From the IMG/VR virus record IMGVR_UViG_3300044949_001773, positions 1 to 64,000 of that record: a stretch of 64,000 nt of DNA. One strand, given 5' to 3'. A program made the translations under genes and the position numbers. The stretch is from a virus. Under the pieces are notes generated by a model. It was not told the DNA's origin. It was given only the letters and a program-made list of their open reading frames with translations, and ran no database searches. How positions within the stretch are numbered: the stretch's first letter is position 1; each line of letters starts with the position of its first letter. This document shows positions 1-64,000 of the stretch, piece by piece.

Positions 1-671
1 TTTCTATGTTTAATGATAAGAAAAAAGTAGTATTCTTTGATGAGTTTGATGGGACAACTAATGATGTGATGCTTTGTCTTCGTGGAGTGATTGAGCAACT
101 TCACAATAATGTATGCTTTATTTTTACCTGCAATAATCTTAATAAAATTATTGAACCAATTCAATCAAGGTGTGTTGTTCTTAAATATACTCCCATTCCA
201 AAGAATGAAAAACCTGAGTTGATGGTATCTATTTTTAATAGAATGTCTCACATTCTTGACGAGGAAAATATTGAATATGATAAAAAAGTTGTAGCAGAAC
301 TTATCAAAAACTATTTTCCAGATACAAGGCAACTACTCAATACTCTTCAAAGGTATTCTACAGGGGGAAAAATTGACTCTGGAATTCTTGCTACGTTCTC
401 TGATGTATCTGTAAATGAACTCATTAAAAACCTTAAAGAGAAAAACTTCACTGAAGTACGAAAGTGGGTGGTCTCCAACTTGGACAACGATTCTTCTGTC
501 ATTTTGCGCAGGGTTTATGACTCCCTTTATGATCATCTTGTCCCCTCTACTATCCCTTCTGCCGTTCTTATTATTGCTAAGTATCAATACCAAATTGCGT
601 TTGTTGCTGATCAGGAAATTAACCTCTTAGCAGCATTGACTGAAATTATGTGTGAGTGTGAGTTTCAATGA
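1..671 (+). CDS. 44: Sliding clamp loader large subunit gp44 (5' end cut off)
   Basis: AAA+ ATPase that, with gp62, loads the sliding clamp at primer-template junctions. The reading frame is already open at base 3, so the N-terminal part with the Walker A motif lies outside the window. Visible are the Walker B box (VVFFDEFDG), the sensor 1 region (FIFTCNN) and an SRC-type motif (IQSRCVVLKY), followed by the helical collar domain. The stop codon overlaps the next start (ATGA). Identification as gp44 rests on these motifs plus the gp62-regA-gp43 neighbours. Confidence 0.93.
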   Translation, partial: SMFNDKKKVVFFDEFDGTTNDVMLCLRGVIEQLHNNVCFIFTCNNLNKIIEPIQSRCVVLKYTPIPKNEKPELMVSIFNRMSHILDEENIEYDKKVVAELIKNYFPDTRQLLNTLQRYSTGGKIDSGILATFSDVSVNELIKNLKEKNFTEVRKWVVSNLDNDSSVILRRVYDSLYDHLVPSTIPSAVLIIAKYQYQIAFVADQEINLLAALTEIMCECEFQ

Positions 672-880
672 ATCCTTATAAAATTGATTATAAATCCCTT
701 AAAGAATATCCTATAAAAACTACTCCAGAAAACGTGAAAGAAGCAAATGAAGGTCTTTTTCGTGCTAAAATGACTCTTCCCGCAGCTGCCAAGCATTGTG
801 GTATGACTCAAAAAGAAATGAAATTGACTTTTTTTGAATACTTAAAATATCATAAACCAGACTATACTATTGGATCTTAA
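668..880 (+). CDS. Small conserved protein between gp44 and gp62
   Basis: A 70-residue basic protein whose start overlaps the gp44 stop, so it is probably translationally coupled. Residues 35-60 (AAAKHCGMTQKEMKLTFFEY) look like a short helix-turn-helix, but this is an inference. Function is unknown. Its place inside the clamp loader operon suggests a replication or regulatory accessory role. Confidence 0.75.
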   Translation: MNPYKIDYKSLKEYPIKTTPENVKEANEGLFRAKMTLPAAAKHCGMTQKEMKLTFFEYLKYHKPDYTIGS

Positions 881-886
881 TTGAAT

Positions 887-1255
887 ATGGAATTAAAAGA
901 CTGGTTAAATTCAATTAATTTTACAAAGGAAGATTGTTCAGAAAATATCAAAGATTATCCTCCATTTATTATTAATAAGTGTTTATCTGCGCATATTGAT
1001 TGTTTAATATTCTCAAATGAAATGAATATGAATCATCATATAGATAAAGACATGCAATATTCGTTTTATATAAATACAATTAGGAAAAAGAAGAGATTTT
1101 CTCCTTGGATCCGTAAAGATAAGGTCGCAGATTTGGAATGCGTTAAAAAATATTATGGATATAGTAATGAAAAGGCATTACAAGCTCTAAAAATTTTATC
1201 AAAAGAACAAATTAAATTTATTAAAGACAAACTTGATATTGGAGGATTAACATGA
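887..1255 (+). CDS. 62: Clamp loader small subunit gp62
   Basis: Small, non-ATPase subunit of the clamp loader. The 122-residue product is shorter than T4 gp62 but has the pattern I associate with cyanophage gp62: an N-terminal MELKDWLNSINF segment and a C-terminal block with RFSPWIRKDKVADL and YYGYSNEKALQALKILS. An in-frame TTG lies at 881, but the ATG at 887 fits the family start better. The last bases overlap regA. Confidence 0.85.
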   Translation: MELKDWLNSINFTKEDCSENIKDYPPFIINKCLSAHIDCLIFSNEMNMNHHIDKDMQYSFYINTIRKKKRFSPWIRKDKVADLECVKKYYGYSNEKALQALKILSKEQIKFIKDKLDIGGLT

Positions 1256-1692
1256 CTACTACGGTAGAACCTGAAGTGCATTGGTCACAAGATCAGATGG
1301 TTGAGGTGATTCTCAATGAACCTGATGATTTTTTGAAAGTTCGTGAGACTTTAACACGGATCGGGGTCGCTTCTAGAAAAGAAAAAAAATTATATCAATC
1401 TTGTCATATTCTTCATAAGCAAGGTAGATATTTCATTGTCCATTTTAAAGAACTTTTTGCTCTTGATGGAAAACACGCAAATCTGACCGTCAACGATGTT
1501 CAGCGCAGGAATAGAATTATCAGGCTTCTAGTTGATTGGGGATTGATTACTCTTGTTAATAATGATGAAGCCACTGATATTGCCCCATTAAATCAAATTA
1601 AAGTTATATCCTATAAAGATAAAGGTGATTGGGTGCTTGAGCAAAAGTATAATATTGGCAAAAAGGGGAAAGCAGTTCAGAAAGAAGAATGA
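1252..1692 (+). CDS. regA: RegA translational repressor of early genes
   Basis: RNA-binding protein that blocks translation of early mRNAs at their start sites. The 146-residue product aligns by eye with T4 RegA: PDDFLKVRETLTRIGVAS, LYQSCHILHKQGRYFIVHFKELF, LLVDWGLITLV and IKVISYKDKGDWVLEQKY, ending in YNIGKKG. It carries about ten extra residues at the N-terminus and a short charged tail. ATGA overlap with gp62 indicates coupled translation. Confidence 0.95.
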   Translation: MTTTVEPEVHWSQDQMVEVILNEPDDFLKVRETLTRIGVASRKEKKLYQSCHILHKQGRYFIVHFKELFALDGKHANLTVNDVQRRNRIIRLLVDWGLITLVNNDEATDIAPLNQIKVISYKDKGDWVLEQKYNIGKKGKAVQKEE

Positions 1693-1744
1693 ATAAATAA
1701 GTATGAGACTTTCGTGCGGTCTCTACAAAAGTTCGGAACACCCT

Positions 1745-1780
1745 AAAAAGAGGTTCGGTTTTTACCGTTCCTCTTTTTTT
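1745..1780 (+). terminator. Rho-independent terminator after regA
   Basis: An imperfect hairpin (AAAGAGG...CCTCTTT with an inner cggt/accg pairing) runs directly into a T7-8 tract. It closes the clamp loader-regA transcription unit. Confidence 0.75.
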
Positions 1781-1855
1781 CGTTTCTTGTATAATTAGTA
1801 TTGGATGCCGAAAGGGTCCACACAATACAAACTCGCTTTTAAAGGAGCTACAATA

Positions 1856-2290
1856 ATGACTAACCTAATGAAATATCAAGCTGCGGATCTTCCTGCTTTG
1901 CTGGAAAGAATTAATCGCAACACGATTGGTATGGATGAGTATTTTGATCGTATTTTTAAAATTCACGAAACAACTTCCAATTATCCTCCATATAACTTAG
2001 TTCAGGTAAGTAATGTAGAATCTAGACTTGAACTTGCACTTGCGGGATTTAAGAAAAAGGAGGTTTATGTCTATACGCAAGATGGAAAATTATATGTTGA
2101 AGGACAAAAGGATGATAAAGAATCTGATGCCAACTACGTCCATAAGGGATTGGCTAAACGATCTTTCAAGAGAGCATGGACAATGGCAGATGATACCGAA
2201 GTATCAGATGTATCCTTTGAAGATGGACTCCTCTCTATCAACTTGAAAAAAATTGTTCCTGACCATCATAAGCGTAAAGATTACTTATAA
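1856..2290 (+). CDS. hsp20: Small heat shock protein (Hsp20)
   Basis: An alpha-crystallin-type chaperone of 144 residues, common in T4-like cyanophages. The central beta-sandwich is visible (YNLVQVSNVESRLELALAGF, KLYVEGQKDD, KRSFKRAWTM) and ends in the GLLSINLKK strand. The start at 1856 is chosen because AAAGGAG precedes it at the right distance; a longer frame begins at 1805 without a good ribosome site. A TATAAT box at 1790-1795 may be its promoter -10. The gene stands alone between two terminators. Confidence 0.9.
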   Translation: MTNLMKYQAADLPALLERINRNTIGMDEYFDRIFKIHETTSNYPPYNLVQVSNVESRLELALAGFKKKEVYVYTQDGKLYVEGQKDDKESDANYVHKGLAKRSFKRAWTMADDTEVSDVSFEDGLLSINLKKIVPDHHKRKDYL

Positions 2291-2315
2291 ATATAATTGA
2301 ATATCGTCGGCGCAT

Positions 2316-2357
2316 GAGGAGCACCTGGCAAAATCCAGGTTGACTCCTCCTTTTTTT
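2316..2357 (+). terminator. Strong terminator after hsp20
   Basis: Nested stems GAGGAG/CTCCTC and ACCTGG/CCAGGT with a CAAAAT loop, followed by T7. A TATAAATA late-promoter box (2286-2293) lies just before it, so a late transcript starting there would stop almost at once. Confidence 0.85.
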
Positions 2358-2394
2358 ATGATAGAATATAGATTGAAGTAGTGTGTTGATTTAA

Positions 2395-2691
2395 ATGGCC
2401 ATAAAACTGATTAAATTGAAAAGTGGAGAAGACATTATAACAAATATTGAAGAGATGGTTATTGAAGACAAGACTGTAGGGTATTTTCTAACAAAACCAT
2501 GTTCAATAAAATTAAAAGAATATAATGATGAATCTGGTGAAAGGAAAGGTTATAAAATCCAATTATTTACATGGGTCCCTTTATCTAAAGATGAGGTTAT
2601 TCCAATTCCTTTGGATTGGACCATCACCATTGTTACTCCTGTAGAAGAGTTGCTAGAAATGTATACAAAAGACGTTCTTAAAAAGTCATGA
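2395..2691 (+). CDS. Sm-like small protein, paralogue A
   Basis: A 98-residue protein opening MAIKLIKLKSGEDIITNIEE, a strand pattern typical of small phage proteins with an Sm/Lsm-like barrel. It ends in a helix (VEELLEMYTKDVL). The next gene has the same layout, with the P-x-x-x-L-L-E-x-Y ending in common, so the two look like tandem duplicates. Just upstream of the DNA polymerase; function unknown. Confidence 0.8.
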   Translation: MAIKLIKLKSGEDIITNIEEMVIEDKTVGYFLTKPCSIKLKEYNDESGERKGYKIQLFTWVPLSKDEVIPIPLDWTITIVTPVEELLEMYTKDVLKKS

Positions 2692-2957
2692 TAAAAATTA
2701 TACTGTTAGTAAATAACATGTTACTGATATCTGGAATAGAAGAAATTCCCTCAGAACTTGGAGAGCCAGATTGTAAGTTAGTTAAACCATATTTGATAAA
2801 GTCTCCTCAAATTGAAGGATTGTCAAAAGTTTTAGAGCCATTCTTGATTGGCGTTACTGAGCAAGATTCTTTTATGATTAGTTCGGATAAAATCTTAACA
2901 TTATCCGAACCTACCACAACACTTCTTGAAAAATACCAAACTTTTACTAAAGAATGA
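2688..2957 (+). CDS. Sm-like small protein, paralogue B
   Basis: An 89-residue product overlapping the previous and following genes by 4 bp (ATGA). It repeats the plan of the upstream protein: a hydrophobic strand with SGIEEIPSE, a KPYLI strand, an IGVTEQDSFMIS hairpin and the TTLLEKYQ final helix. Function unknown; coupled to gp43. Confidence 0.8.
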   Translation: MIKIILLVNNMLLISGIEEIPSELGEPDCKLVKPYLIKSPQIEGLSKVLEPFLIGVTEQDSFMISSDKILTLSEPTTTLLEKYQTFTKE

Positions 2958-5449
2958 AATTTTATACAAATATCCAAATGATCGGAAATAAGTTTCTGGT
3001 TCGTGGTTATGACAATGGAAAACATGTAATGTTTAAGGATGAATTTTATCCAACACTTTATGTAAAATCTAATAAAGAAACAAAATATAAAAATCTTGAA
3101 GGAGATTTTGTAGAAGAAATAAAACCAGGAACTGTAACTGATTGTAGGGAGTTTTATAAAAAATATGAAAATGTTGATGGGTTTGAAATATATGGAAATG
3201 AAAGATATATTTACCAATACATATCCGAAAAATATCCAGAAGATGAAATTAAGTTTGATATTTCCAAAATCAAATTAGTTACTCTTGATATTGAGGTTGC
3301 TTCAGAAAATGGATTTCCAGATCCGAAGAATTGTGATGAAGAGATTCTTTTGATCTCGATTCAAGATTATACTACTAAAGAAATCATCACTTGGGGGGTA
3401 AAACCATTTGCTAACAAACAAAAAAATGTTAAATATATTCTTTGCGATTCGGAATATCATCTTTTAAACTGTTTTTTGAGTTATTGGGAAAATAATATTC
3501 CGGAAGTAGTCACAGGATGGAATATTCAATTTTATGATATACCTTATATTTGTGGGAGATTGGCTAGAGTTCTTGGTGAAAAAAGAATGAAGAGTTTCTC
3601 TCCTTGGGGATTAGTTACTCAGAAAGAAATTTTTCTCAATAACCGAAATCAAATTTGTTTTGATGTTGGTGGAATCACCCAACTGGATTATTTGGATTTG
3701 TATAAGAAATTTACATATACTGCCCAAGAATCTTATAGACTTGATCATATTGCATCTGTTGAACTTGGTCAGAAAAAATTAGATCACAGCGAATTTGATA
3801 CATTTAAAGATTTTTATTCCAAAGGTTGGCAAAAGTTTGTTGAATATAATATTATTGACGTTGAACTTGTTGACCGTCTAGAGGATAAAATGAAATTGAT
3901 TGAATTGGCAATTACTATGGCATATGACGCCAAAGTTAATTATGCCGATGTATTCTATCAAGTTCGCATGTGGGATACTATCATTTACAATTATTTGAAA
4001 GGCAAAAATATAGTCATTCCCCCAAAAGTAGATTCTTCAAAAGATGAAAAATATGCTGGAGCTTATGTAAAAGAACCTATTCCAGGACGTTATGATTGGG
4101 TTGTTAGTTTTGACTTAAATTCTTTGTATCCTCATTTGATTATGCAGTACAATATAAGTCCCGAAACTCTTTTAGAAAAAAGACATCCGACTATTAATGT
4201 AAGTAAAATTCTTAATAAAGAACTTTCCTTTGAAGATTATATCAATAATTCGATATGTGCTAATGGGGCAATGTATCGTAAAGATGTGCGTGGATTTTTG
4301 CCAGAGTTGATGGAAAAGATTTACAATGAACGTGTTATTTTTAAGAAGAAAATGCTTGCGGCTGAGCAAGAATATGAGAAAACAAAAAACAAAGAGTTGA
4401 TTAAAGAGATTTCGCGCTGTAATAATATTCAAATGGCACGTAAAATTCAACTTAACTCTGCTTATGGTGCTATTGGTAATCAATATTTTCGTTACTATAA
4501 ACTTGCGAATGCTGAGGCGATTACTCTTTCTGGCCAAGTATCAATTCAGTGGATTATGAATAAGATGAATTCTTATTTTAATAAAATTCTTAAGAGTGGA
4601 GACGTTGATTATGTTATTGCTTCAGACACTGATTCTCTTTATATTAATATGGGTCCTTTGGTTGAAACTATATTCAAAGGCAGAGAGAAAACTACTCAAA
4701 GCATTGTTTCGTTCCTTGATAAGATCTGTTCGGTGGAACTTGAAAAGTATATTGAAAGTTCTTACAAAGAATTGGCTGAGTATGTAAACGCATATGCTCA
4801 GAAAATGGTAATGAAAAGGGAATGTATTGCTGAACGTGGTATATGGACTGCGAAAAAGAGATACATTCTAAGTGTGTGGGATAGTGAGGGTGTTCGTTAT
4901 GAAGAGGCTAAACTAAAAATTAAAGGTATTGAGGCGATTAAATCATCCACTCCAGCACCATGTCGTAAAATGTTAAAAGAATCATTTAAAATTATGATGA
5001 GTGGGAGCGAAGATGACATGATTAATTTTATTGAATCGTGTCGTAAGGAATTTAAAAATCTTTCCCCAGAGGAAATTGCGTTTCCGAGAACAGTTTCCGA
5101 TGTTCAAAAATATTATTCGTCTTCTACAATATACAAAAAATCAACACCAATCCATGTTCGTGGAGCATTACTATTCAATCATTATATAAAAAATAATAAA
5201 TTGAATAGTAAATACTCACTAATTCAGAATGGGGAAAAGATTAAATTTGTTTTTTTGAAAACGCCAAATATTATTCACGAAAACATTATTTCCTTTATTC
5301 AAGAATTTCCAAAAGAACTTTCCCTTGACAAATACCTAGATTATGATTTACAATTTGAGAAAGCCTTTTTGGAACCCTTGAAAATTATTTTGGATTGTAT
5401 TAATTGGAATGTGGAAAAAACAACAAGCCTTGATTCATTTTTTCTATGA
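2954..5449 (+). CDS. 43: DNA polymerase gp43 (family B)
   Basis: Replicative polymerase with 3'-5' proofreading, 831 residues. Exonuclease motifs: LVTLDIEVASENG near residue 112 (D and E ligands) and VTGWNIQFYDIPYI near 182. Polymerase motifs: A DLNSLYPHLIM near 385, B KIQLNSAYGAIGNQ near 497, and C ASDTDSLYINM near 555 with the catalytic aspartates. The protein is complete, with no intein or split gene. It ends in a short hydrophobic LDSFFL tail suited to clamp binding (inference). Confidence 0.98.
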   Translation: MKFYTNIQMIGNKFLVRGYDNGKHVMFKDEFYPTLYVKSNKETKYKNLEGDFVEEIKPGTVTDCREFYKKYENVDGFEIYGNERYIYQYISEKYPEDEIKFDISKIKLVTLDIEVASENGFPDPKNCDEEILLISIQDYTTKEIITWGVKPFANKQKNVKYILCDSEYHLLNCFLSYWENNIPEVVTGWNIQFYDIPYICGRLARVLGEKRMKSFSPWGLVTQKEIFLNNRNQICFDVGGITQLDYLDLYKKFTYTAQESYRLDHIASVELGQKKLDHSEFDTFKDFYSKGWQKFVEYNIIDVELVDRLEDKMKLIELAITMAYDAKVNYADVFYQVRMWDTIIYNYLKGKNIVIPPKVDSSKDEKYAGAYVKEPIPGRYDWVVSFDLNSLYPHLIMQYNISPETLLEKRHPTINVSKILNKELSFEDYINNSICANGAMYRKDVRGFLPELMEKIYNERVIFKKKMLAAEQEYEKTKNKELIKEISRCNNIQMARKIQLNSAYGAIGNQYFRYYKLANAEAITLSGQVSIQWIMNKMNSYFNKILKSGDVDYVIASDTDSLYINMGPLVETIFKGREKTTQSIVSFLDKICSVELEKYIESSYKELAEYVNAYAQKMVMKRECIAERGIWTAKKRYILSVWDSEGVRYEEAKLKIKGIEAIKSSTPAPCRKMLKESFKIMMSGSEDDMINFIESCRKEFKNLSPEEIAFPRTVSDVQKYYSSSTIYKKSTPIHVRGALLFNHYIKNNKLNSKYSLIQNGEKIKFVFLKTPNIIHENIISFIQEFPKELSLDKYLDYDLQFEKAFLEPLKIILDCINWNVEKTTSLDSFFL

Positions 5450-5574
5450 TAAATTTACCAATAACTCTTAACGAATTGGACAAAATACTTTTTGCCTTAA
5501 AATATACTCAACCGAGCTTATATGCCAAGCTTTGGGCTTATAAAATAAACACTTTAACTGGAGATGAAAAATAA
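5446..5574 (+). CDS. 42-residue protein between gp43 and uvsX
   Basis: Starts with ATGA overlapping the gp43 stop and ends with TAATG overlapping the uvsX start, which strongly argues that it is translated. The product begins MINLPITLNELDKILFALKY and ends KINTLTGDEK. Function unknown. Confidence 0.75.
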   Translation: MINLPITLNELDKILFALKYTQPSLYAKLWAYKINTLTGDEK

Positions 5575-6590
5575 TGGATTTTCTTAAAGATATTGTAAAG
5601 GAAATAGGTGACGATTATACTAAATTAGCATCAGACATTGACGAAACAGAAACTTATGTTGATACGGGTTCATACATTTTTAATGCACTGGTCTCAGGTA
5701 GTATATTTGGCGGTGTATCTGGGAATAAGATTACTGCTATTGCTGGAGAGTCTTCTACTGGAAAGACTTTTTTCTCTCTCGCCGTGGTTAAGAACTTTCT
5801 TGATACTAATCCCGATGGTTACTGTCTCTACTTTGACACTGAGGCTGCTATCACTAAATCTCTTTTAGAAAGTCGTGGAGTTGACACATCTCGCTTAGTT
5901 GTTGTTAATGTTGTAACTATTGAAGATTTTCGTGGCAAGGCTCTTAAGGCAGTTGATATTTATCTTAAAAAACCTGTGGAGGAGCGCAAACCATGCATGT
6001 TTGTGCTAGACTCTTTAGGAATGCTTTCTACCGAAAAGGAAATTACTGATGCACTAAATGATAAGCAAGTTCGTGATATGACTAAATCTCAACTTGTTAA
6101 AGGTGCATTCCGAATGCTCACTCTTAAACTAGGTCAAGCAAATATCCCAATGATAGTTACTAATCATGTATATCAAGTTATTGGTTCATATGTTCCTACG
6201 CAAGAAATGGGTGGTGGGAGTGGCCTCAAGTATGCTGCTTCTAGTATTATTAGTCTTGGAAAGAAAAAAGAAAAAGATGGAACAGAAGTCATTGGAAATA
6301 TTATTAAGGCAAAGAGTCTCAAGTCGCGTTTAAGCAAAGAAAATAAAGAAGTTGAAGTTCGTTTGTATTATGATGAAAGGGGACTTGATAGATATTATGG
6401 ATTATTGGAACTTGGAGAGCTAGGTGGTCTTTGGAAGAATGTTGCCGGTCGTTATGAAATAAATGGAAAGAAAATTTATGGAAAACAAATCTTAGCAAAC
6501 CCTGAAGAATATTTTACGGAAGATATAATGCAAAAACTTGATGAAATTGCTAAAAAAGAGTTTTCTTATGGGTTAAAAAATGATAAATAA
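5574..6590 (+). CDS. uvsX: UvsX RecA-like recombinase
   Basis: Strand-exchange ATPase for recombination-dependent replication and repair, 338 residues. Walker A is GESSTGKTF (about residues 60-68), Walker B is CMFVLDSLGM (about 141-150), and the L2 region follows TNHVYQ. Length is slightly below T4 UvsX. Translationally coupled to the preceding mini-ORF by TAATG. Confidence 0.96.
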   Translation: MDFLKDIVKEIGDDYTKLASDIDETETYVDTGSYIFNALVSGSIFGGVSGNKITAIAGESSTGKTFFSLAVVKNFLDTNPDGYCLYFDTEAAITKSLLESRGVDTSRLVVVNVVTIEDFRGKALKAVDIYLKKPVEERKPCMFVLDSLGMLSTEKEITDALNDKQVRDMTKSQLVKGAFRMLTLKLGQANIPMIVTNHVYQVIGSYVPTQEMGGGSGLKYAASSIISLGKKKEKDGTEVIGNIIKAKSLKSRLSKENKEVEVRLYYDERGLDRYYGLLELGELGGLWKNVAGRYEINGKKIYGKQILANPEEYFTEDIMQKLDEIAKKEFSYGLKNDK

Positions 6591-6611
6591 GTATGGTTAA
6601 TAACCATACTT
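6582..6611 (+). promoter_or_regulatory. Late promoter box and perfect hairpin before the HNH gene
   Basis: GATAAATA (6582-6589) resembles the cyanophage late box. It runs into a near-perfect palindrome: 11-bp arms AAGTATGGTTA/TAACCATACTT with a single central base, 6589-6611. The hairpin ends three bases before the HNH start codon and has no T-run, so it is not a terminator. It could mask the start of translation in read-through mRNA, as described for hairpins in front of T4 homing endonuclease genes. Confidence 0.6.
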
Positions 6612-6614
6612 AAA

Positions 6615-7175
6615 ATGTTTGTAGATATACACCATATAATTCCAAAATATGAGGGTGGAACTGATCATCCATCTAACTTAGTAAAACTTCCTAGACGACT
6701 TCACCAAGAAGTTCATCATCGCCGTTGGCTTGTATATAATACAATTTCAGATTTGTATGCTTTTCAACTTCTTGGAGGAAATTTGACTGATGATGAGTTG
6801 TCTACAATATATGAGGATCAGGTTAAACGATGTAAAAGAGATCAAAAAAAGCTTACAGCTGCTAGACTAAACTCTGATAAATGGAGGCAATCTCATCAAA
6901 CTGAAGAATATAGACAGCGGAAAAGGGAGCAAAGTATTCTTTTAAATAAACTTGGAAAAATTAATTCTAAAGAAACTTCTAAACTTATAAGTGAAAGAAA
7001 AAAAGCGGTTAAAAATTATAATTCTAAGTATATTTTTGTTTATGGTAAAATATGGGAAGATGCTGTAAAATGTGTAGGAGCTGGAGAATCTATGGGATTG
7101 ACCGTAAGACAATTGAGATATAGGGCAAAAAATAAAAATTATCCAGACATATATTACATTGAACGTGAGGATTAA
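6615..7175 (+). CDS. HNH homing endonuclease, free-standing
   Basis: A 186-residue protein with the HNH core at its very N-terminus: DIHHIIPKYEGGTDHPSNLVKLPRRLH, then HQEVHH. The middle is a charged region (KWRQSHQTEEYRQRKREQS) typical of DNA-contacting modules of phage HNH enzymes. The C-terminus (GESMGLTVRQLRYRAKNKN) resembles a small NUMOD-like helix-turn-helix. It is inserted between uvsX and gp41, which are usually close together. It probably cuts the same site in phages that lack it. Confidence 0.85.
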   Translation: MFVDIHHIIPKYEGGTDHPSNLVKLPRRLHQEVHHRRWLVYNTISDLYAFQLLGGNLTDDELSTIYEDQVKRCKRDQKKLTAARLNSDKWRQSHQTEEYRQRKREQSILLNKLGKINSKETSKLISERKKAVKNYNSKYIFVYGKIWEDAVKCVGAGESMGLTVRQLRYRAKNKNYPDIYYIERED

Positions 7176-7177
7176 TT

Positions 7178-8551
7178 ATGGAGAAAGTTGAGTTTCTAAT
7201 TCTTAGAAACCTATTACATGATGAAGAATATTTAAGAAAAGTATTGCCATTCATTAAAAATGAATATTTTGAAGATTCTGACCAAAAAATAGTATTTGAA
7301 GAAATTTCAAAGTTTGTATTGGAATATAATAATATTCCTACTAAAGAAATATTATGTATTGAAATTGAAAAAAGAGTAGACATAAATGAAGATCAATTTA
7401 AAAAATTAATTCATTTAGTATCACATCTTGAAAGTATTGTAGTAGAAAAGAAGTGGTTATTGGATACTACAGAAAAATGGTGTCGTGATCGTGCCATTTA
7501 TCTGGCACTCATGGAATCTATTCATATTGCTGATGGTGATGATAAAAAATCACCAGATGCTATTCCTTCAATACTTCAAGATGCTCTTTCAGTAAGTTTT
7601 GATAATCATGTGGGTCATGATTATCTTGGGGATTATGAAAAACGTTATGAATCGTATCACAAAAAGGAAGAAAAAATTGAATTTGATCTTGAATACTTTA
7701 ACAAAATCACGAAAGGTGGTCTCCCTAACAAAACTCTTAACATCGCTCTTGCTGGTACGGGTGTCGGCAAGTCTTTATTCATGTGCCATGTGGCTAGCTC
7801 CGTCTTGCTCCAAGGGAGGAACGTTCTGTACATTACGTTGGAAATGGCAGAAGAACGTATTGCTGAAAGAATTGACGCAAATCTCTTAAATGTTCCAATT
7901 CAAGAGATTGTTGATCTGCCAAAACAAATGTTTGAAAACAAAGTAACAAACTTGGCAAAGAAAACTCAAGGAACTTTAATTATTAAAGAATATCCAACTG
8001 CTTCGGCGCATTCTGGGCACTTCAAATCTCTTCTTAATGAACTTTCTCTTAAAAAGTCATTTAAACCGGATATCATCTTTATCGACTATTTGAACATTTG
8101 TGCTTCCAGTAGGTATAAGGGAAATAGTAGTATTAACTCTTATACTTTTGTAAAGGCAATTGCCGAAGAACTTCGTGGACTTGCAGTGGAGTTTAATGTT
8201 CCTATTGTAAGTGCTACTCAGACAACTCGTTCTGGATATGGTTCTTCTGATGTGGAACTGACTGATACCTCGGAATCATTTGGTCTTCCTGCGACTGCTG
8301 ACCTAATGTTTGCTCTGATTTCTACGGAAGAACTTGAAGGACTTGGACAGATTCTTGTTAAACAACTTAAGAATCGTTATAATGACCCTACCATTCATAA
8401 GCGTTTTGTGATTGGTATTGATCGTGCTAAAATGCGTCTTTATGATTGCGAACAATCTGCTCAACAGGATATCCTTGACAACGGGAAAGATGAAGAGTAT
8501 GATTACGAAGAAAAGAAACCTAAAAAAACATTTGAGGGATTTAAATTCTGA
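7178..8551 (+). CDS. 41: Replicative DNA helicase gp41 (DnaB-like)
   Basis: Hexameric 5'-3' helicase of the primosome, 457 residues. N-terminal helical domain up to about residue 150. RecA-like motor with Walker A GTGVGKS near residue 193, LYITLEMAEERIAERI (motif H1a region), Walker B DIIFIDYLNI near 303, and PIVSATQTTRSG (H3). Acts with primase gp61 and loader gp59, both in this window. The end overlaps the next start by one base. Confidence 0.97.
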   Translation: MEKVEFLILRNLLHDEEYLRKVLPFIKNEYFEDSDQKIVFEEISKFVLEYNNIPTKEILCIEIEKRVDINEDQFKKLIHLVSHLESIVVEKKWLLDTTEKWCRDRAIYLALMESIHIADGDDKKSPDAIPSILQDALSVSFDNHVGHDYLGDYEKRYESYHKKEEKIEFDLEYFNKITKGGLPNKTLNIALAGTGVGKSLFMCHVASSVLLQGRNVLYITLEMAEERIAERIDANLLNVPIQEIVDLPKQMFENKVTNLAKKTQGTLIIKEYPTASAHSGHFKSLLNELSLKKSFKPDIIFIDYLNICASSRYKGNSSINSYTFVKAIAEELRGLAVEFNVPIVSATQTTRSGYGSSDVELTDTSESFGLPATADLMFALISTEELEGLGQILVKQLKNRYNDPTIHKRFVIGIDRAKMRLYDCEQSAQQDILDNGKDEEYDYEEKKPKKTFEGFKF

Positions 8552-8970
8552 TGACTGATAAAAAAGTAATTGATTCTGACAAATACATTGATTTTGTTCG
8601 TCAAACTACAAGCCCAGCAAGTAGCGATTTTGCTCAACTTCTTTCAAGAATGACTGAACTTGAAGCTCAACATGATGCCGATGTTCCTCGTCTTTTGACT
8701 GCTGCTCTTGGTATGAGTGCTGAAGCTGGGGAGTTTACTGAGGTGGTAAAAAAGATTATTCTCCAAGGTAAGCCTTATACTGAAGAAAATGTATTTCATA
8801 TGAAGCGTGAGCTTGGTGATATTTGTTGGTATATTGCTCAAGCTTGTATGGCACTTGGTACTAATTTCCGTGAAATTATGGAAATGAACTATGAGAAACT
8901 AAGTGCTCGTTACCCAGAGGGTGCATTTGATGTTTATCGTTCTGAAAATCGTGTGGAGGGAGATCTATGA
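8551..8970 (+). CDS. MazG-like NTP pyrophosphohydrolase
   Basis: A 139-residue all-alpha protein with the metal-binding pattern of MazG-type enzymes: LGMSAEAGEFTEVVKKI (ExxE) and KRELGDICWYIAQACMALG (ExxD). Such enzymes hydrolyse (d)NTPs or ppGpp-like nucleotides. It differs from the better known cyanophage MazG and sits in the replication operon right after gp41, so dNTP pool control is a fair guess. Substrate not known. Confidence 0.75.
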   Translation: MTDKKVIDSDKYIDFVRQTTSPASSDFAQLLSRMTELEAQHDADVPRLLTAALGMSAEAGEFTEVVKKIILQGKPYTEENVFHMKRELGDICWYIAQACMALGTNFREIMEMNYEKLSARYPEGAFDVYRSENRVEGDL

Positions 8971-9146
8971 CTAAAGAAAATCAAGTAACACTTAATATGA
9001 ATATTCGTACAGCAGCAGCAGTTCGTCAAGTTTTATTTGAATCTCAGAAAGGATATACGAATGATGTTACCACAGTACCTCCTCGTATTTTTGAAATTCG
9101 TGAAGTGATTGCTGATCTTGATGATAATATTGGAAAAGTTGTTTAA
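8967..9146 (+). CDS. 59-residue conserved protein
   Basis: ATGA overlap with the MazG-like gene. The product starts MTKENQVTLNMNIRTAAAVR and contains PPRIFEIREVIADLDDNIG. The helix-strand mix and the repeated Ala/Arg segment look like a folded small protein. Function unknown. It closes the replication operon, with a terminator 5 bp later. Confidence 0.7.
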   Translation: MTKENQVTLNMNIRTAAAVRQVLFESQKGYTNDVTTVPPRIFEIREVIADLDDNIGKVV

Positions 9147-9151
9147 TAACT

Positions 9152-9172
9152 GACCCTTCGGGGTCTTTTTTT
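9152..9172 (+). terminator. Terminator of the replication operon
   Basis: GACCC-TTCG-GGGTC hairpin with a stable tetraloop followed by T7. The T-run blends into the next late promoter. Confidence 0.9.
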
Positions 9173-9179
9173 ATAAATA
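9172..9179 (+). promoter_or_regulatory. Late promoter TATAAATA
   Basis: Perfect T4-type late box, 20 bp before the first gene of the virion cluster at 9200. It shares bases with the terminator T-run. Confidence 0.85.
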
Positions 9180-9199
9180 TCTAAAATACTCTTAGTTAG

Positions 9200-9697
9200 A
9201 TGAAGACATATTCGGAGTTTATTTTAGAAGCTGAAATTAAGTGGAATACCGCAAGATTGGGGGGAAGTGGTAAAAGTCCAGCAGATACGGCTAAGCAAAA
9301 ATTGACCAATGTATCAAAACAAATGACAGCTAGAGGCACTACTCCTCAACAAATGGTTAATATTGCTGGTAGGATCAAAAGAATGAAAGCTGGCATTGAT
9401 AAAGCTGATGAAAAGTTCAAAACAAAAGATCCAAGACCAGAAACTAGAGCAACTACTGCTCAACGAACTGGTAGAATGAGAGTCAATACCGGATATGCTT
9501 CTAAACCAGCAGACACTAGAGGAAGTACTGGGAGTCTTTCTGGAATTGCGTCTCCAGCAGGTGAGGGAAGTGGTAGTAGAGTTGCTGGAAGATATGGTGA
9601 TCTTAGAAAAGGTTCCTCAAATAATATTGGATCGACTCAAATTAATACTGGAAGAGGGTATACTGGAAGAAAATTTGGAAGGAGTGGTAATTTATAA
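9200..9697 (+). CDS. Predicted capsid-targeted internal protein
   Basis: A 165-residue basic, Gly/Ser/Arg-rich protein. The N-terminus MKTYSEFILE-A closely resembles the capsid-targeting peptide of T4 internal proteins and contains an I-x-E/A site matching the known gp21 protease consensus (L/I-x-E). The rest is low complexity with many basic residues (KFKTKDPRPETRATTAQRTG), suited to packing with DNA. Transcribed from a perfect late promoter. Function inside the head is inferred. Confidence 0.75.
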   Translation: MKTYSEFILEAEIKWNTARLGGSGKSPADTAKQKLTNVSKQMTARGTTPQQMVNIAGRIKRMKAGIDKADEKFKTKDPRPETRATTAQRTGRMRVNTGYASKPADTRGSTGSLSGIASPAGEGSGSRVAGRYGDLRKGSSNNIGSTQINTGRGYTGRKFGRSGNL

Positions 9698-9700
9698 ATA
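9693..9700 (+). promoter_or_regulatory. Late promoter TATAAATA
   Basis: Perfect late box overlapping the stop codon of the previous gene, 33 bp before the ORF at 9733. Confidence 0.8.
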
Positions 9701-9732
9701 TATTATAGAAATCAATTCAAAAAAGTAAGAAT

Positions 9733-11061
9733 ATGGATTCTTTACATGTTAGAAATTTGATGGAAGCTTATGTTTCTGTCTACGACGAAGACCTAAGACA
9801 AGAGTTGTCATATATTGATGAAGATCTTTCATTTGTTGATGATCTTTCTGACAATGAGCTTGTTCAAATCATGGAAGAGATTCTTTCGGAAGAGGAAGTA
9901 ACTCTCCAAGAATGTCTTGATATTTTTGAAGGAGAACTTCTAAGTGAAGCAAGAGTTGATATGGCTGCTCGTGCTAAAGCAAGAAGAGAGTATGCTGTAT
10001 CATCCGAAAAGTCTGCTAGTGAAGCAAGAAAAAGATCCGCATCAGCACAGGCCGCAGCAGAAAGAGAAAAAACAGCTGAGCGTGGAAGAGTTGCTAAAAA
10101 GCATGCAATGAAGAGACTTCAAGTTGCTGCTACCAAAGCTGGCAGAAACATTCAGGATAAGGCTCAGAAAGCAAAAACTTTAGGTGCTGGAGCAGCTTCA
10201 GCTGTTGCTGGTGGTGCTGCTGAAGTAGGACGTAAACTAAGTTCTGCTAAGGAAAAAATTAAAGGTTTCCTCAAAGGAGCTAAGAAGGCAGCTACAAAAG
10301 TAGTAGATAGAATTAGTGGAAAAGAGGCTAAGCGCACTGCAATTAAAAGAACTGCTTTCAATAAGAGAAAGGAAGAAAGGGCAGCAGCTTCTAAATCAAT
10401 GGCTAAAAGATCATTTGATAAGCCATCAAGTGAAGCTCCAAAATCAACATGGAGAGCTGGTGGCGAAAATGTAAAGCGTACTTTCCAATCTTCAGCTTCT
10501 TCATCTTCTTCTAAAACTTCTTCAAAGGAAGCTCCAAAATCAACATTGAAACCTAATGTTCCTGGAAGAAAGGAAAGGGTATCTGGTGGTGGTATTAAAT
10601 CAAAAACAGTATCTGCCAATAGTGGTGGTCCCTCCTCAACTGGTAGATTACTTCCTCCAGTAGGTGCTGCTTCAGCAACTCCATCAGGTAAGCCTAGAAG
10701 AGAATCTCAAAGAGAACTTGCTATGAGTAGAGCTAAATCTAGAGGAAGAAAACTTTTAAATCAGGGCGATTTTGATCTGTTTACTGATATGATTGCTGAA
10801 GAGCTCATGTTTGAAGGCTATGCTTCTAATCTTTGGGAAGCATATGATATCATCTTAGAAATGGATGATTTTGATCTTGATGATATTGTAGAAGCTTTTG
10901 AAGAGTATCTTGTTGAAGAAGTAGAAGGTGAAGATTATGTAGATGCTTATGATGTAGTTCTTCAGCATTTACTTGATGAAGGTTATGCTGATAGTGTTGA
11001 ATCTGCGGAATCAATCATGGCAAACATGAGTGAAGAGTGGAGAAGTAGCATTCTTGGCTGA
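9733..11061 (+). CDS. Large Ala/Lys/Ser-rich virion or prohead protein
   Basis: 442 residues in three parts. An acidic helical head (MDSLHVRNLMEAYVSVYDED), with an L-M-E/A site, covers residues 1-80. A long basic Ala/Lys/Ser-rich middle with repeated EAPKSTW and EAPKSTL segments covers about 80-340. The acidic helical tail has two related units (EELMFEGYASNLWEAYDIIL and HLLDEGYADSVESAESIM) and ends NMSEEWRSSIL. Late expressed. Looks like a scaffold-like or DNA-associated structural protein; no named family recognised. Confidence 0.75.
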   Translation: MDSLHVRNLMEAYVSVYDEDLRQELSYIDEDLSFVDDLSDNELVQIMEEILSEEEVTLQECLDIFEGELLSEARVDMAARAKARREYAVSSEKSASEARKRSASAQAAAEREKTAERGRVAKKHAMKRLQVAATKAGRNIQDKAQKAKTLGAGAASAVAGGAAEVGRKLSSAKEKIKGFLKGAKKAATKVVDRISGKEAKRTAIKRTAFNKRKEERAAASKSMAKRSFDKPSSEAPKSTWRAGGENVKRTFQSSASSSSSKTSSKEAPKSTLKPNVPGRKERVSGGGIKSKTVSANSGGPSSTGRLLPPVGAASATPSGKPRRESQRELAMSRAKSRGRKLLNQGDFDLFTDMIAEELMFEGYASNLWEAYDIILEMDDFDLDDIVEAFEEYLVEEVEGEDYVDAYDVVLQHLLDEGYADSVESAESIMANMSEEWRSSILG

Positions 11062-11085
11062 TAGTTAATTTCAATTTTATTCTTA

Positions 11086-11110
11086 AGAGGGCTACATGCC
11101 CTCTTTTTTT
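11086..11110 (+). terminator. Terminator
   Basis: AGAGGGC-TACAT-GCCCTCT perfect 7-bp stem followed by T7, ending the unit that begins at 9200. Confidence 0.9.
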
Positions 11111-11142
11111 ATATCTAAATAATTAATAAATCTAGGAGAAAA

Positions 11143-11577
11143 ATGCCTAGAAAATATAGTAAAATACCAAAGGGAAAGGTTCAATCTTTTTTAGTATCTC
11201 AAAGAGAAAAATTAGAGAAACAAAAAGAAGAAAAAACTAGAATTGAAATTATAAAAGAAAGGATAAAATTTCTAACTAATCCGGAAGATATAATGGTGGA
11301 AATCATTGATGTTTTAAAGGATGTTGAAATAATTCCAAATGTCGGTGATTATTATACCTTTATATACAATGCCAAGACACCAAATATAGTATATGATCAG
11401 CATCCATTAATAGCAACATTCTCTATTCATGAATGGGGATTTTCTGGGTTTAATTTTCACTGGAATAAAATGAGAAATTATACATGGCAAGAAGTTGCTG
11501 GAAATCTTCATGTAGTAAATAATGATGAAATAATTGAAATGAGAAATATTGATTATGCTAAATTTTTGAGGAAATGA
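11143..11577 (+). CDS. Conserved cyanophage protein, probably structural
   Basis: 144 residues, with a charged N-terminal helix (residues 15-50) and an aromatic C-terminal domain (GDYYTFIYNAKTPNIVYDQH, then HEWGFSGFNFHWNKMRNYTW). AGGAG lies 8 bp before the ATG. It sits among late virion genes. I recognise the aromatic core as recurrent in T4-like cyanophages, but no function is known to me. Confidence 0.75.
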   Translation: MPRKYSKIPKGKVQSFLVSQREKLEKQKEEKTRIEIIKERIKFLTNPEDIMVEIIDVLKDVEIIPNVGDYYTFIYNAKTPNIVYDQHPLIATFSIHEWGFSGFNFHWNKMRNYTWQEVAGNLHVVNNDEIIEMRNIDYAKFLRK

Positions 11578-11583
11578 TAATAA

Positions 11584-11591
11584 AATAAATA
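11584..11591 (+). promoter_or_regulatory. Late promoter AATAAATA
   Basis: Late-type box 20 bp before the start at 11612; a second copy at 11602-11609 is probably too close to the start to serve it. Confidence 0.6.
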
Positions 11592-11611
11592 AAGATATAT
11601 TAATAAATAAA

Positions 11612-12814
11612 ATGAAAAAATTCTCAATCTTTTTAAAAGAAGCATCATTATCTCAAGCATCTATTAAGGCCAAGCAGATGGGTCTTAAAGCAGATGGGCA
11701 TGGTGGATGGTACAATGCTCAGGGAGAATTTGTTGCGAAAACGATTGGGGGAGAGTTAAAATTTTATACCAAAGGACAAAAAGTTGGTGAAAAGGATGCT
11801 CCAAATGCTCGCAAACCGGTTGAAGCCGGTGCTCAAAAACAAGCGGCTGTTGTTCAGCAACCAACTTCAAAAAAAGAAACTCAAAAAACATCAAGAAAAC
11901 TGACAGTAGTTTTTGGAAAATTTAATCCTCCTTCAAAAGACCATAAGAAGATATTTGATTTTGCTAAAACGAAATCAGTGGGATCTGATTTTAAAATTTA
12001 TCCATCAAGATCTCAGGACCCAAAAGCAAATCCTATGGACCCTGATACTAAAATTAAATATATGAAAAAAATGTTCCCAGAGTATTCTGATTATATTATT
12101 AATGACGAAGAAACTGGAACTATTTTTGATGTTTTACAGTCTGCAGAAGCTGATGGTTATGGGCAAGTTTTGATTGTAGTTGGATCAGATAGAGTTGCTG
12201 AATTTAGATCGTTAGCAATTAAACATAATGGAAGTCTTTATAATTTTGATGATATTCAAGTGATTCCTGGAAGTGAAAAAGATATTGATTCAAACCGACC
12301 ATCTGAAAGTATGTCTGCTAAGATGCGTCAATCCGCATCAAAAGATGATTTTGCTACTTTTAAAACGGGTGTAACTAAAGAATTAACAGATAAGGACAAA
12401 GAGCAGTTGTATAAACTTGTCCGTAAAAATATGTCAGAGTCTTATGAATTATGGGAAATATCTCCAAAGTCTGATTATAGAAATTTAAGAGAAAACTATA
12501 TTAAAGAGCGTATATTTAAACTTGGATCAATTGTTGAAAATGTAAATACTGGCCTTATTGGCAAGATTATTCGTAGAGGAACAAATTATTTAATCTGTGT
12601 AACGGAAGATAACATTATGTTCAAATCTTGGATTACTGATGTTGTAGAAAAAAAACAATTTACAAATATTTCTGGTGTTTCTTCGGATCAAAGAAAGGTT
12701 GGAACAACATCACTTACTAAGTATGCTATGAAAATGGCCGGTGTTAATAGTATTAGAAATTTTATAAATAAGTATAAAGTAATAGACAGACATCATACTA
12801 ATGACGAAGTATAA
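11612..12814 (+). CDS. Capsid-targeted nucleotidyltransferase-like protein
   Basis: 400 residues. The N-terminus MKKFSIFLKE-A resembles the T4 capsid-targeting peptide with an L-x-E/A cleavage site. Residues about 95-270 form a cytidylyltransferase-like domain: TVVFGKFNPPSKDHKKIFDF (a HIGH-type motif with D-H), QVLIVVGSDRVAEF, and SMSAKMRQSASKDDF (like the IS-x-T-x-x-R motif of NadR/NadM enzymes). A C-terminal barrel follows (GSIVENVNTGLIGKIIRRGT). It may carry AMP or CMP transfer activity into the new host with the DNA. The domain call is firm; substrate and packaging are inferred. Confidence 0.75.
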   Translation: MKKFSIFLKEASLSQASIKAKQMGLKADGHGGWYNAQGEFVAKTIGGELKFYTKGQKVGEKDAPNARKPVEAGAQKQAAVVQQPTSKKETQKTSRKLTVVFGKFNPPSKDHKKIFDFAKTKSVGSDFKIYPSRSQDPKANPMDPDTKIKYMKKMFPEYSDYIINDEETGTIFDVLQSAEADGYGQVLIVVGSDRVAEFRSLAIKHNGSLYNFDDIQVIPGSEKDIDSNRPSESMSAKMRQSASKDDFATFKTGVTKELTDKDKEQLYKLVRKNMSESYELWEISPKSDYRNLRENYIKERIFKLGSIVENVNTGLIGKIIRRGTNYLICVTEDNIMFKSWITDVVEKKQFTNISGVSSDQRKVGTTSLTKYAMKMAGVNSIRNFINKYKVIDRHHTNDEV

Positions 12815-14363
12815 AACTATCACTCAAATTTATTTTGAGGAAATCGCTCTTTCAGAAGCAAAGAAAAAAGCAAAACTTGATCCAGTTGGTAAAGAAGATT
12901 CTGATATTGATAATGATGGGGTGGAAAACGACGAGAATGATAAGTATATAGAAAAACGCCGAGAAACAATTGGAAAGGCAATCTCAAAGAAAAATTCTAA
13001 AAAATGCGAAGAGTGTGGAAAATCTCCTTGTGAGTGTGAAGATGTGAATGAGGAGAAAAATGTTCATGGAGAAATTGAAGTTCCATCAAAAAATCTTTCT
13101 AAATTAATAAAAAAAGCAGTAAAAAGAATTGATACTGATGTAGATGGCGATGTGGATAAGAATGATCCAAGCGCTGGAGATTTTGGCGAATTTGTTCCAT
13201 CAGTTGATGGTAAAAAAAGAGTTTATACTGCTCTTAAAAATTCTTATGAATATTCAAATTGGAGAGAAGAACTTATAGAGGTAGTATCTTTAGTTGAAAA
13301 AAAAACTCAATCACCAAAAGTAAAAGAAGGAAATGTAAATAATTATTCTTCTTCAGTTGTCAATTTAAAGCCTCAGTTAAAAGAAGCTGTTGAAAACCTT
13401 GGGGGAGTTTTACTTGAAGCAGAAGAACTAGATAACGAACCTCAAGATATTTTTGAGAATGTAACTGATGCCGAAGTATATCTTTTAGATGATTATACAA
13501 TTAATTATGTTGTTGAGAATGTAATTTTTGATTTTCTTGATGAAGGCTATGATATTGATTATATTTGTGATTCTATTATGGAATCTGTAAATTATTCTTT
13601 GGAAGTTTTGAATGAGGCAACTGCTATGAGTTCTAGAGTTGGTGCTGCTGCTCATAATCGTGCTGCTCAAAGAGCAACTCAAAGAGCATCTAGAAGAGCT
13701 TCAAAGGCTAATAAGGTAGGTAATGCGGTGAATGCTGTAAAGAATTTAGTTAAAAGTGGTATAAAGGGAGCAGCTTATGGAACTGGCTACGTTGCTGGAG
13801 CTGGTGTAAGAGCAGCTAAAGGTGCGGTTAAAACTGCCGTAAAGGGAGCTGGATATGTTGCTGGAGCTGGTGTAAGAGCAGCTAAAGGAATTGGTTCACA
13901 AGCATCTACGGGGTATGCTGCTGGCCGTAAAAAGCAAGCGCAAAGTGGTTCTTCAACTACAGATACTTCAGACTCAACACAGTCTGCAGAAAGATTAAGT
14001 GGCTCTCAAACTCCTGCTTCTGGCAGGTATCGCTATGTTCGTCAAGAACCAAAGCAAAAAAATCTAGCTCAAAGATTTGGCGATGGTCTTAGAAGATTGG
14101 TGGCAAGAGGATTGAGATCGGCTTCTAGAGGATCAAGAAATCTTGCTAGAACTATTGATGTAAAGGAAACTTTTATTAATGAAAAGGCTGAAAGTGAGCA
14201 ACAACAAAAACTTTTTGGACTTGCTCTCTCAGTTAAGAGGGGAAAAACTCCAAGATCTGAAGTAAGTCCTGATGTTTTAAAAATTGTCGATTCAATGAGT
14301 GAAAAGGAAATTCGTAAATACGCGGGAACTCCTCATAAAGGAATTCCGAAAAAAAAAATTTGA
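12801..14363 (+). CDS. Large virion protein with Ca-type loops and a Cys cluster
   Basis: 520 residues. The N-terminal region includes a candidate protease site (ALSE-A). Residues 30-50 (DSDIDNDGVENDENDKY) and about 112-125 (DTDVDGDVDKND) look like calcium-binding loops; between them lies a CEECGKSPCEC cluster that could bind zinc. An acidic helical region and a basic Ala/Gly part follow, the latter with two identical 32-bp DNA units 66 bp apart (13791 and 13857). The frame ends early at a 10-A run; the next frame appears to continue the protein (see 14350). Confidence 0.75.
   Translation: MTKYKTITQIYFEEIALSEAKKKAKLDPVGKEDSDIDNDGVENDENDKYIEKRRETIGKAISKKNSKKCEECGKSPCECEDVNEEKNVHGEIEVPSKNLSKLIKKAVKRIDTDVDGDVDKNDPSAGDFGEFVPSVDGKKRVYTALKNSYEYSNWREELIEVVSLVEKKTQSPKVKEGNVNNYSSSVVNLKPQLKEAVENLGGVLLEAEELDNEPQDIFENVTDAEVYLLDDYTINYVVENVIFDFLDEGYDIDYICDSIMESVNYSLEVLNEATAMSSRVGAAAHNRAAQRATQRASRRASKANKVGNAVNAVKNLVKSGIKGAAYGTGYVAGAGVRAAKGAVKTAVKGAGYVAGAGVRAAKGIGSQASTGYAAGRKKQAQSGSSTTDTSDSTQSAERLSGSQTPASGRYRYVRQEPKQKNLAQRFGDGLRRLVARGLRSASRGSRNLARTIDVKETFINEKAESEQQQKLFGLALSVKRGKTPRSEVSPDVLKIVDSMSEKEIRKYAGTPHKGIPKKKI
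13791..13888 (+). repeat. Two 32-bp perfect direct repeats, 66-bp period
   Basis: The units at 13791-13822 and 13857-13888 encode VAGAGVRAAKG. They arose by in-frame duplication of a 22-residue block inside the virion protein. Confidence 0.9.
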
Positions 14364-14511
14364 AGAGCAAATAGAAGCAACAACTCCTGAGCAAATTGTT
14401 GCCAATCAAAAGTTAGCTGCTGCTCAAAAAATTGTTAATGCCGCAAATGAAAAAGCCTTGAGAAATAAAAAGCAGCAAATAACTAAACCTGAAAATAATA
14501 CTGCTTCTTGA
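14350..14511 (+). other. Out-of-frame 3' continuation of the virion protein
   Basis: After the A10 run at 14349-14358, the +1 frame stays open to 14511 and reads KKKFEEQIEATTPEQIVANQ, in the same basic/Ala style as the upstream protein. Losing one A would fuse both into one protein of about 570 residues. It has no convincing start of its own (an internal ATG at 14299 lacks a ribosome site). Explanations are transcriptional slippage, a real mutation, or a homopolymer error. Confidence 0.6.
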
Positions 14512-14517
14512 TAAATA
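14510..14517 (+). promoter_or_regulatory. Late promoter GATAAATA
   Basis: Late-type box 42 bp before the small ORF at 14559. Confidence 0.55.
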
Positions 14518-14558
14518 AAAAATCTAAATAGTTTTGAATCCATTATCCGGAGGTTATC

Positions 14559-14729
14559 ATGGGAGTATTAGTAGAGGTTGTAAAACCACTTCTTTTCGCA
14601 GCAATGAATTCTTGTCACACTAAGCGTCTTGTAGTAGAATTACTTGAGCGTTATGTGAATACTACTGACAATGATATTGATAATGTAATTGCGGGATCTG
14701 TAAGATCAGCACTTCTTAAGGGTTGCTGA
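14559..14729 (+). CDS. 56-residue protein
   Basis: Preceded by CCGGAGG, 6 bp before the ATG: a strong ribosome site. The product begins MGVLVEVVKPLLFAAMNSCH, then LVVELLERYVNTTDNDIDNV and a C-terminal SALLKGC. Compact helical protein; its own late promoter and terminator make it a single-gene unit, suggesting high expression. Function unknown. Confidence 0.75.
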   Translation: MGVLVEVVKPLLFAAMNSCHTKRLVVELLERYVNTTDNDIDNVIAGSVRSALLKGC

Positions 14730-14756
14730 TAAGCAAAAATATAAACAAAAATATAA

Positions 14757-14787
14757 GAGACCTTAAAATACAAGGTCTCTTTTTTTA
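14757..14787 (+). terminator. Terminator
   Basis: GAGACCTT/AAGGTCTC stem with a short A-rich loop and T7. Confidence 0.9.
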
Positions 14788-14793
14788 TAAATA
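14786..14793 (+). promoter_or_regulatory. Late promoter TATAAATA
   Basis: Perfect late box fused to the preceding T-run, 36 bp before the virion gene at 14830. Confidence 0.85.
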
Positions 14794-14829
14794 CTCATAG
14801 CAAATAATTTTTTTTTACGGAAGAAAGAC

Positions 14830-15651
14830 ATGGCACTCTGGGGAAATAACGATGCAGTAGGTGCTGGTGGTTTAGTATCGTTAGATTACACCACTGGCGT
14901 TGTTACTGGCAGTGGAACTACTTTTGGTCAAGTTGGAGCAGCTTCTACTGGTGATGTTATTAGATTTGGACTTCGTAATGGTACATATTTTGGTGATGCT
15001 GTAATTGTGGGCATCGCAAGCACTACTCAGTTGAGTATTGGTTCAACCGCTGGATTGAGTGGAGCATCAATTGCTTCAACATCATTTACTGTAAGTCAGC
15101 TTCCAAAATATACTGTAGTAGATAGTCATTATAGCGAAGTTAATACTACATATGATTCTTATGTATATGGCGTTTCTTCCGCTGAAGGAGAAGCTACACA
15201 TTTAACTACATACAATGCAACTCATGGTGGATGGGTTGGAGTAACAACATATATTGATGCTCACGGTAACTTAAGAACAAAGAATGAAGTTCTTGTTGCC
15301 ATGTCAAGCATTATTAATGATGCGGAAGATGACCAAGTATTCCCAGATAGAGTAATTACTATTCTCACTCAGCCCTCTAGTGTAGGTGTAGGAACGACTG
15401 CTCTTGCTACATTTACTGTTCTTGCTAGTGCCACACCAACTGGAGCTCTTTCCTATCAATGGCAATATTCCGCAAATGGAATTACTTATAACCCACTCAG
15501 TAATAATTCCACCTATTCCGGCGTAGCAACTAATAATCTTGTAGTGACTAATACTGACGATTCTTTAGATGGATATTCATACAGAGTTGTTGTTTCTGCG
15601 ACAGATGCGAGTAATGTAACATCTAATGCTGCTGTAATGACAGTTTCTTGA
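14830..15651 (+). CDS. Virion structural protein with C-terminal Ig-like domain
   Basis: 273 residues. The N-terminal two thirds (MALWGNNDAVGAGGLVSLDY, TGDVIRFGLRNGTYFGDAVI) are beta-rich and typical of cyanophage particle proteins. Residues from about 178 form an Ig-like sandwich (ITILTQPSSVGVGTTALATF, LSYQWQYSANG, SYRVVVSATDASNVTSNAAV). Ig-like domains on phage surfaces often bind carbohydrates weakly. Probably on the capsid or tail surface; exact place unknown. Confidence 0.8.
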   Translation: MALWGNNDAVGAGGLVSLDYTTGVVTGSGTTFGQVGAASTGDVIRFGLRNGTYFGDAVIVGIASTTQLSIGSTAGLSGASIASTSFTVSQLPKYTVVDSHYSEVNTTYDSYVYGVSSAEGEATHLTTYNATHGGWVGVTTYIDAHGNLRTKNEVLVAMSSIINDAEDDQVFPDRVITILTQPSSVGVGTTALATFTVLASATPTGALSYQWQYSANGITYNPLSNNSTYSGVATNNLVVTNTDDSLDGYSYRVVVSATDASNVTSNAAVMTVS

Positions 15652-15657
15652 TAATAT

Positions 15658-16044
15658 ATGATTTTTAATGAACTGAACGAAGATAACTTTCTTTTATTTG
15701 CGATTAAGAATTATGAAAACCCTCAATCAGTCACTAAAGAAGACTTTGAAAAGGATCTGAATAGATTCAAATATATTAAGAGATTATTGAGAAAATATAA
15801 AAAAGAAGGTGATCTTAAAACTCACCTTCTTTTGAACCATTTTATAATTCTTTACAATATATTTGGTGAGGCATCTACTCCAATGCTATTCTATAAGTTG
15901 GAATCTGAGTTGTGGTCTCCTTTAAAAACTTTTTTGTATGTTTTGGATAAAATACCAGAATATCCAAAAACTTTTTTAAATGAAATAGAAATAGATCAAT
16001 ATTGTCTAGATAAATTAAGAAAGATTTACAATGAAGAAGAGTAA
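15658..16044 (+). CDS. Conserved cyanophage protein, 128 residues
   Basis: Helical protein starting MIFNELNEDNFLLFAIKNYE and including FKYIKRLLRKYKKEGDLKTH and LLLNHFIILYNIFGEASTPM. The pattern recurs in T4-like phages of cyanobacteria. Function unknown. It overlaps the next ORF by 14 bp. Confidence 0.75.
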   Translation: MIFNELNEDNFLLFAIKNYENPQSVTKEDFEKDLNRFKYIKRLLRKYKKEGDLKTHLLLNHFIILYNIFGEASTPMLFYKLESELWSPLKTFLYVLDKIPEYPKTFLNEIEIDQYCLDKLRKIYNEEE

Positions 16045-16231
16045 AATAGACAGGTTAATTGAATCTGTAAGAAAATTAAAAGAGGAAGGGATTGCTATTG
16101 CAAATACAAGCAATTCTGATTCTTTGGGATTTGACCCAGAAACAGAAACACCTCCGGTAAAAAATAAAAAACGACGAATTTATATGAAGGGTATGAGATC
16201 CTGGTGGAAAAAACTATCAAATAATAAATAA
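16031..16231 (+). CDS. Conserved small basic protein, 66 residues
   Basis: Begins MKKSKIDRLIESVRKLKEEG and ends in a basic segment (KRRIYMKGMRSWWKKLSNNK). Coupled by overlap to the preceding gene. Possibly a virion component; not recognised further. Confidence 0.65.
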   Translation: MKKSKIDRLIESVRKLKEEGIAIANTSNSDSLGFDPETETPPVKNKKRRIYMKGMRSWWKKLSNNK

Positions 16232-16256
16232 TTCTAATAATGTGGCATTATGCCAG

Positions 16257-16361
16257 ATGAAAGGTAAGTCTGTAACTTATTATGATATTTTAAAGATTAC
16301 TAATTCGGTTATAAAGTGGACCGGCATCATAACTTACTTCTGTGTAAAAGAACCATACTGA
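16257..16361 (+). CDS. Possible 34-residue peptide
   Basis: MKGKSVTYYDILKITNSVIK... is open between two confirmed genes and follows an AATAAATA late-type box (16223-16230). No clear ribosome site. Real translation is uncertain. Confidence 0.3.
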   Translation: MKGKSVTYYDILKITNSVIKWTGIITYFCVKEPY

Positions 16362-16370
16362 TTTAAGAAA

Positions 16371-16760
16371 ATGCTGTTCGGAAAAGACAAAAGTAACATT
16401 GCTGTATTGGAATCTAAATTCCAAATATACGAAGATTTATCTAAAGAAATGTTGGATAAGTTGGAAAGGGCAGTTGCCACTATCGGTGATAATAGCAACA
16501 GAATATCACTGATACTTGAACGTCATGAAATGAGATTAGAACAGAGCGATAAAGCAGATGAAGCAATACTTAAACTAATTGAAAAGGTAGAACAACAAAT
16601 TAAGGATGTTGAATTAAAAGTAAGTAATCTATCTAGATTTCGTTGGATTGCTGTTGGAATCAGTCTAGCTTTAATTACCGTGATAGAATCCAATGCAATT
16701 TTTGCAAACTTCTTGACACCCAATCCATCTCCTGCTAAAGTTGATCAGTATAAAAATTAA
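16371..16760 (+). CDS. Coiled-coil protein with one membrane segment
   Basis: 129 residues. Residues 10-85 are charged heptad-like helix (LDKLERAVATIGDNSNRISL). Residues 91-110 (FRWIAVGISLALITVIESNA) form a likely membrane helix, followed by a short tail. Conserved position before the primase gene. Function unknown; a membrane-linked oligomer is the plain reading. Confidence 0.7.
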   Translation: MLFGKDKSNIAVLESKFQIYEDLSKEMLDKLERAVATIGDNSNRISLILERHEMRLEQSDKADEAILKLIEKVEQQIKDVELKVSNLSRFRWIAVGISLALITVIESNAIFANFLTPNPSPAKVDQYKN

Positions 16761-16766
16761 TTTATC

Positions 16767-17735
16767 ATGGACTTTGTTGATATTAAATATGTTAATTTGA
16801 TATCTTCTAAATTGTTAAAATTTAAAAAAATAAAAAATAATCTTTATAATTGCCGGTGCCCAATTTGCGGAGATTCTAAAAAAAATAAAAATAAAGCAAG
16901 AGGGTACTTTTACCAAGTAAAAAATAACACAAATTATAAATGCCATAACTGTGGAGTTAATATATCATTTAATAATTTTTTAAAGGAATTTGATTCATCT
17001 ACTTATAAGCAATATCAGCTTGATAAATTTAAAGAAGGTCATACTGGAAAAAACTTTTCGGTTGAAGAACCTAAATTTGAATTTCAGGTTCCAAAATTTA
17101 AACCAAAACTAGATTTATTAAAGGCTTCAGAAAATGAAGTATCCAGAAACTATCTAGAAAGTAGAAAACTAAACTCTTATAAATTTTATTACGCAGATAA
17201 ATTTAAATCGTGGACAAATTCCCTCAAAAAAGTCTTCGATGATACTAGTAAAGATGAACCTAGGATTGTTATTCCTCTGTTCTATCAAAATACTCTTGTG
17301 GGATTTCAGGGCAGATCACTTGGCCCAAGCAAGATCAAATACATTACCGTAATGCTTAATGATGACGCACCAAAAATCTACGGTCTCGATGAGATTGAAA
17401 AAAGTAAAACTGTCTACATCACAGAAGGTCCATTCGACTCAACTTTCATTCGCAACTCAATTGCTCTTTGCGGAGCTGATGGTGATGTTAGTAAGTGGGG
17501 TATTAGCGATTGTGTTTGGATTTATGATAACGAACCACGTAATGCGGAAATCCACGCAAGAATATCCCGTGCCATTAGTGGCGGACAAAAAGTTGTTATC
17601 TGGCCAACAACAATAAAAGAAAAAGATATTAATGATATGATTTTGTCTGGACTTGATGTTCAATCTGTGATAGAATCAAATACCTACTCAGGATTAGAAG
17701 CAAAACTTAAATTTACCACCTGGAAAAAAATATGA
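16767..17735 (+). CDS. 61: DNA primase gp61
   Basis: Primes lagging-strand synthesis with helicase gp41. 322 residues with an N-terminal zinc finger (CRCPICGDSKKNKN, then YKCHNCGVN) and a TOPRIM core (KTVYITEGPFDSTFIRNSIA with the catalytic Glu, and WIYDNEPRNAE). Its end overlaps nrdA by 4 bp. Confidence 0.95.
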   Translation: MDFVDIKYVNLISSKLLKFKKIKNNLYNCRCPICGDSKKNKNKARGYFYQVKNNTNYKCHNCGVNISFNNFLKEFDSSTYKQYQLDKFKEGHTGKNFSVEEPKFEFQVPKFKPKLDLLKASENEVSRNYLESRKLNSYKFYYADKFKSWTNSLKKVFDDTSKDEPRIVIPLFYQNTLVGFQGRSLGPSKIKYITVMLNDDAPKIYGLDEIEKSKTVYITEGPFDSTFIRNSIALCGADGDVSKWGISDCVWIYDNEPRNAEIHARISRAISGGQKVVIWPTTIKEKDINDMILSGLDVQSVIESNTYSGLEAKLKFTTWKKI

Positions 17736-20029
17736 GCAACGGAACAAAAGTACAAAAACGTGATGGAAGGATTGAATCTCTTGATCTTGATAAAATGCAT
17801 TTGATGGTTAATGAAGCATGTAAAGGACTTGCTGGGGTTTCTGCTAGTCAAGTAGAAATGACTTCTGGAATTCAATTTTATGATGGCATTTCTACCCAAG
17901 AAATTCAAGAAATTCTTATTCGTTCTGCTTCCGATTTAATTGATTTAGAGCATCCTAATTATCAGTATGTTGCAGCACGTCTTCTTCTATTTTCCGTTCG
18001 TAAACAGCTGTATGGAAAAATGAAAGAGCTTCCTCATCTTGAGCAGCACATTTATAATTGTGTTGCTCAAGAAGTTTATGATAATGATATTTTTACAAAA
18101 TACTCTAAAGAAGAAATTGAAAAAGCTAATAGTTTTATTGATCATGATCGTGACTTTCTGTTCACTTATGCTGGTCTACGTCAGGTAGTTGATAAGTACC
18201 TTGTGCAGGATAGGAGCAGTGGTGGTGTGTATGAAACCCCACAATTTATGTACATGATGATTGCTCTGACTATTTTTGCAGAGTATCCAAAAGAAACCCG
18301 TATGTCATATGTTAAGAGGTATTATGACGCAATCTCCAAACACAAAATCAACATTCCCACACCTATCATGGCAGGAGTGCGAACTCCACTTCGACAATTT
18401 GCTAGCTGTGTTCTTGTTGATGTTGATGACACCCTCGATTCTATCTTTAGCTCTGATATGGCAATTGGCCGGTACGTTGCACAAAGGGCGGGAATCGGCA
18501 TCAATGCTGGTAGAATCCGTGGCATCAACAGTAAGATCCGAGGTGGAGAAGTACAGCATACAGGCGTTGTCCCTTTCCTCAAGAAGTTTGAAGCAACTGT
18601 CCGATGCTGCACTCAAAATGGCATCCGTGGTGGATCAGCAACTGTCCACTTCCCAATCTGGCACCAAGAAATAGAAGATATTCTAGTTCTCAAAAACAAT
18701 AAAGGTACCGAAGACAATCGAGTTCGTAAACTTGATTACTCTATTCAAATTTCTAAGTTGTTTTATGAAAGGTTTATCAAAGATGAAGAGATTACTCTCT
18801 TCAGTCCCCATGACGTACCTGGACTTTATGATTCTTTCGGACTCGCTAGTTTTGACGATCTCTATGTTTCATATGAAAAGGATCCGTCCGTTCCGAAAAA
18901 AACTATTAAAGCACAGGAACTCATTCTCAGTCTCCTTAAGGAAAGGGCTGAAACAGGTCGTATCTATATCATGAACATTGATCATTGTAATTCTCATTCT
19001 TCTTTTAAAGATAAAGTTGAGATGAGCAATCTCTGCCAAGAAATTACTCTTCCAACTTATCCGATTCAACATATTGATGATACAAGTGGTGAGATTGCTC
19101 TTTGTATTCTTTCCGCAATTAATGTTGGTAAAGTAAAATCTGATGAAGAACTTGAAGAACTTTGTGACCTTTCTGTTCGTGGTTTGGATGAGTTGATTGA
19201 CTATCAGAAATACCCCGTAGCGGCTGCGGAGATCGCCACCAAGGCCCGTCGTTCTCTTGGTATAGGGTTTATTGGTCTTGCTCACTATTTGGCAAAACTT
19301 GGATTTAATTATGGAGATCAAAAAGCATGGGATGCTGTTCATGGACTTACTGAAGCATTTCAGTATTATCTACTAAAAGCATCCAATCAACTTGCTAAAG
19401 AAAAGGGTCATTGCGAATATTTTGGACGTACTAAGTATGCCGATGGAATTCTTCCAATTGACACTTATAAAAAAGATGTAGACGAAATTACCTCAGTTGG
19501 ATTGGATCATGATTGGGAAACTCTTAGAGCATCTATCTTGGAACATGGTCTCAGACACTCAACATTGTCCGCACAGATGCCATCGGAGAGCAGTTCCGTT
19601 GTGTCAAATGCAACTAATGGAATCGAGCCACCTAGAGATTACTTGTCCGTTAAGAAAAGTAAAAAAGGACCACTTAAGCAGATTGTTCCTCAGTATCATA
19701 CGCTCAAGAACAACTATACGCTTCTTTGGGATATGCCTAACAACACTGGCTATATTAATATTGTTGCTGTAATGCAGAAATTTTTTGATCAAGCGATTTC
19801 AGGTAATTGGAGTTACAATCCAGAAAACTATGAAAATAATGAGGTACCTACTTCAGTTATGGCAAATGACTTTTTGACTACATACAAATACGGGTGGAAA
19901 ACATCTTACTATCAAAATACATATGATATTAAGACTGATGAGGTAGTAGAAGAAAAGCCTAATCTTCAAGATTTGCTAAGTGAGTTAAGTTCAGTAGAGG
20001 AGGGAGAGTGTGAATCCTGCGCAGTTTGA
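17732..20029 (+). CDS. nrdA: Ribonucleotide reductase alpha subunit (class Ia)
   Basis: Reduces NDPs to dNDPs for phage DNA synthesis, 765 residues. An ATP-cone remnant (KVQKRDGRIESLDLDKMHLM) opens the protein. Active-site parts are visible: FASCVLVDVDD (first redox Cys), MSNLCQEITLP (N-x-C-x-E radical triad) and IALCILSAINVG (second Cys). The C-terminal CESC pair would accept electrons from glutaredoxin, which is also encoded here (51042). Overlaps gp61 and nrdB. Confidence 0.97.
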   Translation: MSNGTKVQKRDGRIESLDLDKMHLMVNEACKGLAGVSASQVEMTSGIQFYDGISTQEIQEILIRSASDLIDLEHPNYQYVAARLLLFSVRKQLYGKMKELPHLEQHIYNCVAQEVYDNDIFTKYSKEEIEKANSFIDHDRDFLFTYAGLRQVVDKYLVQDRSSGGVYETPQFMYMMIALTIFAEYPKETRMSYVKRYYDAISKHKINIPTPIMAGVRTPLRQFASCVLVDVDDTLDSIFSSDMAIGRYVAQRAGIGINAGRIRGINSKIRGGEVQHTGVVPFLKKFEATVRCCTQNGIRGGSATVHFPIWHQEIEDILVLKNNKGTEDNRVRKLDYSIQISKLFYERFIKDEEITLFSPHDVPGLYDSFGLASFDDLYVSYEKDPSVPKKTIKAQELILSLLKERAETGRIYIMNIDHCNSHSSFKDKVEMSNLCQEITLPTYPIQHIDDTSGEIALCILSAINVGKVKSDEELEELCDLSVRGLDELIDYQKYPVAAAEIATKARRSLGIGFIGLAHYLAKLGFNYGDQKAWDAVHGLTEAFQYYLLKASNQLAKEKGHCEYFGRTKYADGILPIDTYKKDVDEITSVGLDHDWETLRASILEHGLRHSTLSAQMPSESSSVVSNATNGIEPPRDYLSVKKSKKGPLKQIVPQYHTLKNNYTLLWDMPNNTGYINIVAVMQKFFDQAISGNWSYNPENYENNEVPTSVMANDFLTTYKYGWKTSYYQNTYDIKTDEVVEEKPNLQDLLSELSSVEEGECESCAV

Positions 20030-21206
20030 TTTTAAAACTTCTTCAATAGAAGAAACAAAAACAGATATTAAAGGAATGACAGTTTTTAATACGGAGCAAG
20101 TTAATACTAAAAAACAACCAATGTTTTTTGGAAAACCACTTGGAGTTCAACGATATGATTCATACAAATATCCTATTTTTGAAAAACTAACGACTCAGCA
20201 ACTAGGGTACTTCTGGAGACCTGAGGAGGTCTCCCTCCAGAAGGATCGTGGAGATTATCAAACACTTCGACCAGAACAAAAGCATATCTATACTTCTAAT
20301 CTAAAGTATCAGATCATGCTTGATTCTATTCAGGGTCGTGGTCCTGGTATGGCATTTATTCCATACTGCTCACTTCCTGAATTAGAAGCATGTATGGAAG
20401 TATGGGGATTTATGGAAATGATTCATTCACGCTCATACACCTATATTATTAAAAACGTCTATTCAGACCCAAGTGAGGTATTTGATAAGATTGTCACTGA
20501 TGAGCGTATTCTAGAGCGTGCTAAGAGCGTTACAGAGTCTTATGATGATTTTATTCAATCATCTCAACAATATGGTGCATCAGATACATGGTTACATAAA
20601 CTTGAAGGGGTATCATACGCAAAAGAAACGATTAATGATGTCAAAAGAAAACTCTACCGTGCCGTTGCTAACGTTAATATTTTGGAAGGTATACGCTTTT
20701 ATGTCTCGTTCGCTTGTTCTTTCGCTTTCGGCGAACTCAAGCTCATGGAAGGTTCTGCCAAGATTATCTCTCTCATCGCAAGAGACGAAAACCAACATTT
20801 AGCTATTACTCAGAATATTCTGAATAAGTGGCGTGATGGTGACGATCCAGAAATGAAGCAGATTATGAAAGAAGAAGAGGAATGGACATATGCTATGTTT
20901 GATCGTGCTGTAAATGAAGAAAAGCGATGGGCAGATTATCTGTTCAAGGATGGAAGTATGATTGGACTTAATGATAAACTTCTTCAGCAATATGTTGAAT
21001 GGATTGCAAATCGTAGGATTAAGGCAATTGGTCTTAAACCACAATATGATATTTCAGCAAATAATAATCCTCTTCCTTGGACTCAGCACTGGATTTCTTC
21101 TAAAGGTCTTCAGGTGGCACCACAAGAAACGGAAGTTGAGTCCTATGTAGTAGGAGGAATTAAACAAGATGTTACCAAAAATACTTTCGCAGGATTCCAA
21201 TTATGA
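20010..21206 (+). CDS. nrdB: Ribonucleotide reductase beta subunit
   Basis: Radical-generating diiron subunit, 398 residues. GTG start at 20010, behind a GAGGAGGGAGAG ribosome site and 20 bp inside the nrdA end. Metal-ligand helices: LEACMEVWGFMEMIHSRSYT and LIARDENQHLAITQ. The interaction tail ends VTKNTFAGFQL. Confidence 0.95.
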   Translation: MNPAQFDFKTSSIEETKTDIKGMTVFNTEQVNTKKQPMFFGKPLGVQRYDSYKYPIFEKLTTQQLGYFWRPEEVSLQKDRGDYQTLRPEQKHIYTSNLKYQIMLDSIQGRGPGMAFIPYCSLPELEACMEVWGFMEMIHSRSYTYIIKNVYSDPSEVFDKIVTDERILERAKSVTESYDDFIQSSQQYGASDTWLHKLEGVSYAKETINDVKRKLYRAVANVNILEGIRFYVSFACSFAFGELKLMEGSAKIISLIARDENQHLAITQNILNKWRDGDDPEMKQIMKEEEEWTYAMFDRAVNEEKRWADYLFKDGSMIGLNDKLLQQYVEWIANRRIKAIGLKPQYDISANNNPLPWTQHWISSKGLQVAPQETEVESYVVGGIKQDVTKNTFAGFQL

Positions 21207-21318
21207 TGAATGGTGCGAGCAGGAAATCCTAAACGCATATAAAGAAGCAGCAGAATGTGATGATTATTTGTTTGGAGATTATGACTATTGTAAAGAGTGG
21301 ATTGGTATAAGCACCTAA
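21169..21318 (+). CDS. 49-residue acidic protein overlapping nrdB
   Basis: Begins MLPKILSQDSNYDEWCEQEI, out of frame with nrdB, behind TAGGAGG (start 9 bp further on). Contains Cys and acidic-aromatic clusters (DDYLFGDYDYCKEW). A terminator follows. Function unknown. Confidence 0.6.
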   Translation: MLPKILSQDSNYDEWCEQEILNAYKEAAECDDYLFGDYDYCKEWIGIST

Positions 21319-21330
21319 AATATTATAGAT

Positions 21331-21355
21331 ATGGGAGAGTAATCTCCCATTTTTT
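21331..21355 (+). terminator. Terminator of the nrdAB unit
   Basis: ATGGGAGA-GTAA-TCTCCCAT perfect 8-bp stem with T5 directly before the next start codon. Confidence 0.9.
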
Positions 21356-21517
21356 ATGCCCAAAAATCAACTTAATAAAGAAGAACTTAAGGTTCGTGTT
21401 TTAAAATTAAAAGATAACCTTTATAAGGATCACATTCGCCCAGAAATGGATATGAAAGGATTAGCGCATAAATATCTGAACGAAGTTCTTGATATAATTG
21501 ATGAGTATAGATATTGA
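21356..21517 (+). CDS. 53-residue helical protein
   Basis: MPKNQLNKEELKVRVLKLKD... with a second helix HKYLNEVLDIIDEYRY. The ATG abuts the terminator T-run and the end overlaps the GIY-YIG gene. Function unknown. Confidence 0.6.
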   Translation: MPKNQLNKEELKVRVLKLKDNLYKDHIRPEMDMKGLAHKYLNEVLDIIDEYRY

Positions 21518-21947
21518 CTATGAAAATCCTTGGATCTATAATGGGGAACCTTTTACTAGTTCTGATATTGGGGACAATTTTGGTTTTGTTTATCTCATTG
21601 CCAATAAGCTCAACCAACGAAAATACATTGGTAGAAAATATCTTTGGCAGTTCAGAACACCAAAGGGTAAAAAAAGAAAAGTAAAATCTGAATCTGATTG
21701 GAAAAATTATTATGGATCTTGTCCGGAACTTAAAGACGATATTGTCAAATTTGGTAAACAAAATTTTAGTAGAACTATCCTATCATTACATAAAACAAAG
21801 GGCAAAACTAATTATGAAGAAACGAGACAGCTTTTCGTGAATAATGTTCTTTTAGAATCCCTTGACAACGGACAGCCAGCGTTCTATAATTCCAATGTCC
21901 TCTCCAGGTACTTCCGAAAAGATTATTTTAATCTTCTTGACGAGTAA
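21501..21947 (+). CDS. SegE-like GIY-YIG endonuclease
   Basis: 148 residues. The GIY-YIG core reads FGFVYLIANKLNQRKYIGRK near residue 27, followed by a basic KKRKVKSESDWKNYYGSC motif and LSLHKTKGKTNYEET. This matches the family often annotated as putative SegE-type endonuclease in T4-like cyanophages. It may be a mobile gene or a host-DNA nuclease. ATG at 21501 is chosen over an in-frame TTG three bases earlier. Confidence 0.8.
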   Translation: MSIDIDYENPWIYNGEPFTSSDIGDNFGFVYLIANKLNQRKYIGRKYLWQFRTPKGKKRKVKSESDWKNYYGSCPELKDDIVKFGKQNFSRTILSLHKTKGKTNYEETRQLFVNNVLLESLDNGQPAFYNSNVLSRYFRKDYFNLLDE

Positions 21948-21969
21948 TTTTTATCTTTCTTCTTAAAAA

Positions 21970-22317
21970 ATGAACATCTTTAACAGTTTTAAAAAAGTCA
22001 TTCAGTATGCTAAAGAAGGCTATGATGCTGGATATAACGGGTCAAATAGTAGTAATGTCAATGCTGTTAGTAATTTTAAGAAGATGAAGGATGAAAGTAA
22101 AAAAACTACAAATCTGGAAAAAACTACACTTGATAATTCTATGCCATTGACAACTGAAGAACTTGTTTCTAATATTTGCGATTGGTCTGTTGATTTAATT
22201 AATGATCCAAGTACTTCGCAAAAAAACGCAGAATCAATTTACAGTGAATTTGAAGAATGGATTGATCCGGAACATGATGAACTTGATATATTTTATTTGG
22301 ATCTTGACAAATCCTAA
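21970..22317 (+). CDS. Hypothetical protein, 115 residues
   Basis: MNIFNSFKKVIQYAKEGYDA start, low-complexity Asn/Ser/Lys middle, acidic end (EFEEWIDPEHDELDIFYLDL). No family recognised. A terminator follows. Confidence 0.6.
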   Translation: MNIFNSFKKVIQYAKEGYDAGYNGSNSSNVNAVSNFKKMKDESKKTTNLEKTTLDNSMPLTTEELVSNICDWSVDLINDPSTSQKNAESIYSEFEEWIDPEHDELDIFYLDLDKS

Positions 22318-22337
22318 ATATTAACTTATTATGTAAA

Positions 22338-22362
22338 ATCCCTATTATGAGTAGGGTTTTTT
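22338..22362 (+). terminator. Terminator
   Basis: CCCTA-TTATGAG-TAGGG stem with T6. Confidence 0.75.
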
Positions 22363-22390
22363 GTTATGAGATTTTGAGTGCGATTTAGAG

Positions 22391-22438
22391 CCGTGGGTGC
22401 TGCCCCTGAGAAGGGGAACTTCTCCTTTACCTATACGG
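22391..22438 (+). ncRNA. Candidate structured leader RNA before the RlpA-like gene
   Basis: An outer stem CCGTGGGT/ACCTATACGG (8 pairs, two bulged bases) encloses two mutually exclusive hairpins: CCCC/GGGG (22403-22416) and GAGAAG/CTTCTC (22408-22424). It ends 22 bases before the start codon. It may be a switch controlling translation of the secreted protein; family unknown to me. Confidence 0.45.
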
Positions 22439-22460
22439 ATGTAGAGTTCTATTAAAATTA

Positions 22461-22823
22461 ATGCTTTTTAAAACACTTTCAATTCTTGCTATTGCTACTG
22501 TAGGATTGGCACCCCTTCAAGCAAAAGCAGCGAGCGGATGTTCCCTCGCATCACATTATGGAATCGGTGATGGATATCACGGGCAGACAACTGCCAATGG
22601 CGAACGGTATAATGCTTATGGAAAATCAGTAGCACATCGTTGGCTTCCATTCGGAACAAAACTAAGAGTTACAAATCAATCTAATGGAAGATCAGTAATT
22701 GTGCGTGTAAATGATCGCGGTCCTTATATCGCGGGTAGAGACCTTGACCTTTCTTATGGTGCATTCTCTACTATTGCTTCACCAAGTCAAGGTGTTGCTA
22801 CAATTTGCTACTCGCGGGCATAA
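22461..22823 (+). CDS. Secreted RlpA-like double-psi beta-barrel protein
   Basis: 120 residues with a signal peptide (MLFKTLSILAIATVGLAPLQ, cleavage near AKA-A). The barrel motifs match RlpA: ASHYGIGDGYHGQTTANGER, VAHRWLPFGTKLRVTNQSNG and VRVNDRGPYIAGRDLDLSYG, keeping the His and Asp that RlpA lytic transglycosylases use. A role in peptidoglycan cutting or wall remodelling is likely. It is separate from the lysis genes at 41-42 kb. Confidence 0.85.
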   Translation: MLFKTLSILAIATVGLAPLQAKAASGCSLASHYGIGDGYHGQTTANGERYNAYGKSVAHRWLPFGTKLRVTNQSNGRSVIVRVNDRGPYIAGRDLDLSYGAFSTIASPSQGVATICYSRA

Positions 22824-22848
22824 GTGACTAAAAACTGAATAATAAATA

Positions 22849-22876
22849 GAGGAGAGCGATTGCTACTCCTTTTTTT
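22849..22876 (+). terminator. Terminator
   Basis: GAGGAG-AGC-GATT-GCT-CTCC hairpin (one bulged A) and T7, directly before the next start. An AATAAATA box lies at 22841-22848. Confidence 0.7.
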
Positions 22877-23371
22877 ATGTTTAATTTTAATTTTGGTAAG
22901 AAGAAGCCAGATAAGAAAAAAATAATAATCATAAGTATATTACTTTGCGGCATTGTAGCAACACTTTCACAATGCTCTGGAGTATCTGAAAATGTATTGT
23001 GGGATTTGTTGGACGAAATTCAAAGAAAATATTTCCCGCAAACTATTATTAATGAAATTATTATTCAAGATCCTAACAAAGTAGAAAGAAGAGTACATAG
23101 GGATGTTGATAATGCGATTAAAGAGTATGAACGCTTGACAAAAAATTCAGAACCTCCTATAATAACGTTACCTAAATTTATAGAATCTCCTTTGAATAAA
23201 AATTTGTGCTACACTGAGGAATGTCAATCTTTAGGCGGAGAAATGAGGCTTTGTGCTCCTTGGATTGATACCTGTAAGGACACTTCTGAAACTGGCCAAA
23301 GGTATTTGCCAGAAAATCAAAATTCTGTTAATGTAAGTGAGTGGTTGAGAAACGAACCACTTGAACCTTGA
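22877..23371 (+). CDS. Membrane-anchored hypothetical protein
   Basis: 164 residues. A basic N-terminus (KKKPDKKK) precedes a membrane helix at about 15-33 (IIIISILLCGIVATLSQC). The outside part has four Cys in two pairs (LCYTEECQS, LCAPWIDTCKD), consistent with disulphides in the periplasm. Function unknown. Confidence 0.65.
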   Translation: MFNFNFGKKKPDKKKIIIISILLCGIVATLSQCSGVSENVLWDLLDEIQRKYFPQTIINEIIIQDPNKVERRVHRDVDNAIKEYERLTKNSEPPIITLPKFIESPLNKNLCYTEECQSLGGEMRLCAPWIDTCKDTSETGQRYLPENQNSVNVSEWLRNEPLEP

Positions 23372-23385
23372 AAACTTAACATAAT

Positions 23386-23466
23386 GCCCCTGTGGTGAAA
23401 TGGTAAACACAGTTGACTCAAAATCAACCGCCTACGGGTTTGTCGGTTCAAATCCGACTGGGGGCA
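23386..23466 (+). tRNA. tRNA-Leu (CAA)
   Basis: Cloverleaf with acceptor GCCCCTG/TGGGGGC, anticodon stem GTTGA/TCAAC with loop CTCAAAA (anticodon CAA), a long variable arm (CGCCTACGGGTTTGT) and T-stem TCGGT. Decodes UUG. No encoded CCA. Confidence 0.93.
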
Positions 23467-23467
23467 C

Positions 23468-23500
23468 TTGACTATCATAGAATCTTGTTTTATAATAGTC
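23468..23500 (+). promoter_or_regulatory. Sigma-70-type promoter with dyad, abutting tRNA-Leu
   Basis: TTGACT (23468-23473), 17-bp spacer, TATAAT (23491-23496). GACTAT and ATAGTC (23470-23475, 23495-23500) form an inverted repeat across the promoter. Confidence 0.8.
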
Positions 23501-23508
23501 TTGTTCAA

Positions 23509-23596
23509 GCGAGTGAGACTTGGTAGTCAGAGAGGTCTTATAAACCTTTTCCGCCAGATTAGCGGCTTTGACCTGGTTCGAATCCAGGCACTCGTA
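23509..23596 (+). tRNA. Unusual class II tRNA with UAU anticodon
   Basis: Acceptor GCGAGTG/CACTCGT, T-arm CCTGG-TTCGAAT-CCAGG and a long variable stem (CCGC...GCGG) mark a class II tRNA (Leu/Ser/Tyr type). The anticodon stem AGGT/ACCT holds loop CTTATAA, so the anticodon is UAU (Ile AUA), not a Leu or Ser one. The D-arm is very short (GAC-TTGGTA-GTC). It is either a Leu tRNA with a changed anticodon or a decaying gene. Confidence 0.7.
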
Positions 23597-23600
23597 CCTT

Positions 23601-23673
23601 GCTCGTTTAGCCATCTGGTGAAGGTAGCGTTCTCATAAAGCGCCTCAGGAGAGTTCGATCCTCTCAACGAGCA
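23601..23673 (+). tRNA. tRNA-Met (CAU)
   Basis: Acceptor GCTCGTT/AACGAGC, anticodon loop CTCATAA (CAU), T-arm GAGAG-TTCGATC-CTCTC. CAU could also be the modified Ile2 tRNA; this cannot be settled from sequence alone. Confidence 0.9.
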
Positions 23674-23674
23674 C

Positions 23675-23707
23675 TTGACAATCTGAGATTTCTGCCTTAT
23701 GATTGTC
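23675..23707 (+). promoter_or_regulatory. Sigma-70-type promoter with dyad, abutting tRNA-Met
   Basis: TTGACA (23675-23680), 17 bp, TATGAT (23698-23703). GACAATC/GATTGTC inverted repeat at 23677-23683 and 23701-23707. Confidence 0.8.
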
Positions 23708-23715
23708 TTATAAAT

Positions 23716-23787
23716 GGTTCTGTTGCTTATTGGTTAAAGCCTACACCTTATAAGTGTAAGAAGAGAGTTCAATTCTCTCCAGAACCA
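23716..23787 (+). tRNA. tRNA-Ile (UAU)
   Basis: Acceptor GGTTCTG/CAGAACC, anticodon stem TACAC/GTGTA with loop CTTATAA (UAU), T-arm GAGAG...CTCTC. Class I; decodes the rare AUA codon. Confidence 0.88.
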
Positions 23788-23791
23788 CCTT

Positions 23792-23864
23792 GCCCGTGTA
23801 GTCCAGCGGAAGAGACAAACGACTTAAAATCGTTCCAGGGTCGGTTCGAATCCGACCACGGGTA
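23792..23864 (+). tRNA. Class I tRNA with UAA anticodon (Leu?)
   Basis: A clean 73-base cloverleaf: GCCCGTG/CACGGGT, D-stem GTC/GAC, anticodon stem AACGA/TCGTT with loop CTTAAAA (UAA), five-base variable loop, T-stem GTCGG/CCGAC, discriminator A. UAA would read the Leu codon UUA, but Leu tRNAs normally have a long variable arm. Its amino-acid identity is therefore open. Confidence 0.85.
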
Positions 23865-23865
23865 T

Positions 23866-23894
23866 TTGACAATCTTTGTCAAATATGATATAAA
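23866..23894 (+). promoter_or_regulatory. Sigma-70-type promoter abutting the UAA tRNA
   Basis: TTGACA (23866-23871), 17-bp spacer, TATAAA (23889-23894). Transcription would start near 23901, about 80 bases before tRNA-Arg. The leader between holds CAAAG/CTTTG and CCTCC/GGAGG pairings. Confidence 0.75.
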
Positions 23895-23979
23895 TTATCT
23901 TATGGGCATCAAAGGTCCAAACTTTGAGTAAGTCCTACCCCTCCTATGCCTCTCAACGATGCACAAACCTGGAGGCCTT

Positions 23980-24051
23980 GGGCTCATAGTTAAGCGGATA
24001 TAACTACCGCCTTCTAAGCGGTCGTCCCTGGTTCGATTCCAGGTGAGCCTG
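23980..24051 (+). tRNA. tRNA-Arg (UCU)
   Basis: Acceptor GGGCTCA/TGAGCCT, anticodon stem ACCGC/GCGGT with loop CTTCTAA (UCU), T-arm CCTGG-TTCGATT-CCAGG. Confidence 0.93.
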
Positions 24052-24093
24052 TTCTAACATTATGTTAGATTTTATAATTAACAAAAAATTGAT

Positions 24094-24276
24094 ATGCCTA
24101 AAAAACAAGTTGTAAACACTTCTTACGATCTTGGTTATTCTTCTAGAAATGAAAACCATGATACGATTCGTGACATTAGAATTAATTTTGAAAATCCTGA
24201 TGATGAGTTTCTCATGGAAAATTTGAACACCTGGCTTCGTGCTATTGGGGTTAATCTTGAAGTCATTCAAAAATAA
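24094..24276 (+). CDS. 60-residue conserved cyanophage protein
   Basis: MPKKQVVNTSYDLGYSSRNE start; C-terminal half NPDDEFLMENLNTWLRAIGV is the conserved part I recognise from other T4-like cyanophages. Lies inside the tRNA cluster. Function unknown. Confidence 0.7.
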   Translation: MPKKQVVNTSYDLGYSSRNENHDTIRDIRINFENPDDEFLMENLNTWLRAIGVNLEVIQK

Positions 24277-24284
24277 TATAAAAC

Positions 24285-24317
24285 TTGACAATTAAACTTA
24301 AATAGTTTATAATTGTC
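24285..24317 (+). promoter_or_regulatory. Consensus sigma-70 promoter with dyad, before tRNA-Gly
   Basis: TTGACA (24285-24290), 17 bp, TATAAT (24308-24313). GACAATT/AATTGTC inverted repeat at 24287-24293 and 24311-24317. Confidence 0.85.
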
Positions 24318-24323
24318 TTATAT

Positions 24324-24395
24324 GCGGGGTTAGTTCAGCGGTAGAACGCTATCCTTCCAAGTTAGATGTCGTCGGTTCGATTCCGATACCCCGCT
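24324..24395 (+). tRNA. tRNA-Gly (UCC)
   Basis: Acceptor GCGGGGT/ACCCCGC, loop CTTCCAA (UCC), T-arm GTCGG-TTCGATT-CCGAT. One mismatch in the anticodon stem (CTATC/GTTAG). Confidence 0.9.
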
Positions 24396-24509
24396 CTTGG
24401 AGTTTATCTCCATATATAAAAGTGATAGAGGGTAAGCCTCTGTTATATCCTTATGAGGTATATTACGCTTACTCCATCATAAACACACACAAACACACAA
24501 GGAGTAAAA

Positions 24510-24707
24510 ATGACACCTTACGAATTACGCTTTGAGATTTTTAAACAAGCATATGCCCATGCTAATGATGAATATTTTGCGAGATATAATATAGTTGATA
24601 ATCATAATAAGAATGCTGGAAGTAAATGGGAATATCCTTCATTTCCTTCTTATGAAAAGATTGAAGCACTTGCAGAGAAAATCAACAATTTTGTAAGTTC
24701 TAAGTGA
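24510..24707 (+). CDS. 65-residue conserved cyanophage protein
   Basis: MTPYELRFEIFKQAYAHAND... with a second half YPSFPSYEKIEALAEKINNF. AAGGAG 7 bp before the ATG. A frequently seen small protein of T4-like cyanophages; function unknown. Confidence 0.8.
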   Translation: MTPYELRFEIFKQAYAHANDEYFARYNIVDNHNKNAGSKWEYPSFPSYEKIEALAEKINNFVSSK

Positions 24708-24738
24708 TTTTATTGGGCGGAAACGCCCCTATTAGTAT

Positions 24739-24810
24739 TCCCCTGTAGCTCAGCGGTAGAGTCGTCGGCTGTTAACCGATTTGTCGCAAGTTCGAATCTT
24801 GCCGGGGGAG
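24739..24810 (+). tRNA. tRNA-Asn (GUU)
   Basis: Acceptor TCCCCTG/CGGGGGA, anticodon stem TCGGC/CGATT (mismatch at the inner pair) with loop TGTTAAC (GUU), T-arm GCAAG-TTCGAAT-CTTGC, discriminator G. Confidence 0.93.
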
Positions 24811-24960
24811 TTGGAAGGTCTGGAAATGTCTGGGTCTTCCATAAGAGTCGGGATCATCATATCCGACTCACTAAATCCTAAGTTTTCTTAGGTCGGGGAC
24901 TTGATCACCCCCGCTCGTTGCGGAGAGTGTCTTCCGCTGGTGATGGGCACTCATCACCTT
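24811..24960 (+). ncRNA. Candidate multi-hairpin RNA between tRNA-Asn and tRNA-Thr
   Basis: Five hairpins in 150 bases without an ORF: GGAAG/CTTCC (24813, 24836); GAGTCGG-GAT/ATCCGACTC, 9 pairs with one bulge (24845-24869); CCTAAG-TTTT-CTTAGG (24877-24892); CCGC/GCGG (24911-24923) or, instead, GCGGA/TCCGC (24920-24937); and GGTGATG/CATCACC (24939-24958). ATCACC at 24904-24909 can compete for GGTGAT, so two folds are possible. No known family recognised. Confidence 0.5.
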
Positions 24961-24962
24961 TC

Positions 24963-25035
24963 GCCCTTGTAGCTCAGTTGGTAGAGCACCGCTTTTGTAA
25001 AGCGGTTGTCGCAAGTTCAAGTCTTGTCGGGGGCT
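24963..25035 (+). tRNA. tRNA-Thr (UGU)
   Basis: Acceptor GCCCTTG/CGGGGGC, anticodon stem CCGCT/AGCGG with loop TTTGTAA (UGU), T-arm GCAAG-TTCAAGT-CTTGT. Confidence 0.93.
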
Positions 25036-25072
25036 TTTATAATGTAATAAATAAAGAAAATGATATGTCATC

Positions 25073-25330
25073 ATGGAAAATATTAAGGTAAGATGTAAGA
25101 ATTGTAATAGAGAGTTGGAAGGTCATCCTACAAAAACTGTAACTTGTGGGTGCTCAAACATGACTACAATAAGAGGGGAAAAAATAACAGCTATTGATCT
25201 TTCAAATGTTGTTATGTTGAATTCCTATAAAGAAAAAGTTAAAAAAACTTTTTTAACTAACGAAGATATTGCCTGGCAAGAAGCAAGAAGACAGCGCAAA
25301 GTTCGTAAATTGGACTTTGAAGTTCGTTGA
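25073..25330 (+). CDS. Zinc-ribbon-like small protein, 85 residues
   Basis: CKNCNRELEGH and TVTCGCSN provide four Cys near the N-terminus, compatible with a zinc ribbon. The C-terminus is basic (QEARRQRKVRKLDFEVR). An AATAAATA late-type box (25046-25053) lies 20 bp before the start. Conserved in cyanophages; possibly nucleic-acid binding. Confidence 0.75.
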   Translation: MENIKVRCKNCNRELEGHPTKTVTCGCSNMTTIRGEKITAIDLSNVVMLNSYKEKVKKTFLTNEDIAWQEARRQRKVRKLDFEVR

Positions 25331-25338
25331 TTAGAATT

Positions 25339-25421
25339 GGAAGGAGTCCGGTTGGTCGAGGACACCGCCTTGAAAGCGGCTGGGGGTAACACCTTCGCAG
25401 GTTCGATTCCTGTTCCTTCCG
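25339..25421 (+). tRNA. tRNA-Ser (UGA)
   Basis: Class II: acceptor GGAAGGA/TCCTTCC, loop CTTGAAA (UGA), long variable arm (GGGGGTAACACCTTC region), T-arm GCAGG-TTCGATT-CCTGT, discriminator G as usual for Ser. Confidence 0.94.
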
Positions 25422-25492
25422 TTACAATAGATACTAATTTAACATTTTGTTCAGATTTTTGTATAGTAGTGTTACAAAATGCTGACATTTGA

Positions 25493-25520
25493 TTGACATT
25501 GGAATTTCTTTGATTAGTAT
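25493..25520 (+). promoter_or_regulatory. Likely sigma-70 promoter
   Basis: TTGACA (25493-25498), 16-bp spacer, TAGTAT (25515-25520), 25 bp before the mini-ORF at 25546. The -10 is weak. Confidence 0.5.
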
Positions 25521-25545
25521 ATAGTAGTAATACGAATAATGTTTT

Positions 25546-25710
25546 ATGGACCAACACACCTACAATAATTGGGTCCGTATCAAAGAAACTTTCGAGTCTT
25601 CTGGAAATACAAATAATATGTTTTATAAAAGAGCTTGTGAAATAGTGAAGACTAGAAAGGATCCTATGGATAAGTTTTTCACTAGAATGGACGAGGAATT
25701 TTTTATTTGA
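25546..25710 (+). CDS. 54-residue protein
   Basis: MDQHTYNNWVRIKETFESSG... with a basic middle and DEEFFI end. First of a chain of tiny ORFs. Function unknown. Confidence 0.6.
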   Translation: MDQHTYNNWVRIKETFESSGNTNNMFYKRACEIVKTRKDPMDKFFTRMDEEFFI

Positions 25711-25719
25711 GGTATCTAT

Positions 25720-25911
25720 ATGACTCCAGAAGAAATTCGAGAAATGATTGATCAGTCTATAGCCGAGGCAATAAGAAAACATAATAGAAATGCCTCTATA
25801 ATTAGTATGTGTGTTGGTTGGGTAGTTCTTGCCTTGTTTGCTGAAGGTCTTTTAAGACTTGTTGGAGTAATACCGCCTTTATTGCCATGGCTGGACATTA
25901 CCCTGAAATAA
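25720..25911 (+). CDS. Small membrane protein, 63 residues
   Basis: N-terminal helix (TPEEIREMIDQSIAEAIRKH), then a hydrophobic stretch (ISMCVGWVVLALFAEGLLRL), so one membrane span. Overlaps the next ORF. Function unknown. Confidence 0.7.
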   Translation: MTPEEIREMIDQSIAEAIRKHNRNASIISMCVGWVVLALFAEGLLRLVGVIPPLLPWLDITLK

Positions 25912-26066
25912 TAGCTATTGTTTTTTTGCTGATATTTGCCTTTACAATGTTCTATCAGGGAACATGCATTATAAAAGGTAAAAGGGGTTATTCTATTAGA
26001 GATTATCTTAATCAAGATAGTACCAACATGCGTAAAAGGATAGAAGAATTATTAAAGGACAAATGA
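25887..26066 (+). CDS. Small membrane protein, 59 residues
   Basis: MAGHYPEIIAIVFLLIFAFT is a membrane helix; the tail is charged (NMRKRIEELLKDK). ATGA overlap with the next ORF suggests coupled translation. Confidence 0.6.
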   Translation: MAGHYPEIIAIVFLLIFAFTMFYQGTCIIKGKRGYSIRDYLNQDSTNMRKRIEELLKDK

Positions 26067-26200
26067 TCGTTTTAACCGAAGAGGATTTAAAAGAACTTCA
26101 AGAAAAAGTATTTAAGCAAAAAATGGTAGAATTATTTGAAGAACCATCTACTTATGAAGACGATTATGATGACGATGACGGACTGGTTGATTTTTATTGA
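26063..26200 (+). CDS. 45-residue acidic protein
   Basis: MIVLTEEDLKELQEKVFKQK followed by an Asp-rich end (YEDDYDDDDGLVDFY). Overlaps neighbours on both sides. Confidence 0.5.
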   Translation: MIVLTEEDLKELQEKVFKQKMVELFEEPSTYEDDYDDDDGLVDFY

Positions 26201-26282
26201 ATTTGCTTCGCACATGTTGTATATGCTTGTAGCGTTCATGTGTGGAGTAATTATTGGATATATAGTTGGAATTAGAAGTTGA
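26175..26282 (+). CDS. 35-residue membrane peptide
   Basis: MTDWLIFIEFASHMLYMLVA... almost wholly hydrophobic, ending GYIVGIRS. Overlaps the preceding ORF by 26 bp. Confidence 0.45.
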   Translation: MTDWLIFIEFASHMLYMLVAFMCGVIIGYIVGIRS

Positions 26283-26290
26283 GAAGTATT

Positions 26291-26380
26291 ATGAGTAATC
26301 TAGTATTTTCTACTTTTTGTATTTTTAGCCTAATCGTAATTCTTGTATTCTGGGGACTTCAAAACGCTTATCCACAATGA
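26291..26380 (+). CDS. 29-residue membrane peptide
   Basis: MSNLVFSTFCIFSLIVILVF followed by WGLQNAYPQ; the stop overlaps the next ATG (ATGA). Coupling supports translation. Confidence 0.5.
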   Translation: MSNLVFSTFCIFSLIVILVFWGLQNAYPQ

Positions 26381-26586
26381 AAGATTCTAAACATTTATGT
26401 TGGCATTTTGTAATGTCTTCTTTATCAAGAATATATGGAGTTAATAAAGTAAAAAATGAAGAAAAGTTTCATGCCTTCGCTTTAGAATGGTGTGATGAGC
26501 ATAATTATCATTGTAATATACATCTTGACAGTTTATCAAAAGTAGATGTATATTTTAAACAACAATACGAATCTTGGGAGCAATAA
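26377..26586 (+). CDS. 69-residue protein upstream of gnd
   Basis: MKDSKHLCWHFVMSSLSRIY with conserved-looking EWCDEHNYHCNIHLD. ATGA coupling to the previous peptide and immediate junction with gnd. Function unknown. Confidence 0.65.
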   Translation: MKDSKHLCWHFVMSSLSRIYGVNKVKNEEKFHAFALEWCDEHNYHCNIHLDSLSKVDVYFKQQYESWEQ

Positions 26587-27630
26587 ATGAAGGTAGGATT
26601 AATTGGTTTGGGGAGAATGGGAGAGGGAATGTCTCGTCGTATGATGAGTGCTGGTATTGAAGTTTGGGGTTATAGGAGGAACTATGAAAAAGCACAAGAA
26701 GCATATCAAAACGGATATGTTAATGGCATTACACCTTCTATTCAAAGCCTTGCTCAAGTAGTAAAACATACGCAGAGTGGAGTATCTGACAAATATGGAC
26801 CGGGAATTTTCCAGTTAGTAGTTCCTGCCGAAACAGTGGAGGAGACAATTAATGAGTTACTACGATATTGTGACGAAGGAGATATTATTATTGATCATGG
26901 CAATAGCAATTTTAAAGACAGTCGGAAGAGAGCAGAACGTCTGGCAAAACTTGGCATCCAATATATTGATTGCGGCACTAGCGGTGGTGTTTACGGTTTG
27001 GATCGTGGATACTGTCTTATGGTTGGTGGCGGAAGTACTGCGGTCGCCACTTGTGCGAGTATTTTTGATGCCCTCGCCCCAGGAATCAATGCTGCCTCAA
27101 GGACTCAATTTGACTCAGATGTAACATCCGCAGAGTTTGGGTGGTTACATTGTGGTGGTCCTGGAGCTGGACATTTTGTAAAGATGGTTCATAATGGTAT
27201 TGAGTATGGTATAATGCAGGCATATGCTGAGGGATTTAATATTATTAAAAACGCAAACGCAGGCGCAAAGTATGTCAGAGAAGGAGATGCTGAGGTTGCC
27301 CCAATGGCGGATCCCGAAAGTTATTGCTATGATATTGATGTTTCTGAGATTGCTGAGTTATGGCGTCGCGGTAGTGTTGTTGGTAGTTGGTTACTTGATC
27401 TTACTGCTGATGTGTTACGCCGCGATCCTGAACTTAAACAGTTCTCTGGAGGCGTATCCGATAGTGGTGAGGGTCGCTGGACAGTTACTGCCGCTGTGGA
27501 TTTGGGGGTTCCCGCTCCTGTCATTACCACTGCTCTTTATGAAAGATTTAATTCTCGCGGTTTGGGTGCTTTCGCGTCCAAAGTTCTAAATGGGATGAGA
27601 TTTATGTTTGGGGGTCATCATGTTAGGTAA
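26587..27630 (+). CDS. gnd: 6-phosphogluconate dehydrogenase (decarboxylating)
   Basis: Oxidative pentose phosphate enzyme that yields NADPH and ribulose-5-P. 347 residues, the short Gnd type. Rossmann motif MKVGLIGLGRMGEGMSRRM, substrate loop DCGTSGGVYGLDRGYCLMVG, catalytic GGPGAGHFVKMVHNGIEYGI. A typical cyanophage auxiliary gene that would supply reducing power and pentose for dNTPs during infection. Confidence 0.96.
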   Translation: MKVGLIGLGRMGEGMSRRMMSAGIEVWGYRRNYEKAQEAYQNGYVNGITPSIQSLAQVVKHTQSGVSDKYGPGIFQLVVPAETVEETINELLRYCDEGDIIIDHGNSNFKDSRKRAERLAKLGIQYIDCGTSGGVYGLDRGYCLMVGGGSTAVATCASIFDALAPGINAASRTQFDSDVTSAEFGWLHCGGPGAGHFVKMVHNGIEYGIMQAYAEGFNIIKNANAGAKYVREGDAEVAPMADPESYCYDIDVSEIAELWRRGSVVGSWLLDLTADVLRRDPELKQFSGGVSDSGEGRWTVTAAVDLGVPAPVITTALYERFNSRGLGAFASKVLNGMRFMFGGHHVR

Positions 27631-27739
27631 AATATTGTTGTTGGTTTCAATCCCATTTTCTTTAATAACACTTTACTTTGGAACTCGTTGTGGATATTAT
27701 GATTCTGATGATTACTATGGAAATGGCACATCACACTAA
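27620..27739 (+). CDS. 39-residue membrane peptide
   Basis: MLGKILLLVSIPFSLITLYF then a polar GTRCGYYDSDDYYGN tail. Starts inside the end of gnd. Confidence 0.5.
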   Translation: MLGKILLLVSIPFSLITLYFGTRCGYYDSDDYYGNGTSH

Positions 27740-27857
27740 TTTTATTTTTCAAATAGTAGAATTACTTGCTGCAAATCCATTTTTCCTTTTTCTCTGTGGG
27801 TGTGGGTTGACAATCGTACCATTTGCTGGTATTATGTTTATACATAGAGATAAGTAA
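27699..27857 (+). CDS. Small membrane protein, up to 52 residues
   Basis: Hydrophobic IVELLAANPFFLFLCGCGLT segment; stop codon one base before tRNA-Pro. Three in-frame ATGs (27699, 27708, 27717) make the start uncertain. Confidence 0.45.
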   Translation: MILMITMEMAHHTNFIFQIVELLAANPFFLFLCGCGLTIVPFAGIMFIHRDK

Positions 27858-27929
27858 CGGGGTGTAAGTCAGCGGTAGACGGCTTGCTTTGGGAGCAAGA
27901 AGACACTGGTTCGATCCCAGTCACCCCGA
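27858..27929 (+). tRNA. tRNA-Pro (UGG)
   Basis: Acceptor CGGGGTG/CACCCCG, anticodon stem CTTGC/GCAAG with loop TTTGGGA (UGG), T-arm CTGG-TTCGATC-CCAG. Confidence 0.92.
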
Positions 27930-27944
27930 CTCATAAAATATTTT

Positions 27945-28178
27945 ATGAAAATGAATCAAGAATTAAACGAACTTCAATCATTTACAATAGAAGAATTTCA
28001 ATTAAATTTTGACAATTTAATGAATAGAGTCGAGGAAGGCGAATCATTTATTATTACAAGCAAGGATGGAAATGCTGTAATAGTTCCATATAAAGAAATT
28101 GTTGATATATGCGAAGATGCAAATGTGGATTTTGAAGAAATAATTAAAATCCATACCGATCATGAAGAAGGTTCTTGA
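27945..28178 (+). CDS. Phd/YefM-like orphan antitoxin
   Basis: 77 residues. The segment FDNLMNRVEEGESFIITSKD plus GNAVIVPYKE matches the DNA-binding fold of Phd/YefM antitoxins. The C-terminus IKIHTDHEEGS replaces the toxin-binding tail. No toxin gene follows. May act as a repressor or block a host toxin during infection. Confidence 0.7.
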   Translation: MKMNQELNELQSFTIEEFQLNFDNLMNRVEEGESFIITSKDGNAVIVPYKEIVDICEDANVDFEEIIKIHTDHEEGS

Positions 28179-28199
28179 GACACTATCAAAATTGTCCAC

Positions 28200-28228
28200 T
28201 TGACATCTTCATATTAACCCCTTATAAT
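28200..28228 (+). promoter_or_regulatory. Perfect sigma-70 consensus promoter
   Basis: TTGACA (28200-28205), 17-bp spacer, TATAAT (28223-28228), 22 bp before the ORF at 28251. An early-expression signal for host polymerase. Confidence 0.9.
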
Positions 28229-28250
28229 ACTAAGGTCAACATTTAAAACA

Positions 28251-28466
28251 ATGACACTTACTTCTAAATTCAAAAAAGATATTCAAACCCTTCGTGGTGC
28301 TGCCAATGGTGAATTTTACCTTGATGTGAAAAATCCAAAACTTTTTAAAAAAGTTGTTAGGTACTATGAAAATAATGGAGTAGTATTTTCTGGAGATCCT
28401 GAAGATGATTATGAAATGCTGATTGATTATCTTTATGAAGACTTAGAAATGTCTGAAGTTGCTTGA
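28251..28466 (+). CDS. 71-residue conserved cyanophage protein
   Basis: MTLTSKFKKDIQTLRGAANG with FKKVVRYYENNGVVFSGDPE and an acidic end. Read from the strongest promoter seen in this window, so probably abundant early. Function unknown. Confidence 0.75.
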   Translation: MTLTSKFKKDIQTLRGAANGEFYLDVKNPKLFKKVVRYYENNGVVFSGDPEDDYEMLIDYLYEDLEMSEVA

Positions 28467-28670
28467 TTTAAGACATGGAGAGTCTATAAAAACCCTGGTC
28501 GGAAGCGTTTCCCCTTCTTTAGTCACGGAGAGACTTTAAAAGTACTGGTGGAGTCAAATATGACCCTGTTAGGTTTCTTGCCTTTCCTTAAAAGGCAAGT
28601 GGTGCGGATGGAGATTACTCCCGCCGAGTTTCCAATTTTCTCGTAATCAAAATTGGTGGCGAGCCTGAGT
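28467..28670 (+). ncRNA. Candidate structured RNA upstream of the glycan cassette
   Basis: About 200 bases without a normal gene. Two near-repeats (GGAGAGTCTATAAAAACC and GGAGAGACTTTAAAAGTA), a 9-bp hairpin CTTGCCTTT/AAAGGCAAG (28577-28599) and an 8-bp hairpin CCAATTTT/AAAATTGG (28632-28656) flanked by CGCC/GGCG. A 28-codon ORF (28560-28646, MTLLGFLPFLKRQVV...) with GGAG in front lies across both hairpins. A terminator follows. Placement before an NDP-sugar epimerase recalls the cis-regulatory wcaG motif of cyanophages, but a match is not shown. Confidence 0.5.
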
Positions 28671-28676
28671 TACATA

Positions 28677-28705
28677 AGAGGGGTTTACATGACCCCTCTT
28701 TTTTT
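28677..28705 (+). terminator. Terminator
   Basis: AGAGGGG-TTTACATGA-CCCCTCT stem with T6-7. A TATAAT (28707-28712) right behind it may restart transcription for the epimerase. Confidence 0.9.
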
Positions 28706-28737
28706 GTATAATATATAATAGGAGTTTAATGTAATCT

Positions 28738-29781
28738 ATGAGTGATTATAAGAAAACAGCACTTGTGCTTGGTGCTGGTGGCTTTATCGGAAGTCATATG
28801 GTAAAAAGACTTCGTTCTGAAGGATATTGGGTACGTGGAGTTGATCTTAAACGTCCTGAATTCTCTGAAACCAAAGCGCATGAATTTATTCAGGGAGACC
28901 TGCGAGACATAAATTTTGTAAGTAAATGTATTAAATATGCTGGACCGTTCAATAACTTCTATACATCTATTGTAGATAAATTTCTTGAACCATTTGATGA
29001 AATCTATCAGTTTGCTGCTGATATGGGAGGAGCTGGATTTGTTTTTACTGGAGATAATGATGCGGATATTATGCATAATTCCGTCACAATTAATCTCAAT
29101 GTATTAGAGTCTCAAAAAAAGTGGAATGATTTTAAAGGCGTAAATAAAACCAAAATTTTCTATTCTGGATCTGCTTGTATGTATCCAGAGTATAATCAAC
29201 TTGACCCGGATAATCCAGATTGTCGTGAAGAATCAGCATATCCCGCAGCACCCGATTCTGAATATGGTTGGGAGAAATTGTTCTCAGAGCGGTTGTTTTT
29301 CGCTTATCATCGTAATTATGGGATCCCTGTTCGGGTTGCTCGGTACCATAATATCTTTGGACCAGAAGGAACTTGGGAAGGTGGTAGAGAAAAAGCACCA
29401 GCAGCAATCTGTCGTAAAGTGGCATATCTTCCCAAAGAGGGCGGAGTGATTGAAGTTTGGGGTGATGGAAAGCAAACAAGATCATTTTTATACATTGATG
29501 AGTGTATAGAGGCTACCCGAAGATTAATGGATAGTGATTTTATTGGTCCAATTAACATTGGATCTGAAGAAATGGTCACTATAAATGAGCTTGTTGATAC
29601 TGCGGCTAAAGTAGCCGGAAAAGAGGTAAAGAAAAATCATATTGATGGACCTCTTGGTGTTCGTGGTCGCAATTCTAATAATGATTTGATTCGTGAAAAA
29701 TTGGGTTGGGATTATTCACAAACACTTGAAGAAGGTATTCTTAAAACTTACAATTGGATTTTGGAGCAAATGAAGAAATGA
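28738..29781 (+). CDS. GDP-mannose 3,5-epimerase-like NDP-sugar epimerase
   Basis: 347-residue short-chain dehydrogenase/epimerase. NAD-binding LVLGAGGFIGSHMVKRL, catalytic SACMYPE...YGWEK (Tyr-x-x-x-Lys), and the signature FGPEGTWEGGREKAPAA, strongly like GDP-mannose 3,5-epimerases, which make GDP-L-galactose. Opens a cassette of methyltransferases and glycosyltransferases, so it probably supplies a sugar donor to them. Confidence 0.88.
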   Translation: MSDYKKTALVLGAGGFIGSHMVKRLRSEGYWVRGVDLKRPEFSETKAHEFIQGDLRDINFVSKCIKYAGPFNNFYTSIVDKFLEPFDEIYQFAADMGGAGFVFTGDNDADIMHNSVTINLNVLESQKKWNDFKGVNKTKIFYSGSACMYPEYNQLDPDNPDCREESAYPAAPDSEYGWEKLFSERLFFAYHRNYGIPVRVARYHNIFGPEGTWEGGREKAPAAICRKVAYLPKEGGVIEVWGDGKQTRSFLYIDECIEATRRLMDSDFIGPINIGSEEMVTINELVDTAAKVAGKEVKKNHIDGPLGVRGRNSNNDLIREKLGWDYSQTLEEGILKTYNWILEQMKK

Positions 29782-30350
29782 CTCAAAAAAAACTTACTTT
29801 TTCTGAAAGATATTTGGAAGGTGGATATAATACTGATAAGTATCAATTGGGATATTATGAACATTTTTATGAAAAGAATTTTAAAAAATATTTGAAGAAG
29901 CCAATTAATATTTTGGAGATTGGAATTAGAGGTGGTGGATCTATTGAAATATGGAGAGATCATTTTCATCCAGATTCAAATGTTTATGGAGGAGAGATTG
30001 AAAACTTTACTCCTATTGAAAACACAACATGTTATAAAATGGACATGTATTCTCAAGAAGCTTTGAATTTGTTTGAAGATTCTTATTTTGATATTGTAAT
30101 TGATGATGGGCCTCATACATATGAATCATTCGTATCTGTAATAACCAAATACTACTCTAAGATTAAAAAAGGAGGAATTCTAGTCGTTGAAGATGTGATT
30201 GATACCGCTTGGGTAGATCCTTTAATTTCTTTGTCTAACTCTATAGGATATTCTAAATCCGAATATTTTAATATGTCTGGTAAACAGAAATATCAAGATT
30301 TGTTGGATCGTTGGAAAGATGGATTATATATTTTAAAACTTACTAAGTAA
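29778..30350 (+). CDS. Class I SAM-dependent methyltransferase A
   Basis: 190 residues from the ATG overlapping the epimerase stop. Motifs ILEIGIRGGGSIEIWRDHF (SAM loop) and FDIVIDDGPHTYES, of the macrocin O-methyltransferase/cephalosporin hydroxylase type. Likely methylates a sugar or glycan of the cassette product (inference). Confidence 0.75.
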   Translation: MTQKKLTFSERYLEGGYNTDKYQLGYYEHFYEKNFKKYLKKPINILEIGIRGGGSIEIWRDHFHPDSNVYGGEIENFTPIENTTCYKMDMYSQEALNLFEDSYFDIVIDDGPHTYESFVSVITKYYSKIKKGGILVVEDVIDTAWVDPLISLSNSIGYSKSEYFNMSGKQKYQDLLDRWKDGLYILKLTK

Positions 30351-30351
30351 T

Positions 30352-30945
30352 ATGGCACACAGTACTCAACAAGATTTTATCTCATATGTTAGGGGTAAGT
30401 TTCCCGATTTCTTTAAGAATAAAAAAGTTTTGGAAGTTGGAAGTCTGGATATTAATGGCAGCATGAGATCATTTTTTTCTGAATGTGAATATATTGGTAT
30501 AGATGTTGGTGAGGGAAATGGTGTAGATGTAGTTTGCCAAGGTCAAGAATATGATGCTCCCGATCAATCTTTTGATGTATGTGCATCTGGAGAATGTTTT
30601 GAGCATAATCCATATTGGGCAGAGACGTTTTCAAATATGGTGAGGATGTGTAAGTCTGGTGGATTAGTATTTTTTACATGCGCAACAACTGGGAGAAAAG
30701 AGCATGGTACTACTAAATCTGATGTGGAATCATCTCCATTGACTGTAGAAATTGGGTGGGATTATTATAGGAACCTTGATGAAAATGATTTTAGATACTC
30801 TTTTGAAGAATCTTTTGACGATATATTTGAAGAGTATGAATTTCATAGCACAGAAGATTATGATAATCCCACTGAGTTTATTAAAAATATGAGAACTTAT
30901 ATTACTCCTTGCGAAGACCTTTATTTTTGGGGAATTAAAAAATGA
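30352..30945 (+). CDS. Class I SAM-dependent methyltransferase B
   Basis: 197 residues. VLEVGSLDINGSMRSFF is the SAM-binding loop; SFDVCASGECFEHNPYW and GGLVFFTCATTGRKEHGT follow in the usual order. Starts one base after the previous stop. Substrate unknown, glycan likely. Confidence 0.8.
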   Translation: MAHSTQQDFISYVRGKFPDFFKNKKVLEVGSLDINGSMRSFFSECEYIGIDVGEGNGVDVVCQGQEYDAPDQSFDVCASGECFEHNPYWAETFSNMVRMCKSGGLVFFTCATTGRKEHGTTKSDVESSPLTVEIGWDYYRNLDENDFRYSFEESFDDIFEEYEFHSTEDYDNPTEFIKNMRTYITPCEDLYFWGIKK

Positions 30946-30963
30946 ACTTACAAAATAACAAAA

Positions 30964-31911
30964 ATGAACTTAATTGATGGAGTAAAAATTTCTGATCTTT
31001 GTGATTATTCTTTTGGAGATCAGTCTGGTAAATTTGGAAATGTTTTTGGCCATTTTATGAAATCGGCAAATCTTTTAAATTTAGAATTTGTTGAAAAGGT
31101 TTTATTGAATAATAAAAAGTATATGACACTTTTTATTGATAATATACGATTGTATAAAAGAGATATAGAAAAAGTAAAACCAGAAGATAAATCATATGTC
31201 AACTCTTTAATGGAGAAAAATGATCTCTTAAGTTTATGTTCTAATTTTCCCAATACTAACTTTATTATCTTTACAAATTTAGAAGATACTCCAATTGATG
31301 AGTTTATTTTTGAAAAAATACCAGAGAATGTATTGAGTATTAATGCAGTAAATGCTTTAAGCTTTGGTGGAAAAGTGAATCCAATTCCTTATGGTCTTCA
31401 AAGAAAGTTGAATCATAGTGACAACAGAAGCGAAATTCTTTTAGAATTTATGTCTCATAATAATTGCCAGATAGAACAACTTCTTTATGTAAATCATAGC
31501 GTTAATACAAATGTTGAAGAAAGGTCTGGGATAAATGAATTATTTTTGGACAAGTCTTGGGCAGAGGTTGAAGTTAAATCAGTCAATTATATTGAATATC
31601 TTTCTTCATTAGAAAAATCTAAATTTATGATATGTCCGATGGGGAATGCTGTAGATTGTCATCGTAATTGGGAATGTCTTTATATGAAAAGAGTTCCTGT
31701 TATGAGAAAAAATGAATATTTGGAATATCTTATGAAAGACTATCCTGTTCTTTTTGTAAATGATTATTCAGAAATTACTGAAGAACTTTTGATTTCAAAC
31801 GAACATCTTTTCGATGAAATTCAAGAATTTGATCTTAATAAATTGGACGTACTTAATTTTTATGATAGAATAGTTAAAAATACAATCAAAAATAATGATA
31901 AATCTGCCTGA
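30964..31911 (+). CDS. Exostosin-like glycosyltransferase
   Basis: 315 residues. The C-terminal block KFMICPMGNAVDCHRNWECL, then YMKRVPVMRKNE, is the donor-binding pattern seen in exostosin-type transferases, where a conserved Glu sits before a variable-allocation loop. Overlaps the next gene by 17 bp. Confidence 0.65.
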   Translation: MNLIDGVKISDLCDYSFGDQSGKFGNVFGHFMKSANLLNLEFVEKVLLNNKKYMTLFIDNIRLYKRDIEKVKPEDKSYVNSLMEKNDLLSLCSNFPNTNFIIFTNLEDTPIDEFIFEKIPENVLSINAVNALSFGGKVNPIPYGLQRKLNHSDNRSEILLEFMSHNNCQIEQLLYVNHSVNTNVEERSGINELFLDKSWAEVEVKSVNYIEYLSSLEKSKFMICPMGNAVDCHRNWECLYMKRVPVMRKNEYLEYLMKDYPVLFVNDYSEITEELLISNEHLFDEIQEFDLNKLDVLNFYDRIVKNTIKNNDKSA

Positions 31912-32569
31912 TATAACTCTTATTTGCATTTCTTCAGTAAATCTTCCTCAAACCTATTTTGCTTTTCGCAAAAGTGTTAAAGGTATTAATTTCGGTGCGG
32001 TAAAATTAGTTACTCATGAAAAGCCAAATGATTTGCCAGATTTTATTGAATACTCTGAAGGATACAAAATTAATAATATTAACGAGTACAGTTATTATTG
32101 TATTTACAATTTAACAAATCATGTTGATACTTCCCATTGTTTATTAATACAAGCTGATGGATTTGTCATTAATCCTGAAAAATGGGATAATTCCTGGTTA
32201 GATTATGATTATATTGGAGCACCTTGGGAATATACTGAAAATGCTTATGTTGATCCTTTTGGCAATCATCAAAGAGTTGGAAATGGTGGATTTAGTTTAA
32301 GAAGCAAAAAATTACTGGATGTTCCTAAAAATGAATATGTGGAATGGAACGTTAATCAAGGTGATTTTTACAAGCACATGAACGCGAATAATTTCGCAGA
32401 AGATGGAAATATCTGTGTTCACAATAGGCATATATACGAAAGATGTGGATGTAAATTTGCTCCAATAGAAGTTGCGGCCAAATTTGCTCACGAAAAACCT
32501 ATCAAAGAAACTGAGGGAATAGTCCCCTTTGGATTTCATTATCATTTACCAAAAAATACAAAATTATGA
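31895..32569 (+). CDS. DUF5672-type glycosyltransferase
   Basis: 224 residues. HCLLIQADGFVINPEKW and DYIGAPWEYTENAY with VGNGGFSLRSKKLL are the family hallmarks. Member of the glycan cassette; acceptor not known. ATGA overlap with the fucosyltransferase gene. Confidence 0.8.
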   Translation: MINLPDITLICISSVNLPQTYFAFRKSVKGINFGAVKLVTHEKPNDLPDFIEYSEGYKINNINEYSYYCIYNLTNHVDTSHCLLIQADGFVINPEKWDNSWLDYDYIGAPWEYTENAYVDPFGNHQRVGNGGFSLRSKKLLDVPKNEYVEWNVNQGDFYKHMNANNFAEDGNICVHNRHIYERCGCKFAPIEVAAKFAHEKPIKETEGIVPFGFHYHLPKNTKL

Positions 32570-33354
32570 TTGGATTTAATCACATTGGTCGTCATGGACG
32601 GCTTGGAAATCAAATGTTTCAATATGCGGCACTTAGGGGAATTTCGGAATTAAAGGGATATGAGTTCTGTATTCCAGAGTCTAATTTTAAAAATGAATGG
32701 GAAGATCATCAATTATTTGAGGCATTTACTCTTAATAATTTAAAAAACAAAAAATTTCTATCGGCCAATTATTATCAAGAAAAGCAATTTAATTATTCTC
32801 AAGAATATATTGATGAGTGTCCTGATAATGTAAATTTATTTGGGTATTTTCAAACTGAAAAATACTTTTCGCATATTTCAGATAGTATTCGTGAAGATTT
32901 TACATTTAAAGATGAAATTTTAAATCCTTGTAAAGAAGCTTTTGATTTTGATCAAGTAATTTCTTTACATGTCAGACGAACTGATTATATTGAAAAATCG
33001 GATGATCATCCATTATGTCCAATGAAATATTATGAAAAAGCACTATCTGAATTTGATCAAACTCTTCCGGTTCTTATTTTTTCAGATGATGTTGAATGGT
33101 GTAAAAATCAAGAAATTTTTAAACCGGATAGATTTATGATTTCGGAATCTGGTTGGAACTTGGTTGATATGTGCTTAATGTCAATGTGTACTCATCATAT
33201 TATTGCAAATTCTTCGTTCTCTTGGTGGGGAGCTTGGTTATCTGGATCAAACGATGTCATTGCCCCTTCAAAATGGTTTGGTGATTCTGGATATACTTCA
33301 ACTCATAATACTGATGATATTGTACCTGAACGGTGGAGAAAAATAAATGTTTGA
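32566..33354 (+). CDS. Alpha-1,2-fucosyltransferase-like (GT11)
   Basis: 262 residues. GRLGNQMFQYAALRG (N-terminal signature), VISLHVRRTDYIEK (H-x-R-R-x-D GDP-fucose site) and IIANSSFSWWGAWLSG are diagnostic for GT11. Uses GDP-fucose, which must come from the host because no fucose synthesis genes are seen here. Confidence 0.92.
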   Translation: MIGFNHIGRHGRLGNQMFQYAALRGISELKGYEFCIPESNFKNEWEDHQLFEAFTLNNLKNKKFLSANYYQEKQFNYSQEYIDECPDNVNLFGYFQTEKYFSHISDSIREDFTFKDEILNPCKEAFDFDQVISLHVRRTDYIEKSDDHPLCPMKYYEKALSEFDQTLPVLIFSDDVEWCKNQEIFKPDRFMISESGWNLVDMCLMSMCTHHIIANSSFSWWGAWLSGSNDVIAPSKWFGDSGYTSTHNTDDIVPERWRKINV

Positions 33355-35038
33355 TATATCAATTGCTATACCGACATATGATAGGGGAAAAAATGGTGTT
33401 TTATGGCTCAGAGAGCTTTTTGATTCTTTGAAAACACAATCATTTAAAAATTTTGATATTTGTGTTTCTGATCAAAGTAAAAATGATCTTAATTTAAATA
33501 TTTGCTTAGAATATCTACATGAATTGAATATTAAACATGTATACAATAATGAGTCTGGAATTTGTAATAATATTAATAACGCAATAAAAAATTGTTCTTC
33601 AAAAATAGTTAAAATATTATTCTCTGATGACTTTATATTTGATGAAAATTATCTTGAATCTGTATTAAATGAATTTAAAAATACAAACAAACGCTGGTTA
33701 GTTTCTGCTTGTAATCATACTGATGGAATTAATCATTATCGAGATTTTTATCCAAAATGGAATGAAAATATTATTATCAATAACACCTATAGTTCTCCAT
33801 CCTCAATTTCTGTGGTCAAAGAATACTTTGAAGAATTTGATAATAATTTGAAAATGCTATTGGATACTGATTTTTATTATAGGATGTACCATATTCATGG
33901 AGAACCAATTTATTTAAATGCGGTAAAAGTTTCAAATAGAGAGCATGATCAAAGAATAAGTTCGGTTATGCAGTCTAGCGATGATTATCAAGAAGTATTA
34001 AAAAAAGAAATAGAGTATTGTTATACAAAGAATCAAAAAATTTATTTTGAGTATCTTAAAAACCAGTCTAAGATATCTGAGTATTATCTAAACTATAAAA
34101 TTGATAGATGTGGTCCTCCTTGGTTTGGTGCTTGTATTTCTTGGATAACTGCCATGTATTCTTTAGCTCTTATTAATGGAGCAAAATTTTATATGGCAGA
34201 TAATGATAATTGGAGAATGGTTTCTGAATCTGAACCTCATAGGAATTGGCACAACTATTTTGAGTCATTTGAACTTTCTGAATGGAAAGAATCTGAAAAT
34301 GATTTGGGTACTGGTCAATATTCTATTAGATTTGAAGATAAGCTTTTTAAACAGCTTGGAAGAAAAACGGAAAGTGGTAAAGAAGATCAAACTATTATCG
34401 GAAATCCTCTGACATTTTGTCCTGAAGAATTTTCTAATCCAAATTTAACTCCAGAGCAAAATCTTTCTTTGTTCAAATCTTACTGCCTCAAAGAAGTGTA
34501 TAAGCCAAAAAAAGAATATATTGGATTATCTGATCAACTATTGAATGGAATTGGGGATTATATCTCGGTACATATTAGGAGAGGAGATAAAGTTAAAACA
34601 TATTTAAAAGAGGGTAACTTTATACCAACCTCAGTATATTTTGATAGCTGCGTTTCTATATCGGAAAATACGGAAATCAAAAATATTTTTGTCTGTTCCG
34701 ATTCTGATGAAGCAATTCAAGAATTTATAGAATGTAACCAATCTAGTGGATCTTGGTTTAATATTATGTATGATAAAAATGAATCAAGGCATGATGGTTA
34801 TCCGTATAAAATATTGATGGGCGAAATAAGTGAATGTGAAAATTCTAAAAATGAAATGATAACCGCATTTAAAAATATTGAAATATTAACAAAATCTTCG
34901 TATATGGTCGGAACTCCTTCTTCTTGGTTTTTTAGAATTGCTCAACTTCTTAGAATTTCTCCCTATAATGTACATGGAAATTGTATCAATGTGGAAGAAG
35001 GAAAAGAAACTTATTTGCCAACATTTTATCATTGCTGA
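33347..35038 (+). CDS. Two-domain enzyme: GT2 plus fucosyltransferase-like
   Basis: 563 residues. N-terminal GT2 domain (residues 1-230): ISIAIPTYDRGKNGVLWLRE, VKILFSDDFIFDE (metal DxD-type region). C-terminal half (about 240-560) is fucosyltransferase-like: YISVHIRRGDKVKTYLKEGN, NIFVCSDSDEA and YMVGTPSSWFFRIAQLL. One chain could add two sugars in succession. No sign of an artificial join. Confidence 0.75.
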   Translation: MFDISIAIPTYDRGKNGVLWLRELFDSLKTQSFKNFDICVSDQSKNDLNLNICLEYLHELNIKHVYNNESGICNNINNAIKNCSSKIVKILFSDDFIFDENYLESVLNEFKNTNKRWLVSACNHTDGINHYRDFYPKWNENIIINNTYSSPSSISVVKEYFEEFDNNLKMLLDTDFYYRMYHIHGEPIYLNAVKVSNREHDQRISSVMQSSDDYQEVLKKEIEYCYTKNQKIYFEYLKNQSKISEYYLNYKIDRCGPPWFGACISWITAMYSLALINGAKFYMADNDNWRMVSESEPHRNWHNYFESFELSEWKESENDLGTGQYSIRFEDKLFKQLGRKTESGKEDQTIIGNPLTFCPEEFSNPNLTPEQNLSLFKSYCLKEVYKPKKEYIGLSDQLLNGIGDYISVHIRRGDKVKTYLKEGNFIPTSVYFDSCVSISENTEIKNIFVCSDSDEAIQEFIECNQSSGSWFNIMYDKNESRHDGYPYKILMGEISECENSKNEMITAFKNIEILTKSSYMVGTPSSWFFRIAQLLRISPYNVHGNCINVEEGKETYLPTFYHC

Positions 35039-35040
35039 TT

Positions 35041-35856
35041 ATGATAGATTTAACTAATTCCACTTTTATAATCCCTATAAGAATAGAAAGTGACGATAGG
35101 CTAAGAAATGTAATAACTACTTTATGCTATTTGCTATCAAATTTTAATACAAATATTATTATTAAAGAGGTTGATAGTAAATCTATATTTTTAGATTCTG
35201 CTCTCCCTCAGATAGAAGAATTTTGTGAAAGGAAAATTGATATTAATCATATTTTTGAAAAATCTGATGATCCTTCATTTCATAGACAAAGGGTCTTAAA
35301 TGATATGCTTATGGAAGTTGAAACTGATATTGTGATCAATTATGATTGTGATATATTACTTCCTAAAAAATCGTACATAGACGCTTACGATATGATTTCA
35401 TCTGGTAATTTTGATTTAGTGTATCCTTATGGAGATGGGATTTATCAAAAACAAATTTTTGCTACCGATGAATTGGTATCTGACTTTTTAAATAACGATT
35501 TTGATTTTAATATTCTGGAAAAAAGATCAAAGGATTATGATGCCAAATATGGATTCTGTCAGTTCTTTAATAAACGGGTTTACATTGATGGCGGCATGGA
35601 GAATGAAAATTTTGTAGCATACGCTCCAGAAGACGTTGAAAGATACTATAGATTTGATAAGTTGGGATATTCTATAGGTAGAATTGACTCAACAGTTTAT
35701 CATTTAGAGCATGTAAGAACTCATAATTCTTGGTTTAATAATCCATTTATGCAATCTAATAATGAAGAATGGGATATAATTCAAAAGATGGATTCTGATA
35801 CTTTAAGAAATTATATTTTAAACCTACCATATTATAGGAGAAGAATATATGGATAA
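35041..35856 (+). CDS. GT-A family glycosyltransferase
   Basis: 271 residues from ATG 35041 (a longer frame begins inside the previous gene). STFIIPIRIESDDRLRNVIT opens the fold; NYDCDILLPKKSYIDA carries the D-x-D metal site, and FVAYAPEDVERYYRFDKLGY resembles the C-terminal galactosyltransferase region. Eight-base overlap with the next gene. Confidence 0.8.
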   Translation: MIDLTNSTFIIPIRIESDDRLRNVITTLCYLLSNFNTNIIIKEVDSKSIFLDSALPQIEEFCERKIDINHIFEKSDDPSFHRQRVLNDMLMEVETDIVINYDCDILLPKKSYIDAYDMISSGNFDLVYPYGDGIYQKQIFATDELVSDFLNNDFDFNILEKRSKDYDAKYGFCQFFNKRVYIDGGMENENFVAYAPEDVERYYRFDKLGYSIGRIDSTVYHLEHVRTHNSWFNNPFMQSNNEEWDIIQKMDSDTLRNYILNLPYYRRRIYG

Positions 35857-36646
35857 AAACAAATCAACTTATAAATTAAAAAATTTTGGCCCAGTTTATT
35901 GTTTGAATCTTGATGATCAACCTGAAAGATGGGAGTATATGGAAAATCAATTTAAATATTGGGAAATAGAAAACTATACTCGCATTTCTGGTTATGATGG
36001 TAGAAATGATGATCTGAGTGATATTATTAAAGGAAGGTATCCTGAAATGATGTCATCTGGAGAAATTGGATGTACTACATCTCATCTAAAAGCAATCAAA
36101 TACTGGTATGAAACTAGTGATTCTCCGTATGCTATAATTATGGAGGATGATTGTAATTTGGATATTGTAAAATACTGGAATTTTACTTGGTCAGATTTTA
36201 TATCAAGAGCGCCTTATGCTTGGGATGTAATCCAGTTGGCAATTATTTGCACTGGTAATATTATTGTCCCAATTCATACTAGATTTGTAAATGATTTTTC
36301 TACGGCATGTTATGTAATAACAAGGCATCATGCTGAGAAATTATTAAAATATCATATTCGTGGTGACAAATATAAACTTGATAATGGAGTTAAACCTCGT
36401 CCAGTTGCTGATGATTTGATTTATAATTCGGGAATGACTTATGCTGTCCCACTATTATTATATAAAATTGAATTGGGGTCTTCAATACATCCTGATCATA
36501 TTGATACATTTCACAGAAGTAGTCATGATGGAATACTTAATTTTTGGAAACAAAATGGCCCTGATTTGACTATAGAACAAATAACAAATTTTGATCCTTA
36601 TCTTGGTCGGGTTTCCGATCCTTCTCCCTTAGTAGAGAGTACTTGA
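35849..36646 (+). CDS. GT25-type glycosyltransferase (LPS family)
   Basis: 265 residues. VYCLNLDDQPERWEYMENQF, GEIGCTTSHLKAIKYW and YAIIMEDDCNLD (D-x-D-like) are the GT25 pattern. Last gene of the cassette. Such enzymes build LPS or protein-linked glycans. Confidence 0.85.
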   Translation: MDKNKSTYKLKNFGPVYCLNLDDQPERWEYMENQFKYWEIENYTRISGYDGRNDDLSDIIKGRYPEMMSSGEIGCTTSHLKAIKYWYETSDSPYAIIMEDDCNLDIVKYWNFTWSDFISRAPYAWDVIQLAIICTGNIIVPIHTRFVNDFSTACYVITRHHAEKLLKYHIRGDKYKLDNGVKPRPVADDLIYNSGMTYAVPLLLYKIELGSSIHPDHIDTFHRSSHDGILNFWKQNGPDLTIEQITNFDPYLGRVSDPSPLVEST

Positions 36647-36671
36647 CAATTCTTAAAGTCTCTACTACACT
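36643..36671 (+). promoter_or_regulatory. Sigma-70-like promoter before the porin
   Basis: TTGACA (36643-36648), 17 bp, TACACT (36666-36671), overlapping the GT25 stop. A second -10-like TATAGT is at 36718-36723, closer to the porin start. Confidence 0.65.
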
Positions 36672-36681
36672 AAATAAGTAC

Positions 36682-36713
36682 TTAAGAATTCTGTTGTAAT
36701 TCTTAATCTTTTT
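36682..36713 (+). terminator. AT-rich hairpin, possible terminator or attenuator
   Basis: TTAAGAATT (36682-36690) pairs with AATTCTTAA (36698-36706), then TCTTTTT. An identical AATTCTTAA also lies at 36649-36657, so the 5' arm has two possible partners. Confidence 0.45.
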
Positions 36714-36738
36714 GTCCTATAGTACAAACAAAGAATTT

Positions 36739-38211
36739 ATGAAATTTTTTCAACAACTGATGCTTGCACCTGTTGCTCTCGGAATGGTTGCTCCTGTTGC
36801 TGCGAATGCCGCAGACCTTAATATGGCAGCAGTCAATCAGTACTCTTCAGAACAGGTTACAAGCGTCGCACAATTTTCTGATGTCCAACCTACAGACTGG
36901 GCATATCAGGCACTCAGCAACCTCGTAGAGCGTTATGGTTGCGTTGCTGGTTATCCTAACGGCACATTTGGTGGTGGTAAAGCGATGACTCGTTATGAGG
37001 CAGCAGCACTTCTGAATGCTTGCCTTGATCGTGTGACTGAAGTTACTGATGAACTGAAGCGTCTTCAGGCAGAATTTGCACAAGAACTTGCTGTTCTTCG
37101 TGGTCGTGTAGAAAAACTAGAAGCACAAGTCACTACACTTGAGGCACAACAGTTCTCCACGACTACTAAACTTCGTGGTGAAGCAAACTTCGTAATCGGT
37201 GGTGTTGATAACTACCAGACCAAAGATGGTGATATCACTCACACCGCATTCAACTATGATCTGCGTCTGAACCTGGATACTTCGTTTACTGGTAAGGATC
37301 TTCTTCGTACTCGTCTGCGTTCATCTAACTTCAGCAGCAATCCTTTTGGTTCTAGTTCTTCAATTTTCAAACTGGACAAAGCAGACAACACTGTAAGTGA
37401 AGTTGGTAATAACGTAGTTATCGACCGTCTGTACTACTCATTCCCTGTGTTCAATAACACTACCACTCTTACTGCTGGTGCTCTGGTTCGTAATACTGAA
37501 ATCGCTTGGATTCCTTCGGCATATGAATCCAAGATTCTTGATTTCTTCCAAGTAGCAGGTGCTCCTGGGGTTTATAACAAGGCAGTTGGTTCTGGTTTCG
37601 GTATCCAATACGGTAAGAAGACAGGTCTTGTTGCTGGTTTAAACTACGTTGCTCAAAACGGTAGCGATAGTGCAACTGGTGAATTTGACCGTTCTGGCGC
37701 TCTCAATACCCTGGCACAAATCGGTTATCGTGGTACTAACTGGGGTGCTGCATTTGGTTACCGTTATGGTACTGAAGGCACCCGTGTCCGTACCTATAAC
37801 GGTCTGAACGGTGCTTCTGGTACTCTGGTTCCTGGTCAAACCTCTAACGGTTATGCTATCAACGCATACTGGCAACCCACTCAATCTGGTTGGGTTCCCT
37901 CCATCTCTGGTGGTTACGGTTGGAACACTGTAAGTGGCGCCCAAAGTGATGCTACTAACAGTCAGTCCTGGTTTGCTGGTCTAACTTGGGATGATGTATT
38001 TGTTGATGGCAACTCTGCTGGTGTTGCTATCGGTCAGGCACCTACTGGAGAAAATCTTGAGAAGTCCACTCTTCTTGAAATCTTCTACAAGTATCAAGTG
38101 TCTGATAACATCAGCATCACTCCTGCTATCATCTATGGTAGCGACAACCAACGTCTTGCTGGTAACTCCTCTAATTGGGGAGGAGTGGTGCAAACCACCT
38201 TCAAGTTCTGA
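36739..38211 (+). CDS. Cyanobacterial-type outer membrane porin (SLH plus OprB barrel)
   Basis: 490 residues. Signal peptide MKFFQQLMLAPVALGMVAPV with ANA-A cleavage; SLH domain SDVQPTDWAYQALSNLVERY...GYPNGTFGGGKAMTRYEAAA (about 50-105); coiled coil (about 110-150); then a beta-barrel with alternating strands ending in TTFKF (C-terminal Phe of outer membrane proteins). It resembles the major Synechococcus porins. Codon choice is richer in C/G third positions than the neighbouring glycan genes, pointing to recent host origin. It would change permeability of the infected cell. Confidence 0.9.
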   Translation: MKFFQQLMLAPVALGMVAPVAANAADLNMAAVNQYSSEQVTSVAQFSDVQPTDWAYQALSNLVERYGCVAGYPNGTFGGGKAMTRYEAAALLNACLDRVTEVTDELKRLQAEFAQELAVLRGRVEKLEAQVTTLEAQQFSTTTKLRGEANFVIGGVDNYQTKDGDITHTAFNYDLRLNLDTSFTGKDLLRTRLRSSNFSSNPFGSSSSIFKLDKADNTVSEVGNNVVIDRLYYSFPVFNNTTTLTAGALVRNTEIAWIPSAYESKILDFFQVAGAPGVYNKAVGSGFGIQYGKKTGLVAGLNYVAQNGSDSATGEFDRSGALNTLAQIGYRGTNWGAAFGYRYGTEGTRVRTYNGLNGASGTLVPGQTSNGYAINAYWQPTQSGWVPSISGGYGWNTVSGAQSDATNSQSWFAGLTWDDVFVDGNSAGVAIGQAPTGENLEKSTLLEIFYKYQVSDNISITPAIIYGSDNQRLAGNSSNWGGVVQTTFKF

Positions 38212-38235
38212 TAAACTACTCATAACTTGAGTGAA

Positions 38236-38260
38236 GGCACCCCTTTTTGGGGTGTTTTTT
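38236..38260 (+). terminator. Terminator after the porin
   Basis: CACCCC-TTTTT-GGGGTG with T6. Confidence 0.92.
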
Positions 38261-38276
38261 ATTAGGCAATCAAAAC

Positions 38277-38321
38277 CTTAACCAAATCTTAGTGGACTTT
38301 AAGATGGTCTTCTGATATTAT
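38277..38321 (+). promoter_or_regulatory. Pho-box-like repeats and -10 before pstS
   Basis: CTTAACC (38277-38283) and CTTAGTG (38288-38294) are 11 bp apart; a third, weaker copy CTTTAAG follows (38297-38303). TATTAT (38316-38321) sits where a -10 is expected. Tandem CTTAACC-type repeats at 11-bp steps are the host PhoB site of cyanobacteria, so this gene is probably induced by phosphate stress through the host regulator. Confidence 0.65.
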
Positions 38322-38357
38322 TGATCATGAAGTCAATTCACTTCCAAAAAACTTTTT

Positions 38358-39320
38358 ATGAAACTTAAACAAATTTTTGCTGTTGGTCTAGTTGCTGCTC
38401 CTACTGCTGCTCTTTCTGGGCCTACTATTAATGGTGCAGGTGCTACTTTCCCTGCTCCAATTTATCAACGATGGTTCCAAGATTATGCACGAACTACTGG
38501 GAATAGGGTTAATTATCAGTCCGTTGGTTCTGGTGCTGGTGTTCGTCAATTCATTGCGGGCACAGTTAACTTCGGGGCAAGCGACGAATCAATCTCAGAA
38601 TCAGACGCTGCCAAAGTAAAGCGTGGTGTCGTTCAAATTCCTATGGTGGGTGGAACGATTGCTGTCGCTTATAACAAACCTGGATGCTCTCTGAAACTGA
38701 CTCAGAAGCAAACTGTAGATATTTTTTCTGGTCGCATTAAGGATTGGAAAGCACTTGGATGTGCTGCTGGTCCTATTCGTACCGTATATCGTGCAGATGG
38801 TTCTGGAACCACTTATGCATTTACTAATTCCCTAGATGCTTTTGGTGGATGGAAAGCAGGTGTAGGTAAGTCTGTAAAGTGGTCTACTGGTATTGGTGCT
38901 AAAGGTAATGAAGGTGTTTCTGGTAGTATTCGCCAAACGCCAGGTTCCATCGGTTATGTGAACACTGGATTTGTAAAGGCAAACAAACTCCAAGCAGCAG
39001 CGATCCAAAATAAGGCAGGTAAGTTCGTTCTTCCTACTGCTGCTTCTGGTTCTGCCGCACTGAATGGCATTAAACTGGATGCAAATCTTGCGGGAGAAAA
39101 TCCAAATCCTGCTGGAGCAACTGCATATCCAATTTCAACTCTGACTTGGGTTCTTGCGTATAAGACTGGTAATGGTGCTAATGCCGATGCCATTCGTAAA
39201 GCACTCAACTATGCTTTAAGCACTAAGGCACAATCACTTGCCGATGATCTTGGATATGTGCCTTTGAGTGGGTCTATTCTTAACCGAGCACGAATCGCCG
39301 TAAACCGAATCGGTCAGTAA
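38358..39320 (+). CDS. pstS: Phosphate-binding protein PstS
   Basis: Periplasmic phosphate receptor for the host Pst ABC transporter, 320 residues. Signal peptide MKLKQIFAVGLVAAPTAALS; phosphate-site motifs INGAGATFPAPIYQRWF, SVGSGAGVRQFIAG, FGASDE and ADGSGTTYAFTN. A known cyanophage auxiliary gene. No pstCAB follows, so it relies on the host transporter. Confidence 0.96.
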   Translation: MKLKQIFAVGLVAAPTAALSGPTINGAGATFPAPIYQRWFQDYARTTGNRVNYQSVGSGAGVRQFIAGTVNFGASDESISESDAAKVKRGVVQIPMVGGTIAVAYNKPGCSLKLTQKQTVDIFSGRIKDWKALGCAAGPIRTVYRADGSGTTYAFTNSLDAFGGWKAGVGKSVKWSTGIGAKGNEGVSGSIRQTPGSIGYVNTGFVKANKLQAAAIQNKAGKFVLPTAASGSAALNGIKLDANLAGENPNPAGATAYPISTLTWVLAYKTGNGANADAIRKALNYALSTKAQSLADDLGYVPLSGSILNRARIAVNRIGQ

Positions 39321-39351
39321 ATCCTAACAAAATTAAGTATAAATTACTACT

Positions 39352-39377
39352 AGGGGTGCTTGACACCCCTTTCTTTT
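39352..39377 (+). terminator. Terminator of pstS, sharing bases with the next promoter
   Basis: AGGGGTG-CTTGA-CACCCCT then TTCTTTTT. The loop and 3' arm contain the TTGACA of the following promoter. Confidence 0.85.
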
Positions 39378-39388
39378 TGCTATATAAT
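39360..39388 (+). promoter_or_regulatory. Perfect sigma-70 promoter of the hli unit
   Basis: TTGACA (39360-39365), 17 bp, TATAAT (39383-39388), 28 bp before the hli start. Confidence 0.92.
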
Positions 39389-39415
39389 TGTGTAACAATT
39401 CGTAATAAAACGAAA

Positions 39416-39625
39416 ATGACTGTAACAACTAATGATCGTGGACAACAAAATATGTGGGCAATTGAACCGCCTGTTTACATTTCTGATGAAGACGCAAAAA
39501 AGTACGGGATGAAGAGTTATGCTGAACGAGCCGAATCTGCTAATGGTCGCTGGGCTATGCTTGGGATCGTGGCTGGTTTTATCTCTTACGCATTGACTGG
39601 CCATCTGTTTTTTGGTGTAATCTGA
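39416..39625 (+). CDS. hli: High-light-inducible protein 1
   Basis: 69 residues from ATG 39416; the longer frame from 39356 would begin upstream of the promoter's start site. Carries the chlorophyll-binding helix AESANGRWAMLGIVAGFISY (E-x-x-N-G-R-x-A-M-x-G). Protects the photosystems from excess light during infection. Single membrane span. Confidence 0.95.
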   Translation: MTVTTNDRGQQNMWAIEPPVYISDEDAKKYGMKSYAERAESANGRWAMLGIVAGFISYALTGHLFFGVI

Positions 39626-39628
39626 GAC

Positions 39629-39657
39629 TTGACAATGACTTCACTTTTCCTTACAAT
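39629..39657 (+). promoter_or_regulatory. Sigma-70 promoter before petF
   Basis: TTGACA (39629-39634), 17 bp, TACAAT (39652-39657). It overlaps the mini-ORF at 39635, so that ORF would need a transcript from the upstream promoter. Confidence 0.75.
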
Positions 39658-39721
39658 AACATCTGTTGCCTTTTTTATTTTACTGGCAGCATCTGTAGAA
39701 AAACTTTGTGAGACTTACTAA
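39635..39721 (+). CDS. 28-residue membrane peptide
   Basis: [20 protein letters not shown]...; TAATG overlap with petF. No clear ribosome site. Confidence 0.4.
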
Positions 39722-40014
39722 TGACTGTTTTTAACATCACTCTTCAATCTCCCGATGGCACTGAAACTACTATTGAGTGCCCTGATGACCAATACATTCT
39801 CGAAGCTGCTGAAGAAGCAGGTGTAGATCTTCCTTCTTCATGTAAAGCTGGTGCTTGCTCTGCTTGTGCTGGTAAACTGATCAGCGGCACTGTAGATAAT
39901 GAGGAACAATCGTTCCTTGATGATGACCAACTCGCTGACGGTTGGGTGCTCACCTGTGTGGCATATCCCACTAGCGATTGTGTCATCTTGACTGAACAGG
40001 AAGAGAACCTGTGA
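39721..40014 (+). CDS. petF: Plant-type [2Fe-2S] ferredoxin
   Basis: 97 residues with cluster ligands [13 protein letters not shown] and the fourth Cys in LTCVAYP. Electron carrier from photosystem I; in the phage setting it may feed ribonucleotide reductase or other reductases. GTGA overlap with the next gene. Confidence 0.96.
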
Positions 40015-40223
40015 GCGCTAATATGTTAGGGCAATTTAACCTTGCCCTTCAAGAGTTGATTGATAGCGGTGTCTGGGATCGAGATGTAGAACTAGAAGTT
40101 AAGATCGCAGGCACTCTTAAGAATGATAAGTTTATTGTTATTAAACCGATTAAAGAAAGAATGGTCTGCAACCCAGACCCAGAATTAAAACAAAAACATT
40201 TATATCAAGGAGAAAAGAAATGA
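40011..40223 (+). CDS. 70-residue conserved protein
   Basis: [20 protein letters not shown], then [20 protein letters not shown]. The GTG at 40011 overlaps the petF stop; an ATG at 40023 is the alternative start. The end overlaps the second hli. Function unknown. Confidence 0.65.
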
Positions 40224-40339
40224 ACAAAATTTTTACTGAAACCGCAGAACGTTGGAATGGGCGACTGGCAATGCTGGGATTTGTAATTGCGGTTGGGACT
40301 TATCTTACTACTGGACAAGTAATTCCTGGTGTATTTTGA
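40220..40339 (+). CDS. hli: High-light-inducible protein 2
   Basis: 39 residues: the helix ETAERWNGRLAMLGFVIAVG with the E-x-x-N-G-R-x-A-M-x-G motif and little else. Strong AAGGAG site. Shorter than the first copy (about the minimal Hli size). Confidence 0.93.
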   Translation: MNKIFTETAERWNGRLAMLGFVIAVGTYLTTGQVIPGVF

Positions 40340-40350
40340 TGGAGGTTTCT

Positions 40351-40878
40351 ATGCGTAAAGAAGGATATCAAGTTCCTCAAGTGGAATTTGTATTTCGGGA
40401 GAATGGTGAATTTGTAAATCGTACATCATCTGAACTTTTTGATGGGAAGCGCGTTGTCATTTTTAGTCTGCCTGGTGCTTTCACTCCTACTTGCAGTGCC
40501 TATCAGTTACCTGGATTCGAAGAGAAATACGAAGACTTTATTGGTAGTGGCATCGACGCTATTTACTGCATCTCTGTTAATGATGGGTTTGTAATGAATG
40601 CTTGGGGACAAGATCAAAACATTAAGAATATTCAACTCATCCCTGATGGCAATGCATATTTCACTCGTTCTATGGGACAACTAGTAATGAAGTCCAATCT
40701 TGGTTTCGGTGAGCGTTCTTGGCGTTATGCTGCTGTGATTGATAATGGTATGATTGAAAAACTGTTTGAAGAACCGGGTAAATGTGATAACGCAAAAGAA
40801 GACCCTTATGGAGAAACGTCTCCAGAAAAAGTTCTTGAATATGTAAAGTCTACTGTTCGTGAACCAGTAGCAGTATGA
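40351..40878 (+). CDS. Peroxiredoxin (Prx5/type II-like)
   Basis: 175 residues from ATG 40351, chosen because GGAGG lies 5 bp before it; the frame is open further up, into hli. Catalytic motif PGAFTPTCSAYQLPGFEEKY with the peroxidatic Cys, then CISVNDGFVMNAWGQD. Removes peroxides made by photosynthesis under infection stress. Confidence 0.9.
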   Translation: MRKEGYQVPQVEFVFRENGEFVNRTSSELFDGKRVVIFSLPGAFTPTCSAYQLPGFEEKYEDFIGSGIDAIYCISVNDGFVMNAWGQDQNIKNIQLIPDGNAYFTRSMGQLVMKSNLGFGERSWRYAAVIDNGMIEKLFEEPGKCDNAKEDPYGETSPEKVLEYVKSTVREPVAV

Positions 40879-40880
40879 GT

Positions 40881-40908
40881 AAAGGAGGGTTATTAACCCT
40901 CCTTTTTT
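40881..40908 (+). terminator. Terminator of the hli-petF-prx unit
   Basis: AAAGGAGGGTTA/TAACCCTCCTTT with T6; stem of ten or more pairs. Confidence 0.93.
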
Positions 40909-40916
40909 AATAAATA
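40909..40916 (+). promoter_or_regulatory. Late promoter AATAAATA for the lysis genes
   Basis: Late-type box fused to the T-run, 21 bp before the C39-like gene. Confidence 0.65.
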
Positions 40917-40936
40917 TAGTACAGGGTTTGGATACT

Positions 40937-41638
40937 ATGATGCTTATAGACCTTCATAACTTTTTTAAATATTACGACGAAAAAAATCCAAAACATATTG
41001 CTGCCGTAGAGCAATTTGAAAAAGATTTGCTTTTGAAAGCCCAAGAGCTGATGCAGGATGATGCTAACTGGGTGAAAATTTTTAGAACTAAAGAAGATAA
41101 ACCGCAAGCAACTATTTTACCTGTTCCCTTTTATCCACAAACAGATAATTATAGGGATGCGAACAGAACTTGTAACTCTTCTGCTTGTGCGATGTGCCTT
41201 GAGTATTTCAAACCCGGTACCCTAAAAGGACCTAAAGGCGATGATGCCTATGTACAAAAAGTTTTTTCAATCGGCGACACAACTGATCACTTGGTTCAGA
41301 CCAAGGTTCTTGCGTCATACGGTATTAAATCCAGTTTTTCCTACAGCCTTTCTTTTGCTGATCTTGATAGAGAGCTTGCCGCTGGTAGACCTGTTGTTAT
41401 TGGTATTCTTCATCGCGGCCCTTTATCTAACCCCACCGGAGGGCACATGGTAGTTGTAATTGGTAAGACTCCATCTGGAGATTATGTTGTCAACGATCCT
41501 TATGGTTCGTTGAATGATGGATATACTGGTTCGGTAAATAATGGTAAGAGTGTTGTATACAAGCGTAGTGAGCTTTCTCGTAGATGGGTTCCTGGGGTCA
41601 ATGATGGATGGGGTAGAATTTTTGAAGTAAAAAAGTAG
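40937..41638 (+). CDS. C39-like peptidase, upstream part of a frameshifted endolysin
   Basis: 233 residues. Catalytic Cys region PFYPQTDNYRDANRTCNSSA, His in GGHMVVVIGKTPSGDYVVND and the final DPYG. C39-like domains cut peptides, including peptidoglycan cross-links in phage lysins. ATG at 40937 is used (in-frame TTG at 40928 is the alternative). The stop at 41636 comes directly after a slippery A AAA AAG, and -1 slippage would fuse it to the lysozyme domain. Confidence 0.85.
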   Translation: MMLIDLHNFFKYYDEKNPKHIAAVEQFEKDLLLKAQELMQDDANWVKIFRTKEDKPQATILPVPFYPQTDNYRDANRTCNSSACAMCLEYFKPGTLKGPKGDDAYVQKVFSIGDTTDHLVQTKVLASYGIKSSFSYSLSFADLDRELAAGRPVVIGILHRGPLSNPTGGHMVVVIGKTPSGDYVVNDPYGSLNDGYTGSVNNGKSVVYKRSELSRRWVPGVNDGWGRIFEVKK

Positions 41639-41680
41639 AGTCAACGCCACAATCTAAAATCCCTCAATGTGGCGTTGATT
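41629..41680 (+). promoter_or_regulatory. Probable programmed -1 frameshift signal
   Basis: Slippery heptamer A AAA AAG (41629-41635) in the correct phase (GTA AAA AAG TAG), five-base spacer that includes the stop, then a perfect 11-bp stem TCAACGCCACA/TGTGGCGTTGA (41641-41651, 41668-41678) with a 16-base loop. This is the dnaX-type arrangement. After -1 slippage reading continues GTA GAG TCA into the lysozyme frame. Confidence 0.8.
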
Positions 41681-42117
41681 TAATAAAAGAATTCGAGGGA
41701 TGTCATTTAAATGCTTATCCTGACCCATTGACTGGAGGACTTCCGATCACAATTGGCTGGGGTTCTACTAAAGATTTTAACGGAACTTCATTTAAACTTG
41801 GAAGAAAAATAACTCAAGAATATGCTGACAAATTATTAATGTTTGACCTTGAGCAAAGATTTCTTCCTTCACTGCAAAAAATCCCACACTGGAATGAGAT
41901 GACAGATGGAAAAAGAGGCGCTTTGCTCAGCTTTGCTTATAATCTTGGTGCCGGTTTTTACGGTGGCGATAACTTTAATACTATTACTAAACGCTTGAAG
42001 AATAAAGAATGGAACTTAGTTCCCGATGCGTTATATCTATACAGAAATCCTGGTTCAAATGTAGAAGCAGGACTTTCTCGTAGAAGAATTGCTGAAGGAA
42101 AACTTTGGAATTCTTAA
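41635..42117 (+). CDS. GH24 lysozyme domain, reached only by -1 frameshift
   Basis: 160 residues (VESTPQSKIPQCGVDLIKEF...). T4-lysozyme-type catalytic parts: Glu in KEFEGC, Asp eight residues on in YPDP, and Thr in PITIGWGS. The frame has no ATG, GTG or TTG before the catalytic Glu; the only usual start, TTG 41728, lies after it. So the active enzyme is expected as a 393-residue peptidase-muramidase fusion. It would cut peptidoglycan at two bond types. Confidence 0.8.
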   Translation, partial: VESTPQSKIPQCGVDLIKEFEGCHLNAYPDPLTGGLPITIGWGSTKDFNGTSFKLGRKITQEYADKLLMFDLEQRFLPSLQKIPHWNEMTDGKRGALLSFAYNLGAGFYGGDNFNTITKRLKNKEWNLVPDALYLYRNPGSNVEAGLSRRRIAEGKLWNS

Positions 42118-42446
42118 TCGCTATCTTCTACTCTTGTTCTTAGTGCAATTACTGTAGTAAGAATAGTTAATAAAGTTTCATACCCTCTTCTTTCAGATTC
42201 TTTGCAATCTAAAGGTGGAGGGTTTTTTAATTTTCCATTTGCGTTTGCTTGGTTCATAGAACCTGGAAGCATAAAATTACATGAAATAAAATTTACTCCA
42301 ACAAATGTAATTATGGCACAGCAGATAATGAAGATTAATTTATTCAATAATGAACCGTGCTTTTTTCCTACCTCTTTTGGCAGGTCTTCTAATGAATCTG
42401 ATGACTTCTGCTGGTTGTCTTTTTGGTTGAGGTCTTCTTCCTTCAT
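42114..42446 (-). CDS. Small membrane protein next to the lysin (holin or spanin candidate)
   Basis: 110 residues on the minus strand, with AAGGAG before the start. Polar N-terminus (KEEDLNQKDNQQKSSDSLED), one membrane helix (LLNKLIFIICCAIITFVGVN), then a Cys and a C-terminal amphipathic segment (GYETLLTILTTVIALRTRVE). Its position, tail-to-tail with the lysozyme, fits a lysis membrane protein, but this is inference. Confidence 0.6.
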   Translation of the reverse strand: MKEEDLNQKDNQQKSSDSLEDLPKEVGKKHGSLLNKLIFIICCAIITFVGVNFISCNFMLPGSMNQANANGKLKNPPPLDCKESERRGYETLLTILTTVIALRTRVEDSD

Positions 42447-42510
42447 TGAATACTCCTTCGTTAGTTATTAATCTCATAACTAATACTCCAAGGAGAAGTG
42501 TGGATTTCAT
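42340..42510 (-). CDS. 56-residue Arg-rich protein overlapping the membrane gene
   Basis: MKSTLLLGVLVMRLITNEGV then a strongly basic tail (KRQPAEVIRFIRRPAKRGRK). Out of frame with the 42446-42114 gene over more than 100 bp, with its own CAGGAAAG ribosome site. Nested two-frame genes recall Rz/Rz1 but the composition differs. Confidence 0.5.
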   Translation of the reverse strand: MKSTLLLGVLVMRLITNEGVFNEGRRPQPKRQPAEVIRFIRRPAKRGRKKARFIIE

Positions 42511-42698
42511 TTTCTTTCCTGTTTATGGATCCAAGTTTTAAGTTCGTGTAAATAATTTCTCAACATGTCCGCTTTTTCTAAATGCCATTTATCACCACTC
42601 TTGAAGTACTCTTGAGTGTGATTGTCAATTGCTTTTAGTGTGTTATGTATGGGGGCATTCCAAGGTTCTCTTATTGGAGTATTCCATTCCCTAGGCAT
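42507..42698 (-). CDS. 63-residue minus-strand protein
   Basis: MPREWNTPIREPWNAPIHNT then LKAIDNHTQEYFKSGDKWHL and a helical MLRNYLHELKTWIHKQERK end. The end overlaps the next minus ORF by 4 bp. Function unknown. Confidence 0.6.
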   Translation of the reverse strand: MPREWNTPIREPWNAPIHNTLKAIDNHTQEYFKSGDKWHLEKADMLRNYLHELKTWIHKQERK

Positions 42699-42719
42699 TT
42701 GCGGGAAAGCAGTTTTAAT

Positions 42720-42727
42720 TATTTATC
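42720..42727 (-). promoter_or_regulatory. Late promoter GATAAATA, minus strand
   Basis: Box reading leftwards, 22 bp before the minus-strand start at 42698; divergent with the plus-strand box at 42741. Confidence 0.6.
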
Positions 42728-42740
42728 CGATTAGGTAAAT

Positions 42741-42748
42741 AATAAATA
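42741..42748 (+). promoter_or_regulatory. Late promoter AATAAATA
   Basis: 24 bp before the virion gene at 42772. Confidence 0.6.
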
Positions 42749-42771
42749 TAATTATAAGCCCAATAAGAGAT

Positions 42772-43107
42772 ATGAAATCTTATACTCAATTTATTTCGGA
42801 AAGTGTAAATATATCTGGAAATGCTTCTGTTGGTACTATCATTGTAAATGGACCATCAGAACAAGATGTTTCCCCAATCGGAGAGCAATTTTGTGCCGAT
42901 TTTGTTTGGGAAGGAAACATTTATCGGGTCAAATTTAACTCAGATTCTAATAGAATTCCCACAAGAGAAGAATTGTCTGAGCAGATTCAAGGACAATATC
43001 CTGGAGCAATAGTACATAACATTTATCCATTTATAGAAACTAACAGTCGCTATAAAATGGAAGATATAAAAAGATATCACCCATCAAAACTAGAGTGGAT
43101 TAACTGA
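42772..43107 (+). CDS. Predicted capsid-targeted protein, 111 residues
   Basis: N-terminus MKSYTQFISE-S resembles the T4 capsid-targeting peptide with an I-x-E cleavage site. The remainder contains FCADFVWEGNIYRVKFNSDS and RIPTREELSEQIQGQYPGAI, a small mixed fold. Late promoter in front. Role in the virion unknown. Confidence 0.65.
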   Translation: MKSYTQFISESVNISGNASVGTIIVNGPSEQDVSPIGEQFCADFVWEGNIYRVKFNSDSNRIPTREELSEQIQGQYPGAIVHNIYPFIETNSRYKMEDIKRYHPSKLEWIN

Positions 43108-43109
43108 TA

Positions 43110-44414
43110 ATGGCTATTTGGAATAAGATTGATCAAGATTATTTAAATCAAGAAAGAAGTCTCTTTGAAGTTTATATGCGTGCCGACAGGCATGGAGTCA
43201 TTTATGATGAGCTGGGGCAGGGTTTTAGTGGAGATTTATTTGGAAGATTAAAAACATCACAACCTTATACTCTTTTTGATTCATCTCATAGATATTCTCA
43301 GGATGGAGATTTTAGTGATGTTATTCTTGGAGCTGGATCTACTGTAGGAATTATTACAGCGCAAAGCACAGCAACCTTAAGTATTGGAACAACTGCCGGA
43401 TGCTCTTATATTCGTGAAAGTAAAAGAGTATTTTCATATCAACCGGGAAAGTCTTTACAAGTTCTTCAAACATTTGTTTTTAATCCCGCAAAGGAAAATT
43501 TAGTACAAAGGGCCGGATACGCATCATCCGAAAATGGTATAATGTTGGAACTTGATGGTTCTCAGCTTAATATTATCAAAAGAACTGCAATTTCTGGAGT
43601 TGGAACAACTGTAACAGTTCCACAAGCTGAATGGAATTTAGATACTCTTGATGGAACTGGATTCAGTACAAGTAATCCAAGTGGTATTGAACTAGACATA
43701 TCTAAAGCGCAAATTCTTTTCACAGAATATGAGTGGTTAGGAGTTGGTTCTGTTAGAGTTGGATTTGCGATCGATGGGAAGTTTATTCCTGTCCATCAAT
43801 TTAATCATGCTAATCATATAGAGTCTACCTATATGACAGCAGCAACCCTTCCAATTCGTTATGAAATTTTGAATACAGGAATTACCACGTCTTCTTCTAC
43901 AATGAAGCAGATTTGTGTTTCTGTGATTTCTAATGGTGGTTATGAAAGATTGACGAGGAGAGATGTGGCAAGAACAACAACAACAGTTTCTGTAGGGTCT
44001 ACGTCTTTTGTTCCTTTGATAAGTATTCGACTCACTCCAGGAAGAGAAGACGCAATTATTCTTCCAAAGTCTTTTTCATTTTTAGGAAGTTCTGCGAATA
44101 CATCAATTTTAGAAGTCGCTTGGATTCGAAATGGAACTGTTAATGCAGAAAATTGGCAAACCTTAACTGGAACACCAAATGCTCAACTGAATACTGATGC
44201 GACTACGATTACTGGGGGAACTATTATCTTGAATGATTTTGTTTCTTCTGCGAATAAATCGGCCACGCCATTAAATGTAGAAAGTACTTATAACTGGGAT
44301 TTACAATTGGGGAGAACACAAGCAAAGGTGAGTGATACGATTACATTAGCAGCAAGAGCAATTACTGGTGGTGCCGATTGTATTGGATCTATTACTCTTT
44401 ATGATTTAACTTAA
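43110..44414 (+). CDS. Virion structural protein, fibre-associated
   Basis: 434 residues starting MAIWNKIDQDYLNQERSLFE, two bases after the previous stop. Beta-rich, with conserved-looking YQPGKSLQVLQTFVFNPAKE and FAIDGKFIPVHQFNHAN. The pattern recurs in large cyanophage virion proteins. Probably part of a tail fibre or capsid appendage; not named further. Confidence 0.75.
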   Translation: MAIWNKIDQDYLNQERSLFEVYMRADRHGVIYDELGQGFSGDLFGRLKTSQPYTLFDSSHRYSQDGDFSDVILGAGSTVGIITAQSTATLSIGTTAGCSYIRESKRVFSYQPGKSLQVLQTFVFNPAKENLVQRAGYASSENGIMLELDGSQLNIIKRTAISGVGTTVTVPQAEWNLDTLDGTGFSTSNPSGIELDISKAQILFTEYEWLGVGSVRVGFAIDGKFIPVHQFNHANHIESTYMTAATLPIRYEILNTGITTSSSTMKQICVSVISNGGYERLTRRDVARTTTTVSVGSTSFVPLISIRLTPGREDAIILPKSFSFLGSSANTSILEVAWIRNGTVNAENWQTLTGTPNAQLNTDATTITGGTIILNDFVSSANKSATPLNVESTYNWDLQLGRTQAKVSDTITLAARAITGGADCIGSITLYDLT

Positions 44415-44429
44415 TCTACAATCCAAATA

Positions 44430-44437
44430 CATAAATA
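44430..44437 (+). promoter_or_regulatory. Late promoter CATAAATA
   Basis: 25 bp before the fibre gene at 44462. Confidence 0.6.
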
Positions 44438-44461
44438 TTATTAAAAACAAGATATCTTAAT

Positions 44462-45766
44462 ATGTCTAAGCAAATTGTAAATATTGGCTCAGCTCCAAAT
44501 GATGGAACAGGAGACTCTATAAGAGTCGGAATGAATAAAATTAATTTAAATTTTAATGAGATTTATTCCGCTATTGGTAATGGAACAAATGTAAGTGATA
44601 TTCAAATATCTAATGCCTCTGCTTCTGGAAATGGGTCAATAGGATATGCGAATAGAACTCTTACGTTTACGCCGCCGGATTTATCTGGTTATTTGACATC
44701 TGTTCAAGCATCTAATTTAAATTCTATTTCTATTAATGCTTTATCTGACGTTGATACTGTTTCAAGTGCTCCATCTAATGGTCAGGCACTGGTATGGAGT
44801 ACAAATAAATGGGTTCCTCAAACTATTTCATCTGGTGGTGGGTCTGGAATTGGTATCAGCTATAGTGATTTAAGTGTAAGTTATTCTGCGGCTTCAGGAG
44901 TAGGTACACTTACATATAATAATACTAATGGAACCTTTACCTTTGCTCCTGCTGATTTCTCTGGATATTTAACTGGCATTGGGACAATTAGTGGGCATAC
45001 TGATGTTCAGGTAAGCAATCCTCAAGTTGGTGAAGTATTAAAGTGGGACGGGGTTAATTGGGTTAATGGCACAGATTCTACCGGAACAGGAGGGGGAGGT
45101 GGAATTGCGGGAGTAACAGTTTTAGATAGTGGTAGTAGTGTAGGAACTTCTGCAACTTTTGATTTTGGATCTAATTTGACTGCTACTCTGTCAAGTGGAA
45201 CTGTGACAATTAATGCTACAGATACAAATACTACTTACAGTCAATCTGCAGTTTCTTCTGGATCAAATGTCAATCTAAGATTGTCTGGTTCTGATTCGGT
45301 AAATGATGACATTTTAGTTACCGCCGGAACTAATATTTCAATCAGTAATGTAACTGCTGCTGGATTTACTGTAAATTCTTCGGCATATTCAAGAACAACA
45401 GGAAATGCTACGACAGCATCTATTGGTGTTGGTCAGGCTGCTGATTTGGCAATTAGTGCTGCTAAGACTTACGTGTTGTATTCTGTTCAAACTAATTATC
45501 CTGCTTGGGTCACATTATATGTTGATACTGCTAGCAGAACTGCTGATGCAAGTAGATTAGAAAATACAGATCCGCTTCCTGGTTCTGGAGTAATTGCTGA
45601 AGTTATTACTACTTCTGGTAATTTAACACAATTAATTACTCCAGGAACTATTGGATTTAATAATGATGGAACACCATCAGCTAATGTTTATGCCAAAGTT
45701 GTTAATAAAGATTCTCAATCTAGAGCAATTCAAGTGACTCTTAAGTACCTTAAGTTAGAGGACTGA
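44462..45766 (+). CDS. Tail fibre-like protein with repeats
   Basis: 434 residues. Opens QIVNIGSAPNDGTGDSIRVG, a common start of phage fibre proteins. Contains two related units ending in PDLSGYL and ADFSGYLTG (DNA around 44670 and 44955), a Gly-rich hinge (GTGGGGGIAG) and a Ser/Thr-rich beta region. Likely host-recognition fibre. Confidence 0.75.
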   Translation: MSKQIVNIGSAPNDGTGDSIRVGMNKINLNFNEIYSAIGNGTNVSDIQISNASASGNGSIGYANRTLTFTPPDLSGYLTSVQASNLNSISINALSDVDTVSSAPSNGQALVWSTNKWVPQTISSGGGSGIGISYSDLSVSYSAASGVGTLTYNNTNGTFTFAPADFSGYLTGIGTISGHTDVQVSNPQVGEVLKWDGVNWVNGTDSTGTGGGGGIAGVTVLDSGSSVGTSATFDFGSNLTATLSSGTVTINATDTNTTYSQSAVSSGSNVNLRLSGSDSVNDDILVTAGTNISISNVTAAGFTVNSSAYSRTTGNATTASIGVGQAADLAISAAKTYVLYSVQTNYPAWVTLYVDTASRTADASRLENTDPLPGSGVIAEVITTSGNLTQLITPGTIGFNNDGTPSANVYAKVVNKDSQSRAIQVTLKYLKLED

Positions 45767-45769
45767 TAA

Positions 45770-47554
45770 ATGTCAGAACTTAAAGAATATATTGTAACTC
45801 TTCATCGTCATGAAGACCTTGAAGGTTTTTATGAGGACATGGAGACTCCTGGTGGAAATCTGTACATTCCCGATAGAGAAGTAGAAATTCGTGCTAGAAG
45901 AGAAACGAGTAGAAACACTCATTATATGCTTAGTGAAGATGAGGTAATGATTCTTAGAGAGGATCCAAGAGTTTGGGATGTTGAATATTTTGACCAATTT
46001 GAAAAGAGAAATTTTCAACCTTTTAGAGACATAACCTCAACACAATGGAGTAAAGTATGGGAAACTCATACTGAAGGTGATATAAACTGGGCACTTTTGA
46101 GATGTACAGAAGGGACAAATAGATCAAACTGGGGAAGTGATGGAACAACTACTGTTTCTGGCACTGCAGTTTTAACTAGCACTGGAAAAAATGTTGATGT
46201 TGTTATTTTGGATACTGGCCACGGCGATCCAAATAGTCCAGAATTTGCTGTAAATACTGATGGAACTGGAGGAAGTAGATATGTACAGTACAATTGGTTT
46301 CAACATGCTTCCAATGCTACTGGAGGTATAAAAGCAAATCAAACTTATACGTATCCAACTAATACGACTACTGGGTCTAGTTTATATAACTTCAATGAGG
46401 CAACAGCTTTAGACCATAATCATGCGTATCATGTAACAGGAACAGCGTGTGGAAATACTTTAGGATGGGCAAGAGATTCTAATATATATGGATTTGATAT
46501 AAATGGTATTTTTGGTGATGGTAGTTATGTTCAAGCTTACATATTTGATTTTATAAAGCAATTTCATATTAATAAGTCAATAAATCCTGATACTGGAATA
46601 AAAAATCCAACTATAGTAAATTGTAGTTTTGGTGATTTTTATAACGTTCCTGTAGCATCTATTACATCAATTAATTATAGAGGTGCTACATACAGTGCTT
46701 CTACTTATGGATCTGATGCTGGTAAGTTTACTAAAGAAGATTTAGAAAAATACGGTATTGTAAGATTTCAAGGAACAACTACTGCAAATATTTTGAAAGT
46801 ATCTGCGTCACATTCTGCTGATATTTTAGATTGTATTAATGCTGGTGTAATTTTTGTCGGTGCTTCTGGAAACGATTATTATAAAATTGATGTAAGCACT
46901 GGTATTGATTATAATAACTATGTAACTTGGAATGGTGTTAATTATTATTATCACAGAGGATCTTTTGGGGCTGCTCATAATTGTGTTTGTGTATCAAATG
47001 TCGCAAATCAAGTAAGTCAAGAAAGGGCGCATAGAATTCAAACTGGACCGAGAATAGATGTTTTTGCTCCCGGTGTAGCAATTATGTCCACCGTTCATAC
47101 TGAATTATATTATTATGATGGAGTCACTCCTCCAGATGGATTTGTTACTTATGGAACGACAAATGACACTAGACCAAATGGTAAAAAATTAGCCAAGTGG
47201 TCCTTTACCGGTGAGGGTGCAACAAGTATGTCAACCCCCCAAGTTACTGGAGTTTTGGCATGTTTATTGGAACATTATCCAAGAATGACGCAACAAGATT
47301 GTAAAGATTGGATTATTAATAATGCTAAATTAAATCAAATAGGTGGGATTACTGCTGATGCCGCTGATCCTATTTACACCACTCCTGGCAACCCTAACGT
47401 AAATTGGTTAGATGATGAATCTTTATATGGGGCGGAAAATAGATACTTATATTATAAAAAGCAAAGAGAAACTCAAGGATATGTAACTGCTCAACTTACT
47501 AATAATGTAAGAAAAACATCAGGTATGATGTTCCCCAGAAGAAGACATATTTGA
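45770..47554 (+). CDS. Subtilisin-like serine protease (S8) of the virion
   Basis: 594 residues with the full catalytic set: Asp in VDVVILDTGHGD (about 145), His in HNHAYHVTGTACG (about 220), the oxyanion Asn in VIFVGASGNDYY (about 365), and Ser in GATSMSTPQVTGVLACLLE (about 485). No signal peptide; starts 3 bp after the fibre gene under late control, so it is probably part of the particle or a maturation protease. An N-terminal propeptide-like part (EEYIV-type fold) covers residues 1-80. Confidence 0.88.
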   Translation: MSELKEYIVTLHRHEDLEGFYEDMETPGGNLYIPDREVEIRARRETSRNTHYMLSEDEVMILREDPRVWDVEYFDQFEKRNFQPFRDITSTQWSKVWETHTEGDINWALLRCTEGTNRSNWGSDGTTTVSGTAVLTSTGKNVDVVILDTGHGDPNSPEFAVNTDGTGGSRYVQYNWFQHASNATGGIKANQTYTYPTNTTTGSSLYNFNEATALDHNHAYHVTGTACGNTLGWARDSNIYGFDINGIFGDGSYVQAYIFDFIKQFHINKSINPDTGIKNPTIVNCSFGDFYNVPVASITSINYRGATYSASTYGSDAGKFTKEDLEKYGIVRFQGTTTANILKVSASHSADILDCINAGVIFVGASGNDYYKIDVSTGIDYNNYVTWNGVNYYYHRGSFGAAHNCVCVSNVANQVSQERAHRIQTGPRIDVFAPGVAIMSTVHTELYYYDGVTPPDGFVTYGTTNDTRPNGKKLAKWSFTGEGATSMSTPQVTGVLACLLEHYPRMTQQDCKDWIINNAKLNQIGGITADAADPIYTTPGNPNVNWLDDESLYGAENRYLYYKKQRETQGYVTAQLTNNVRKTSGMMFPRRRHI

Positions 47555-47577
47555 ATTTCTGATCAGTGATTTTTCAG

Positions 47578-47602
47578 AGCCCCCTTGACAGGGGGCTTTT
47601 TT
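47578..47602 (+). terminator. Strong terminator
   Basis: AGCCCCC-TTGACA-GGGGGCT perfect 7-bp stem plus T6. Confidence 0.95.
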
Positions 47603-47610
47603 AGTGCTAT

Positions 47611-47618
47611 TATAAATA
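47611..47618 (+). promoter_or_regulatory. Late promoter TATAAATA upstream of psbA
   Basis: Perfect late box 167 bp before the psbA start; would give a long psbA leader. Confidence 0.75.
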
Positions 47619-47674
47619 GGTAAACAAATGTTACGAAATCAACATATTTCTTAACATTTACCCTCTTCCTAACC

Positions 47675-47739
47675 GAGACCTATGGGGAGGTAAAACACAG
47701 TCTCTCATACCCACACTGGAGGGTGGTGTGGGATATAAT
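47675..47739 (+). promoter_or_regulatory. psbA leader: hairpins and TATAAT
   Basis: GAGAC/GTCTC (47675-47704) encloses ACCT/AGGT; then CCCACAC/GTGTGGG (47710-47732). TATAAT follows at 47734-47739, suitable as an early psbA -10 although no clear -35 is seen. Structured psbA leaders (PhotoRC motifs) are known in marine cyanobacteria and phages; identity not tested. Confidence 0.45.
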
Positions 47740-47784
47740 GTACTCGTTCAGTTCCCCCTGAGCATTACTTACCCTTTAACGAAA

Positions 47785-49125
47785 ATGACTGCTTCTATTG
47801 CTTCACGCCGTTCTGGCGAAAACCTCTGGGAACAATTCTGTTCCTGGATAACTTCAACTGATAACCGTCTTTATGTCGGTTGGTTCGGAGTCCTTATGAT
47901 TCCTTGTTTGCTTGCTGCAACAACATGTTTCATTATCGCATTCATCGGTGCTCCTCCTGTGGACATTGATGGCATTCGTGAACCCGTTGCTGGTTCACTT
48001 ATGTACGGAAATAACATCATCTCTGGTGCTGTTGTTCCTTCGTCCAACGCAATTGGACTGCACTTTTATCCTATCTGGGAAGCCGCCTCTCTGGATGAGT
48101 GGCTCTACAACGGTGGTCCTTTCCAACTGGTTGTGTTCCACTTCCTGATTGGTATCTATGCTTACATGGGTCGTGAGTGGGAACTTTCCTACCGCCTAGG
48201 TATGCGTCCTTGGATCTGTGTTGCTTACAGCGCACCTGTTGCTGCTGCTTCTGCTGTATTCCTGGTCTATCCTTTCGGTCAAGGTTCTTTCTCTGATGCG
48301 ATGCCTCTGGGTATTTCTGGTACGTTCAACTATATGCTTGTGTTCCAGGCAGAGCACAATATCCTGATGCACCCCTTCCATATGCTTGGAGTTGCTGGTG
48401 TGTTCGGTGGATCTCTTGCATCAGCCATGCATGGATCTCTCGTGACTTCTTCTTTGGTTCGTGAAACAACCGAAAACGAAAGTCAAAATTACGGATACAA
48501 GTTCGGTCAAGAAGAAGAGACTTATAACATCGTTGCTGCTCACGGTTATTTCGGTCGCCTTATTTTCCAATATGCTTCCTTTAATAACTCACGTTCACTG
48601 CACTTCTTCCTTGCTGCATGGCCCGTTGTAGGCATCTGGTTCACTGCTCTTGGTGTTTCTACGATGGCTTTTAATCTCAATGGTTTTAATTTCAATCAGA
48701 GCATTATGAGTTCTGAAGGTAAAGTTATTAACACTTGGGCTGATGTTCTGAACCGTGCTGGTCTCGGCATGGAAGTGATGCACGAAAGGAACGCTAGATT
48801 TGTTGGTGTTCTTGCCTAGTAATAGGCATTAGTAAAATCGGGTTAAACGGGGAAACTCTCTATGAGACAATCCCGTACCAAGTCAGAAAGGGTTTAAGTT
48901 TTCTGAAAGGTCTAACGACTAGGTGGTGAGTCCCAACAATAATCCACCCACGAATGCCCGACTCCTTAATAAACATAAGGATGAAGAGATAGTCTGAACT
49001 TACTGGCGACAGTAAGAAGTAAAGAATAAAGAGTCTTTACGGTAACATAATTGCACAATTTCCCTCTTGACCTTGCTAGCGTAGAAGCAACTCCTGTTGC
49101 TCTTACTGCTCCTACAATTGGTTAA
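47785..49125 (+). CDS. psbA: Photosystem II D1 protein, split by an intron
   Basis: Exon 1 47785-48795 (337 codons) and exon 2 49054-49125 ([20 protein letters not shown]..., stop 49123) give a 360-residue D1, the normal length. ATG at 47785 fits the family ([18 protein letters not shown]). Fully conserved quinone and chlorophyll regions, with [12 protein letters not shown] (Glu at the position usually numbered 130, as in the high-light D1 form). Without splicing translation stops at 48819 and the Mn-cluster ligands of the tail (His337, Asp342, Ala344) are lost. Keeps photosynthesis going during infection. Confidence 0.95.
48796..49053 (+). other. Group I intron in psbA
   Basis: 258 bases between exon codons for Ala336 and His337. 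5' exon ends in T and the intron ends in G, as group I introns require. Core elements: an R-like CTAACGACTAGG (48912-48923) and an S-like AAGAGATAGTCTG (48984-48996). No ORF inside. Group I introns in cyanophage psbA have been described (for example S-PM2); the exact borders here are my inference from restoring the D1 reading frame. Confidence 0.9.
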
Positions 49126-49140
49126 GATGTGATATAATTA

Positions 49141-49164
49141 AGAGACCTTCGGGTCTCTTTTTTT
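49141..49164 (+). terminator. Terminator after psbA
   Basis: AGAGACC-TTCG-GGTCTCT with T7. Confidence 0.95.
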
Positions 49165-49171
49165 ATAAATA
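49164..49171 (+). promoter_or_regulatory. Late promoter TATAAATA
   Basis: Perfect late box fused to the terminator T-run, 13 bp before the endonuclease start. Confidence 0.8.
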
Positions 49172-49184
49172 GTTATGGAAAGTT

Positions 49185-49775
49185 ATGAGCAACCTTATGG
49201 ACTTGCATAATCTGGTAATAACTGAATGTAAAAGAAGAGGGTTGGAATTAATCCACCTACCAGAAAAACTTGTTCGTCGTTCTACTGATGTGATTGTAAG
49301 ATGCCCTTGTACGGGTCAACGAAATATGAGTATAAGAAACTTTATTGTTACTTATGAGAAAGGTGGAGAGGCATTCTGCTGTAAGAGAAAATCAAAAGTT
49401 GGAAAAAATAATCCTGCATTTGGAAAACCAACTTGGAATGCTGGAACTGTTGGTGTATCAAAGAGTTATGGATTTTTTGGTTTTAAAGAAGAATGGTCTG
49501 ATAGAGAAGATTACTTATACTTTATTGAGACCATTTATGGAACTTATAAGATAGGAAGGTCTTTTCACGGAATAAAATATCGTTTTACAGAAACTATAAA
49601 GGAACTTGGTGAATGGAAAGCAACTCATAAAGAAGTATTTGATTGTGAGAGATATATTTTGGATACATATAAGCAGTATCAAAAAAAGATTGATGGTATA
49701 ATTGGTGGGTCTGAACATTTCACAAAAGAACTACCAATAAAAGAAATTATAGAATATGCAAATAGTTGTTTGTAG
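49185..49775 (+). CDS. GIY-YIG-type homing endonuclease next to the psbA intron
   Basis: 196 residues. N-terminal region with a Cys pair (RCPCTG) and CCKRKSKVGKNNPAFGKPTW (a NUMOD-like DNA-binding repeat). C-terminal catalytic-type core YLYFIETIYGTYKIGRSFHG (Y-x-Y-F...Y-x-I-G-R-S) and later Glu in DCERYIL. Lies 60 bp after psbA exon 2. By analogy with S-PM2, where a free-standing enzyme next to the psbA intron helps spread it, this gene probably makes the intron mobile. Confidence 0.75.
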   Translation: MSNLMDLHNLVITECKRRGLELIHLPEKLVRRSTDVIVRCPCTGQRNMSIRNFIVTYEKGGEAFCCKRKSKVGKNNPAFGKPTWNAGTVGVSKSYGFFGFKEEWSDREDYLYFIETIYGTYKIGRSFHGIKYRFTETIKELGEWKATHKEVFDCERYILDTYKQYQKKIDGIIGGSEHFTKELPIKEIIEYANSCL

Positions 49776-49783
49776 TAAAACCA

Positions 49784-49903
49784 ATGTCTCATAATAATCA
49801 ACACGAACCTATGCCGAACTGGGTGATCTGGGCAGGCGTAGGTATGATGGTATTCACAGTTCTTGTGTTTGTTTTATTCACTCTTGGAGTAATTTATGGA
49901 TAA
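49784..49903 (+). CDS. 39-residue membrane protein
   Basis: MSHNNQHEPMPNWVIWAGVG then a hydrophobic MMVFTVLVFVLFTLGVIYG. One span. Function unknown. Confidence 0.6.
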   Translation: MSHNNQHEPMPNWVIWAGVGMMVFTVLVFVLFTLGVIYG

Positions 49904-49909
49904 GTGAAA

Positions 49910-49917
49910 GATAAATA
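49910..49917 (+). promoter_or_regulatory. Late promoter GATAAATA
   Basis: 21 bp before the gene at 49938. Confidence 0.6.
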
Positions 49918-49937
49918 ATCAAAAAGTATTAATATAA

Positions 49938-50282
49938 ATGAAGACATTTAACCAATTTATATTAGAATCTAAGTCTAGAAATTATCAACACTCTGGGGAT
50001 GATTCATATAGGTCAATGCATGATCCAGAAAGTGGAGTGACATTTAATAGTTTCAAAGGGGATAATAATACTCATCATGTTTCATTTGATTCTGATGAAA
50101 CTAAAGATCCAAAAACAAGAAGAAGAAATGCTTTAAGAGCAAGAGAAATGGGAAAAGAATTTATTAAACAGCACCCAAAAGGATCTACTATAGAAGTCAG
50201 TCCTAATAGTGAAAAATTGAGGAAAATTTATGTCAAGCATGGATTTTCTGATACTCGTCCTTTCATGAGATTACAGAGATAA
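49938..50282 (+). CDS. Capsid-targeted GNAT-like small protein
   Basis: 114 residues. N-terminus MKTFNQFILE-S matches the capsid-targeting peptide pattern with an I-x-E site. The C-terminal half, AREMGKEFIKQHPKGSTIEV followed by NSEKLRKIYVKHGF, resembles the end of acetyltransferase (GNAT) domains, where N...A..LY...GF is conserved. The full acetyl-CoA site is not evident, so activity is uncertain. Confidence 0.65.
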   Translation: MKTFNQFILESKSRNYQHSGDDSYRSMHDPESGVTFNSFKGDNNTHHVSFDSDETKDPKTRRRNALRAREMGKEFIKQHPKGSTIEVSPNSEKLRKIYVKHGFSDTRPFMRLQR

Positions 50283-50283
50283 A

Positions 50284-50358
50284 ATGCTATTAATTCTCAC
50301 ATTCTTCATAATCTTCGGTTTCTTTATGTTTATAATGTCCATAACACAAGATCTATGA
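50284..50358 (+). CDS. 24-residue membrane peptide
   Basis: MLLILTFFIIFGFFMFIMSI..., with ATGA overlap into the next ORF. Translation uncertain. Confidence 0.35.
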   Translation: MLLILTFFIIFGFFMFIMSITQDL

Positions 50359-50495
50359 TATCGTCCACAACTCCATATAAACTGGCAGAAATTATTCGTG
50401 ATACTTGGCCTGGTCTTTACAATCCACTAAAACCATCTTATAATAACCAAAAGGACACTCATAATGAACGAATATTGGATAGTAAAAAGCCATAA
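50355..50495 (+). CDS. 46-residue protein
   Basis: MISSTTPYKLAEIIRDTWPG... overlaps the preceding stop by 4 bp and the next ORF by 32 bp. The first 30 residues look protein-like; the overlap makes it doubtful. Confidence 0.4.
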   Translation: MISSTTPYKLAEIIRDTWPGLYNPLKPSYNNQKDTHNERILDSKKP

Positions 50496-50736
50496 AACTG
50501 GAAGAGTTATTGCACATTGCGGTGATATCAATGATGCTATTATGATGGTAAGTTTTGACCCTCATAATAGATCTTATAGTCGTCACCGTTTTCTTAGTGA
50601 CCAAGTGATTGATGTTTTTTCTACAACAGATAAACAACTTCCCGGTCAAATTGGATTACCTTCTGGAAAAATAGAACAACTTAATTCCTATATGGAAAAA
50701 CTTCCTGAAGGTGTTGGTGATCCAATAATAGTATGA
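50464..50736 (+). CDS. 90-residue conserved cyanophage protein
   Basis: MNEYWIVKSHKTGRVIAHCG, then INDAIMMVSFDPHNRSY: a small alpha/beta protein widespread in T4-like cyanophages. Function unknown. ATGA overlap with the next gene. Confidence 0.8.
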   Translation: MNEYWIVKSHKTGRVIAHCGDINDAIMMVSFDPHNRSYSRHRFLSDQVIDVFSTTDKQLPGQIGLPSGKIEQLNSYMEKLPEGVGDPIIV

Positions 50737-50930
50737 ATCATAGAAAACATAAGCAAGCGAGAAATCAAAAGAAGAAAAAGATGTATACTCCCGAGGGATA
50801 TCTTCTAGATCCTCCAGATGCCGTTTGTCCACATTGTGGAAAAAAGAATAAACCTTGTTCTTATGTAAATAGTTTAAGTCGTTCTTGGGCGAGAAATGCT
50901 TGTGCTAAAAAGAATTCAAAACTTTCTTGA
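50733..50930 (+). CDS. Small zinc-finger-like protein, 65 residues
   Basis: Very basic N-terminus (NHRKHKQARNQKKKK), then AVCPHCGKKNKPC as a metal-binding knuckle. May bind nucleic acid. Function unknown. Confidence 0.65.
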   Translation: MNHRKHKQARNQKKKKMYTPEGYLLDPPDAVCPHCGKKNKPCSYVNSLSRSWARNACAKKNSKLS

Positions 50931-51041
50931 AAGAGATCAAGACATTACAGTGTATGATGAGTGGCATTATATTTACATCACTATAAAAGAACTCATTAAA
51001 ATCTTAATCACTAAATAAAAACAATAACAATTTATTTTTAT

Positions 51042-51278
51042 ATGAAATTTACAATTTATTCAAAGGATGGATGTCCGTATTGCACTAAAGTTCAACAAGT
51101 GCTAGAATTGACAGAACTTCAGCATGTAGTCTATAAACTTGGCGTTGATTTTACCCGTGAAGAATTTTATTCTGAATTTGGACAAGGATCAACATTCCCT
51201 CAAGTTATTGTAGATGAAAAACATATTGGAGGATGTACGGATACGGTTCAATATCTCAAGGAGCAGAATCTAGTTTAA
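51042..51278 (+). CDS. Glutaredoxin
   Basis: 78 residues with active site SKDGCPYCTKVQQVL, cis-Pro in TFPQVIVDEKHIGGCTD. Likely electron donor for the phage NrdAB. TAATG overlap with the next gene. Confidence 0.95.
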   Translation: MKFTIYSKDGCPYCTKVQQVLELTELQHVVYKLGVDFTREEFYSEFGQGSTFPQVIVDEKHIGGCTDTVQYLKEQNLV

Positions 51279-51643
51279 TGGACAATAATTTCTACGAGGT
51301 CTATTACGATGTTGAGCGAGCAATTGATTTGGCATTTGATGGACATTTTGTTCTAAAATTTTATGATTATCTGAAGATCAAAAATGCCAAAAAGAAAGAA
51401 GTTGATGAGTTTATTGAAAGTAAAACTGCCGAAAATATCAATAATGTAGTATTGGATCTTGAAGAATATTTAAAAGGAGGATCTGACGAAGAGCATAAAC
51501 AGTTAAGGGAAGCCTATGGATTTGTATCAAAACCAGAAGCCAGAAAAATAAAAAATTATCTTTTTAATATTTTACAAGATGCGTCGAGATATAGTAAAGA
51601 AAAAAGACCGGGAAGAAAACCCAAACAGGTTTCAAATAAATAA
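51278..51643 (+). CDS. 121-residue conserved cyanophage protein
   Basis: Start ATG 51278 overlaps the glutaredoxin stop. Helical: DVERAIDLAFDGHFVLKFYD, ENINNVVLDLEEYLKGGSDE, ARKIKNYLFNILQDASRY and a basic tail. Recurrent in these phages; function unknown. Confidence 0.8.
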   Translation: MDNNFYEVYYDVERAIDLAFDGHFVLKFYDYLKIKNAKKKEVDEFIESKTAENINNVVLDLEEYLKGGSDEEHKQLREAYGFVSKPEARKIKNYLFNILQDASRYSKEKRPGRKPKQVSNK

Positions 51644-51656
51644 AGGTGTGGAGTTA

Positions 51657-51785
51657 ATGCTCCGAAATAAAAATAAAAAGGGAGAAGAACAGCAAACCAA
51701 CTTTAAAGTTGAATTTGGAAAAATGATCTCTCTTTTTAAATGGGAGTTTCATTTTCTGTTTAATTTTTCAATATTAAACAAATAA
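51657..51785 (+). CDS. 42-residue conserved protein
   Basis: ATG 51657 with GGAG before it; product NKNKKGEEQQTNFKVEFGKM then ISLFKWEFHFLFNF. The upstream in-frame extension overlaps the previous gene and is not used. Confidence 0.6.
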   Translation: MLRNKNKKGEEQQTNFKVEFGKMISLFKWEFHFLFNFSILNK

Positions 51786-51803
51786 ACTCTCGGAGGTAAT
51801 CTC

Positions 51804-52034
51804 ATGGAATCTGCTTTTATGGTCTCATTTGCTATAATGCTCACTATACTATTTTTTTTAGTTGGTGGAGTTATTGGTTGGTTAGCTAATAGGCATCTTA
51901 TAGAAACATCTCCAAAGTTTATGCATCCTGAATTTATGGATGAGAATGGGAATATAATTCCTGACGAAATACTTGCTGTACGATTCGAAAATGACTATGA
52001 CGACTACGACTACGAAAACGAAGAAGAAGACTGA
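51804..52034 (+). CDS. Small membrane protein, 76 residues
   Basis: GGAGG ribosome site. One membrane helix (MVSFAIMLTILFFLVGGVIG) then an acidic tail (NDYDDYDYENEEED). Conserved in cyanophages; function unknown. Confidence 0.75.
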   Translation: MESAFMVSFAIMLTILFFLVGGVIGWLANRHLIETSPKFMHPEFMDENGNIIPDEILAVRFENDYDDYDYENEEED

Positions 52035-52590
52035 TACTGTAAATGATCAAATAACGATCCCGGATCTTCCTCCAAATCCTTTTATCTTTGAAGTATTGGA
52101 GCTTGCATCTAAGCAAAGAACAAATACTAAAAAAGTTGAGGTTCTTAAAAAATACGAAGATCCTTCTATTAAATCAATTTTTATCTGGAATTTTGATGAA
52201 AGTGTAATTACTTTACTTCCACCTGGAGATGTTCCTTATGCTTCTACTGATGAGCAGACTTCTTACAGTGGGACTTTAAGTGAAAAAATTAATGATGCTG
52301 TTTCTAAGATGAGTGAACTTAGAAGCAGTTCTTTGGGATCTTCTGATCAAGGAAGATCATCTATTAGATCAGAATACAGAATGTTTTATAATTTTATAAA
52401 AGGTGGTAATGATACTCTTAGTTCTTTAAGAAGAGAGACTATGTTTATCAACATTCTTCAAGGACTTCATCCTAAAGAAGCGGAGATTTTAGTTCTTGTG
52501 AAAGATAAAAGGTTGACGGATAAGTATAAAATTTCTTTTGAGATTGTAAAGGAATCCTATCCAGATATTACTTGGGGAAACCGTTCATGA
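51991..52590 (+). CDS. Conserved cyanophage protein (DUF6433-like)
   Basis: About 199 residues from ATG 51991. Thr/Lys-rich start, then FIFEVLELASKQRTNTKKVE, SIFIWNFDESVITLLPPGDV, and LSSLRRETMFINILQGLHPK with AEILVLVKDKRLTDKYKISF. Strongly conserved family of T4-like cyanophages without a known role. Overlaps its neighbours on both sides. Confidence 0.8.
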   Translation: MTMTTTTTKTKKKTDTVNDQITIPDLPPNPFIFEVLELASKQRTNTKKVEVLKKYEDPSIKSIFIWNFDESVITLLPPGDVPYASTDEQTSYSGTLSEKINDAVSKMSELRSSSLGSSDQGRSSIRSEYRMFYNFIKGGNDTLSSLRRETMFINILQGLHPKEAEILVLVKDKRLTDKYKISFEIVKESYPDITWGNRS

Positions 52591-52922
52591 GTGTTGTTCT
52601 GGAGAAACCTATGGCGAAATATGATGGACCAAAAATCAATCCAACTCCTTCGGAGTATGGATGTGAGGTCCTTTTAGAAAAAACTACTTTAGATAAAGTA
52701 AAAGATCCATCATACCCCAAAGATGCTCATATTGTAAAATATGTAGTAAATAACGAAGAACATATGGATCTTTGTAGAAGTGGTAAGATGGTCAATATAT
52801 TTGATTTCTACTACGATAAGTATGGACCAAACTCTGTCCGAAGTATTGAATGGGGATATGGAAAACTAAATCCAAAATTATGGGGGTATAAAGCTCCTAG
52901 TAGCAAGGGGAGAAAAAAGTGA
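52587..52922 (+). CDS. 111-residue conserved protein
   Basis: From ATG 52587 (ATGA overlap): SVVLEKPMAKYDGPKINPTP, DLCRSGKMVNIFDFYYDKYG and a basic tail. Family of cyanophages, function unknown. Confidence 0.7.
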   Translation: MSVVLEKPMAKYDGPKINPTPSEYGCEVLLEKTTLDKVKDPSYPKDAHIVKYVVNNEEHMDLCRSGKMVNIFDFYYDKYGPNSVRSIEWGYGKLNPKLWGYKAPSSKGRKK

Positions 52923-53137
52923 ATAAGGGATTTGGTAAAAACAAAAAAAAATTTAAAAATCTGGAAAATATAAACGATGAGCTTTCTGTTGTAAAAGTAA
53001 ATTACAATGAAGTAGATGTTATACTAAAGAAATATAAAAAATTAAGAAAGTATATGAATACTTCTATTTTTGAAATAAAAACCATGGACGGAACTGAAAC
53101 TATTATAAATGATTTATTAGCTGAAAATAATGACTAA
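52919..53137 (+). CDS. 72-residue protein
   Basis: GTG start overlapping the preceding stop (GTGA). Lys-rich start, DELSVVKVNYNEVDVILKKY helix. Immediately followed by speD. Function unknown. Confidence 0.6.
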   Translation: MNKGFGKNKKKFKNLENINDELSVVKVNYNEVDVILKKYKKLRKYMNTSIFEIKTMDGTETIINDLLAENND

Positions 53138-53464
53138 ATGGGAAAACATTATCTTTTAAACCTTTACGGTTGTTCTTTTGTTCTTTTAAACGACGAAAAA
53201 GCTTTAATAGATTTGCTTGAAAATGCAGCAATAGCTAGTGGAGCAAATGTGATTCAAACAATCTCAAAAAAGTTTGATCCTCAGGGAGTTACTGTAATTT
53301 GCTTATTGTCAGAAAGTCATATAAGCATTCATACTTGGCCTGAAGATGGAAAAGCCGCTGTAGATGTATATACCTGCGGTGATTGTAATCCAAAAATTGG
53401 ATGTGATATGATTATCCATCAACTTTACGCTCAAAATCACACTTTAAGTTATATTGAAAGGTGA
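53138..53464 (+). CDS. speD: S-adenosylmethionine decarboxylase
   Basis: Provides the aminopropyl donor for spermidine. 108 residues, bacterial SpeD type. LLSESHISIHTWPE holds the Ser that becomes the pyruvoyl group after Glu-Ser cleavage; AAVDVYTCGDCNP holds the catalytic Cys. A known cyanophage gene. Polyamines may help pack DNA. Confidence 0.95.
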   Translation: MGKHYLLNLYGCSFVLLNDEKALIDLLENAAIASGANVIQTISKKFDPQGVTVICLLSESHISIHTWPEDGKAAVDVYTCGDCNPKIGCDMIIHQLYAQNHTLSYIER

Positions 53465-53494
53465 ATGCTAAATAATCTTATCTGGAGAACACAT

Positions 53495-53812
53495 ATGCTT
53501 TCTACACAATATAGACTTCGCCTTGAGGAAATTTGCGATAAAATTTCAAAAGGAGAATCTGTTGAACTAAGCGATATGATTTGGGTAGAAAAACTCGCAA
53601 AAGCAAATAGATCTGCCGCTACTATTTTGAGACAGGCAAGACGAAGAGCTTCTAATCCTAATATGCAAGAGGGTAGCCTGGATCATTTTATGAACGCCTT
53701 AGATCTTGGTGATCCGGATCCATCTAATCATAAGACTGGATTTCAAGGTCCTGATGATATTTTAGATTTCTTTACCCAAGATAAGCCGGACGATTGGAGA
53801 CAAAGAGATTAA
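53495..53812 (+). CDS. 105-residue conserved cyanophage protein
   Basis: ATG 53495 with GGAG before it. YRLRLEEICDKISKGESVEL, DMIWVEKLAKANRSAATILR, LDLGDPDPSNHKTGFQGPDD and a RDWRQRD-like end. Recurrent, function unknown. Confidence 0.8.
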   Translation: MLSTQYRLRLEEICDKISKGESVELSDMIWVEKLAKANRSAATILRQARRRASNPNMQEGSLDHFMNALDLGDPDPSNHKTGFQGPDDILDFFTQDKPDDWRQRD

Positions 53813-53838
53813 AATTGTAACAAAAGTTACAAAAGTAC

Positions 53839-53868
53839 TTGACTATATAATCTGAATGGGTCTATAGT
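53839..53868 (+). promoter_or_regulatory. Promoter of the riboswitch-peptide unit
   Basis: TTGACT (53839-53844), 18-bp spacer, TATAGT (53863-53868); transcription would begin just before the riboswitch-like element. Confidence 0.7.
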
Positions 53869-53875
53869 GACCTCA

Positions 53876-53924
53876 CGTTCATCCCACATGGGACGGAAGT
53901 AAGCCGACTCGGAACGGATCGTTC
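53876..53924 (+). ncRNA. Glutamine-riboswitch-like element (glnA/Downstream-peptide type)
   Basis: CGTTCATCCC...GGGACGGAAGTA matches the remembered consensus of the glnA and Downstream-peptide RNAs of marine cyanobacteria and their phages. P1 pairs CGTTC (53876-53880) with GAACG (53912-53916); P2 pairs TCCC/GGGA. A second CGTTC (53920-53924), five bases before the small ORF, can compete for GAACG, giving an obvious on/off switch. Confidence 0.8.
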
Positions 53925-53928
53925 ATCT

Positions 53929-54084
53929 ATGGAAACACTTTTATTGACTTGTTTGCAGGCGCAATTTATGATTGCCCGGGTAGATATGAATAAAAATATT
54001 ACTCCTAAAATTAGGAACGATATTGTTTGGGAAATTAAACAAGTTACTAAAAAAGGTTGTTTCCAAGACGCAAAAGCCGACTGA
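53929..54084 (+). CDS. Downstream peptide of the riboswitch, 51 residues
   Basis: METLLLTCLQAQFMIARVDM, then NITPKIRNDIVWEIKQVTKK, ending DAKAD. This type of peptide (xTLLLTCxQAQ...) is the small ORF that defines the Downstream-peptide riboswitch setting. Function unknown; likely tied to nitrogen status. Confidence 0.8.
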   Translation: METLLLTCLQAQFMIARVDMNKNITPKIRNDIVWEIKQVTKKGCFQDAKAD

Positions 54085-54124
54085 AGGAACGCTCTTTAAC
54101 CTAAAAAACTAAGGAGAAAACCTA

Positions 54125-54262
54125 ATGTCTAAAGTAGTATATCGCGGTGTTGAGTATGATACTCAAAAGCGTTTAGAGTATCAACATCAAATGATGCAGC
54201 AACCACAACAATACAACGAAACTTATCGTGGAGTTAAGTTTGTAAAGGAGGGACATAAGTGA
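54125..54262 (+). CDS. DUF4278-type small protein
   Basis: 45 residues with two Y-R-G motifs (VVYRGVEYDTQ and ETYRGVKF), the signature of this cyanobacterial family. AAGGAG before the start. Function unknown. Confidence 0.75.
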   Translation: MSKVVYRGVEYDTQKRLEYQHQMMQQPQQYNETYRGVKFVKEGHK

Positions 54263-54360
54263 TGAAAAAACTTAACGTCCTTCAATTAATAAAAGAGCAA
54301 AAACAAAAAGAAGACCGTCGTTATCAGGCACAACTAGCACAGTTAGTTGGGTCAAAATAA
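54262..54360 (+). CDS. 32-residue basic peptide
   Basis: MKKLNVLQLIKEQKQKEDRR, ending AQLAQLVGSK. ATG overlaps the previous TGA. Resembles small cyanobacterial peptides near such riboswitches (recollection, not checked). Confidence 0.55.
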   Translation: MKKLNVLQLIKEQKQKEDRRYQAQLAQLVGSK

Positions 54361-54443
54361 TGATAATTATTGCACAAATTACAATAGCTTCTGCTGCAAC
54401 TATTGCTTTATTGTCATTATATATTCAGTGGTTATATAAGTAA
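54360..54443 (+). CDS. 27-residue membrane peptide
   Basis: MIIIAQITIASAATIALLSL...; TAATG overlaps on both sides support coupled translation. Confidence 0.5.
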   Translation: MIIIAQITIASAATIALLSLYIQWLYK

Positions 54444-54610
54444 TGGATTACCATTACCACTGGGATGATATGGATAAGAATAGCAGAGATCCTGCTTGTT
54501 ATCAATTAACATATCGAGGATGTAAATACTGGTCTTGTTACAGAATACATTTACGAGAGTGGTTTGAACAAATTTTGGATATTGATCCAATTTATAACAA
54601 GAGGGGTTGA
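54443..54610 (+). CDS. 55-residue protein with a Y-R-G motif
   Basis: MDYHYHWDDMDKNSRDPACY then QLTYRGCKYWSCYR, again DUF4278-like, plus an amphipathic end. TAATG-coupled. The stop lies inside the following terminator. Confidence 0.55.
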   Translation: MDYHYHWDDMDKNSRDPACYQLTYRGCKYWSCYRIHLREWFEQILDIDPIYNKRG

Positions 54611-54627
54611 CGATCCCTCTTTTTTTA
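54600..54627 (+). terminator. Terminator of the peptide operon
   Basis: AGAGGG/CCCTCT stem and T7, overlapping the last codons of the preceding ORF. Confidence 0.85.
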
Positions 54628-54656
54628 TGTAAAATGAAAAAAGAAATCTATGAGTA

Positions 54657-54833
54657 ATGAATCAACAAAAAGTAAATTTAATAATTCAAAACATTGAAAC
54701 CTTATTGGATTTGTTAAAACTTGAAGTGAAAGATCCTCTTCATGAGGAGTCAGATAACATTATTAAATTGGGAGACTTAATAAAAGGTCCAATAGATGAT
54801 TATGAACCAAACTATTATGAGGAAGAAGACTAA
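54657..54833 (+). CDS. 58-residue protein
   Basis: MNQQKVNLIIQNIETLLDLL, acidic C-terminus (NYYEEED); TAATG coupling to the next gene. Function unknown. Confidence 0.6.
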   Translation: MNQQKVNLIIQNIETLLDLLKLEVKDPLHEESDNIIKLGDLIKGPIDDYEPNYYEEED

Positions 54834-55021
54834 TGTATGAAGAATTAACAGCATTTGAAAGAGCACTTGCTCGATTTGGAGATAAAGTTCAATATATTGT
54901 TGGGCTTGAAATATCAAATAAAATGAATCCCGAAATGGCGTATCAAGAGATTAAAGATATGATGAGGGAACTTAAAAAACTTCGTAAAAAAGAAAAGAAT
55001 AGTTGGGAGGCTGCAGAATGA
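54833..55021 (+). CDS. 62-residue conserved cyanophage protein
   Basis: MYEELTAFERALARFGDKVQ, YIVGLEISNKMNPEMAYQEI and a Lys-rich helix. Conserved before thyX in such phages. ATGA overlap with thyX. Confidence 0.75.
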   Translation: MYEELTAFERALARFGDKVQYIVGLEISNKMNPEMAYQEIKDMMRELKKLRKKEKNSWEAAE

Positions 55022-55770
55022 AACCAATTAAAGCAAAAGATCTTCTTGAAATCGATAAAAATCTTGAAGTCGTAATGCTTCAATGCTATACACTTCCTGA
55101 GCAAGTAATTTATCAGGCAGGAAAATGCGATTATTCAGAAACCCCTATTCATGATCAAAAAATTCCTTTTCCATCAGAATGCGGTAAGTGGGTAGTAGAC
55201 CGTCTCTTAAGCAACGAGAAAGGGCACTGGGGGCCTCTGGAACACCCCTCAATCACATTTTCTGTTTCTGGGTATGTTCATAACGTAATCGTTCAAGCAA
55301 GGACTCATAGAGTGGGTGTTAGCTTTGATGTTCAATCTCAAAGGTATACTGGAAAAAGAGTTGTTAAAGTTGCGAATGGAGAATTGAATCCTGAAGATGT
55401 TTTCTATGTACGTCCTCCTGGATTTTACACAAATCGTTACGGTAAAAAATATGATTGGACTGAAGAAGATTATCGGGATGAATTGAATTGGATTTTGGAA
55501 GGTTGTAAACGATACGCAGTAAAATATGAGAAAGGAATGTGCGAAGAGCACATTCGTGATTATCTCGCTCAAGCAATTCGTCAAAATTTTGTAGTTTCAT
55601 TTAATCTTCGTTCAGTCTTGCATTTGATGGATTTAAGAGCAAAAATGGATGCTCAACTTGAAATTCAAGCTCTATGTGAACAACTTGCTCCTCATCTTGA
55701 AAAATGGTCTCCAAATGTTTGGAAATATTATGAGGAAAAACGCCTACATAAAGCTAGGTTGTCTCCTTAA
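55018..55770 (+). CDS. thyX: FAD-dependent thymidylate synthase
   Basis: Makes dTMP from dUMP with NADPH and methylene-THF. 250 residues from ATG 55018 (a longer frame starts inside the previous gene). ThyX motif near residue 100: ARTHRVGVSFDVQSQRYTG (R-H-R-x7-S type), plus WGPLEHPSITF before it and SLRSVLHLMDLRAKMDAQLE after. Works with NrdAB in dNTP supply. Confidence 0.95.
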   Translation: MKPIKAKDLLEIDKNLEVVMLQCYTLPEQVIYQAGKCDYSETPIHDQKIPFPSECGKWVVDRLLSNEKGHWGPLEHPSITFSVSGYVHNVIVQARTHRVGVSFDVQSQRYTGKRVVKVANGELNPEDVFYVRPPGFYTNRYGKKYDWTEEDYRDELNWILEGCKRYAVKYEKGMCEEHIRDYLAQAIRQNFVVSFNLRSVLHLMDLRAKMDAQLEIQALCEQLAPHLEKWSPNVWKYYEEKRLHKARLSP

Positions 55771-55774
55771 ATAA

Positions 55775-55933
55775 ATGAAGACTTACTGTGTTAAAGATCA
55801 TTTAACCGGACATGTATTTAAAGTTCTTTTTTCAGAAAAAGAACTTCATGACTTTTTAGAAAAGTACCCTGATATTAAAGAATGCGTTGATTGCATAGAG
55901 TGTGAAGATGCTCCTTCACTTTATATAGAATAA
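55775..55933 (+). CDS. 52-residue acidic protein with Cys pairs
   Basis: MKTYCVKDHLTGHVFKVLFS..., C-terminal CVDCIECEDAPSLYIE. May bind a metal. Function unknown. Confidence 0.55.
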   Translation: MKTYCVKDHLTGHVFKVLFSEKELHDFLEKYPDIKECVDCIECEDAPSLYIE

Positions 55934-55936
55934 ATA
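55929..55936 (+). promoter_or_regulatory. Late-type promoter AATAAATA
   Basis: 24 bp before the gene at 55960. Confidence 0.5.
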
Positions 55937-55959
55937 TTACAAAATATTAAAGAATCTTG

Positions 55960-56202
55960 ATGGCAATTTACCCTATTATTAACAAAGATACTGGCGAAAC
56001 TAAAACTATAGAAATGAGTGTTCATGAAATTACACAATGGTATATTGACAATCCTGATTGGAAACGAGATTGGTCTCAAGGATGTGCCACTCCTGGAGAA
56101 GTCGGAGAGTGGAAAGATAAATTAGTCCAAAAACATCCTGGGTGGAATGATGTTTTGCGAAAAGCATCACAAGCCCCAAAATCTCAAGTAAAACCAATCT
56201 GA
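55960..56202 (+). CDS. 80-residue conserved cyanophage protein
   Basis: ATG 55960 (in-frame TTG just before). AIYPIINKDTGETKTIEMSV then DWSQGCATPGEVGEWKDKLV and HPGWNDVLRKASQAP. Conserved ahead of phoH. Function unknown. Confidence 0.75.
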   Translation: MAIYPIINKDTGETKTIEMSVHEITQWYIDNPDWKRDWSQGCATPGEVGEWKDKLVQKHPGWNDVLRKASQAPKSQVKPI

Positions 56203-56207
56203 ACGAT

Positions 56208-56963
56208 ATGCCAAAAAGAAAAAGAGACACATCACCAATCGTCCCATTTGGAATGAGTAACCGACAGATGAAAAGAAAAAAACCAATTAATCTTGATGTA
56301 ATCAAGGAAATTGAACCTCTTACAGATAATCAGGAAAGATTATTTGAACGTTACAGATTGGATCAAAACATAGTTGCTTATGGGTGTGCTGGAACCGGAA
56401 AAACTTTTATTACTCTTTACAATGCCCTAAAAGATGTTTTAAATGAAAGAACACCTTACGAAAAAATTTATATCGTTAGGTCTTTGGTAGCAACCAGAGA
56501 AATTGGATTTCTTCCTGGAGATCATGAGGATAAATCTTCTCTTTATCAAATTCCTTATAAGAATATGGTAAAGCATATGTTTGAGATGCCTACTGATACT
56601 GATTTTGAAATGCTTTATGGCAACCTTAAAACTCAAGGCACTATTAGTTTCTGGAGCACTTCATTTATTCGTGGTACTACTTTAGATAACGCAATTATTA
56701 TTGTAGATGAATTTCAAAATCTTAACTTCCACGAACTAGATTCAATTATTACTCGTGTTGGAGAAAATAGTAAGATTATGTTCTGCGGAGATGCCATGCA
56801 GAGTGATTTGGTAAAAACCAACGAAAAGAATGGTATTGTTGATTTTATGAAGATCTTGCGTATTATGCCATCTTTTGATATAATTGAGTTTCAACCAGAA
56901 GACATTGTTCGTTCTGGTCTATGTAAAGAATATATTATTGCTAAGCACGAACTGAATCTGTAA
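56208..56963 (+). CDS. phoH: PhoH-like ATPase
   Basis: 251 residues. Basic N-terminal tail, then Walker A YGCAGTGKTFITLYNAL, VRSLVATREIGFLPGDHEDK and Walker B NAIIIVDEFQNLNFHE with GDAMQSDL. A signature gene of marine phages; suspected RNA-related helicase/ATPase. One-base overlap with the next gene. Confidence 0.95.
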   Translation: MPKRKRDTSPIVPFGMSNRQMKRKKPINLDVIKEIEPLTDNQERLFERYRLDQNIVAYGCAGTGKTFITLYNALKDVLNERTPYEKIYIVRSLVATREIGFLPGDHEDKSSLYQIPYKNMVKHMFEMPTDTDFEMLYGNLKTQGTISFWSTSFIRGTTLDNAIIIVDEFQNLNFHELDSIITRVGENSKIMFCGDAMQSDLVKTNEKNGIVDFMKILRIMPSFDIIEFQPEDIVRSGLCKEYIIAKHELNL

Positions 56964-57652
56964 TGTTTAATCATGTAAATTTAGATCTTCCTAAACTTCA
57001 AAGAGAAGTAATTGATGGGGTTCGCTATTATAAGATCGGAGATAACTCCGATCCATTTAGAGCCGTATCAATTACTTCCGTTATTAGTCATTATAATAAA
57101 GAAATTTTTGAGAAGTGGAGAAAAAGAGTCGGTAATGAAGAAGCCGATAAAATTACTAGACAAGCGACTAGTAGGGGGACAGATGCTCATACTCTAATTG
57201 AGTATCATCTTTTGAACAAAGATCTTCCTCAAGTTCAGCCAATTTCTGAGTACTTATTTAAAATTGCTAAACCGGAGTTAAATCGTATAAATAATATTTA
57301 CTCCCTTGAAGGTTCTCTCTACAGTGAATTCTTTGGAATCGCCGGAACTGTTGATTGTATCGCAGAATTTGATGGAGAACTATCAATAGTAGATTTTAAA
57401 ACATCAAAAAGTCCTAAACCAAGAGATTGGATTGAACATTATTTCGTACAGTGTTGTGCGTATGCTTGCATGTTACATGAATTAACCGGGTTGTCGGTTA
57501 AGAAATTTGTTATTATTATGACATGCTTAAATGGAGAAGTTGTCGTTTATGAAGAAAGGGACAAAGAAAAATATATTCGTCTTTTGACAAAATATATTAA
57601 AAAGTTTGTACAAGATAAACTAATCTCAAATGACAACAGAAATAAAAACTAA
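56963..57652 (+). CDS. PD-(D/E)XK exonuclease, MGME1/RecB-like
   Basis: 229 residues. SRGTDAHTLIEYHLL supplies the first acidic site; GIAGTVDCIAEFDGELSIVD followed by FKTS is the D...(D/E)xK core; YFVQCCAYACMLHELTG follows as the QxxxY helix. Likely acts on DNA ends in recombination or host DNA breakdown. Overlaps gp33 by 23 bp. Confidence 0.88.
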   Translation: MFNHVNLDLPKLQREVIDGVRYYKIGDNSDPFRAVSITSVISHYNKEIFEKWRKRVGNEEADKITRQATSRGTDAHTLIEYHLLNKDLPQVQPISEYLFKIAKPELNRINNIYSLEGSLYSEFFGIAGTVDCIAEFDGELSIVDFKTSKSPKPRDWIEHYFVQCCAYACMLHELTGLSVKKFVIIMTCLNGEVVVYEERDKEKYIRLLTKYIKKFVQDKLISNDNRNKN

Positions 57653-57899
57653 ATTACAAGATGAATTTGATAAAAAATTTATGTGCTCTGAAAAATTTGC
57701 TCGTGATATTGAAGACATTGTAAAAAATGATGAAGATATGGACTATATTAGTGCCATAGTTTATTATTGTGATATTAACAGTATTGATGTTGAGTCCGTA
57801 CCAAAACTAATATCAAAACCACTTAAAGAAAAAATTAAGTGGAACGCAATGGAATTAAATTTTCTTAAAAAAACATCTAGAGCTAAACTTCCTATTTGA
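57630..57899 (+). CDS. 33: Late transcription coactivator gp33
   Basis: 89 residues. Bridges RNA polymerase and the sliding clamp to activate late promoters. FARDIEDIVKNDEDMDYISA, SVPKLISKPLKEKIKWNAME and LKKTSRAKLPI match the cyanophage gp33 pattern. The hydrophobic C-terminus would be the clamp-binding end. Fits the many NATAAATA boxes here. Confidence 0.88.
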   Translation: MTTEIKTKLQDEFDKKFMCSEKFARDIEDIVKNDEDMDYISAIVYYCDINSIDVESVPKLISKPLKEKIKWNAMELNFLKKTSRAKLPI

Positions 57900-58505
57900 A
57901 TGATTAAAATGACTCCGATTGAAGTCTATAAGACTTATGTATCTTTGAAAAATCATTTTACTAAACTTGATTATGATTACATAAAATATAATGGGAAAGT
58001 CAGGGCCAGTGAAAGTTCTTTTTATAAAAGAAAAGATAGGTTTTGGTTTGAAAAGTTAAGTAGGCAGAAAAAGGATGAGGAGATTGTAAATTTCTTCATC
58101 TCTAATTTTGCGTTAATTGATGATCCTCAGCAAGTCTGGATCGGAGAAATAATTAAAAATGGGGAAGATAATTATAAAGAATGGCAAAAAAGAATTCAAT
58201 CTCTATCTTACTTTTTCCGAGAAGAGATTGAAACTACATTTTTAAATGAAAATTTTGATAATGTATTTTATATTTCTGGATCAAAGCATCCTAAAATTTT
58301 AAAATTATTTTTGTCTAAAAAGGTTTCATTAGAAACACTAATTATCCTTGATAAAATTTTAGGATACAAAAATAACTTTGATGCTAAACTTAAAGATCCT
58401 ATTTGGGAATTGGTTTCAAATAAAATATACAAATACTCCCCATTTCTAAATATTGATATCTCAAAATACAAAGAGATATTAAAACAAACGGTAATACCTA
58501 AATGA
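57900..58505 (+). CDS. 59: Helicase loader gp59
   Basis: 201 residues. Loads gp41 on gp32-coated DNA. Resembles T4 gp59 in YDYIKYNGKVRASESSFYKR, RFWFEKLSRQKKDEEIVNFF, ISNFALIDDPQQVWIGEI and VSLETLIILDKILGY. ATGA overlap with the next gene. Confidence 0.92.
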   Translation: MIKMTPIEVYKTYVSLKNHFTKLDYDYIKYNGKVRASESSFYKRKDRFWFEKLSRQKKDEEIVNFFISNFALIDDPQQVWIGEIIKNGEDNYKEWQKRIQSLSYFFREEIETTFLNENFDNVFYISGSKHPKILKLFLSKKVSLETLIILDKILGYKNNFDAKLKDPIWELVSNKIYKYSPFLNIDISKYKEILKQTVIPK

Positions 58506-58834
58506 AATTTTTTGATTCTGAAATAGTAAAAAAAGAGCTTGAGGAAATACAATTTCTTCAAGAAAGAATTTATAACAAAATTTTCTCCCTTTCTTCTATG
58601 GACAGGGAAGAAAAATTAGATCATATACAAACGCTACAAGATTTGTTGGAACGTCAAAAAATTCTTTATACAAGATTGAAACTTTCCGACGATGAAGAGG
58701 CAATCCGAATCAGAAAAAAAATAGAAGAATCAGCCATGACTATGGGTATGCCGGAAAATTTTGATATGAATGTCGTTTTCAATAATATGAGCAATATTAT
58801 TGAAACTATGAAAAACACCATAGAGAGGGCTTGA
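58502..58834 (+). CDS. DUF1825-like protein
   Basis: 110 residues, MKFFDSEIVKKELEEIQFLQ start and a helical bundle (LQDLLERQKILYTRLKLSDD). Members of this family occur in cyanobacteria and their phages. Function unknown. Its end holds the -35 of the gp32 promoter. Confidence 0.75.
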   Translation: MKFFDSEIVKKELEEIQFLQERIYNKIFSLSSMDREEKLDHIQTLQDLLERQKILYTRLKLSDDEEAIRIRKKIEESAMTMGMPENFDMNVVFNNMSNIIETMKNTIERA

Positions 58835-58859
58835 CATCCCTTCTTCGCTTTGCTAAGAT
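58831..58859 (+). promoter_or_regulatory. Sigma-70 promoter of gp32
   Basis: TTGACA (58831-58836), 17 bp, TAAGAT (58854-58859), 47 bp before the start of gp32. Allows extra gp32 beyond operon read-through. Confidence 0.8.
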
Positions 58860-58905
58860 AAAGTCGTCCCAAAGGCCAAATACTAAAATCTAAAGAGGTA
58901 ATCTA

Positions 58906-59874
58906 ATGTCTTTTGAAAATCTTAAAAAGCAATCCCGTCTTGGATCTCTGACTAGTAAATTAGTCAAGGAAGTTGAAAAGATGAGTTCCAACTCCAGTTC
59001 ATCTGATGATCGTCTATGGAAGCCAGAGATGGACAAAACTGGAAACGGATTTGCTGTTGTTCGTTTTCTTCCGGCTCCAGAGGGAGAAGATCTGCCATGG
59101 GTAAAACTGTATAGTCATGCATTTCAAGGACCTGGTGGATGGTATATTGAAAATTCTCTGACAACTATTAATCAAAAAGATCCAGTTTCAGAGTATAATC
59201 GTGAACTCTGGAATACTGGCAACGAAAAGGATAAAGATACAGTTCGCAAGCAAAAGCGTAAACTATCGTTCTACAGCAATATCTATGTTGTAAAGGATCC
59301 TGCCAATCCTCATAACGAAGGAAAGGTATTTCTATTCAAGTATGGTAAAAAGATCTTTGATAAGATCATGGAAGCCATGCAACCAGAGTTTGAAGATGAA
59401 ACTCCAATCAATCCTTTTGATTTTTGGCAAGGTGCTAATTTCAAAATCAAAATCGTAAAGAAAGATGGTTATTGGAATTATGACAAATCCGAGTTTGGTT
59501 CTATTGAACCTCTTCTGGATGACGACGATGCTCTAGAATCACTTTGGAAAAAGGAGTATTCTCTAAGTGCTCTAATCGCAGATGATCAGTTCAAGTCTTA
59601 TGATGATCTTGAGAAGCGTCTCAAGTATGTTCTCGGTCAAAAAGAATCAGCTCGTAAATCATCAATTTCTGAGGAGGATGAATACGAAGAGTATACTGAA
59701 TCACAAAGTTCAACCAAGAATGTAATGGATGAACTAGAGGAATCGTATATTAAGAGCAAAACACCTCCTGTTCCAGAGAACCTGAAAAAAGAACTAAATG
59801 CTCTGAGTTCAGATGTTGATGAGGATGAAGATGATGCTTTATCTTACTTCTCTAAGCTAGTTGATATGGATTGA
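58906..59874 (+). CDS. 32: Single-stranded DNA-binding protein gp32
   Basis: 322 residues. Basic N-terminal LAST-like region (FENLKKQSRLGSLTSKLVKE) for cooperative binding, core with GNGFAVVRFLPAPEGEDLPW and DPANPHNEGKVFLFKYGKKI, and the acidic tail (SSDVDEDEDDALSYFSKLVD) that contacts gp59 and other replisome proteins. AAGAGG ribosome site. Confidence 0.96.
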   Translation: MSFENLKKQSRLGSLTSKLVKEVEKMSSNSSSSDDRLWKPEMDKTGNGFAVVRFLPAPEGEDLPWVKLYSHAFQGPGGWYIENSLTTINQKDPVSEYNRELWNTGNEKDKDTVRKQKRKLSFYSNIYVVKDPANPHNEGKVFLFKYGKKIFDKIMEAMQPEFEDETPINPFDFWQGANFKIKIVKKDGYWNYDKSEFGSIEPLLDDDDALESLWKKEYSLSALIADDQFKSYDDLEKRLKYVLGQKESARKSSISEEDEYEEYTESQSSTKNVMDELEESYIKSKTPPVPENLKKELNALSSDVDEDEDDALSYFSKLVDMD

Positions 59875-60888
59875 TCACTGATATAATCTAATATTATCAG
59901 CTCTTTTTAAGGTTTCGGACACATATTGTTCGGAACCTTTTTTATAGGTCATAATTTCATCCATATCATTAAAGACGATATTTAGGTATTGTCTTTTTAG
60001 GATATAGATATTTCTTTTTTCATTTTCCAATTCAGATTCATATTGATAGTTTGTAATTGGAGTTAAAAAAGTATTTGATGATATTCTTTCAACCAATCCT
60101 AACGAATTATCAAGATACTCGTAATAATATTGATTTGTTGATATATCTTCTCCGCTTGGAAAAAACTCTACATACTCATTTCCAGTCAATTCTATAATTA
60201 TGTCCTCACTAGATGAATAGTTTACTTCATACTTAATGGTTGAAACTTTACCACTAGAGTAATCTTCATTTATAGAGTTGACTACAAAGTTGCCATTAAA
60301 TATTGAATTATCAACACCAGAAACGGTAAACTCACTCTGAACTCTTATTCCATCTATTGGAGTCAAAAATGAGATTTCAATCAAATTACTATCTGATCTG
60401 TAAATGATTGAAACAATATTCTTTTCTCTTCTTGTGGATATGAAGTTTCCGCTTTCTCTCCAATTTGTATTAATTTTTATTCCAGAATTCAATACAATTT
60501 CTCCTCTAGAATTTCTAACTTCCTCTGTTTCATAATGATGAATACCTGAATATAGATTTTCGTAAGTATCATATTTTTCAAGCATTAAAGAATCAAAAAT
60601 ATTTTGAGGAAGTGGCCATTCATTCTGTATATTTAATATATTGTTTGATAATAAAATGACCCAATCTAAAGTCGCATCTCCATAGACTTTATATGCAACA
60701 TTATCTGGTCTATCATCACCCACAATAGAATACTTTTCAAAGTATGATAAGTTTTGAAAAATATCTTCCCTTAACTTTCCTCTTTTAAATAAGTTTTTTA
60801 CAGCTACATAATCAGAAATACTTTTTGAATTTTTATCTCTACTGACATATTCAAAATTAGGTAGTTGTCTGAAATACGGATTTGCCAT
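59875..60888 (-). CDS. 53: Baseplate wedge protein gp53
   Basis: 337 residues. FRQLPNFEYVSRD start, NLFKRGKLREDIFQNLSYFE, GDDRPDNVAYKVYGDATLDW with VILLSNNIL, typical of gp53; C-terminal LKRQYLNIVFNDMDEIMTYK. Helps close the baseplate wedge. Stop codon abuts the gp32 stop. Two bases separate it from gp48. Confidence 0.9.
   Translation of the reverse strand: MANPYFRQLPNFEYVSRDKNSKSISDYVAVKNLFKRGKLREDIFQNLSYFEKYSIVGDDRPDNVAYKVYGDATLDWVILLSNNILNIQNEWPLPQNIFDSLMLEKYDTYENLYSGIHHYETEEVRNSRGEIVLNSGIKINTNWRESGNFISTRREKNIVSIIYRSDSNLIEISFLTPIDGIRVQSEFTVSGVDNSIFNGNFVVNSINEDYSSGKVSTIKYEVNYSSSEDIIIELTGNEYVEFFPSGEDISTNQYYYEYLDNSLGLVERISSNTFLTPITNYQYESELENEKRNIYILKRQYLNIVFNDMDEIMTYKKGSEQYVSETLKRADNIRLYQ
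59909..59944 (+). terminator. gp32 terminator inside the antisense gp53 gene
   Basis: AAGGTTTCGGAC/GTTCGGAACCTT, 12 pairs with two G-U, 7-base loop, then T5-6. It works for plus-strand gp32 mRNA but lies in the 3' coding end of gp53. Confidence 0.8.
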
Positions 60889-60890
60889 TT

Positions 60891-62141
60891 TTAGTAACCC
60901 ATTGTTGAAGTGTCTGTATCGTCAAAATCTGTATTATAAATTGGTTCTAATTCTGAGAATGTTAATGATAGTTGATAAGAAGTCATTGAACCATCCTGAT
61001 ATGTCATATAATTTTGGCCAGGAGTATAATCAACATTTAAACTTGTTAATGCACACATTTTTATTTTATTCAAGAATGGGTGCTGATTGCCTGTTTTTCC
61101 AAAAATATATTTCAATTTAAATACGCTCGGAGTTTTTAAAAATAAATTAGTATCTTTGACTGCTGCCATATTCCTCTTAAGTAAGAGTATTATATTTTTA
61201 ATTTCAGCAGCTTCTTCATTATCTCTTGGAGTCATTAAATAATTATAAGAAAAAGATCTTAAATTTGGACCACCAAATAATAGTTCTAGATTTGGATTGA
61301 CTACCAATCCACTATTTCTTGTTACTAGATTTGCGCCAACAGCTTGTCCGGCAAAATATTGAATAATATAATTTTTTAAATCGTTATTTCCAGCAGCTTG
61401 TCCTCCCGCATTTAATACATTATCAATAAATTGGGTGGCAGCCTGCATATAATTTCCAGTACTTATGCTTTGAATTGCCTGTCCCGCTTGACCAGCAAAA
61501 AATGTTTGAATTGGATTTAATGAATCGGGTCCCCAATTAACACTATTGGCTTCCGAAATTCCAGGTTGCATTGGTAGGGTTATTGTTTCCTTTGCTGATT
61601 TTATTCTATTATCCACTGATTCTGGAGAAAAAAATGTATTCGGATCTGTAAAATTTGCCGAATTCTTTCCAACAGGCACATACTCATATCTGGTTATCTG
61701 TAAATAATCGTAACCATTATTTACTTTTAATGGATACCTATAATTACTTTTATCGCTTGATATTGGATTAGTTCCAGATGCTGGATTTTGTGTAGACCCA
61801 GACTGCTGACTTCCAGCTTCTGAATTTTCACTAGTAATTCCATTTCCAATTATTCCTGGAGTAAATATATTTTCTTGCCAGAATTTATTTCTTACATCTG
61901 CTGGAAGGTCATTTATTATGCTAGTAGTATTTTGGGTGAGATCATATGAATAATTTTTTAAAAATGATTCAGTATTTGAACCATCTTTAAACACTGTATC
62001 TGATTTTACATCCCAAACATTGTTGGAGGAATTCCATTCAGTAAAGGTAGATTCTCCTACTTTAGATACTCTTGGAGACTCTAAATTATCATAGCCAGCT
62101 ATTTCAAGTAAATTTCCTCCGACTATTGTTCTTTTTGCCAT
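60891..62141 (-). CDS. 48: Baseplate tail tube cap gp48
   Basis: 416 residues. The C-terminal signature VDYTPGQNYMTYQDGSMTSY then QLSLTFSELEPIYNTDFDD is characteristic of gp48. A Gln/Ala-rich variable middle (QTFFAGQAGQAIQS) differs from T4. Links the baseplate hub to the tail tube. Confidence 0.88.
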   Translation of the reverse strand: MAKRTIVGGNLLEIAGYDNLESPRVSKVGESTFTEWNSSNNVWDVKSDTVFKDGSNTESFLKNYSYDLTQNTTSIINDLPADVRNKFWQENIFTPGIIGNGITSENSEAGSQQSGSTQNPASGTNPISSDKSNYRYPLKVNNGYDYLQITRYEYVPVGKNSANFTDPNTFFSPESVDNRIKSAKETITLPMQPGISEANSVNWGPDSLNPIQTFFAGQAGQAIQSISTGNYMQAATQFIDNVLNAGGQAAGNNDLKNYIIQYFAGQAVGANLVTRNSGLVVNPNLELLFGGPNLRSFSYNYLMTPRDNEEAAEIKNIILLLKRNMAAVKDTNLFLKTPSVFKLKYIFGKTGNQHPFLNKIKMCALTSLNVDYTPGQNYMTYQDGSMTSYQLSLTFSELEPIYNTDFDDTDTSTMGY

Positions 62142-62172
62142 TAAAATGACCTATTAATAGTTACTTTTTTAG

Positions 62173-62180
62173 TATTTATT
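62173..62180 (-). promoter_or_regulatory. Late promoter AATAAATA, minus strand
   Basis: 32 bp before gp48, overlapping the end of gp4. Confidence 0.6.
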
Positions 62181-62619
62181 TGATTCCCAGTTCATCTTCT
62201 GTAATAATCTTAAATTCTATTAATCTATCATCGCACCATTCTTTTGCTGCATTCCATTTCGCTTGATTTACAGCATAAGTTTTTGCTTCATAAAGATAAT
62301 TTTTAGTAGTTCTTGATTTCTTTACTGGCGGCACTGTTTGCTTTTTTGGCTTGACTTCAATTACATAAGTTTTTATTTGTCCACTTGATTCTTTAACTTT
62401 AATAATAAAATCTGGAAAGTACTTATGAACTCTTCCATCAACCGGCGACTTATATGGAATAAAGAATTCTTCAGAACCCCAAGAAATTATATTCTCATTC
62501 AAATCGCACCAATGACAAAATTTTCTCTCCCAACTACTTCTACAAATAATATTATTTGGATCGCCTGTATATTTTTTTGGATTTGATGGTTTGTATTTTG
62601 ATTTTAGACTTTCCGCCAT
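62176..62619 (-). CDS. 4: Head completion protein gp4
   Basis: 147 residues. CRSSWERKFCHWCDLNENII, SWGSEEFFIPYKSPVDGRVH, KYFPDFIIKVKESSGQIKTY and VIEVKPKKQTVPP match gp4, a restriction-nuclease-like fold (Glu, Asp and E-x-K). Needed before tails join heads. Confidence 0.92.
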   Translation of the reverse strand: MAESLKSKYKPSNPKKYTGDPNNIICRSSWERKFCHWCDLNENIISWGSEEFFIPYKSPVDGRVHKYFPDFIIKVKESSGQIKTYVIEVKPKKQTVPPVKKSRTTKNYLYEAKTYAVNQAKWNAAKEWCDDRLIEFKIITEDELGIK

Positions 62620-62641
62620 ACATAATATATAAACTAAAAGA

Positions 62642-62649
62642 TATTTATA
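62642..62649 (-). promoter_or_regulatory. Late promoter TATAAATA, minus strand
   Basis: Perfect box reading leftwards, 22 bp before gp4. It overlaps the region just upstream of the plus-strand gene at 62651. Confidence 0.7.
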
Positions 62650-62650
62650 A

Positions 62651-63505
62651 ATGTCTGCTGGAAACCCTAGAAGTTATACCGTAAGTGAATTAAAAACTAG
62701 ATTTCTTAATATTGCTCAAAATTCAATATACCATATTAAGTTTGGTGTGCCACCTTCTGTAAGTTCTTTTTTATCAACTAGAAGCATAAGCTTTCAAAAT
62801 ATTTCTAATATTGAACTTCTTTGTTCTGAAACTGCTTTGCCAGGAACATCTTTAGCTACACATGAAGCTACAAATGATTATCATGGCGTCACTGAAAAAA
62901 TGGCATATAGGAGAATGTATGATGATACGATTGATTTGACTTTTTATGTGGATAGGGATTATAGAGTCATTGAGTTTTTTGATAGTTGGATTGATTATAT
63001 AACAGGACAAGGTACGACATTTTCTAAAGAAGAATACAAAGAAAAAACAGCTTACTATAGGATGAATTACCCTGAAACGTATAAGAGTGATATATTTTTA
63101 ATGAAATATGAAAAAGATTATGGACAATCCATGCAATACACGTTTGTAAATTCTTTTCCTATTAATATCATCTCAACTCCAATAAACTATGAAGCTAGTC
63201 AATTATTAAAATGTACCGTATCATTTTCTTATATTAGATATGTAAGAGAAAGAAAAGGTACAAGCTTTACTGGAACCATTCCCAATCCAAAATCTCCAGG
63301 AATAACTGAATTTAATTCTTTTGATTTTTGGAGAAAATCGCCGATTGTGCAAGATTTTGATTATAGTAAATTAGAAAAAGTACTTTCTAATGAGTATTAT
63401 AATAATGGAATTTTAAGACTATACAAAGAAGGAAATATTGATTTTAGACAAACTTTCGGAGACCCTCTTCAAGATGCCACAAACTTTGGACGCGGTATTG
63501 GGTAA
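62651..63505 (+). CDS. Baseplate tail tube initiator (gp54-like)
   Basis: 284 residues. LLCSETALPGTSLATHEATN then DDTIDLTFYVDRDYRVIEFF and DSWIDYITG are shared by tail-tube-fold proteins (gp19, gp54, gp48). Placement between gp4/gp48 and a hub assembly gene favours gp54 over the tube protein, which is shorter. The T4 number is inferred from context. Confidence 0.7.
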   Translation: MSAGNPRSYTVSELKTRFLNIAQNSIYHIKFGVPPSVSSFLSTRSISFQNISNIELLCSETALPGTSLATHEATNDYHGVTEKMAYRRMYDDTIDLTFYVDRDYRVIEFFDSWIDYITGQGTTFSKEEYKEKTAYYRMNYPETYKSDIFLMKYEKDYGQSMQYTFVNSFPINIISTPINYEASQLLKCTVSFSYIRYVRERKGTSFTGTIPNPKSPGITEFNSFDFWRKSPIVQDFDYSKLEKVLSNEYYNNGILRLYKEGNIDFRQTFGDPLQDATNFGRGIG

Positions 63506-63511
63506 TAAATA
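63504..63511 (+). promoter_or_regulatory. Late promoter AATAAATA
   Basis: Overlaps the previous stop codon, 27 bp before the gene at 63538. Confidence 0.55.
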
Positions 63512-63537
63512 TTAATAACTGATTTTTTTGAGAGATC

Positions 63538-64000
63538 ATGCCTTTACCAACCATTGCGACTCCTACTTATGAACTTGAGTTGCCATCCACAGGAAAAACG
63601 ATTAAATATAGACCATTCCTAGTAAAAGAAGAAAAACTTTTAGTTTTAGCACTAGAATCGGAAGACATTAAAGAGATTTCTAATGCTATTACTGCTGTAT
63701 TGAAATCTTGTATTCAGACAAAGGGCGTAAAGGTAGAGACTTTACCCACATTTGATATTGAATTTTTATTTTTAAATATTCGCGCCAAATCTGTTGGTGA
63801 AGAAATTGAAGTTAATATTACAGCGCCTGATGATAATCAAACACAGGTTTTAGTAAAACTTAATGTTGATGATATAAAAGTACAGAAGAGTAAAAACCAT
63901 AATAAAACAATAAAACTTGATGATAGTCTAATGATGGACATGAAATACCCATCATTAGATCAATTCATTAAAAACAACTTTGACTTTACGGGAACTTCTT
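63538..64000 (+). CDS. Baseplate hub assembly protein (gp26-like), 3' end cut off
   Basis: 154 codons visible. PLPTIATPTYELELPSTGKT, IKYRPFLVKEEKLLVLALES, ITAVLKSCIQTKGVKVETLP and FDIEFLFLNIRAKSVGEEIE match the T4 baseplate protein family that includes gp26. The frame is open at the window edge. Confidence 0.75.
   Translation, partial: MPLPTIATPTYELELPSTGKTIKYRPFLVKEEKLLVLALESEDIKEISNAITAVLKSCIQTKGVKVETLPTFDIEFLFLNIRAKSVGEEIEVNITAPDDNQTQVLVKLNVDDIKVQKSKNHNKTIKLDDSLMMDMKYPSLDQFIKNNFDFTGTS

Follow-up and report, generated by a model that had tools for sequence, protein, structure and literature searches.

How does a phage make a lysozyme whose reading frame offers no ordinary start codon ahead of the catalytic residue? 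This question is posed by a 64,000-nucleotide stretch of DNA (hereafter the window), taken from a metagenomic virus record of 131.8 kb, which we place, from its genes and relatives, with the T4-like cyanophages of Synechococcus. In the window, a plus-strand gene for a 233-aa protein (40937-41638) ends in the zero frame with GTA AAA AAG TAG (41627-41638). Read in the X XXY YYZ phase, this end consists of the slippery heptamer A AAA AAG (41629-41635) and, immediately 3' of it, the stop TAG (41636-41638), both on the plus strand. A spacer of 5 bases (TAGAG, 41636-41640) separates the heptamer from the perfect core (41641-41651 with 41668-41678) of a plus-strand hairpin (41638-41681) with a 16-nt loop. 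The -1 ORF spans 41626-42117; from 41635 to 42117 on the plus strand, stop included, it encodes a linker and a GH24 lysozyme. According to the codon list, no ATG, GTG or TTG precedes the catalytic Glu codon GAG (41695-41697) in this ORF, the only near-cognates there being ATC at 41659 and ATA at 41683. Translation computed with a slip at 41635 (40937-42117, plus strand) predicts a 393-aa protein made up of an N-terminal module (N-module), a C39-like peptidase, the linker and the lysozyme. A sequence-only reading of this DNA had described the heptamer in the zero-frame phase, the 5-base spacer and a perfect 11-bp stem, which are exact on the sequence. The complete -1-frame GH24 lysozyme that it reported, with the catalytic Glu ahead of all usual starts, is borne out by the Pfam match and the codon list, and its 393-residue slip product agrees in length with the computed translation.

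The zero-frame protein comprises an N-terminal helical module (~residues 1-50) followed by a domain matching PF13529 (Peptidase_C39_2, 9.9e-14), in which Cys79, His170 and Asp187 are invariant in 41 relatives. Its predicted fold is papain-like, with PDB matches at E about 1e-4 for an AlphaFold model of moderate confidence that used metagenomic loci as input (mean pLDDT 73.8, worst near the active-site Cys); a PDB sequence search using the peptidase profile gave no match. The Pfam match and the Cys/His/Asp residues thus identify the upstream protein as a predicted C39-like (papain-fold) cysteine peptidase. The downstream domain matches PF00959 (Phage_lysozyme, 7.1e-21) over profile positions 1-125 of 125, with 75.3 bits against a cut-off of 22.3. 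The catalytic Glu, Asp and Thr are present as E-G-x7-D followed by T-I-G-W-G, corresponding to E11/D20/T26 in T4 lysozyme numbering, and the window lysozyme aligns with solved phage and bacterial lysozymes, catalytic residues included. By profile and catalytic residues, it is a predicted member of the GH24 phage lysozymes. Tail-to-tail with the lysozyme on the minus strand (42114-42446) lies a gene whose 110-aa product has a single, strongly hydrophobic stretch (~residues 33-55) and no match in Pfam or PHROG; the product is possibly a lysis-membrane protein.

To what extent are the elements of this junction kept together? The comparison drew on IMG/VR and on cultured phages and comprised 143 distinct loci with a homologous peptidase. 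At 67 of the 143, a -1-frame lysozyme adjoins the peptidase gene, and 65 of these 67 carry an in-phase slippery heptamer at the peptidase gene end (61 A AAA AAG, 1 A AAA AAA and 3 T TTT TTT), counts that are non-independent samples because the relatives share descent. The heptamer occurs in none of the 64 relatives with a separate lysozyme gene or with no lysozyme found alongside, whose peptidase genes end in ...WGRIFD (stop), ...WGRVFQP (stop) and similar. The stop near the heptamer is TAG in 49 relatives, TGA in 10 and TAA in 6, mostly placed directly after it. In the other plus-strand ORFs of the window, in-frame A AAA AAG occurs 5 times in 14,077 codons, and none of these copies lies within 28 codons of a stop. 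The junction therefore has what a dnaX-type site calls for in its first element, an X XXY YYZ heptamer in the zero-frame phase before the stop. Alignment of the locus in related cyanophages, which the sequence-only reading had named as a check, found heptamer, stop and stem kept together in dozens of distinct sequences, cultured isolates among them.

Such conservation bears directly on whether the offset comes from faulty sequencing or assembly, with a true gene of seven A's and one open frame. The site is a homopolymer, the window comes from one metagenomic virus record, and two relatives (L247 and L266) do have seven A's rather than six, with both domains in a single frame and the hairpin retained; their seventh A may be a recent mutation or an assembly error. 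Against this explanation, one common frame offset is seen in 56 distinct junctions that lack an overlapping start, including those of independently sequenced cultured phages, and stop and stem are conserved. The S-PM2 junction, GCAAAAAAGTAACC, is identical in the reference and in a separately sequenced deletion mutant, which excludes sequencing error for the family. Three isolate records of S-CAM7 agree on one offset between the two domains; one of these records and two IMG/VR contigs were read as having the T TTT TTT version. Error at the family level was thus rejected on the evidence of independently sequenced isolates, and it is almost certainly not the explanation of the junction. The earlier proviso "or a sequence error" accordingly falls for the family, where S-PM2 was read twice with the same junction, while the window itself is one metagenomic record. 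In GenBank, the lysins of both cultured phages are annotated from an internal start and miss the catalytic Glu, with 72 codons in S-PM2 (S-PM2p154, L158 2457-2675) and 90 codons in S-CAM7 (L163 2448-2720). From the sequences, the true lysozymes of S-PM2 and S-CAM7 are predicted to begin in the -1 frame of the preceding gene, and entry into the lysozyme frame by slippage would explain the truncated GenBank lysins.

Ribosomes might also reach the lysozyme without slipping, by restarting near the TAG after termination or by using a hidden near-cognate start, in which case a free lysozyme and no fusion would be made. Overlapping stop-start codons (ATGA, GTGA, TTGA) in 11 relatives, including S-SRM01, favor this route, several of them having no stem beyond chance, and that subgroup is consistent with a switch to reinitiation; in the window, ATC 41659 and ATA 41683 are candidate hidden starts. 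However, none of the usual start codons precedes the Glu codon in the window or in 25 relatives, and a conserved heptamer phase and hairpin would play no role in such a model. The start candidates in the remaining relatives are weak and mostly SD-less. We consider reinitiation or a hidden start very unlikely to be the main route. The claim that the lysozyme can be made only by slippage holds, as far as ordinary starts are concerned, for the window and these 25 relatives, but not for the 11 with stop-start overlaps, which may reinitiate.

What role could the hairpin have? The window stem has 11 perfect base pairs, or 14 (41638-41651 with 41668-41681) counting G-U and flanking A-U pairs, and RNAfold gives -20.2 kcal/mol for 41636-41700. 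Compared with shuffles of synonymous codons in the -1 frame, the window stem reaches z = 2.8; across 63 distinct junctions, the same test gives a mean z of 2.7, with p < 0.05 in 70%, and z is weak in L009, L025, L248 and L265 among others. On average, though not in every sequence, the shuffles thus rule out that the stem simply follows from the amino acids of the lysozyme. The position of the hairpin is constant and its sequence varies among TCAACxCCACA, GCCAACTAA and CTCTACTCC families, the complement of each family sitting where the lysozyme domain has its first codons. Among the 21 sequences of the family to which the window belongs, 98.6% of cells are paired, as against 30-48% when the register is slid, with two-sided change at four pairs, among them an A-U to G-C change carried by the window. 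The 14 sequences of the S-PM2-like family are paired in 92% of cells and show 8 double-change cells. Slid-register pairing in both stem families together is 30-49%. The stem sequences are related by descent and are not independent trials. Nevertheless, a stem whose sequence changes while its pairing stays is difficult to account for unless RNA structure is under selection. The second dnaX-type element, a predicted stimulatory hairpin a few nucleotides downstream that is conserved as a structure, is therefore also found here. A transcription terminator was rejected as an identity for the stem, there being no T-run behind it and none listed there by the terminator scan. At 40881-40908, shortly before the peptidase gene, a strong palindrome with T's behind it (AAAGGAGGGTTATTAACCCTCCTTTTTT) is likely a transcription terminator following the peroxiredoxin gene.

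The A-run itself would permit another mechanism, transcriptional slippage, in which part of the mRNA gains one A and is translated as an in-frame fusion. Programmed realignment is an established phenomenon on long runs of A or T (PMC3711429), L247 and L266 have seven A's in frame, and the S-CAM7 site has eight T's. Yet six A's are short, the same paper citing runs of more than 7 A's, and the heptamer keeps one codon phase throughout and the hairpin stands at ribosomal spacing, neither of which a polymerase needs. The short run and fixed phase make transcriptional slippage less likely, least so for the eight T's of S-CAM7, and overall we assign it very little probability.

Taken together, the association of the heptamer with the -1 layout, the stem covariation, the absent start, cultured S-PM2 and S-CAM7 and the natural in-frame fusions described below count for frameshifting; the seven-A fusions of L247 and L266, a sister clade free of slip sites, the weak stems at some junctions and the want of a specific SD-like element upstream count against it. 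On balance, the junction is very probably a dnaX-type programmed -1 ribosomal frameshift that joins the peptidase to the lysozyme. We propose that a ribosome arriving at A AAA AAG in the peptidase gene has tRNA-Lys in both its P site and its A site; the hairpin just downstream would slow it there, and both tRNAs could re-pair one base back, on AAA AAA. The majority of ribosomes would halt at TAG, releasing the 233-aa peptidase, and a minority would proceed in the -1 frame to yield the 393-aa protein, so that the lysozyme would be delivered attached to the N-module and peptidase. From this arrangement we infer the occurrence and efficiency of slippage, and that the products would cut host peptidoglycan at lysis. 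The fixed product ratio and the bifunctional enzyme activity put forward in the sequence-only reading are predictions of the same kind.

The decoding environment can be judged in part from host-family genomes. Among those with a tRNA-Lys match, which may not include the host of the window phage, 11 of 12 have only tRNA-Lys(UUU) and one has CUU too; the full host tRNA census covered one metagenomic Cyanobium genome, and the window encodes no tRNA-Lys gene. Having tRNA-Lys(UUU) alone would be favorable to slipping on AAG. An upstream SD-like stimulator is part of dnaX itself and is dispensable in some -1 sites. At these junctions such an element is not specifically present: the G-rich stretch that might be taken for it comes from WGR codons, and its anti-SD pairing is equal in non-frameshift relatives. 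The site is therefore dnaX-type by heptamer and stem only, and of the "dnaX-type signal" originally proposed, the heptamer and stem are conserved and the upstream SD-like element is not specific.

How do relatives lacking this junction make the two enzymes? Among relatives, the alternative ARRANGEMENTS are in-frame fusion, the overlapping stop-start codons and two genes each with an N-terminal module. Natural in-frame fusions with the same domains in the same order occur in L164-L178. They include the sister clade (L170-L178; 8 sequences), with both domains in one frame and no slippery site. One-frame relatives without the signal, which the sequence-only reading would have taken as refutation, do therefore exist, yet the conservation elsewhere stands, and we interpret this clade as an alternative evolutionary state that does not undo it. 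The T TTT TTT clade is nested in the wider fusion clade with strong support, indicating that this slippery site probably had a separate origin. Also among the fusions, ACG-2014f (L164, L165, ~2215-2245) retains an in-phase gcA AAA AAG with a GC-rich GGAGGGTA/TGCCCTCC hairpin 5 bases past the heptamer, and a -1 slip there reaches TGA after one codon, as in the dnaX layout. Such a slip would release the peptidase alone, reversing the logic of the window. The stem is in modest excess over shuffles (p 0.03 and 0.07), and we treat this inverted layout as a lead.

In 44 relatives, DSL-LC02 and DSL-LC03 among them, the lysozyme has a gene of its own, and nearly all of these lysozymes start with their own copy of the peptidase N-terminal module (56% identity in L162). 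The helical module of ~50 aa recurs on separate lysozymes in L162 (1801-3242), L161 and ~40 other loci, and appears to be mobile. In S-CREM1 (L160 1015-2196), the in-frame fusion is reversed, running from lysozyme through N-module to peptidase. These layouts suggest that the lysozyme usually needs joining to the N-module, frameshifting being one of several routes. In S-CRM01 (L167, ~2140-2180), the two parts of a distant lysozyme lie in different frames, with the break near CTAAAAGAAAAAGATGG; as no heptamer in phase was seen there, error or decay is likelier than a programmed shift.

These observations lead us to a broader proposal, which could as easily prove wrong as right: T4-like cyanophages would dose a two-enzyme lysis protein by -1 frameshifting that is conserved and repeatedly re-evolved (mostly on A AAA AAG, separately on T TTT TTT in the S-CAM7 clade, and in an inverted dnaX-like form in ACG-2014f). 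Other lineages would retain both products by splitting the gene and copying the N-module, or through overlapping stop and start codons, the selected trait being the making of both a peptidase-only and a lysozyme-bearing protein. If true, the use of a conserved frameshift to join two enzymes that degrade the cell wall would represent a new means of assembling and dosing an endolysin, one that genome annotations have overlooked and that links a known expression trick to host lysis by cyanophages. S-PM2 on Synechococcus WH7803 offers a culturable system for the frameshift, and the relatives form a natural series of alternative ways to two related enzymes.

Among tailed phages, tail assembly genes are a well-known site of conserved programmed frameshifting. 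The mechanism of -1 frameshifting has been described for dnaX, IS elements and tail chaperones (PMC5009743, PMC3711429), and no endolysin, lysozyme or cyanophage is named in the portion of a 2016 frameshifting review that the analysis covered. Our literature search for frameshifts in cyanophage or other endolysins, which covered subscription papers only in part, returned only a citation of lactococcal phage phi-vML3 and speculation on Ms6 lysA. Within the same limits it found no published description of a peptidase-lysozyme frameshift; novelty is thus not proven, and we present the junction as an apparently new use of dnaX-type frameshifting. The phi-vML3 lysin (Shearman 1994), known here through citing papers, is cited as a frameshift case in PMC10885494 and resembles the window in being a lysin locus with overlapping frames; according to PMC3111421, it differs in pairing a lysozyme-like lysin with a holin-like protein.

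Escherichia coli dnaX has the same A AAA AAG, a hairpin few bases downstream and two products with a common N-terminus, but its shift yields the shorter product with the help of an SD-like element, whereas that of the window would add a second enzyme domain. In IS3-type transposons and tail-assembly chaperones, a -1 shift just ahead of a stop likewise adds a second ORF, although the proteins are unrelated and the window joins two cell-wall-lytic enzyme domains. A true homologue with the same domains in the same order, PHROG 3617 (the 405-aa ACG-2014f protein of unknown function), differs in having them in one reading frame. Two-form endolysins made from one gene by internal starts are also established (PMC9430671, PMC7098653, PMC4777826), and the first of these papers, an endolysin survey, does not mention frameshifting. 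LysIME-EF1 and CTP1L similarly derive a long and a short protein from one endolysin locus, but through an in-frame internal start that gives a short C-terminal binding domain. The window does not follow that scheme, as no start precedes the Glu codon in the lysozyme frame; its frameshift would instead produce a longer protein that carries a second catalytic domain, the N-terminus being common to both products.

Follow-up and report, generated by a model that had tools for sequence, protein, structure and literature searches.

Positions 53876-54092 of the window, a 64,000-nucleotide stretch inside a 131,809-base virus record whose source is a virus of cyanobacteria, are well supported by sequence comparison as two interlocked glutamine-I (glnA, RF01739) aptamers that share one P3 helix. 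The comparative evidence shows that the outer aptamer (53876-53909 with 54075-54092) joins the 5' half of the first copy to the 3' half of the second, and that the inner aptamer (53902-54082), circularly permuted and set into P3, joins the 3' half of the first copy to the 5' half of the second. We consider it somewhat better than an even bet that the locus is a cyanophage translational glutamine switch, which comprises the interlocked aptamers, a gene in the inner P2' loop and the following DUF4278-like gene under opposite control; here, we infer both the ligand binding and the direction of control. The features of the locus are as follows.

53839-53868, + strand: putative sigma-70-like promoter, TTGACT-18-TATAGT, by consensus match
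53858-53862 and 53869-53873, + strand: inverted repeat around the -10 element, GGGTC / GACCT
53876-53880, + strand: outer P1 5' arm, CGTTC; partner 54087-54091; covariation to CGTTT/AAACG in 5 distinct loci
53882-53893, + strand: outer P2 hairpin, TCCC/GGGA, plain in the window phage
53894-53902, + strand: outer core 5' strand, CGGAAGTAA, with G22 at 53895, G23 at 53896 and the 5' half of loop E; numbering of PMC5393176
53902-53909, + strand: P3 5' strand, AGCCGACT; partner 54075-54082
53912-53924, + strand: inner P1' hairpin, GAACG-GAT-CGTTC; G53917 is position 60' and pairs with C54071
53926-54068, + strand: inner P2' hairpin, in which TCT and GGAAACA (53926-53937) pair with TGTTTCC and AGA (54058-54068); nested ORF in its loop
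53929-54084, + strand: nested ORF, 51 codons and TGA, phrog_504; start codon in the P2' 5' arm
54069-54074, + strand: inner core 5' strand, CGCAAA, with G22' at 54070 and C23' at 54071
54075-54082, + strand: P3 3' strand, AGCCGACT
54083-54092, + strand: 3' half of outer loop E (GAA), outer P1 3' arm GAACG (54087-54091) and C60 (54092)
54092-54116, + strand: expression platform, CTCTTTA (54092-54098) pairing with TAAGGAG (54110-54116); C60 is common to aptamer and platform
54125-54262, + strand: DUF4278-like mini-ORF with YRG, 45 aa; PF14105, phrog_5049
54262-54360, 54360-54443 and 54443-54610, + strand: three overlapping mini-ORFs, the last with YRG
54599-54628, + strand: predicted intrinsic terminator, a 10-pair stem and T run, which closes the transcript

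The CGTTCATCCC...GGACGGAAGTA core begins at 53876, and CGTTCA occurs at 53876 and 53920. The stretch GACGCAAAAGCCGACTGAAGGAACGC (54067-54092) includes a second GGAACG (54086-54091) and gives a second glutamine-I aptamer its 3' half, completing that aptamer around the ORF; the ORF itself is placed between CGTTCATC (53920) and this second 3' half, which its final codons overlap. A preliminary description of the locus had correctly listed the promoter (by consensus), the core letters with both CGTTC copies, the small peptide ORF at 53929, and four mini-ORFs linked by TGATG/TAATG overlaps, two of them with Y-R-G (we place the starts at 54125, 54262, 54360 and 54443, and the Y-R-G motifs in the first and fourth); its glnA-type element over a DUF4278-like mini-ORF is supported as well. 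The observation is partly confirmed, being real but half seen: it had one aptamer and then a peptide gene, where we find two interlocked aptamers.

Bare promoter-consensus matches numbered 5 against 3.8 expected in shuffles, and transcription from the putative promoter would start at about the aptamer's first bases. Inverted repeats that vary in sequence and keep their complementarity stand just 5' of the aptamer in 160 of 162 distinct relatives, where the best stem averages 6.4 and shuffled sequences give 4.9, and the repeat around the -10 element is a candidate 5' RNA hairpin or operator. For intrinsic terminators, 3 were found against 0.4 expected.

Several neighbours were also recorded. 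The speD gene (S-adenosylmethionine decarboxylase, 53138-53464) lies shortly upstream of the operon with a phrog_507 ORF between, and S-PM2 has speD upstream as well. A PhotoRC-II RNA is located at 47652-47746; a group I intron (RF00028, 63.9 bits, with permissive filters only) follows at 48786-49016 and is probably within or near psbA, since it comes about 1 kb after the PhotoRC-II RNA. A wcaG RNA (28569-28670) and an abiF RNA (23940-23976, inside a tRNA cluster at 23386-25420) were further found.

Pairing across the two aptamer copies

RF01739 matches the window at 53874-53920 with 34.3 bits, which falls 0.7 short of the required 35; E is 1.1e-5 in a search of 601 bases and 0.0012 in one of the whole window. 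This is the only such match at E <=0.001 in the 131,809-base record. About 165 bases separate the P3 strands of the window's outer aptamer. The same model spans the entire composite in the ORF-less loci L057 (46.8 bits) and L220 (42.9), and among 18 loci searched, Rfam at cut-off reported whole composites in 2 and single halves in 7. The preliminary description had named Downstream-peptide RNAs beside glnA; that family (glutamine-II, RF01704) is rejected, at 17.4 bits against the 33 needed. Rfam matches to PreQ1, RefA9 and snR107 in 53700-54300 fell below cut-off and are taken as chance.

In the bound form of glutamine-I, as given in passages of PMC5393176, G23 pairs with C60 and GAAGUAA/UGAAG forms loop E. 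In the window, the P1 helix CGUUC/GAACG that closes the three-way junction forms across the copies (53876-53880 with 54087-54091), the long-range G23-C60 pair (53896-54092) exists in the composite and in neither copy alone, and loop E is present in the outer composite only (53896-53902 with 54082-54086), being absent from the inner unit. Read as two complete aptamers in tandem, the copies show G..G and C..C, respectively, at 23/60, and loop E is split, with its 5' half in copy 1 and its 3' half in copy 2. A complete aptamer arises only when copy 1 supplies the 5' half and copy 2 the 3' half. The window's P3 contains six Watson-Crick pairs and two C.A mismatches.

Pattern scans of IMG/VR and of fetched phage genomes gave at least 105 parsed loci (99 distinct) and 7 more unparsed ones, and the census with later loci comprises at least 186 distinct composites in cyanophages and contigs. 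The scans required G or C at position 23 and left position 60 unconstrained. Outer 23-60 is Watson-Crick in all 186 distinct composites listed (137 C-G, 49 G-C), and the inner 60'-23' pair holds in 182 of them (180 G-C, 2 C-G), whereas the two 23-60 pairs of an ordinary tandem hold in 137 and 136 and fail in 49 and 50, respectively. The mean P3 duplex energy over 28 distinct strand combinations is -4.4 kcal/mol, a value reached by none of 5000 permutations; re-dealt strands average -2.8 (sd 0.33). Across 47 plain members, the composite model pairs 94.7% of cells and the local model 90.4%, and pairs changed on both sides number 15 and 10, respectively; the local model's own 23-60 pairs form in 51% and 49% of cells and its P3 pairs in 51% and 63%. 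RNAalifold without a given structure draws outer P1 and inner P1'. The free energy of the composite is below that of the local fold in 96 of 96 cases, a comparison to which we give no weight because it is partly trivial through the tight GAT loop. As counter-evidence, 23-60 is C.A in 3 of 53 divergent loci. S-PM2 and S-CREM1 carry the same element with no ORF.

Local pairing is also possible in the window itself, since its arms are identical, as they are in nearly all loci. We therefore designed a scan for changed arms, which required, after a 5' half, an inner hairpin with a base other than G at the start of its first pair and left the partner base free. This returned at least 80 loci, 62 of them distinct. 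The first pair of the inner P1' is complementary in 60 of the 62 distinct loci listed (56 C-G, 4 A-U), and the two exceptions, L548 (T/T) and L570 (C/A), have no riboswitch around them. Wherever both outer arms were found, CGTTC/GAACG was kept or had changed jointly to CGTTT/AAACG (5 loci); in four rows the outer 5' arm was read by eye, the automatic parse having taken CGTTGA inside P2, in 9 rows this arm was not found nearby, and in several the 3' side was cut or unparsed. These compensated changes establish that arms 1 and 4, and arms 2 and 3, are partners, and the local pairs become mismatches (e.g. C.C, G.G) in the 60 loci. The preliminary description had two CGTTC copies competing for one GAACG. 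There are instead four arms, each with a fixed partner. Competition is not a conserved mechanism, since in 60 of 62 loci the partners have changed jointly and pairings 1-2 and 3-4 no longer form. What survives of its view that the second CGTTC sets translation is that this arm adjoins the start of the small ORF and pairs with a GAACG. A scan for a change in the second pair of P1' gave 0 loci, which is uninformative beyond conservation.

Protein genes nested in the aptamer loops

Comparison of relatives shows that the nested ORF is a real protein gene under protein-level selection that shares sequence with the aptamer core. Among the first 99 composites listed, 48 have an ORF in the P2' loop. 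This ORF starts 4-6 bases beyond the inner CGTTC in all 48 and stops at one fixed place in 47 of them, and in the larger census the distance between core and stop is 11 or 14 bases in 83 of 86. The core GACGCAAAAGCCGAC-TGA reads DAKAD-stop (sister forms DAND/DAHD), and the C-terminal DAKAD and stop of the window's ORF are encoded by aptamer core. With at least 70% identity and the last five codons excluded, the median dN/dS was 0.19 and all 43 pairs were below 1, 2 of the original 45 having been dropped for undefined or extreme dS. The peptide matches the phrog_504 profile (E 1.9e-6, residues 6-49), has two invariant cysteines and is predicted to form a two-helix hairpin (mean pLDDT 82.7); a PDB fold search with this model gave no match at E <=0.001. 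When relatives were sought by protein only, 77 of the best 80 of 105 were nested by a strict test, and the other three were two at contig ends, nested as far as visible, and L519. A GGAG in the inner P1' loop occurs in 26 of 48 ORF-bearing composites and in 2 of 51 others, counts that ignore kinship, and is possibly the ribosome site of the nested ORF; the window has GGAT at this position. Only some of the P2' stems have the start codon fully paired.

Another ORF, mostly of about 66 codons, occupies the outer P2 in 46 of the 186 composites listed, alone or beside a P2' ORF. By outer/inner class, 77 are plain/plain, 57 plain/ORF, 25 ORF/ORF and 21 ORF/plain, and 6 are unassigned on the outer side; 100 have no P2' ORF (77 plain/plain, 21 ORF/plain and 2 with the outer side unassigned). 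P-HM2 and P-SSM3 possess both nested ORFs. The outer ORF starts in the P2 5' arm, and its stop falls either within or close to the P2 3' arm or else in loop E, at AAGUAA; its median dN/dS is 0.17 (147 pairs). Its main type is phrog_6471, to which 2 of 4 outer ORFs tested belong, and the best 80 of 510 relatives in a protein-only search, close kin of one another, are nested without exception (80/80). Nested ORFs are absent from all 118 distinct single aptamers. The phrog_504 and phrog_6471 families align in hhalign with probability 69.8 and E 4.2e-5; this weak alignment is suggestive of homology and would fit a joint duplication of aptamer and gene.

Other inserts and arrangements were seen among the scanned loci. 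In L035 and L098 the inner P1' loop is 549 bases long and contains an ORF of 182 aa with the possibly GIY-YIG-like motif YGRGYIGSR; a Pfam search of this ORF did not confirm GIY-YIG. Both ends of this ORF remain in the 44-base P1' loop of L018, which gives the impression of a mobile gene that was inserted and later lost. Five single glutamine-I aptamers (L010, L011, L040, L041 and L079) have a structured-looking P3 insert of about 70 bases sharing AAGC(A/T)AAGTAC and GAGACCGA; there, Rfam reports only the glutamine aptamer in L010, L041 and L079, and nothing in L040. L021, L039, L089, L090, L101 and L113 are true side-by-side tandem glutamine-I aptamers on phage contigs. A loose pattern matched 25 contigs of cellular assemblies, most of which look like chance. 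Six phage-like composites in cellular-labelled assemblies (L230 and L254, Prochlorococcus; L238, a Rhodospirillaceae bin; L249, Nonlabens; L250 and L252, a Euryarchaeota TMED129 bin) may be misbinned phage sequence.

Expression platform and models of control

The CTCTTTA directly after the aptamer is complementary to TAAGGAG, the Shine-Dalgarno of the 54125 gene. In the window's leader (L005), the predicted probability that this Shine-Dalgarno is free is 0.01 with the aptamer strand free and 0.32 with GAACGC occupied. Predicted accessibility rises in 28 of 29 distinct C60 leaders but in only 15 of 52 leaders of the G60 class, two composites without a recognisable Shine-Dalgarno having been left out; thus, the anti-Shine-Dalgarno platform is not general, and the G60 class must work otherwise. 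The 54125 gene matches PF14105 (DUF4278) with 18.9 bits (E 0.0019), under the cut-off of 25.3, as well as phrog_5049, and is likely the regulated gene. According to passages of PMC6316151, glutamine riboswitch aptamers in cyanobacterial genomes are found chiefly with DUF4278 genes, glutamine-I riboswitches activate on glutamine, and the glutamine synthetase inactivating factor IF17 has DUF4278 as its N-terminal part.

In the switch that we favour, high glutamine would close the outer junction and draw C60 (54092) into the G23-C60 pair. The withdrawal of C60 would weaken the CTCTTTA:TAAGGAG helix and allow translation of the DUF4278-like gene, and in the glutamine-closed fold the nested gene's start would be hidden in P1'/P2'. 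When glutamine is scarce, ribosomes would occupy the nested gene, whose translation requires that P2', P3 and loop E be open, and the site downstream would be shut. One RNA would in this way give opposite outputs for the gene inside and the gene behind, and two coupled sites would make its response steeper.

We tentatively extend this model to a two-site interlocked sensor in which glutamine and ribosomes contend for the same RNA. Its fold would shut the inner gene or genes (phrog_504 in P2', phrog_6471 in the outer P2) and open the gene behind, the two families would be ancient duplicates doubled with the aptamer, and the whole would serve as a toggle for the host nitrogen state in infection. 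The ligand contacts of glutamine-I are the C1-G59 pair, C58 and G22 (passages of PMC6698751). The inner unit keeps C1', G2', C58', G59' and G22' together with a covarying 23'-60' pair, although most of these contact letters were demanded by our DNA search patterns and their conservation partly reflects them. Among loci found by protein alone (best-80 lists), 157 of 158 testable ones have exact GAACG/CGTTC, namely 80 of 80 in the outer-ORF search and 77 of 78 testable in the nested-ORF search; the exception, L519, has the compensated AAACG/CGTTT. The inner junction may nevertheless not bind glutamine, since it is without the AGUA/GAA loop E.

The missing AGUA/GAA favours an alternative that we regard as rather unlikely, in which the outer junction is the single glutamine site, and the inner junction and nested gene are tolerated in an enlarged P3. 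Glutamine-I aptamers do accept other large P3 inserts (L010, L079), and loops even accept the 549-base ORF of L035 and L098. However, the inner counterparts of the ligand contacts and the covarying 23'-60' pair exceed what a scaffold needs.

The main rival, to which we assign a low probability, couples the two genes: the aptamer would mainly control the nested ORF, and both genes would rise and fall together. Ribosomes ending at 54082-54084 would melt CTCTTTA:TAAGGAG and switch on the downstream gene. The stop lies 7 bases before the anti-Shine-Dalgarno, inside the ribosome footprint, and its near-fixed position (83 of 86) fits such coupling, but the aptamer core also forces a fixed stop, and the 100 of 186 composites without a P2' ORF include members with similar leaders.

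Another reading, that the nested ORFs entered the hairpin loops selfishly or by chance and have no regulatory meaning, is quite improbable. The P1' ORF of L035 and L098 and the remnant in L018 do resemble a mobile gene, but phrog_504 and phrog_6471 ORFs start and stop in fixed registers, are under strong purifying selection and are almost always nested, and single aptamers carry no nested ORF (0 of 118). Two independent glutamine-I aptamers with a peptide gene inside or between them are scarcely credible, even though both halves contain CGTTC and GAACG, true tandems occur among phage loci (e.g. L021, L039, L101), Rfam often matches one half alone, and passages of PMC9481103 report 157 glutamine doublets, called pseudo-cooperative. 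As a conserved structure, an independent tandem is refuted by the 23-60, P3 and arm-change counts and has a complete loop E in neither half.

Relation to known riboswitches and meaning

Riboswitches are usually described as aptamers standing before a gene, and the tandem glycine riboswitch has two like aptamers side by side that may act together; here, two like aptamers are interlocked. With glutamine-I (RF01739; PDB 5DDP), the element has in common the P1-P2-P3 three-way junction, loop E, C1-G59, G2-C58, G22, G23-C60 and, probably, a DUF4278-type gene downstream, but its halves are exchanged, the inner aptamer is circularly permuted, and protein genes lie inside P2. The tandem glutamine riboswitches in passages of PMC9481103 likewise have two aptamer copies per leader; those stand side by side, whereas here neither copy is complete and pairing crosses between them. 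Glutamine-II (RF01704) presumably shares the ligand and has the CGUUCA...GGAACG strands and a nearby short ORF, but that fold is a pseudoknot with the peptide gene downstream rather than inside. Strands are also exchanged between two copies in the glutamine-II crystal dimers (6QN3), which, according to passages of PMC7357161, are two molecules and presumed absent in vivo, in contrast to the single, conserved molecule described here.

Some glnA RNAs occur in tandem (Weinberg 2010, passages of PMC2864571), and among glutamine riboswitches the tandem review finds 157 doublets and 4 triplets, with interlocking not mentioned in its passages (PMC9481103). The S-CREM1 annotation includes a 99-nt glnA RNA (44.0 bits, 164232-164330), which covers the whole composite, and passages of that paper offer no comment on its structure (PMC9964418). 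Methylophage Melnitz has a glutamine riboswitch near its tmRNA gene (passages of PMC9004378). An interlocked or gene-bearing glutamine riboswitch was not found in the literature searched, seen in passages and with the founding papers outside it, and we therefore class the element as a new form of the glutamine-I riboswitch.

In this form, two aptamers swap halves into one conserved structure, and some core nucleotides also serve as codons and a stop. The element would be a natural RNA toggle with opposite outputs if ligand and ribosome are mutually exclusive. Since DUF4278 is found in the glutamine synthetase inactivating factor (passages of PMC6316151), the element may also offer a handle on how cyanophages read the nitrogen status of their hosts.
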